Virus record (IMG/VR): IMGVR_UViG_3300028557_000194
Span: 1-23,437 of that record
Length of the DNA stretch: 23,437 nucleotides
Direction: 5' to 3' (one strand)
DNA from: a virus
Shown here piece after piece: positions 1 through 23,437 of this stretch (its first letter is position 1; each line of letters starts with the position of its first letter). The notes under the pieces are model-generated. The model ran no database searches, was not told the DNA's origin, and saw nothing but the letters and a program-made list of their open reading frames with translations. The translations under genes and the position numbers were made by a program.

Positions 1-1
1 A

Positions 2-109
2 CGCATCTTTCTGCGCTTCTTCCTGGGCGCGCACATGGAGAACTTCCTGCGCGGCCACGTCCAGGCCTTTGAATCCTGGGGTGCCGTGCCCAGGGTCACT
101 TTGTACGAC
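2..109 (+). mobile_element. IS21-family transposase (istA-like) remnant
   Basis: About 36 residues match the typical IstA segment around the second acidic residue of the DDE integrase core; the usual sequence there is LLYDN followed by LKSAV. Here similarity stops right after LYD (base 109) and glycosyltransferase sequence begins. No terminal inverted repeat or istB partner is visible, as expected for an internal fragment cut by the window edge. It may be the edge of a degenerate IS copy or the product of recombination within it. Confidence 0.5.
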
Positions 110-628
110 ATGGGCATCTTGCTTGACCTGGCTGAAAAGCTGCTTCATCGCACCGATGTCGGTTTTCTGTTCGTCGGTCGTGGCAGCGACGCCAAGAAGT
201 TGGCCACAGACGCACAAGGACGTGGCCTGCAAAACGTGCTGTTCCAAGACGAAATTCACCCCGACGAAATTCCTGGGCTGTATGCACAGTGCCAGGTCGG
301 TCTGGTAGCCCTGGACCCTCGCCACAAATCCCACAACATCCCCGGCAAGTTCTTAACCTACATGCAAAGCGGCTTGCCTGTGCTGGCCAACATCAATGCA
401 GGTAACGACCTGGCAAACATCATCCGCGATGAAAACGTGGGCCGTGTCAGCGAAGACGGCAGCGCAGATACCCTGGCGCAGCTTGCGCTGGAGTTGATTG
501 ATAGCTTGGAGGTTGATGACGGTTACCGAGTACGGTGCAGAGCTCTGTATTCAAGACTGTTTGCGCCTGAGACAGCGGTTAGGCAGATTGTGACGGCATT
601 CGGCAAAGACAACGAGTCTGAGCATTAA
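2..628 (+). pseudogene. Chimeric ORF: IS21-type transposase fragment fused in frame to the C-terminal half of a family 4 glycosyltransferase (partial at left edge)
   Basis: The frame is open from base 2 and ends at TAA 626-628, so the true start lies outside the window. The first ~36 residues (2-109) contain [19 protein letters not shown] and a VPRVTLYD motif, which I recognise as the region before the second catalytic Asp of IS21-family IstA transposases. From about residue 37 (base 110, [12 protein letters not shown]) it switches to a GT-B glycosyltransferase C-terminal domain: FLFVGRG, then [15 protein letters not shown], then a donor-binding region with the [14 protein letters not shown] stretch. 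Such enzymes normally add a sugar to O-antigen or exopolysaccharide from a nucleotide-sugar donor. The N-terminal acceptor domain is absent, so activity is unlikely. The join is inside both coding regions and not at an IS end. It converges on the lysozyme gene with overlapping stops. The glycosyltransferase identity is firm; the transposase part is recognised from motif memory. Confidence 0.7.
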
Positions 629-1107
629 TCGGAGGGCAGCCTCATCAGCGCAATTTCTGCCTGCCGCCGCGCCACCAAGCCCGGCAACACCCGGCCACCG
701 CCATGAACCCATTTGCGCAACTCCAGCGCGGCACCGGCCCAATCCGTTTGGTTGATGCGTCGGCGCAGGGTTGAAGTCTGCAGCCGCCCGGCACCCAGGT
801 TGAAGGTGAAGTCCACAATGGCTGCAAGGCGGTTTTCTGGTTGGTTGAACAGCACCGGGCAGTAGCGCAGTGTGGCGGCCAGCGCTGCTGCCATGTCGGC
901 GGCCAAGTAGCTTTCAGCTTCTGCCTCGGTCACAGGCGGGTGGTCTGGCGGGCACAAATGCCCCCAGCCAATCGTCCAGTACCCTGCCGGGCAGACATAG
1001 GGGTGCGCCCGGCGCAGTGGGTCAGACTGCGGCACGCGGTGAAAGCCTTCAAACCGCTTGGCCAGATCAATGGCTGCTTGCGGCACCGACAACACGCCTT
1101 GCGTCAT
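625..1107 (-). CDS. Phage lysozyme (endolysin), glycoside hydrolase family 24
   Basis: A 160-residue muramidase that would cleave the peptidoglycan glycan chain during lysis. Glu20 in KRFEGF is the catalytic acid, and [11 protein letters not shown] (residues 40-50) carries the conserved Thr45 and the GH24 TIGxGH signature. Cys39 sits where T4 lysozyme has Asp20; a YxCPAG variant is familiar among prophage lysozymes, so this does not imply loss of activity. [18 protein letters not shown] (92-109) is the second conserved helical block. There is no signal peptide or SAR-type N-terminal anchor, so export should depend on the upstream holin. The ATG overlaps the holin stop as ATGA, which indicates translational coupling. 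The stop (TAA, 627-625) overlaps the stop of the convergent plus-strand ORF. No Rz/Rz1 spanin follows. Confidence 0.93.
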
Positions 1108-1580
1108 GACCGCGCCCGCTCAAACACCCGGCCCACAAACCAAAAATTGAGTACGCCCGACCACAGCGCCTGGTCCGCGTCAGACCAAGCCGCCAGCACC
1201 GCCGCACCCCAGCCAGCACCAGCATTCAATGCCGCCACAAAGGCAGCCGCTTTGGCAGCGCAGTACAAGGCCATAAACCAGTAGGTGATGATGGGGCGTA
1301 CGCTGGTGGACAATGCATCTGCCCACTTCACACCCGATGGCCTGCCCTGGCCAGCAACGGCTTCCTTAAAAGCTTCCATTGCGCCGGTGTTCCAGGCTGC
1401 ATCGGCAGTCGCGCCAATTTCGGCCATGCGCGATGCACCGCGCACCTTCTCAAACTCCAGCGCCTTGTCTTGCATGGCCAGCTCGTGGCCACGTTCGCCC
1501 TTGCGATCTAGCCATTTCAGAAATTCTGGAGCCAGTCGAAACGCCCCACCCAACAACCCACCCAGCAGTGTTTCGATCAT
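1104..1580 (-). CDS. Probable holin, GTA_holin_3TM-like
   Basis: A 158-residue protein whose plan resembles the 3TM holin family of gene transfer agents and related prophages. It has a short hydrophobic glycine-rich N-terminus (MIETLLGGLLGG), a charged amphipathic middle (residues 20-90), a clear membrane segment at RPIITYWFMALYCAAKAAAF (about 95-114) and a C-terminal hydrophobic stretch ending in ALWSGVLNFWFVGRVFERAR. The WFVGR-type end is characteristic of that family. It would form the membrane lesion that releases the lysozyme encoded next to it. It overlaps both neighbours by ATGA, placing it in a three-gene lysis cassette. The family call comes from pattern memory and position. A plain phage membrane protein is the alternative. 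Confidence 0.7.
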   Translation of the reverse strand: MIETLLGGLLGGAFRLAPEFLKWLDRKGERGHELAMQDKALEFEKVRGASRMAEIGATADAAWNTGAMEAFKEAVAGQGRPSGVKWADALSTSVRPIITYWFMALYCAAKAAAFVAALNAGAGWGAAVLAAWSDADQALWSGVLNFWFVGRVFERARS

Positions 1581-1882
1581 TGTGTACCTCCGAACAATTT
1601 GAGTTTGATGAGTGAGCCCGTCATCAAGGCTAAGACCAGGCCCGTGACCAGCATCTTGACGATGGTCAGGCCCGCAGTCTTCTTGGCTTCGTTGAAGGCA
1701 TCGAGCAGGTTGCGCAGCTCACGGATGTCGTGGGCGGCGTCTGCACCGTCCAGCCCGACCTCGTGCAGTGCATGACGAGCACCACGCTCTGCAGCGCGCT
1801 CCAGCATGTCTTCAAAGTCTTGTTTGGGCAGGGTCATCATCTGCCGTCTTTCCAGTGGTCCAGTTTCCATTTCAGTCTCCAT
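1577..1882 (-). CDS. DUF6127-like single-TM phage protein of the lysis cassette
   Basis: I place the start at ATG 1882 (101 residues, METEMETGPLERRQ...). A GGAG lies 8 bases upstream, and the longer open frame reaching 2023 runs through the terminator hairpin at 1901-1922. The soluble part (about 20-68) is charged and helical, with the motif ERAAERGARHALHEVGLD followed by HDIRELRNLLDAF, which resembles the DUF6127 family found next to phage holins. A single membrane segment follows at about residues 70-93 (LTIVKMLVTGLVLALMTGSL). The predicted topology is N-in with a short Lys-rich C-terminus. Function is unknown; position before the holin and lysozyme suggests a lysis role such as an antiholin or accessory membrane protein, which is inference only. 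The stop overlaps the holin ATG. Confidence 0.75.
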   Translation of the reverse strand: METEMETGPLERRQMMTLPKQDFEDMLERAAERGARHALHEVGLDGADAAHDIRELRNLLDAFNEAKKTAGLTIVKMLVTGLVLALMTGSLIKLKLFGGTQ

Positions 1883-2063
1883 GGGTAATGCTCCAAAAGT
1901 AAAAAACCCGCTGGAGGGCGGGTGTAAAAGTGCTGAGGTACGAGTGCTGAGTGCAAATTCCGTTTCCAAATCATTTGTGTCTAGGCGCGAAGCCGCAGGC
2001 AGTGCTACAGCACGACAAGGCAAAGCAACAACGACACGGATAATTTGGGGGCGGAATGAGGGG
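1883..2063. other. Intergenic segment between tail and lysis modules
   Basis: About 180 bases without a convincing gene. Besides the terminator it holds a 9-base direct repeat AGTGCTGAG (1929-1937 and 1943-1951, 14-base period) and a small inverted repeat GTGCT-AC-AGCAC (2002-2013). An open frame extends through it in phase with the DUF6127-like gene but has no ribosome binding site. I looked for a minus-strand -35/-10 pair that could serve the lysis genes and found nothing convincing. Confidence 0.5.
1901..1922 (-). terminator. Rho-independent terminator after the tail operon
   Basis: Read on the minus strand, CCCGC (1922-1918) pairs with GCGGG (1911-1907) around a 6-base loop and is followed directly by six T (1906-1901). 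It lies between the last tail gene (stop at 2064) and the lysis cassette (start at 1882), so the U-tract ends 18 bases upstream of the lysis ATG. The stem is short, so some read-through is likely. Confidence 0.7.
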
Positions 2064-2291
2064 CTAGATTTCTATGACCTCCATTGGCAGGTTGGGGGCC
2101 TTGCCTTCTATGACATCGTTGCGCACAAAGACGGCTTGGCCAACCAGGTCTGCGCTGCCGCCGCGCGCTTTGAGTAAACCGCCACCGGGCAGGATCACGG
2201 TGGCCAGGTTGGATGCCACGGACTGCACCGTGCCAACCTGCAACGCGGGGTCTGGCACCAGGTCAAGAAACTGTTGAAACTGGTTACGCAT
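2064..2291 (-). CDS. Small tail-module protein, function unknown
   Basis: I start it at ATG 2291 (75 residues, MRNQFQQFLDLVPDPALQVG...), which overlaps the end of the 949-residue tip gene by 8 bases. The longer frame to 2462 is a shadow of that gene, with composition unlike a protein. After a short helix the sequence alternates as beta strands (GTVQSVASNLATVILPGG, then GQAVFVRND and NLPMEVIEI), which suggests a small OB- or SH3-like barrel. It is the last gene before the terminator. I do not recognise the family. An accessory tip or baseplate protein is the natural guess from position, not from sequence. Confidence 0.7.
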   Translation of the reverse strand: MRNQFQQFLDLVPDPALQVGTVQSVASNLATVILPGGGLLKARGGSADLVGQAVFVRNDVIEGKAPNLPMEVIEI

Positions 2292-5133
2292 GGCATTCCA
2301 CCCCCAGGCTTTGATACACCTCTGGCAAGGCCACCTCGACGTGGGTGGAGCGCACCAAGCCAATGCGGGTCTGAACGCCATCTTCCCCAGACTCTTGGTA
2401 CTGGATGTAGGCACCGGGTTGAATGATGCCGGTGGCCGGTAATACCGGCAGCCGCAGGCCAATGTCCAACTGCCGACCGGTGTCGGACAACACAGCCAGA
2501 CCGCGCTGGCGTGCCGCTGCCGCCGTGGTGATCAAACTGTCGGTAACCATGGGTGCAAGCCAGTCGCCTGCAGTGCCCTGGCGCGTGACTTGGCCCAGAA
2601 CCCCTTGCTCTTGGCCGCTCACAAACACCCGGTTGTATTTGGGCTTGTCTGACCAAGCGATGGACTCCCGGCTCACACTGGTAGAGGGCAGCACATAGTC
2701 TGGAATGACATCGCCCCAATTCCAGGGTGCTGCCGGGTACAGGGGCCATACCTTGAACGACGCGTTGCTGGGATGCGGAATCAGGTAAGCACCACCCGCC
2801 TTGGCAAGAGTTACCAGCGCGCTGATGTAGCTGCCCTGGTGGGCGAACACCCCGGCGGGCACACTCCAGTCCTGCAGCCCATAGTCAACAGCCCAGCCCA
2901 AGGCAATGCCGTTGCGTTGCAGCACATCGTCAAAGAGCTGCTGGTGCATGCGTTGCTCTGGGTTGTTGAAGTTCAGGGTGGGGGCATACGGCGCATCCAG
3001 CACCGCATGGCGACCCCGGCCAGTGAGCCGGATGGTGGTCTGGCCAAAGGTGCGTTCGCGCGACAAGTGTTCCGCAAGAACCCGAAACTCGATTCCGTTG
3101 ACACAGGCGCTGAGCTCAACCACCCCGCTGCTGCCCGGCTCCACCAGGGCTTGGGCTATGCCGGGCAAAGATGCGTCGAACCCCCAGACCCAGGAACCCG
3201 CGTCCAGGCTTAACGCCATGGACAGGGTCGGCACCACGGAGTTGTCTGAGACACGGCGCAAACTGCAGTTGTTGATCACGATGTAAACCCTTTGAATGGC
3301 AACGACCACCGTGCCACCGGCTGGTGGCGGCAGTGGGGTGAACCCGTCGCACTGAAACAGCAAGAACCCGTCAGTAGCAAGCGGGTCGACAAACACCAAG
3401 TGCGCGCTGTGCGAATAGCAGGCTTGTAGTTGTTCGACAGGTGGCAGCGTTTGGCTTACCTTGCCCGGGGGCGGCACTCGGGCCCGCTGGAAGCGGCCAC
3501 CCCAACCCACGGGCGCAGCCAAGGCCAGTTGATAGTCAGACCCGCACCCCAGCACATACGCCACTCCGTTTTGCCAATGGGTATCACGACTCGCCCGCAC
3601 CGTGCGGTCACCGTCTTGGTGGCACAGGCGGGTGGCAGTTGGGCTCTTGCGCGCCTGCGCATGCGCACCCACCAGATCCCGCCACAGCGCAGTGCCGCCC
3701 TGCTGCTGCAGTGGGCGCACCAGGTGAATCGGCGTGCCACCCTGCTGCGGCTGAAGGAGTTGGATCGGCATGGCTGTAAACGTCTGCGGCAGGTGATGCG
3801 CCACACCGCTGTGCACACCCAACACGCGCTGCCAAAAGGTCGCCCACCCGGCAGGTGTTTTATTTCCATTGCTTTGCGCCTGCAACGAACCCTGTTCGGT
3901 TTGACTGGCAACATGCCATGGCGTGCGCCGCTGCACAACGGTAGGCCGTGCCGTCAGTGACGAATAGCTCACCGTGGCGCTGAAGGCGGTTAGCGATGGC
4001 AACACCACGCTGAGCGTGAACGGATACTTTGGCGCGATCAGAACACCCGGCAGGCCAAAACCCGCAGGCGCAATGCCCATGGGTGTGGCCGCAAACTCGG
4101 CCCAGTTCTCAACATGGGTCGTACCGAACTGGCTAGAGTCCAACCCTGATGGACGCACGAAGCTGTGAAACAGCCAACTGCGAGCATTGCCAAACCGGGT
4201 GTCCTGCCAGCCATCTGCAAAGGCCCGGCTCTGCCAGGCAAAGTAAAACGGGGTGTTGAGCGCAGGCGGCTTGTTCAAGTAGGCTTGAACAAAGTTCAGG
4301 TCAACTTTAGCCCCATTGGCCGAGATGTCATAAGCCTTGGGCTTGCCAAGCTTGCCTTGGTCAATCGGCTTTGGGCTAAGCGACTGCGCCGTGTTCTTAA
4401 CGGCTGGTCCACCAAACTTTGACTGATCGCCCGCCGTGGCTGACACTGCCAGCCCAGCGCCAAAGTACAGCGGCACATTGAACGGACTCGGGGTTGCATA
4501 GCCAGCACCCCCCGCAGCAAACGCAAAATCCACACTGCCTGTGGCCCCCACCCGGGGTTTGCCCGTTCCCGCTTGGTAGATGCCCGTAGCAAAAAGCTGG
4601 GGCGGCTTCTTGATGCGCGCAATGCTGCCAAAGCGGCTGGTGTCACCCAAACTGACGGCCGTGACTACTGGGTCACCGCCAAAGTAAAACGGAACGTTCA
4701 GCAGCAGCGGCTTGGCATACACGCCAGCAAACGCAAAGTCAGCTACCGCACCGCTGTTTTGCACCAAGTGCCAGGCCCGCGCCTTGGCAACACTGGATTG
4801 ATCAAAGCCAGCAGGCGCTATGGTTCTGGCTGCATTGCGCAAGTCCGGCATACCAAACTTGCCCTGATGGCCAGCAGTGGCACCAGACACCGGAGCCTGC
4901 GCACCAAAGATGAACGGGACATTGGCGTAACTGGGAGCTTGGTAGGGCTGGTCAAACGCAAACCAGACGGTGGCCCCATTTTGGTTGGCGTAATAGACCG
5001 AGTGCGTGATGCTGACACGGGCACTGTCTACCCCAGCGGGTGCAACCGTCCAGGACGTGTTCTTAACCTGAGCCTGGCCAAACTTGGTCTGCTCGCCCAG
5101 ACCCACGCCTGCGACGGGTAAAGCGCCAGACAT
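2284..5133 (-). CDS. Large tail tip/hub protein with five N-terminal ~75-residue repeats
   Basis: 949 residues. The N-terminal ~340 residues hold five diverged tandem repeats. Each opens with an FG pair (residues 18, 93, 168, 240, 314), continues with patterns such as KNTxxxxxPAGxD, and four end in NVPFYFG-like blocks (71-77, 146-152, 219-225, 293-299). A variable region follows (about 370-600). The C-terminal part (about 610-949) reads like a tail hub of the gp27/GpD or lambda J core type: beta-rich, with NPEQRMHQQLFDDVLQRNG, then YISALVTLAKAGGAYLIPHP, KYNRVFVSG, a VTDSLITTAAAARQRG helix and a final beta domain with GAYIQYQESG. AAGGGAG upstream of ATG 5133 supports the start. The repeats could be adhesion or spacer domains. 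Hub identity is moderate; the protein could be a fibre anchored by a hub-like domain. Confidence 0.72.
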   Translation of the reverse strand: MSGALPVAGVGLGEQTKFGQAQVKNTSWTVAPAGVDSARVSITHSVYYANQNGATVWFAFDQPYQAPSYANVPFIFGAQAPVSGATAGHQGKFGMPDLRNAARTIAPAGFDQSSVAKARAWHLVQNSGAVADFAFAGVYAKPLLLNVPFYFGGDPVVTAVSLGDTSRFGSIARIKKPPQLFATGIYQAGTGKPRVGATGSVDFAFAAGGAGYATPSPFNVPLYFGAGLAVSATAGDQSKFGGPAVKNTAQSLSPKPIDQGKLGKPKAYDISANGAKVDLNFVQAYLNKPPALNTPFYFAWQSRAFADGWQDTRFGNARSWLFHSFVRPSGLDSSQFGTTHVENWAEFAATPMGIAPAGFGLPGVLIAPKYPFTLSVVLPSLTAFSATVSYSSLTARPTVVQRRTPWHVASQTEQGSLQAQSNGNKTPAGWATFWQRVLGVHSGVAHHLPQTFTAMPIQLLQPQQGGTPIHLVRPLQQQGGTALWRDLVGAHAQARKSPTATRLCHQDGDRTVRASRDTHWQNGVAYVLGCGSDYQLALAAPVGWGGRFQRARVPPPGKVSQTLPPVEQLQACYSHSAHLVFVDPLATDGFLLFQCDGFTPLPPPAGGTVVVAIQRVYIVINNCSLRRVSDNSVVPTLSMALSLDAGSWVWGFDASLPGIAQALVEPGSSGVVELSACVNGIEFRVLAEHLSRERTFGQTTIRLTGRGRHAVLDAPYAPTLNFNNPEQRMHQQLFDDVLQRNGIALGWAVDYGLQDWSVPAGVFAHQGSYISALVTLAKAGGAYLIPHPSNASFKVWPLYPAAPWNWGDVIPDYVLPSTSVSRESIAWSDKPKYNRVFVSGQEQGVLGQVTRQGTAGDWLAPMVTDSLITTAAAARQRGLAVLSDTGRQLDIGLRLPVLPATGIIQPGAYIQYQESGEDGVQTRIGLVRSTHVEVALPEVYQSLGVECHA

Positions 5134-5144
5134 CGCTGCTCCCT

Positions 5145-7550
5145 TTACGCGTTACGCGCGTCGAAATGCGCCAGCAGCCGCGCAGCAGGAACCACGTAGT
5201 TGTAAGCCGCAAACTCCCCCATCTGGCCCTGGAAACGCTCGGAGATGGTTGGCGCAGTGCCCGACGGGTTCATGCCGATGCCAAGCCATGCAGCAGTGCG
5301 GTAGGTGTCCGGAAACACGCTGGCACTCTGCTCTGCCACTTGCACGCCATTGATGTACAGGCGCGCCCGCTTCTCTACCCACGGGTCATAGGTGGCAGCC
5401 ACATGGTATGCCGTGCCTACAACCAGCGTGGTGTGGCTGAAAGCAATGTCGGTGGTGGTGTTGCTCACATCGACGATGGACAGAATCAGCTTGCCATTGA
5501 TCATGGACAGGTACATGGGTGCGCGCTCGTTATTGACCCGCAGCAGCCAGATGCGCTGTGTGCCTGCCACCGAGCTGGGCCGAATGAACTGCTCTACCGT
5601 GAACGTGCTTGAGAGGGAACTGAAGTTGTCAATGCGCAGGCCACCGCCGGAGACCGTTACCGAGCTTGATCCCGCCACAAACCCGGCGGCATTGAATGCC
5701 GGTGTCCCCTCAAAGCTGGCCACAAAGTCCTGAAACCCCACCGCATTGACCGGCCGCACGTTTTGCAGCTCGTTCATACGCATATACAGAATTGGGTTGT
5801 CGGCTTCTACCTCGGCCATATAGCCTGAATGGCTGCTCGGGACAACATGGGTTTCCCAGTTGGCGTAGGAGTCGTAAAAGTTGACCACGTCTGCCGTGCT
5901 GAAGGTGCGCCCATACAGGGCTGCCAGTCCAAAGCCACCGCCATGCCCCGCCGGAGCAATGGCCCAGGCGTTGCCACTGGCTGAATTAAACGGTGGCGCA
6001 CCATAGCCCCCAATACTGAGCGCATCAAACCGGCGTGCAGCGCCATTTGGGACAGAGGCGGTGTACAGGTAGTCCCAATTTTCGTTGGTGGCGTTTTGCG
6101 TGCGGCACCAACCCCAGATGCGCCCGCCTCCGCTGATCGACGTGGTCTGCACCAACACACCATTGACATACAGCTTGATGAAGTTGTCCTGCTCGTAGGC
6201 CACGATGACGTGGTACACCTCGCCCTGGATCACCGGCGCTGAAGCCCTAACAGTGGAGAGGTTGCGGCCACTTAAAGATATGCGCACGTTCATCACCGTG
6301 GTGGTGACTTCCAGACACGGCCCGGCTGGCATGCCGTAGTAGCCGTTGTAGTTGTCGTAACCGTAGAGGCTTGCATCGTCCGAATCCCGGCGACCGGCCC
6401 ACATCATGATCAGCGCGGTCTCACCCGTGCTGGGAGCTTTAAAGATGTATTCCCAGGTCAGGTTGGTGAAGTTCTCCGAGGCACCGGCTGCGTTTCTGCC
6501 GTTGAAGGTGCCCTGCCCGGCGCGCACAAACAGGCCATTGTTGTTGGGCGTGGGGGTCAAGTGACGGCCAGATTTGAGGAAGCGAATCGAGCCGCCCACC
6601 CGGCTCTCCGGGTAAAAGTCAAATCCCCAGAACTGCTCGGTGGTCTGGAGCATGTTTTCTGCGAGGCCGAGAATATTGGAGCGAAAGAAGCGGTAGGTGG
6701 CACCGTTCAGGTAGTCGGCATAGCTCACACACATGCCAAGCGCACTGTCACGCGCGCGGCGCGCCCAGAAAGCAGACTGGGGCGTCAGCTTGCCTTTGGT
6801 GTTGATCGGGTTGATGCGATCCCACACCAGGGCGTTCTTGTACGGCGGGCCAGAGGGGTCATAGGACATGACCATGAACTCCCGGTTTTCATTCAAGCCA
6901 TTGAAGGCGTAGCCACCGTTCTCGTCTGTGGTGATGTAGCCGACCTTGTAAAAGGTGTCGCGCTCGAACAAAACCACCGGGCGGTTGGCTTGCGCCACAC
7001 CGTCTTCGGACACGATGCCGTAAATGCCGCCCGAGCCACCAATGTTGTTGCGCGACGGGATGGGCCAGATGGGCGACTTGGTTGTTGCCGGAAACCGAGC
7101 GTCTGAGTTGCCACTGGCACAAGGCCGGTACACCAGCGCCTGACGGTTCCACGTGATGTTGTCGCTTGATGAGTCCACACACAAATCCACCGAGTTGGCC
7201 GCGACCACCGAGTTGGCATTCAGGGCCGTCTCACTGATGTTGAGCAAAAAGTGGTCGATCAAGGTGTCAGCGGCATAGGTGAAGCTGAAGTAGCGCCACT
7301 GGGTGGTGGTCTGGTAGTCGGGGTAGTTGATGGCGCAATAGCTGGCAGATGCGGCATCGTCATCCATCAGGTTGTTGACCGGGTACGAAGTGGCGTTCAT
7401 CAGGAAGCCACTGGCAGTCACGGTCAGGCCGACTATCAAGGCGTTACCTGCGGCGTCGCGTGGCTGCAAGGTGCGAAACACCAACTGGCCGTAGTTGTAG
7501 GTGTTGACGCTGCGGAAGTAAACCCGCCAGTATTTAACGGCTGTTGTCAT
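5145..7550 (-). CDS. Tail fibre-like protein with discoidin-like, transthyretin-like and two LamG-like domains
   Basis: 801 residues. From the N-terminus: a likely discoidin (F5/8-type) beta-sandwich at about 40-145, with SYPVNNLMDDD, then WRYFSFTYAA and DLCVDSSSDNITW. At about 175-245 there is a carboxypeptidase-regulatory/transthyretin-like domain (IYGIVSEDGVAQANRPVVLF, TTDENGGYAFNGL). Two concanavalin-like LamG domains follow, at about 335-565 (EVYHVIVAYEQDNFIKLYVNG) and 585-800 (AYHVAATYDPWVEKRARLYI). The paired AYHVAATYD and LYVNG/LYINGV motifs are diagnostic of the LamG/laminin_G_3 fold. Such domains bind glycans, so a role in recognising host surface polysaccharide is likely. There is no collagen repeat or chaperone domain. 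GAGGGGA precedes ATG 7550. The domains are recognised by motif only. Confidence 0.75.
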   Translation of the reverse strand: MTTAVKYWRVYFRSVNTYNYGQLVFRTLQPRDAAGNALIVGLTVTASGFLMNATSYPVNNLMDDDAASASYCAINYPDYQTTTQWRYFSFTYAADTLIDHFLLNISETALNANSVVAANSVDLCVDSSSDNITWNRQALVYRPCASGNSDARFPATTKSPIWPIPSRNNIGGSGGIYGIVSEDGVAQANRPVVLFERDTFYKVGYITTDENGGYAFNGLNENREFMVMSYDPSGPPYKNALVWDRINPINTKGKLTPQSAFWARRARDSALGMCVSYADYLNGATYRFFRSNILGLAENMLQTTEQFWGFDFYPESRVGGSIRFLKSGRHLTPTPNNNGLFVRAGQGTFNGRNAAGASENFTNLTWEYIFKAPSTGETALIMMWAGRRDSDDASLYGYDNYNGYYGMPAGPCLEVTTTVMNVRISLSGRNLSTVRASAPVIQGEVYHVIVAYEQDNFIKLYVNGVLVQTTSISGGGRIWGWCRTQNATNENWDYLYTASVPNGAARRFDALSIGGYGAPPFNSASGNAWAIAPAGHGGGFGLAALYGRTFSTADVVNFYDSYANWETHVVPSSHSGYMAEVEADNPILYMRMNELQNVRPVNAVGFQDFVASFEGTPAFNAAGFVAGSSSVTVSGGGLRIDNFSSLSSTFTVEQFIRPSSVAGTQRIWLLRVNNERAPMYLSMINGKLILSIVDVSNTTTDIAFSHTTLVVGTAYHVAATYDPWVEKRARLYINGVQVAEQSASVFPDTYRTAAWLGIGMNPSGTAPTISERFQGQMGEFAAYNYVVPAARLLAHFDARNA

Positions 7551-7562
7551 GAGATTCCCCTC

Positions 7563-7988
7563 TCACAGCCGAAAGATTTTGTTGATGCCGTTGTCCCAGG
7601 TGACGATGATGTCGCCACCATTGGGCGTGATGGGCAAGCCGGTGGCCGTGTCGATGTAGGCGATCAGGATGGAGGCGGCGTCATCGGGCGTCACACCGTC
7701 AAGTGCCAGTACCTGCTTGTAAAGCACGAGCGCTTCAATCGAGGGACCGTTCACAGCGGCAAAGGTCACGTCCTGTGCATCGGCTGCGCCGTTGGTGCTG
7801 GTCTTGCTGGTCAAGGTAGTGGGTGCGGTGACCCGCGCCTCTGCCGCAATGCTGCTTAAAAACTCGTGGCTGGCAGCAAAGGTGTACAACGCCGTGTCGA
7901 CCATCACCACCTTGATGTCGTCGGTGATCCAGTTCAGTTGCGCTTCCAGAAAGCGCTGGCGACCCTTGTCGTAGAGGCTGTTGGCCAT
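7563..7988 (-). CDS. Phage tail-module protein of a widespread uncharacterised family
   Basis: 141 residues beginning MANSLYDKGRQRFLEAQLNW. The family is familiar from many prophage and siphovirus tail regions: an N-terminal LYDxGRQxFLEG helix, a strand DDIKVVMVDTALYTF, a LTSKTSTNGAADAQDVTFAAV block, then EALVLYKQ and the C-terminal ITPNGGDIIVTWDNGINKIF. All beta after residue 20, with no membrane segment. Function is not established, although the C-terminal strand block suggests a structural subunit that packs against a partner. AGGAG 6 bases before ATG 7988 fixes the start. It lies between two fibre-like genes. Confidence 0.8.
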   Translation of the reverse strand: MANSLYDKGRQRFLEAQLNWITDDIKVVMVDTALYTFAASHEFLSSIAAEARVTAPTTLTSKTSTNGAADAQDVTFAAVNGPSIEALVLYKQVLALDGVTPDDAASILIAYIDTATGLPITPNGGDIIVTWDNGINKIFRL

Positions 7989-8032
7989 GGGGAACTCCTG
8001 TTTAAAGTGAAGAAATGTTTTGAAGGTGTGAA

Positions 8033-8066
8033 TGAGCCTGCCTACCCGGCGAATTCAGCAGGCTCA
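8033..8066. repeat. Perfect 9-base inverted repeat downstream of the 131-residue gene
   Basis: TGAGCCTGC (8033-8041) is exactly complementary to GCAGGCTCA (8058-8066) around a 16-base loop. On the minus strand the hairpin begins at the TGA stop codon of the preceding gene (8066-8064). No T-run follows, so it is not a standard terminator; it may protect or modulate the transcript. Confidence 0.6.
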
Positions 8067-8459
8067 GCCAAGCGTGGCGTTGGCCATCTGCGCGTAACCG
8101 CCCGCGTAAAGTTGGGTCTGTGCCAGGCGTACGTCGCCTGTGCCGTCCAATCCACTGCAATCCAGATCCATCGCCGTGAGCTCCGCACCTGTCACGATGC
8201 GCGCCCAGGTGGCCACACCCGATCTGGCAATCAGGGCGTTTTCTTGGGGCGTGAGTACCAGTTGGCCATTGATCACGCTGCCGCACGGCTTGGTCAACTT
8301 GACCTCGACCAGCATCGCGCTTGTGGGTGTGTCCGCTGGGTTGGAGGGTCGTATGCCGCTGTAGATGCGCACGCTTGCCGGGTTTGCGCCCTCATCGAGA
8401 AACGCGCGCGTGCCCTCCAACCGAGCCGCGTGGTGCTCGATGCTGATGGTGATCGTCAT
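8064..8459 (-). CDS. Hypothetical phage tail-module protein
   Basis: 131 residues. The N-terminal part is helical (IEHHAARLEGTRAFLDEG), followed by strands VRIYSGIRP, SAMLVEVKL and ATWARIVTG, and a C-terminal GDVRLAQTQLYAGGYA block. Short proteins of this plan sit beside fibre genes in prophages of Gram-negative bacteria, but I cannot name a function. The ATG follows the stop of the 367-residue gene by only 7 bases without a clear Shine-Dalgarno sequence, so translation may depend on reinitiation. Its stop lies in a 9-base hairpin stem. Confidence 0.75.
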   Translation of the reverse strand: MTITISIEHHAARLEGTRAFLDEGANPASVRIYSGIRPSNPADTPTSAMLVEVKLTKPCGSVINGQLVLTPQENALIARSGVATWARIVTGAELTAMDLDCSGLDGTGDVRLAQTQLYAGGYAQMANATLG

Positions 8460-8466
8460 GGCACTG

Positions 8467-9570
8467 TTACGGCATCACGGCCGGGCTGAGGTCGTCTGCG
8501 ATCACGGCTCGGTAACGGCGCTCGTGGTCAAAGCTGACAACCGCATAGCGCTGGCGGGTGTCAATGCGCTCAAACCGGTAACTGCCGTCGGGACTGCTCC
8601 AGGTTTCTGCCACCAGCAGGTTGGTTTGGGCGCTGATCAATTGCACGCGCCGAACCAGTGCTTGGTTGAGCGGTTTGCTCGGCGTGGCCTTTTCTTTCAC
8701 GGTGCCAGCGATGACGCCATTGCCACCGAAGTGAATGTCACGCCAGTTGCGTGGTACCGCCCTGTACTGCAGATGCAAGCCGCCTGCACGGCTCCAAAGT
8801 TCTGAATTGGGGCTCATGAAACGATTCAAATCATTGAGGCGCGCACCCGGTGCGGTATTGAGCAGTAGCGTGCGCACATGCGGTACGCTCGTGAACTCCT
8901 CAGACTCGGCCAAGTCACCAATGATCCAGTTCTGCACCTCATCCACATTGACCTTGCCCCATTGGATGTACAGGGTGGCACCTCGTGTGACACCGTTCAG
9001 ACGGTAATCCCGGTCGTCGCCCGAGCCGCTCCAAGTGAACGGATTGGCCCCGGCCAGGTTTTGCGACGCGAGGTAAGGAACCACCGTGACAGTCAACTGT
9101 GTCTCGTTGGTGCTGGTCCAACTGTCTTGCTGACCGTAACTGGTCCATACCGTGGTGAGTTCGTAGCTGTTGCCAGCCAGCGTGTAGACCTTGGTCACGA
9201 TGCCGGTGGGCGAGCCGTTGTCATAGCCGGTGTTGCACCAGAAGCGCAGATGCAGCGGCACCCGAGGTTCAGAGCCCAGTTCAATCTCGCAGGCCCAGAT
9301 GCCCGCCACGGCCCAGCCGGAATAGACACCGACATCGACCCCGTCTGCGCCCAGTGATTTGCTGATGTCGATAGAACCGTCCGCCGTGGTGTAGGTGTTA
9401 CCGCCAATCCGCGCCCAGCCAGTAGACGTTGTGATCTGCGCCCCGGTGGTGCCATCAAAGGTGTCAGAACCGCCATCACTCCAGGGATTACCGTCTTTGG
9501 CGACGGCATAGTTGTTGTTAAACGGCACCGGGTTGCCTGTGCCCAAGCGCGGCAGTATGAGCAGGCTCAT
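8467..9570 (-). CDS. Tail fibre/adhesin-like protein with C-terminal transthyretin-like domain
   Basis: 367 residues, beta-rich throughout with many Trp, Tyr and Asn (GWAVAGIWACEIELG, LHLRFWCNTGYDNG, LYIQWGKVNVDEVQNWIIGD), as in carbohydrate-binding tail proteins. The C-terminal ~85 residues (283-367) form a carboxypeptidase-regulatory-like beta-sandwich: GVIAGTVKEKATPSKPLN, TWSSPDGSYRFERIDTRQRY. The same fold type occurs at residues 175-245 of the 801-residue fibre protein. A GGAGG placed over the stop codon of the upstream gene lies 7 bases before ATG 9570, giving strong coupling. Likely a receptor-contact or fibre-anchoring component. No close family is recognised. Confidence 0.72.
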   Translation of the reverse strand: MSLLILPRLGTGNPVPFNNNYAVAKDGNPWSDGGSDTFDGTTGAQITTSTGWARIGGNTYTTADGSIDISKSLGADGVDVGVYSGWAVAGIWACEIELGSEPRVPLHLRFWCNTGYDNGSPTGIVTKVYTLAGNSYELTTVWTSYGQQDSWTSTNETQLTVTVVPYLASQNLAGANPFTWSGSGDDRDYRLNGVTRGATLYIQWGKVNVDEVQNWIIGDLAESEEFTSVPHVRTLLLNTAPGARLNDLNRFMSPNSELWSRAGGLHLQYRAVPRNWRDIHFGGNGVIAGTVKEKATPSKPLNQALVRRVQLISAQTNLLVAETWSSPDGSYRFERIDTRQRYAVVSFDHERRYRAVIADDLSPAVMP

Positions 9571-9573
9571 GGC

Positions 9574-10854
9574 TTACCTCCATGGCCCGGTGATGTCAAA
9601 GGCCACCTGCGCACCTTCGGTCTCGGAGCTGTACTGCGTGCGCACCAGCAGAAAGCGCTTGTTGTTCTGGCCCAGCACGTTGTCCACAATGGTCTGGTCG
9701 CTGTAGGGCCGGTCCTGGTGCAGCCACAGCATGCCGGGCATCATCCCGCGCAGGTGCCCATCTTCCTGGCGCACATAGGTCGGCATTAACCATAGGCTGT
9801 AATCCGCACCATTGGGAAACGGCAGGTTGCCGCGCCCACAGATTTGCTGGCCGTTGTTGGTGTTGAGCGAAGTCACACCCCAGCGCACATAGTTGCCAAC
9901 CTGGGTGTGGTTTCTGAGCATGACTTTGCCCGCCACATCCAGCGAATGGATCAAGCCGTAGCCGTTGTACTGCCCTGGGTAGCTTGCGTAACCGCCATTG
10001 GTGTTGGACCAGTACGAGTCTTCCGCGCAGAGCACGCTGTGGTAGTTGTCACCGGGCTTGAAACTCTCGATGTCACCAAAGCAGTAGAAATTGCGCCCGT
10101 ACCAGTTGTAGCCCGGTGCGTTGGTGCAAAACAGGTAAAACAGACGGTCGTCCCCCACGAGCACCCAGTTGCGGTTGCCCGCACCGCCATCGCCATAGGT
10201 CTCATATCCGCCTTGGCGTGCGTGGTACCACTTGTACCAACCATACTGGCCCGCCTGGACCTGCCGCCAGTTTTGTGTCGGGTTGCTCGGGTCAAAAGGG
10301 GCCTGCGCGCCCACAATGGTGCTGATGTCTGCCATGCCCTCCACCACCCCAACGTTGGCCCACTTGGACCAAGTCGTGTTGTAGTCCGGGGCTTTGATGC
10401 CGTCATCAATCAGCAGCAGGTTCTGCGGTGACATGGGGTTTGGGCTGCGGTAGGCACGCCTGTTCGCACCTGTGAATGCAATCTCCCAGCCCAGCGGTGC
10501 CACCTTGGCGCTCAGGTTGGTGCTGGTGGTGGCCGGTGAGACTGGGTTGGTGGGACTGCCAGAAACTGCATAGCTAAACGTGGTGGCGGTGACAGCGACC
10601 ACCCGAAACTGGCCGTTGTAAGCAGCCTGGTTGGCACCTTCGATCAGCACCACCTGGTCTTTCAGATAGGAATGCCCGGTCGTGACGGTGGCAGTCGCAA
10701 GGCCGTTGGCAAACGTCAGGTTGTCCAGCGCCTTGAGGTTAAAGCCATTAATGAGGCAGGCATCAAGCATGTTCACCAAATCACCCCAGTTATTGGAGAT
10801 TTGGGGTGCACCGGCCATGCCGCTGTTGAAGTATTTGACGCTTAGATCAGTCAT
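9574..10854 (-). CDS. Phage tail protein, Tyr/Asn/Gly-rich distal tail component
   Basis: 426 residues. The N-terminus (MTDLSVKYFNSGMAGAPQIS, then LVNMLDACLINGFNLK) matches a family I know from prophage tail regions. It precedes a small beta domain (about 45-95: ATATVTTGHSYLKDQVVLIEG, AYNGQFRVVAVTATTFSYAV) typical of virion proteins. Residues 190-330 are unusually rich in Tyr, Trp, Asn and Gly (GQYGWYKWYH, GNRNWVL, YNWYGRNFYCFGD, PGQYNGYG), as in ligand-binding surfaces. Function is unestablished. The ATG overlaps, as ATGA, the stop of a 12-codon ORF that starts on the stop of the 1206-residue gene, so translation is probably coupled. Confidence 0.75.
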   Translation of the reverse strand: MTDLSVKYFNSGMAGAPQISNNWGDLVNMLDACLINGFNLKALDNLTFANGLATATVTTGHSYLKDQVVLIEGANQAAYNGQFRVVAVTATTFSYAVSGSPTNPVSPATTSTNLSAKVAPLGWEIAFTGANRRAYRSPNPMSPQNLLLIDDGIKAPDYNTTWSKWANVGVVEGMADISTIVGAQAPFDPSNPTQNWRQVQAGQYGWYKWYHARQGGYETYGDGGAGNRNWVLVGDDRLFYLFCTNAPGYNWYGRNFYCFGDIESFKPGDNYHSVLCAEDSYWSNTNGGYASYPGQYNGYGLIHSLDVAGKVMLRNHTQVGNYVRWGVTSLNTNNGQQICGRGNLPFPNGADYSLWLMPTYVRQEDGHLRGMMPGMLWLHQDRPYSDQTIVDNVLGQNNKRFLLVRTQYSSETEGAQVAFDITGPWR

Positions 10855-10889
10855 GTCTCATTCGTATCCGTATTGCGGTTGTGCCCCAT
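10851..10889 (-). other. 12-codon coupling ORF between two tail genes
   Basis: ATG 10889 overlaps the TGA of the 1206-residue gene (TGATG). It encodes MGHNRNTDTNET and stops at TGA 10853-10851, which overlaps the next gene's ATG as ATGA. No other coding sequence occupies this 34-base gap. It would carry terminating ribosomes to a start that lacks a good Shine-Dalgarno sequence. It is visible in the sequence, but its translation is inference. Confidence 0.35.
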
Positions 10890-13800
10890 CAGGGCGTATC
10901 GACGTCACCGCGTACCAGCACAGTGAAGGCGTCATCGGGCACGGTTTCTGGCCCCTGCTGGACGGTGCGCACCACCCAGACCGGGAACTGCGCGCCGATG
11001 GTGTTAAAGCGCAGCACGTTTCCTGTGGCCCAGCCATTGCCCCACCCCAGTGCGGGCAGATGGAAGTACGCCGCGCCGGTAGAGGGGTTGTTGGGTGCGC
11101 AGTCGGTGCTGGTGTTGCCGGTAGCGATGACACCCACGTTCTCACCAATGACCTCAAACGAGGTGGTATTGGTAAAGCGCACGATCCAGCGCTCTGTCAG
11201 GCACCCCCGGTTGGTCACCAAAATGGGGTACTGCGTGTTGTTGAAAGTGGCCGTGGCCGTGCTGCCCGACAAGATATCGAGCCATGCGCCACTCCATGAG
11301 GCCTGATCAAACAGCACACTGACGCGCGACTTCAAGTCACCTGCCACCAGGGCGCTTGAGACAAAGCTGCTCGCGGGCGTGGTCACCGGATAGTCATGGG
11401 TGAGCGCCCGTGTAAAAGTGATCTCGCCACTGATCTGCACATCACTGACCACCGCCATGTCTTCGATGCGGTGTTCAACCGTCACCGGCTGGCTGTAGCC
11501 TGCCACCGACGTGAACGTGACCAGTCCTGCCTCCAGGTCTGCGCTGTAGCCGCTGTGGATGACCACCCCGTCAAACCCGACGACCCGCACCCGACTCAAA
11601 CGCACGCGGGCACAGTTGATGGTTTGGCCGTTGGTCACACTGGCGGTGATGGACTGCGTGTTGCCCACCACCGCAAAGCCACCGGGTCTAAAGATCGGTA
11701 CCCGGCCATCACTGGGCAGGCGCACCGGGTCGATGCCGAGGATGTTGGCATCCAGCGGCAGGTAGCTGTAGGCCACGGCCGCATAGCGAATGGAGTCCGC
11801 CATGACGGCAGAGGCTAAAAAGATGTGCCCGCCGATGATCTTGGACGCGTCGTACCAGGGCTTGGTCTCATTGCCAACGGCCAGCATCCACTTACCGAAT
11901 GCCAGCGACACAATGCCGGTCTCGTAGTCCACCTTGCCAGTGACGTTGGCGGATTCGATCTTGCCGTTGGCGTCTGAGGTGACGATGTGCGACACCTGCG
12001 CATCATCGTCAGCCAGCACAAATTGCACCGCCAGACTGGACGGGCGAATGGGTGCCGTGCTGGTGCGAAACTGCACGTCGGTCACCGGCATGGGGCTTTG
12101 GCTGGTCACCATGCTGTTGATCACACCGGTATTGCTGGCCCCCACTGGCAGCACGCTGAGGCTGGCCAGGCCGCTGGAGTAGTTGATGCTGCCAGATGTC
12201 AGACCTGAGCCGGTTGCCGGATCGATGTTGGTAATCAAAGAGCCCTGGCGGTCCATGTACCGGGCGCCTCCCAGGGTGAAACTGCAGGAGCCACCCACAA
12301 TGGGTTCGCTGGAGCTTTGCGTCAGATCGACAGACAACTGAACAGGAAACACCTCGGTGTTGCTGTTGCCCGCCGCGCTGGTACGGTAAGTGACCTTGAC
12401 ATAGCCCGACAGGTCGGTGGGCATGATGGCCCCGATGGTCTGGTAGGTAAAGCCACCGAAGACCACTTTTTCTGTGGCCAGGGTGCCGGTGAACCACGTG
12501 TTGTCAATCACCTGGGTGCCAACCACCACCTTGGTCCAGTTGGGCTTCGGTAATGCAATCGTGGTGTCTGGCTTGAACCTCAAAGTGCCAGCGGCGTAGT
12601 CGATCACGCCTGCGCACTCGGGGCGCGTTTGAAACCCGCCAGTCCCGTTGTCATGGACGATGACGATGGGGTCGCGGTTGGGCTTGTAGGTCAAGGACAG
12701 CCAGCGGGTTGATATCTGCCCCTCGATGGTCAGGTCTTTCTCATCAAACACGGTGTTCCACTCCACCTTGACGGTGTGGGGCAACACATTGGGGTTGGCC
12801 AGAACGATCTCGATATAACCATCCGGTGCAAAACGCTCGGGGGCCTGGAAATTCTCTTCAATCGGTGGGCCCCAGGAATAGGCAATGCTCACCTGCGCGC
12901 CAGAGCTGGGCAGGATCAGGGGTTTGAACGTGATCACGCCATCCAGGTAGTCCACTTTGCCAGTGGCGTCGCCGGTAAGCAGGCCCTGGCCGTTATCGAA
13001 GGCGGTTTTTTCCACGCCGCCTGTCGCCCAAGTGAGCGTGACCGTGCTCGGCGCCACACCGGGGTGGGCCAGGGTGAATACGGACTGAGCGGCAATCGCC
13101 ACGCCATAGACGGCCGTGTCGGCAGTGGCCAGTCCATAGGTGGCAAGCACCTGCGTGCCGACATCGGGCAAGGCAGCAAGTGTGACCATCATCGAGCCGG
13201 TGTTGAAATTGAGCGTGCCCGCGCCCACCGAGCCAAAGGCACTGCGCAACTGACCGTTGCCCGCATCGCGCAAGGTGTACCAGCGCCCCTGCGCCCGGTA
13301 GCTGAGCGAGAAACTGCCCGGCTTGGGCGCAGGGTCAAAGATCGCCACCAGGGTGCTGGAACGCGACTCGGCCGTGACCGCCCAACTAGCGGTGTGCAGC
13401 GAGCGCACGGGTGCAGCCGCTGGTGTGTAGAGGATAGTTTTGGCGGCTGGATAACTCACGGACGGGTCCGTGATCGAAATCAGCCCATTCGCATAGTCCA
13501 CCGCCCCCACAGCGCTGCCAGCCGCAGACAACAGGCCACCGTCATCGACCAGGGTCAGGCTGCCGGTGGTCAGTTTGAACGTGTTGGGCAGGATGGCCTG
13601 GCCCACACTGATGGTGTGCGAATTGTTGAGTGCCACCGACGTGGTGAGCGTCACCGGCCCACCTGCAGCGGATAAAACCACCTGTTCGCCATTGGGCTTG
13701 AGATCGACCAGTGGTGTCTCGGTCTGGGCACTGGGAACCAACTGGGTATACACACTGCTGGCCCGAATGCTGAAGGTCCCCAGGTTGGCGGCAGTGGCCA

Positions 13801-14509
13801 GCGGCACGACACCGACGTAAGAACCTGCATCGGCCACCGTGGTGTCTCTAACCTTGGTGGCCCCTGCGGCTGGTGCAGCCTTGGCATTGCCCTCGGACCC
13901 TTGGAAGTCGGTACGCAGTGCGTCACTGATGGAGCAGGTCACCACATTCATGTCGACCATCTTTCCCTGGCTGTCTTCGAACTTGCGTTTGATGGCACGA
14001 ACTTCGGTGGTGCGAATGTATTGGCTGCGCTCGTTGGTCGCGCCCTCGTTTTGCACCAGCACCATGGTTTGCCCAATCCGGGGCAGTTCAGCATCGACGC
14101 TTTGCAGGATTTGCACTGCGCGCTGGCCAGCAATATGGTTCTCCAGCAACATGCCACCCCACATCGGTCCTTTGGTGAGGTAGCTCTCGACCCGAGCCGA
14201 TGCCGCGTCGCGCCGATCAAAGGTGTCGCGGGTGCTAAACAGAGTGACACTGACATTGGGGTCTGCAGGAGGCTGGGACACGATGATGTTCGAACCCATG
14301 TAGGTGTCGGTGTCCATGGTTTGCACCGCGACGTGGAGTTTTCGAAGATTGACGCGGCCACCGGCGCGGTCGAGTTCAGAGATGTCAGGGAAGATGGCAT
14401 TGCTGGTGCCATCCACAATGACTGTAGCTGTGGGCGCACCACCGCCTTCGGGTACGTCGTCCATGACTTGGGATGCGACCAGTTTGATGTCGCCAGTGAG
14501 AATGGGCAT
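10889..14509 (-). CDS. Very large tail protein built of repeated beta modules
   Basis: 1206 residues, the second largest gene here. The N-terminal ~205 residues are distinct, with SELDRAGGRVNLRKLHVAVQ, GGMLLENHIAGQRAVQILQS and TEVRAIKRKFEDSQG, and look like the part docking to the tail. From about 215 on it is a string of beta modules marked by a recurrent G-x-[VI]-[DN]-[YF]-x-x-G-x-[IVL] motif at residues 335, 431, 517, 634, 773 and 858, with a weaker copy near 989. A C-terminal domain (about 1060-1206) ends the protein. GGAA before ATG 14509 supports the start. Position next to the tape measure gene suggests a tail tip or shaft component. No enzymatic motif is visible, and no family is named. 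Confidence 0.72.
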   Translation of the reverse strand: MPILTGDIKLVASQVMDDVPEGGGAPTATVIVDGTSNAIFPDISELDRAGGRVNLRKLHVAVQTMDTDTYMGSNIIVSQPPADPNVSVTLFSTRDTFDRRDAASARVESYLTKGPMWGGMLLENHIAGQRAVQILQSVDAELPRIGQTMVLVQNEGATNERSQYIRTTEVRAIKRKFEDSQGKMVDMNVVTCSISDALRTDFQGSEGNAKAAPAAGATKVRDTTVADAGSYVGVVPLATAANLGTFSIRASSVYTQLVPSAQTETPLVDLKPNGEQVVLSAAGGPVTLTTSVALNNSHTISVGQAILPNTFKLTTGSLTLVDDGGLLSAAGSAVGAVDYANGLISITDPSVSYPAAKTILYTPAAAPVRSLHTASWAVTAESRSSTLVAIFDPAPKPGSFSLSYRAQGRWYTLRDAGNGQLRSAFGSVGAGTLNFNTGSMMVTLAALPDVGTQVLATYGLATADTAVYGVAIAAQSVFTLAHPGVAPSTVTLTWATGGVEKTAFDNGQGLLTGDATGKVDYLDGVITFKPLILPSSGAQVSIAYSWGPPIEENFQAPERFAPDGYIEIVLANPNVLPHTVKVEWNTVFDEKDLTIEGQISTRWLSLTYKPNRDPIVIVHDNGTGGFQTRPECAGVIDYAAGTLRFKPDTTIALPKPNWTKVVVGTQVIDNTWFTGTLATEKVVFGGFTYQTIGAIMPTDLSGYVKVTYRTSAAGNSNTEVFPVQLSVDLTQSSSEPIVGGSCSFTLGGARYMDRQGSLITNIDPATGSGLTSGSINYSSGLASLSVLPVGASNTGVINSMVTSQSPMPVTDVQFRTSTAPIRPSSLAVQFVLADDDAQVSHIVTSDANGKIESANVTGKVDYETGIVSLAFGKWMLAVGNETKPWYDASKIIGGHIFLASAVMADSIRYAAVAYSYLPLDANILGIDPVRLPSDGRVPIFRPGGFAVVGNTQSITASVTNGQTINCARVRLSRVRVVGFDGVVIHSGYSADLEAGLVTFTSVAGYSQPVTVEHRIEDMAVVSDVQISGEITFTRALTHDYPVTTPASSFVSSALVAGDLKSRVSVLFDQASWSGAWLDILSGSTATATFNNTQYPILVTNRGCLTERWIVRFTNTTSFEVIGENVGVIATGNTSTDCAPNNPSTGAAYFHLPALGWGNGWATGNVLRFNTIGAQFPVWVVRTVQQGPETVPDDAFTVLVRGDVDTP

Positions 14510-14523
14510 GAAGGTTCCAGAAT

Positions 14524-14931
14524 TTAGATTTGCATCAGCTTCAAGGTGATGCGGTAAAAATCGTTGTCGTTTCGGGCGGGGAAACCTGTGACAGGTTCGG
14601 CTTCTATCGCGCCGTCGGCATGGCGAAAGGCCACCGTGAAGATGCGACCATCCATGAGCGTCAATTCAAAGCGGCCAGTCACTGCATCCAAAGGCAATGC
14701 AGCCCAATCACGCAGCACATTGACGACCGATCTCGCAACCCAAGCCATGTCGGCGGCACCTACCAAGGTGATGTCACGCCCAGCCTGGCGGGTGGCTGAC
14801 TGCACCAAAAGCGCGCCGGTGATCAGGTACGACACGCTGGAAACAACCGGACTCCAGGTGTGTTCATCGCTCCACAGCAAATCGTCAGGCAGGGTCAGCG
14901 TGGCCCCACTGAAGAGGTTTTTAAGTTCCAT
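14524..14931 (-). CDS. Tail protein downstream of the tape measure gene, possible distal tail component
   Basis: 135 residues, mixed alpha/beta: MELKNLFSGATLTLPDDLLW, a beta pair (VSYLITGALLVQSATRQAG, ITLVGAADMAWVA), a helix (ARSVVNVLRDWAALP), then FELTLMDGRIFTVAFRHADG and the terminal FYRITLKLMQI strand. The layout of strands plus DGRxFxVxFRH resembles small distal-tail or minor tail (gpM/gpL-like) proteins. It sits between the tape measure gene and the 1206-residue gene, where Dit-like or minor tail proteins are found. The assignment rests mainly on position. Confidence 0.72.
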   Translation of the reverse strand: MELKNLFSGATLTLPDDLLWSDEHTWSPVVSSVSYLITGALLVQSATRQAGRDITLVGAADMAWVARSVVNVLRDWAALPLDAVTGRFELTLMDGRIFTVAFRHADGAIEAEPVTGFPARNDNDFYRITLKLMQI

Positions 14932-14944
14932 GGATGATTGGCCG

Positions 14945-17900
14945 CTAAAAGGCGCGTGATTTCGCTTGTTTCAAGATGTCGAGCAGGCGTGTCTCATCTC
15001 TGGCATCGATCGTGGCCGACACACTGCGGTTTCCCGCTGCCAATTCAACACGCACGGTGCGCACTGGGGTGGTTTCTCCTGCAAATGCAGATCTCGGCAC
15101 AGCCAGTGGCGAGGCCAAAGACTGAACCAATCCCCCACTGGCAAAACCTTGGATCTGGCCCTGCACACCACGAGCCAGCGCCTGGGCAGGAATTGACAGG
15201 TTGTTGAGTGACTCAAAAAATCCAGCCCCGAATTTGGACACGGCCGACCGATTGACCACGTACTCACCCGGCGTCAACATCGCCGGAACCGTGTCGGACT
15301 TGGCCACACCCCCACCCCGGTAAAACTCCCCTTGGTGCTGCTCCATGTAGTCCAGCAGTTCACGCTCGATGTCTTTGCCGTACACCAGCGGCTGCGCCAT
15401 GGCGGTACGCCAGGTCTGTTTGATGGCGTCGATCTTCTGCTTCTCGTTGGCTGTGAGCTGGGCGCGATTGGGAATGGACTCCAGCGTTTGGCGATCCGTG
15501 GCGGCGAGCTTGCCGTAGCCTTGCATGGTGTCCCACTCCATGCCAATGGACAGGGCCGCCCCGTAGTGCTGGCGCATCCAAAAGGTGTACTCGCGCATGG
15601 CCTCCAGGCCCAGGTCGATCATCTTTTTTGCTTCAGCAGCATCGCGGTTGTATTTGATGGGTGCGGGCCCGGTCGGCGTGACCTTGCCGCCAGTGGCAAA
15701 ACGTGAGACTCCATTGGCCAGCTTGGACAGGACACCGCCACCGTACTTGCGCACCGCTGCCTTGCGCAAAACGAATGCACCTGCATCGAGCGTGCGCGGC
15801 ACTGTGTCCTGATCACCAGAACCCGGTACGGAGCCACCGGCCATACGGGCAAATGCAGCACCAACCGGCGAGGCAACTGATCCACGAGAACCGGAAGCGT
15901 CGGCATAGCCGCCGCGTGCAAAGTGCGGCACACCTGCGCCCACCAGTCCGCCCGTTGCATTGGCTTCGACTTTGCGCACATAAATGGTGTGCGTGCTCGA
16001 TGTGTTCATGCCATTGAGGCTGGAGATTTCTGAGCGCGCCGCATTGGCATTGGTGTTGACACTGTGCTGCGACTCGGTGCGAATGCGGCTCAATGCGTTG
16101 ATCATGCCCTCGACGTTGGTGATGGATGCCTGGGCCTTTTCTGTGGTGACCTGGAGTTCGATCAGCGAGTTTTGCTTGGCATAGGCGGTCAGTTTGTCCA
16201 GCGCCGCTTTGGCCTGGGTGACATCGGCATCCACTGGCAGCGTTTTGCCCTCTTTGAGCAAGGCTTCATATTCCTGGAGCTTTTTCTGGGCCTGTTCCAA
16301 GTCGGCTTTGATGAGGAGCAGCATTTCTTTCTCGGCCATTGCCTTGTCCAGATCAGCGATGGCTTTGTCAAACCGGCTGGTGTCCGCGTCCAGCGTAACT
16401 TTTAAGCCAACTTTGAGCTTGGCGGTGATCTGGTCGATTTGGGTTTCTGTGTCCGTGAGGGTTTGCTTGATCTGGTCACGCGCACTCAACGCCGACTTGG
16501 CTGCGTTTTGGTGGGCCAGTGCCTGTGCATCAAGCGTCTTGACCAGGATTTCTTCGGAGCTGCGGATATCACCGATGGCCGTGTTGATGCCCTGCTTGCC
16601 CTGGGTGATGGCTGCATCGGCCGTGGTCGTTTTTTGAGCGAGTTCTGCGCGCAGAGTGTCGGCTTGGCGCATCAGATCCGTGGCTTTGTCGTGCTCGCCC
16701 TGGCGTGAGGCCTGCCGGGCTTGCGACTCCAGCGCCACTACTTGCGAGTAAGCGCCTTCAGACGTCTTCTTGGCTTCTTCGGCCTTTTTGGCCTCGGCCG
16801 TCTGGGTGCTGCCCACTTGCACTGCTAAATCCATGGCCTTTTGCGCAAACTGCTTGGCTTGCTCAAATTCACCTGCGGCCAGCGCATCGCGCGCCTTGGT
16901 CTGCAACTCAACGACCTGGCGTTTACGGTCTTCCGTCGCTTCAAACTCCGTCATGCCTTGACGGCGCAGTTCACGGATTTTTTCTTCCGTGGTCATCGTC
17001 AGCATGCGCTTGGCTTCTTCGATGCGCTGAATTTCCGCCAGATGCCGATTGGCCTCAGCGTTTAATGCATCGATGTGGGCGCGGTATTCCGTGGCAGCAA
17101 TGACCATGGACTGGCGTTTGGTCGCCAGAATCTCGCTTTCGACCCGAGTCACGTTGGCGCTGCGCTCGGCCTCAGTTGCGCCTTGCTTGGCCGCTGCTGC
17201 GACCCTGGCAGTGGACTCGTCATCGATGAGTTTCAGGGTGTCGGTCGTGGCCTTTTGCCGCAGGGTGGTCTGCTGGGTCAGTGCATCGGTAAGCAGCAGG
17301 GTTGATTTGGCGATCTGGGTTGCCTGCGAAGCTGAAGACAGTTCGAGCGCAGTTTGCTCCTGCTGGTAGCGTGCTTTCACAGCATCAACCTGTTTTTGCA
17401 GGTTGGCTTCGACCATGGCAGTCAGGCCCTTGTACGCCTCAGCCATCTTGGCAGTGGCATCCGTGACCACGCCATTGGCCTTGGTGACCGCCTGTTCCAC
17501 CTCGCCCAACCGGGATTTCAGCTTTTCCACGGCGGAGTGCACCGCTTCAACGCCACGACCGACCGCTTCTTGCGTACCTTGGCGCACAGCTTCCAGCTTT
17601 TTGGCAATCTCCTCCGCTGTGGTGGCCACCGTGGTCATGGCTGTTTTGGCGGCCTCAGACCCCTTGGTGGCATCGGCATACATTTGGGCAAAGATCACAT
17701 TCATTTCAGCCAGACGAGCCTCGTGGCGCTTGGTAGCTGCATCGATGGTGTCACTGGTAAAGATCGCTGCAAAGGCTTCCCAACGGTACTGCAACTGCTC
17801 GATCCCCTTGACCAGAATTTCCACCATGAAGATGCCAGCCTTGCGCACGATCTCGAATTTTTCGGACAACCAGGTGCCGATTTCCCAGCCGACTGCGAAC

Positions 17901-19000
17901 GCACCCAGCACAGCGAAGGCTGTTTTGAGCAGGCCGACGCTGGCAATGGCCGCTGTGACCGACAAATTGGCGGTGGCCCAGGCCGCAGAGGTGGCGGTTG
18001 CCGCCGTAATGGCTGCGGCCCCTGCGGTCTGCCAAGCCGTGACCAACGCTGGCAGCAGCCGGTAAATGAGCACCGCCAACCCCAATTCGGCAATTTTTTT
18101 GAGCCACTGCATGACCGTATCCAGATTGGTGGCCAGCCAGGTCAGGCCATCGGCGAGCTTTTTGGTGATGCCGGTAGCAGCATCGACCTGCGCGACCCAT
18201 TGCCCGAAGGCGTTTTGCAGGCGCTGAAATGCCTGACTGACCGTTGCGGGCAATTGAGAGTATTCGGCAGCAAGCTTGTCCTTTTGGCTCATCAAGGCAT
18301 TGACCACCACGTCCGCAGTGAGCCTGCCTTCTTCAGCCAACTTGCGCAGGCGACCAATCGGCACGTTCAAGCCGTCGGCCAGCGCTTGGGCCAGACGCGG
18401 TGAGTTTTCCACAACGGAGTTGAATTCTTCACCGCGCAGCACACCGGAAGCCAAGGCTTGTCCGAACTGCAACAGCGACGACTGGGCTTCCGTGGCCGAC
18501 GCACCCGACAGACGCAAGGCCTGCGAGATGCTCTCGGTAATAGAAAGTGCGTCCTTCTGTTCACCACCCAGCATTCGCACCGCTTGCTGCAACTTGCCGT
18601 ACAGGGTCGAGACTTCCTGGATGGGCACCCCAATGCGCTGAGCGATATCAAACAGGGCTTTTTGCGCAGTGACAAATTCATTCTGTCCGGCTGTTGCCAG
18701 CTTCAGGCGCGCGCCCATCATGTTCCAGGCATCGGCCACCTGGACAATCTCCTGCACTTTGCCTGCCGCCCAGTTGATCGACAGAAATGCCAGCAACTGC
18801 GTCTTGGCAGTGGCCACCTGGTCGCCAAACGCCGACATGCCTGCTTTGACCTCGGCCATACCGCGCGCGGCCTTGTCGCCAGCGGTCTTGGCTGTCGATG
18901 CCAACTCGCCCAGGCTCTGCTGGGCGGAATTCAGGGCGCGTTTGAGCCCGTCATCGGCACCTTCAAGGGCTACTAAAACGGCGATACGGTTGTTGGCCAT
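14945..19000 (-). CDS. Tail tape measure protein
   Basis: 1351 residues. The N-terminal ~300 residues show the tape_meas_nterm pattern (WAAGKVQEIVQVADAWNMMG, LYGKLQQAVRMLGG, QSSLLQFGQALASGVLRGEE, VNALMSQKDKLAAEYSQLP). A hydrophobic stretch at about 303-395 may enter the host membrane during DNA delivery. A long Ala/Gln/Lys/Glu-rich coiled-coil region runs to about 1000. The C-terminal part has two copies of a G-D-x-D-T-V-P-x-x-L-x-x-G-x-x-V module (about 1055-1097 and 1226-1268). Tape measure proteins set tail length; scaled from lambda gpH (853 residues, ~150 nm tail), this one predicts a tail near 200 nm or longer. ATG 19000 has a weak Shine-Dalgarno sequence. The absence of sheath genes nearby supports a siphovirus morphology. 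Confidence 0.95.
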   Translation of the reverse strand: MANNRIAVLVALEGADDGLKRALNSAQQSLGELASTAKTAGDKAARGMAEVKAGMSAFGDQVATAKTQLLAFLSINWAAGKVQEIVQVADAWNMMGARLKLATAGQNEFVTAQKALFDIAQRIGVPIQEVSTLYGKLQQAVRMLGGEQKDALSITESISQALRLSGASATEAQSSLLQFGQALASGVLRGEEFNSVVENSPRLAQALADGLNVPIGRLRKLAEEGRLTADVVVNALMSQKDKLAAEYSQLPATVSQAFQRLQNAFGQWVAQVDAATGITKKLADGLTWLATNLDTVMQWLKKIAELGLAVLIYRLLPALVTAWQTAGAAAITAATATSAAWATANLSVTAAIASVGLLKTAFAVLGAFAVGWEIGTWLSEKFEIVRKAGIFMVEILVKGIEQLQYRWEAFAAIFTSDTIDAATKRHEARLAEMNVIFAQMYADATKGSEAAKTAMTTVATTAEEIAKKLEAVRQGTQEAVGRGVEAVHSAVEKLKSRLGEVEQAVTKANGVVTDATAKMAEAYKGLTAMVEANLQKQVDAVKARYQQEQTALELSSASQATQIAKSTLLLTDALTQQTTLRQKATTDTLKLIDDESTARVAAAAKQGATEAERSANVTRVESEILATKRQSMVIAATEYRAHIDALNAEANRHLAEIQRIEEAKRMLTMTTEEKIRELRRQGMTEFEATEDRKRQVVELQTKARDALAAGEFEQAKQFAQKAMDLAVQVGSTQTAEAKKAEEAKKTSEGAYSQVVALESQARQASRQGEHDKATDLMRQADTLRAELAQKTTTADAAITQGKQGINTAIGDIRSSEEILVKTLDAQALAHQNAAKSALSARDQIKQTLTDTETQIDQITAKLKVGLKVTLDADTSRFDKAIADLDKAMAEKEMLLLIKADLEQAQKKLQEYEALLKEGKTLPVDADVTQAKAALDKLTAYAKQNSLIELQVTTEKAQASITNVEGMINALSRIRTESQHSVNTNANAARSEISSLNGMNTSSTHTIYVRKVEANATGGLVGAGVPHFARGGYADASGSRGSVASPVGAAFARMAGGSVPGSGDQDTVPRTLDAGAFVLRKAAVRKYGGGVLSKLANGVSRFATGGKVTPTGPAPIKYNRDAAEAKKMIDLGLEAMREYTFWMRQHYGAALSIGMEWDTMQGYGKLAATDRQTLESIPNRAQLTANEKQKIDAIKQTWRTAMAQPLVYGKDIERELLDYMEQHQGEFYRGGGVAKSDTVPAMLTPGEYVVNRSAVSKFGAGFFESLNNLSIPAQALARGVQGQIQGFASGGLVQSLASPLAVPRSAFAGETTPVRTVRVELAAGNRSVSATIDARDETRLLDILKQAKSRAF

Positions 19001-19034
19001 GGGTCAATTTGAAATTTGAGGCGATATTTGAGAG

Positions 19035-19679
19035 TTATCCGACCGTGCGGATTTGTTGTTCGATGCTTGCTGCCAATCGTGGGATGCGCCGCACCACCAG
19101 TCGCTCGATATCGAGTCGCTTTTTGAGCATGACGCGGGGAACGAGCACCGCAATCGGAATATCAGCACCACGCTTCAAACGTTTGATGCCTTGCGCTTTG
19201 CGGTACCGACGTTTGAATCCAGCCAAGGGGCGGTCATGCTCTTTGATGTTCTCGGCCATCAGCACCACGTTGCCCTTGGCGTTTTTGATGAAGTAGGCGT
19301 TGCCGCCCCGCATCAGTTCAGCGATCTGTGCCTTGAAGCGCTTGCGGCCAACCCGGCCGTGCAAGGGAATCAGCATCTTGGCCGAAATGGTCCCGCCTTT
19401 TTCGTGCATGCCAACCCATGGAATGCGCGAGCCCACGTACAGCGCTGGCAAGCGACTGGGGTCTTTGTCGATCACGTAGGCGGAGAACCCCTTGAGGAAG
19501 GTCTTTTTGACCACCGTCAGTTGGCTGGCCACCTGATCGCGCACGTCTGTCTTGATTGCAATAGCCTCTTTCGCCATGGCTTTGGCCACCGCTTTTTTGA
19601 CCTTGTCGCGAAACTCCCCACCCCACCGGCGCAGTTGGGCTTGCGCCGCAGCGCTGTCGATTCGGATGGAGATTTTCAT
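19035..19679 (-). CDS. Minor tail protein Z-like / DUF6441-like tail completion protein
   Basis: 214 residues, strongly basic. It has an N-terminal strand MKISIRIDSAAAQAQL, then a helix with KKAVAKAMAKEAIAIKTDV, the pattern LYVGSRIPWVGMHEKGGTIS, LIPLHGRVG, AYFIKNAKGNVVLMAENIKE, and a C-terminal basic helix. The order helix, surface motif (H-E-K-G-G-x-I), then a beta pair fits minor tail protein Z/DUF6441-type proteins encoded just before the tape measure gene, which act in tail completion or tube assembly. The ATG overlaps, as ATGA, the stop of the downstream chaperone ORF. The family call is moderate. Confidence 0.72.
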   Translation of the reverse strand: MKISIRIDSAAAQAQLRRWGGEFRDKVKKAVAKAMAKEAIAIKTDVRDQVASQLTVVKKTFLKGFSAYVIDKDPSRLPALYVGSRIPWVGMHEKGGTISAKMLIPLHGRVGRKRFKAQIAELMRGGNAYFIKNAKGNVVLMAENIKEHDRPLAGFKRRYRKAQGIKRLKRGADIPIAVLVPRVMLKKRLDIERLVVRRIPRLAASIEQQIRTVG

Positions 19680-19873
19680 GACGAGGTTGATGCTGTGGTC
19701 AGACGTTCAAGCGTTTGATCGAGGTTTTTGGAGTCGCCCCTGCTACCAATGGCGATCAGGGTCAGGAGTTGGGCATCACGCGCGCTGTCCAAGCGAGCGC
19801 TGGCAGCAGCAAACCCTTTTAACTGCGCCAGCGTGTAGTCCAGGATGTCGGGCAGTCGGTGGCCGTGCTCCAT
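19676..19873 (-). CDS. Tail assembly chaperone, downstream (T-like) frame
   Basis: Read alone from ATG 19873 it encodes 65 residues (MEHGHRLPDILDYTLAQLKG...), but the same frame stays open back through 19966. The extra 31 codons give sensible protein ending QHWFDLTQRLMEHGHRLPDI, which matches the LxxxGHxLxDIxxYTLxQ pattern of tail chaperone extensions. It is therefore best understood as the C-terminal part of a frameshift fusion, like lambda gpGT. The ATG overlaps the upstream stop (TGATG), so independent coupled translation is also possible. Confidence 0.8.
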   Translation of the reverse strand: MEHGHRLPDILDYTLAQLKGFAAASARLDSARDAQLLTLIAIGSRGDSKNLDQTLERLTTASTSS

Positions 19874-20319
19874 CAGACGCTGGGTGAGGTCGAACCAGTG
19901 TTGGCTGCTTGAATTCCCTTGCCTAGACTGAACAGACCGTCGAGTTTGGGAATCACCGTTCGGGTAAAAAAATCAGCGTTGACCTCCATCACCTTGGCTG
20001 CCAGCAGCAACGCGTCGTCCGCTGCCAAGTCGTCCACCCACTCGCGCGGCTTTTTGACTGCGATGCCGATGGCGTTCAACAAATCGTCACCACGCTCGCC
20101 AAACAGCGCCAGCCAGTTGATTTGCGGCTGGCTCAACTGCGTCATAACTGGCGAGATCACCCGCAAAAATGCAGGCAGCTGGCCGACTTTGAGGGGTGAG
20201 ATCGCGATGATTTCACCTGCCACTTGCACCAGGGTGTCCTGGGGAATTAGTTTTTCCAAATCAGTTATGACGCGCCTTTCAGATTTGGACAATGCGGCCA
20301 AACTGGCCCAGCGTTGCAT
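19676..20319 (-). CDS. Tail assembly chaperone frameshift fusion (gpGT-type), -1 slip at U7
   Basis: Zero-frame reading reaches GAT TTT TTT (minus strand). The T7 run at 19972-19966 is set as T-TTT-TTT in that frame, the canonical X-XXY-YYZ layout. After a -1 slip the frame reads YPNGDSQTRR... and continues without a stop into the downstream chaperone domain, ending at TGA 19676. The fusion would be about 214 residues from ATG 20319, or 197 from the ATA at 20268. A possible stem (ATTCCC with GGGAAT) starts 12 bases after the slippery site. Tail chaperones made by frameshifting, at a fixed ratio to the short form, help assemble tail tube on the tape measure protein in lambda and many other phages. 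Confidence 0.75.
19873..20319 (-). CDS. Tail assembly chaperone, short (G-like) form
   Basis: Zero-frame product ending at TGA 19875-19873. The conserved-looking part begins DLEKLIPQDTLVQVAGEIIA, then SPLKVGQLPAFLRVISPVMT, a helical region DDLLNAIGIAVKKPREWVDD and ADDALLLAAKVMEVNADFF, the usual all-helical chaperone pattern. The start is uncertain. ATG 20319 has no Shine-Dalgarno sequence and overlaps the tail tube gene by 41 bases. In contrast GAAAGG lies 6 bases before an ATA codon at 20268 that would give (M)TDLEKLIP, the usual beginning of this family (131 residues). TTG 20259 is another option. It binds the tape measure protein and tail tube subunits before assembly and is absent from the virion. 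Confidence 0.82.
   Translation of the reverse strand: MQRWASLAALSKSERRVITDLEKLIPQDTLVQVAGEIIAISPLKVGQLPAFLRVISPVMTQLSQPQINWLALFGERGDDLLNAIGIAVKKPREWVDDLAADDALLLAAKVMEVNADFFTRTVIPKLDGLFSLGKGIQAANTGSTSPSV
19966..19972 (-). promoter_or_regulatory. Slippery heptamer for -1 ribosomal frameshifting
   Basis: A run of seven A on the plus strand gives UUUUUUU in the mRNA, phased D-F-F in the chaperone gene as U-UUU-UUU. Both frames are open around it, and the -1 frame leads into the T-like domain. Confidence 0.75.
20266..20280 (-). promoter_or_regulatory. Shine-Dalgarno GAAAGG followed by a candidate ATA start codon
   Basis: On the minus strand GAAAGG (20280-20275), a 6-base spacer, then ATA (20268-20266). 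The tail tube gene's TGA (20281-20279) overlaps the Shine-Dalgarno sequence, as in coupled genes. Starting here gives a 10-base intergenic gap instead of a 41-base overlap. Confidence 0.5.
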
Positions 20320-21052
20320 CGAACGGTTTGCTGGAATCAGCCAAGAGCGAGCCCTCCATTTCGAACTTGTTGTATTCGTTGGAGATGAACGAGATTTCCT
20401 TCAAGGGATCAAACGCCACCCGATATAACTCCACCAACACCTTTGCATTACCGTCGGCGGTGTTGATGCCCTCCAGCCGCAGGAAACGCTCTGGCAGTGC
20501 CTGCGTAAAGATGCCGATATCTGTCGTGACACCAAAGGCGTAGCTGGCTTTCAGGGGCGCGGCGTAGGGTACGGCAGGTGTGCCGCCATCATGGAGTCGC
20601 AGCAACTGGATCGCCCCAAAGTCAATGTCTGCCGTGTAGTCCACACCTTCGACCAACGTGGCCGGTGTGGCGCTGCTGTCCTCGATCACCAGGCTGGCCA
20701 CCTTGGGGTGTGCCAGGAAATAGCGCTCGCCGACCAGCGGTGACGCGCCCGCCAATGGCTCATTGGTCACAGTGCCGGGCGTGCCGACCACATAGTTGCC
20801 GTACAACGCCAGCGCAAGGTTTTCTTTGGTGAACTCTTCGATGGTCAGATTTACTGTGGCGGACTTTTGCTTGACCATGCGGTGATCGAGCGTGCGTTGA
20901 CCGGTTTGGCTCTCATAGTGCTCCAGCACGTCGGTTTTGAGAGAGAGTTTCAGCTCGGCCACATTGCCGGGTGAGCGAACTTCGATGGGGTTGCCTTCCA
21001 CGTCGCGTTTGCCGAGGTAAACACGGCCCTGGAATGATGCATAGGTACTCAT
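20279..21052 (-). CDS. Major tail tube protein
   Basis: 257 residues. N-terminal MSTYASFQGRVYLGKRDVEG and ELKLSLKTDVLEHYESQTGQ give the mixed beta start typical of long-tail tube subunits. Then come TVNLTIEEFTKENLALALYG (a hallmark stretch of tail tube proteins), an insertion with LVEGVDYTADIDFGAIQLL (about 135-155), and a C-terminal sheet ending EISFISNEYNKFEMEGSLLADS. It would polymerise as rings on the tape measure protein to build the tube. AAGGA precedes ATG 21052. Its position between terminator and chaperone fits lambda gene order (V before G). The EGVDYT loop resembles the repeated motif of the 1206-residue tail protein. Confidence 0.88.
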   Translation of the reverse strand: MSTYASFQGRVYLGKRDVEGNPIEVRSPGNVAELKLSLKTDVLEHYESQTGQRTLDHRMVKQKSATVNLTIEEFTKENLALALYGNYVVGTPGTVTNEPLAGASPLVGERYFLAHPKVASLVIEDSSATPATLVEGVDYTADIDFGAIQLLRLHDGGTPAVPYAAPLKASYAFGVTTDIGIFTQALPERFLRLEGINTADGNAKVLVELYRVAFDPLKEISFISNEYNKFEMEGSLLADSSKPFDATLGQFGRIVQI

Positions 21053-21105
21053 GGTTTGGGATCCTTAAAAGTTGGAATGTCTAAACAGAAAAAGGGAAAA
21101 GTGAT

Positions 21106-21552
21106 TCAGGCTTGAATGGAAATGTCAGCAATCAGGGTGCGGTAGGTGATCTGGTAACGAGCAGATGTACTGGCAGCAACGCCATCAGCGTCATCCACTT
21201 CCCACTCGGACTCGACTTCCCGAATGCCGAGCGCCAGGCCACCCAGGTTGATGTCAAGCATCAGCACGGCATGCGCCGCACAGAGCAAGGCATCGGCCAC
21301 GGTTTCTGGAATTACTGGAGGCACGGCACGCGCCAGTGCGGTGATGCGTACTGTCAACTCGCGGGTGACACGGTCGTTGGCGCGCTCTGCCAGTGACTCA
21401 CTCTCAGGAAACACCACCAAGGCTGGGCACTGATCGCGGGTAATGGCAACACTGGGCGTGCGCCACACTGAAGCTGCCTGATCTGTGGCCACCGGGTTCA
21501 ACCGCGCCACCAGCGTCTGCAAAATCCGTTCACGAATGGAGTTCGCTGCCAT
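21106..21552 (-). CDS. Tail terminator protein (gpU-like)
   Basis: 148 residues. N-terminal helix SIRERILQTLVARLNPV, strand CPALVVFPESESLAERAND, TRELTVRITALARAV, a helix PETVADALLCAAHAVLMLD, and C-terminal strands GIREVESEWEVDDAD, ARYQITYRTLIADI. This alpha-beta order, with the polar xxYxITYRT near the C-terminus, is typical of phage tail terminators. These cap the tube as a hexameric ring and connect it to the head. It lies directly upstream of the tail tube gene and 5 bases after the joining protein gene. Confidence 0.83.
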   Translation of the reverse strand: MAANSIRERILQTLVARLNPVATDQAASVWRTPSVAITRDQCPALVVFPESESLAERANDRVTRELTVRITALARAVPPVIPETVADALLCAAHAVLMLDINLGGLALGIREVESEWEVDDADGVAASTSARYQITYRTLIADISIQA

Positions 21553-21557
21553 AGGAT

Positions 21558-21863
21558 TTACACCCGCATCAGTTTGGCGCGCACCTCAGAGCCATCGCCC
21601 ATGGCCGTGACTTCTCGCACCTGATATGCGACACCCTCGATTTGCGCCACCTCGCGGGATTTGAGCCCCACAAAGCAAGATTTCGGGTAGGTCATCTCGT
21701 ACTCGGTGCTGACACCAAGCCCCGAGAGCACGTCCTGGTCAGGTGCAGAAAATCCGACTGAATGCGTTTGCACTGCACCGCCATCGCTGGGTTGCCAAGC
21801 GCAGGTTTTGAGAAACCCGACGTTGGCGGCGGCCAGGTAGATTTTTTCGACCAAGGTGGTCAT
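21558..21863 (-). CDS. Head-tail joining protein (FII/attachment-like)
   Basis: 101 residues, small and beta-rich: MTTLVEKIYLAAANVGFLKT, then DVLSGLGVSTEYEMTYPKSCFVGL, VAQIEGVAYQVREVTAMGDG and a final strand VRAKLMRV. Size, fold pattern and location between major capsid and tail terminator genes match head-tail joining proteins of the lambda FII/Phage_attach type. Those sit at the neck between connector and tail. The ATG lies 13 bases from the capsid stop, with no strong Shine-Dalgarno sequence. Position carries much of the call. Confidence 0.72.
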   Translation of the reverse strand: MTTLVEKIYLAAANVGFLKTCAWQPSDGGAVQTHSVGFSAPDQDVLSGLGVSTEYEMTYPKSCFVGLKSREVAQIEGVAYQVREVTAMGDGSEVRAKLMRV

Positions 21864-21876
21864 GGGAATGGCCCGA

Positions 21877-22899
21877 TCACGTCGCGGTCAGACGAACCAG
21901 CAGAGCCGGACGCTGGCACAGGGGCAGCGGGTTGCTCTGTGTGTGCAAGTCGGTGCCACGCTCAAAATGGCGCGGTGCCTGCTTGGCATAGATGGGTTGA
22001 CCCAGCGTGTTGACCGTCTCGTTGAAGTCAGCCGGTGCAAAGTAGGTGGCAAAGGTGTCAATCGTGCCCAGCGGGAACGCATGCGCTTCGCCAGCTTCGA
22101 TGTACGGTTTGGTCACCCAGCCACCGGAGCCATCGGGCACGCTGGCTTCACCGGCGTATTCCTCAAAGGTGACCCCTGCAAACGGGAAGCCTGAGCGCAT
22201 GTCGGAGCGCAGTGCCTGTCCATCGTTCCACAACTGGTAGGCCGCCTTCACGTTGGCATGGGTGACCAACTTGTTGAAGAACTCGGGGGATACCAGACAA
22301 TGCACGCTACTCATGCGCTCGCCCATCAGGCTCTTGCCCATGTAGCGCTTGAGCTCCAGGCATTTCTCCAAAATGCTGGTGCCTTCGACGTTGAGCTTGA
22401 AGTTAATGGTTTTGGCCGAAATCTTGAATTCATCGTAAAGATCGACCAGCACCCGGCCATCGGCGTCGAGCACGATGCCTTTCAAAGCGCCCATGCGCAG
22501 GTACTCCAGAGTGGCCGCATGCTTGGTGCGCATGTTGTCCAGGTGCTCGGCCAGTACCGCCGCAATGGAAGCAAATTCGTTCTCGGTGCCAAACGCGCGA
22601 AGGCCCAGCACTTCTTCAGGCAGCACCACGTCATCGTGCGGGATGTGCGGGATCACAAAGCTGCGCAGCGTGCGCTTGCCCCGAATACCGACCGTACCGG
22701 GTGAGCCCACAGGCAGGCTGGGCAGCAAATTGAGCACGCCAGCCTTTTCTTCGAGGACGATGGTGCGGGTGCGCACCGGTTTGGCGGCAAACAGCCCCAG
22801 CTGGTCGAGTCGGTCGTAACGGTTGGGCAGCAGGTTGATGGCGGCTGTCAGCGATGCCATGGAAAAGGCGGGATTGAGAAACGGATTGTTGATGGCCAT
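21877..22899 (-). CDS. Major capsid protein, lambda gpE type
   Basis: 340 residues, the normal length for the Phage_cap_E family (lambda gpE is 341). Conserved blocks visible: N-terminal SLTAAINLLPNRYDRLDQLG, then RTRTIVLEEKAGVLNLLPS, RTLRSFVIPHIPHDDVVLPE, EHLDNMRTKHAATLEYLRMG, ALKGIVLDADGRVLVDLYDE and the C-terminal region with GEAHAFPLGTIDTFATYFAP. It forms the icosahedral shell; no long N-terminal scaffold segment is present, as in lambda. A GAAGGAAAG stretch precedes ATG 22899. Decoration protein upstream and joining protein downstream give the expected D-E-FII order. Confidence 0.95.
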   Translation of the reverse strand: MAINNPFLNPAFSMASLTAAINLLPNRYDRLDQLGLFAAKPVRTRTIVLEEKAGVLNLLPSLPVGSPGTVGIRGKRTLRSFVIPHIPHDDVVLPEEVLGLRAFGTENEFASIAAVLAEHLDNMRTKHAATLEYLRMGALKGIVLDADGRVLVDLYDEFKISAKTINFKLNVEGTSILEKCLELKRYMGKSLMGERMSSVHCLVSPEFFNKLVTHANVKAAYQLWNDGQALRSDMRSGFPFAGVTFEEYAGEASVPDGSGGWVTKPYIEAGEAHAFPLGTIDTFATYFAPADFNETVNTLGQPIYAKQAPRHFERGTDLHTQSNPLPLCQRPALLVRLTAT

Positions 22900-22961
22900 G
22901 ATGGCTTTCCTTCAAAAAGTGGGATGGATGGGGCGAATTGGCTTGCAAATCGAAGGAGACA

Positions 22962-23339
22962 TCAGGCGCTTTGGCGCACCAGAATGCCCAGCGCCTTGAG
23001 TTGGGCGACTGCTGCATCGCGCTCTGCCACGGTGATGGCCGCAGGCCAGGTGAGTGCGTGTTGGGCCACCGTTCCGTGACGCGCCAGCATCAGTGCATCG
23101 TCCCGGTCGACCAAATAGGCATCGCAGTCTTGCAGCAACACACCACAGGCGAGTTGGCTGCCATCGGTTGCACTCGGATCAAGTTGTTTAACCTTGCCAG
23201 TGGCGGTCACCAGACCAACGACTGTCCCTAGTACCAGGGTTTGACCAGCAGTCAGGGTGGCGCGGTCGCGCGAGTAAAAGCCTTCGTCTTCATACTTGAG
23301 CAAATCGCCCAGATTGAGGGTTTGCTTGATTTCAGCCAT
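22962..23339 (-). CDS. Head decoration protein D (HDPD family)
   Basis: 125 residues: N-terminal flexible arm MAEIKQTLNLGDLLKYEDEG, then YSRDRATLTAGQTLVLGTVV, the core GLVTATGKVKQLDPSATDGS, LACGVLLQDCDAYLVDRDDA and HGTVAQHALTW. These are the marks of lambda gpD and the HDPD family, whose trimers clamp the expanded capsid at three-fold sites. A strong AGGAG 6 bases before ATG 23339 supports high expression. It lies directly upstream of the major capsid gene, as in lambda. Confidence 0.93.
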   Translation of the reverse strand: MAEIKQTLNLGDLLKYEDEGFYSRDRATLTAGQTLVLGTVVGLVTATGKVKQLDPSATDGSQLACGVLLQDCDAYLVDRDDALMLARHGTVAQHALTWPAAITVAERDAAVAQLKALGILVRQSA

Positions 23340-23374
23340 GGAGTTCTCCTATTAGTGAGGGGGTCAGGTGGGAT

Positions 23375-23437
23375 TTAGCGAGCACCGATTCGGGCTTTGA
23401 CGGCGGCAATCAGCGGGTTGTCAGGCGAAGCCGGGTT
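23375..23437 (-). CDS. C-terminal end of an upstream head gene, probably the head maturation protease/scaffold (partial)
   Basis: Only the last 20 codons are in the window (NPASPDNPLIAAVKARIGAR, TAA at 23377-23375). A short Pro-rich linker followed by PLIAAVKARIG resembles the C-terminal tails of S49-type capsid proteases (lambda gpC and its Nu3 scaffold), and gene order predicts that gene here. Too little is visible to prove it. A 35-base gap with the Shine-Dalgarno sequence of the decoration gene follows. Confidence 0.6.
   Translation of the reverse strand, partial: NPASPDNPLIAAVKARIGAR

Follow-up and report, generated by a model that had tools for sequence, protein, structure and literature searches.

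The slip site that yields the tail assembly chaperones gpG and gpGT of phage lambda is G_GGA_AAG. In lambda tail assembly, gpG binds the tape measure protein, with the T part responsible for recruiting the major tail protein (PMC5009743). Slip sites formed by T runs have been described for the tail chaperone pairs of other phages. According to the account of these pairs in PMC3931495, the gpE/E+E' pair of P2 uses a −1 slip on T6G, and orf27/27.1 of Smp131 uses T7G, with T7C in its relatives. In the Pseudomonas Mu-like phage PaMx73, T_TTT_TTC was predicted near the end of the chaperone ORF (ORF35/36), 43 codons before the stop and in the −1 direction (PMC4378225). The chaperone gene described here, found in a virus record of 23,437 nucleotides (the window, analysed at its full length), is a well-supported but ordinary example of this T-run frameshift; what is new is its conservation across a whole family, the assignment of phrog_13355 and phrog_14432, and the demotion of a coupled start that had been proposed as a second route to the downstream domain.

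The gene belongs to a head-tail module that resembles those of siphophages and is encoded on the minus strand, in the order head decoration, capsid protein E, head-tail attachment, tail terminator, major tail protein, chaperone, DUF6441 and tape measure. The chaperone thus lies between the phrog_807 and phrog_8010 genes, which is the gene order of a gpG/gpGT-type pair. The features considered are as follows.

20279..21052, minus strand: major tail protein, upstream neighbour of the chaperone (phrog_807, E 1.5e-76)
19873..20268, minus strand: gpG-like tail assembly chaperone, 0-frame product of ~131 aa from the conserved start position (phrog_1442, fold match)
19983..19987, minus strand: Shine-Dalgarno-like GGAGG, 10 nt 5' of the heptamer, candidate 5' stimulator (sequence, codon conservation)
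19966..19972, minus strand: slippery heptamer U_UUU_UUU, candidate −1 tandem slippage site (in phase; conserved in 112 unique regions)
19676..19966, minus strand: −1 frame extension, a ~20-residue linker and a T-like helical domain, ending at TGA 19678-19676 (phrog_13355, phrog_14432, structure model)
19871..19876, minus strand: CTGATG, in which the chaperone stop TGA lies within Leu-Met codons of the −1 frame and an apparent ATG of the second ORF follows (comparison with relatives)
19035..19679, minus strand: DUF6441 protein (PF20039, E 4.3e-79)
14945..19000, minus strand: tape measure protein, downstream (phrog_8010, E 0; PF20155, E 1e-63)

The DUF6441 gene, which also matches phrog_6367, lies between the chaperone and tape measure genes, and its ATG overlaps the stop of the −1 frame (ATGA).

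A sequence-only reading of the window had proposed a −1 frameshift at the T7 run, and its description of the site was borne out: the run at 19972-19966 stands in the exact X_XXY_YYZ phase, as GAT TTT TTT ACC in the chaperone frame, and is the sole in-phase heptamer of its type within the chaperone ORF, 97 nt ahead of the 0-frame stop (TGA 19875-19873). In the −1 frame, a TGA stands directly 5' of the heptamer (GC TGA TTT TTT TAC). Past the heptamer this frame is open, as had been claimed; it stays so for 97 codons (stop included) down to 19678-19676, runs for 31 codons before the ORF starting at 19873, crosses the chaperone stop and continues through that second ORF. The contrast drawn with the lambda heptamer is also real, G_GGA_AAG there against U_UUU_UUN here, and the likeness to gpG/gpGT is not drawn from sequence homology to lambda G or T; yet U_UUU_UUN had already been described for phage tail genes (PMC3931495, PMC4378225). 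P2 and Smp131 share with the window gene a T-run −1 slip in a chaperone pair, as far as PMC3931495 describes it, but both are myophages, and the likeness drawn here is one of the slip site. PaMx73 is likewise compared by its site, with an overlap of 43 codons versus about 30 here.

The chaperone ORF matched phrog_1442, annotated as tail assembly chaperone, with an E value of 2.7e-29, as did 36 of 36 homologues. Its structure model, like that of the extension, was built from an alignment of the window and the collected loci with the row of the database phage (L033) left out; it had a mean pLDDT of 79 and in fold searches matched several viral models named 'tail assembly chaperones' as well as one from Xylella phage Sano named 'Pre-tape measure frameshift protein G'. 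Searching the PDB with the chaperone, by sequence or by fold, returned nothing significant (no fold match at E<=0.001), and tblastn with the chaperone against phage records gave no match. The reading frame is open upstream to an ATG at 20319, which had been taken as the start of the ORF. We correct this assignment, as that ATG falls inside the major tail protein gene, close to its 3' end; relatives share a start at the Met of MTDLEKL (minus strand, 20268-20266), where they have ATG with AAAGG upstream. In the window and two near-identical contigs (L002/L003), this conserved position reads ATA, and the chaperone may start here at ATA 20268-20266, at TTG 20259-20257 or at ATG 20319 within the major tail protein gene.

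The −1 extension matched phrog_13355 (E 3.8e-21) and phrog_14432 (E 5e-6), and its model, with a mean pLDDT of 81, contained helices at residues 19-33, 38-42, 46-75 and 79-95. The conserved W codon of the T-like domain is at 19897. The predicted fusion would join 96 new residues to a shared part of 118 residues if ATG 20319 is the start, for a total of 214, or of about 101 if translation begins at the conserved position, for a total of about 197. Both phrogs carry the label 'unknown function', and the comparison allows a firm annotation for both: they are the T-like half, read in the −1 frame, of phrog_1442 chaperones. The model of phrog_14432 (191 positions) matched 28 of 30 −1 extensions, linker included. 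Because the T frame of GC-rich relatives is open further upstream, phrog_14432 may in part consist of gene calls in that frame that were extended too far. An alignment of nine T sequences proved too diverse for scanning.

For the comparison, relatives were gathered from IMG/VR and genome contigs with the chaperone sequence and, with the heptamer ignored, with the downstream domain, using A3 in viral contigs and phrog_13355 in two genome sets centred on a Rhodoferax MAG, one an order and one a phylum. This gave 185 loci in addition to the window, and the domain was present in 180; most of those without it were truncated at the edge of a contig, and one was a weak match (L105). Removal of duplicates left 112 unique regions, which formed 45 clusters at 80% amino-acid identity. 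Exactly one in-phase TTTTTTN was found in 180/180 domain-bearing loci, 112/112 unique regions and 45/45 clusters, counts which are not independent because the sequences share ancestry. In all 180 loci the chaperone ORF overlaps the domain, which is always in the −1 frame, and a homologue that keeps separate ORFs and lacks a slippery run, as would have refuted the frameshift, was encountered in none of them. The heptamer-blind searches, both with phrog_13355 in genomes and with A3 in viral contigs, had the same outcome. The heptamer was TTTTTTT in 92 of the unique regions, TTTTTTC in 17 and TTTTTTG in 3, and TTTTTTC was retained in a relative of 42% identity and in the isolated Pseudomonas phage PotUPM1. 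Thus, the comparison of relatives strongly supports a programmed −1 frameshift at this site, and the gene is very probably a gpG/gpGT-type tail assembly chaperone gene that employs it.

Constraint at the level of codons was in agreement with this. The first Phe codon was TTT in 45/45 cluster representatives, compared with 28/139 TTT and 111/139 TTC for Phe elsewhere in the same ORFs, and the Asp codon before the run was GAT in all 44 representatives that have Asp there. Relatives with DFL carry Leu as the second residue and encode it by TTG, which preserves the run, whereas TTG accounts for 96 of 756 Leu codons elsewhere. Conservation of synonymous sites around the heptamer had been suggested as a check, and in 2,478 pairwise comparisons the synonymous differences per site were 0.00 at GAT and the first TTT versus about 0.5-0.6 upstream, with 0.09 at the second heptamer codon and 0.07 at the upstream GAG codon. 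The codons between GAG and GAT vary freely (Val 0.53, Asn 0.93, Ala 0.46). Parts of the overlap downstream of the heptamer also evolve slowly, as expected of two coding frames. A fixed X base together with a variable Z fits the tandem slippage of two tRNA-Phe on U_UUU_UUU.

The sequence-only reading had allowed a second route, in which the T-like domain would be made as a separate protein by stop-start translational coupling at TGATG. The motif does exist in the window, but its ATG is a C-to-G one-base variant, private to the lineage of this contig, of a conserved Leu-Ile pair, CTG ATC: CTGATG was found in 1/112 unique regions, the window type, and CTGATC in 72/112. Since this Leu-Ile pair is conserved in the −1 frame, the chaperone stop is its by-product. 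Furthermore, the T frame lacks any ATG, GTG or TTG over the stretch that separates the slip from the chaperone stop in 97 of the 112 unique regions, which leaves the frameshift as the only evident way to the domain in most relatives. The product expected of such a start would also be damaged: the conserved domain begins at W, eight residues ahead of the ATG, which is residue 32, 13 residues past the start of predicted helix 19-33, so that initiation there loses most of that first helix. We therefore consider the coupled route very improbable; of that earlier proposal, the U7 frameshift stands by its conservation among relatives, and the TGATG coupling does not.

Slippage of RNA polymerase on the T run, which would add a base to part of the mRNA and let ordinary translation reach the −1 frame, draws its appeal from the run of seven T itself. 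It is judged highly unlikely because the run is short, T6C or T6G, in 17/112 and 3/112 unique regions, respectively; furthermore, the X base stays T (GAT 44/44) even with C or G as Z, as expected of tandem tRNA slippage and not of a constraint on run length. That the two frames merely represent a decayed gene or an assembly or sequencing indel in a homopolymer, a common site of sequencing error, is virtually impossible and refuted by the comparison, as the same frame relation recurs in 112 unique sequences, drawn from many metagenomes, from genomes and from one isolated phage, and the −1 frame encodes a conserved domain.

Returning to the frameshift, we looked at elements that might stimulate it, in comparison with those of dnaX. 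The spacing of −1 Shine-Dalgarno stimulators is 9-14 nt (PMC5009743), and GGAGG lies at 10 nt, within that range. The Glu codon in GGAGG was GAG in 35/36 representatives against a GAG share of 64% elsewhere (p about 2e-6, with no correction for shared ancestry). A nearby Lys codon outside the element was, however, also heavily biased (AAG 20/21), and a few relatives are missing the motif, so the element is only suggestive as a stimulator; GGAGG may help the −1 shift by pairing with 16S rRNA. On the 3' side, sliding folding z-scores in the 45 representatives had a mean of about 0 downstream of the slip, and RNAalifold on 65 aligned sequences found no consensus there; thus, neither excess stability nor a consensus structure corresponding to the 3' stem-loop of dnaX was detected by these two methods, which do not specifically cover pseudoknots. 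The lack of a conserved 3' stem-loop counts against the frameshift, as does the observation that U_UUU_UUU shifts more weakly than A_AAA_AAG in E. coli constructs (PMC5009743). We tentatively raise the possibility, for which the chances are somewhat below even, that this chaperone family combines U_UUU_UUN with an internal SD-like Glu-Val codon pair (GAGGU) at a fixed 10 nt upstream as the sole stimulator and with no 3' RNA structure, and that it represents a minimal SD-driven tail frameshift across diverse phages. The many natural U_UUU_UUN sites, with the SD-like codon and no 3' hairpin, offer a test case for the determinants of frameshift efficiency.

Under the presumed efficiency of the shift, most ribosomes would keep to the 0 frame until they terminate at TGA 19875-19873, giving the short chaperone, and a minority, with tRNA-Phe in the P and A sites on U_UUU_UUU, would slip back one base, probably aided by the pairing of 16S rRNA with GGAGG 10 nt upstream. 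The shifted ribosomes would then read a flexible linker and a four-helix T-like domain, resulting in the long fusion. By analogy with lambda, the tape measure protein would be bound by the part common to both products, and the major tail protein would be recruited by the T part, which is the rarer.

Gene-calling programs overlook the −1 product or place it wrongly, and PotUPM1 (OQ633420), the match obtained by tblastn with the T domain against phage records, is an example. This Pseudomonas phage has a homologous T domain of 38% identity, an in-phase T_TTT_TTC and a large ORF downstream in the position of the tape measure. Its T part (L033 6001-6210) is unannotated as such, and the proteins are named 'hypothetical'; the stretch, which falls between two annotated genes, is coding and holds the conserved −1 T domain. 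In another relative (L019, with duplicates L049 and L120), the chaperone ORF stops 12 codons sooner (GGAATTTAA), and the heptamer and the −1 domain are intact. The T domain also occurs two or three times per genome in several bacteria (G001, G046, G091, G153, G185 and G241), pointing to multiple related prophages in each genome.
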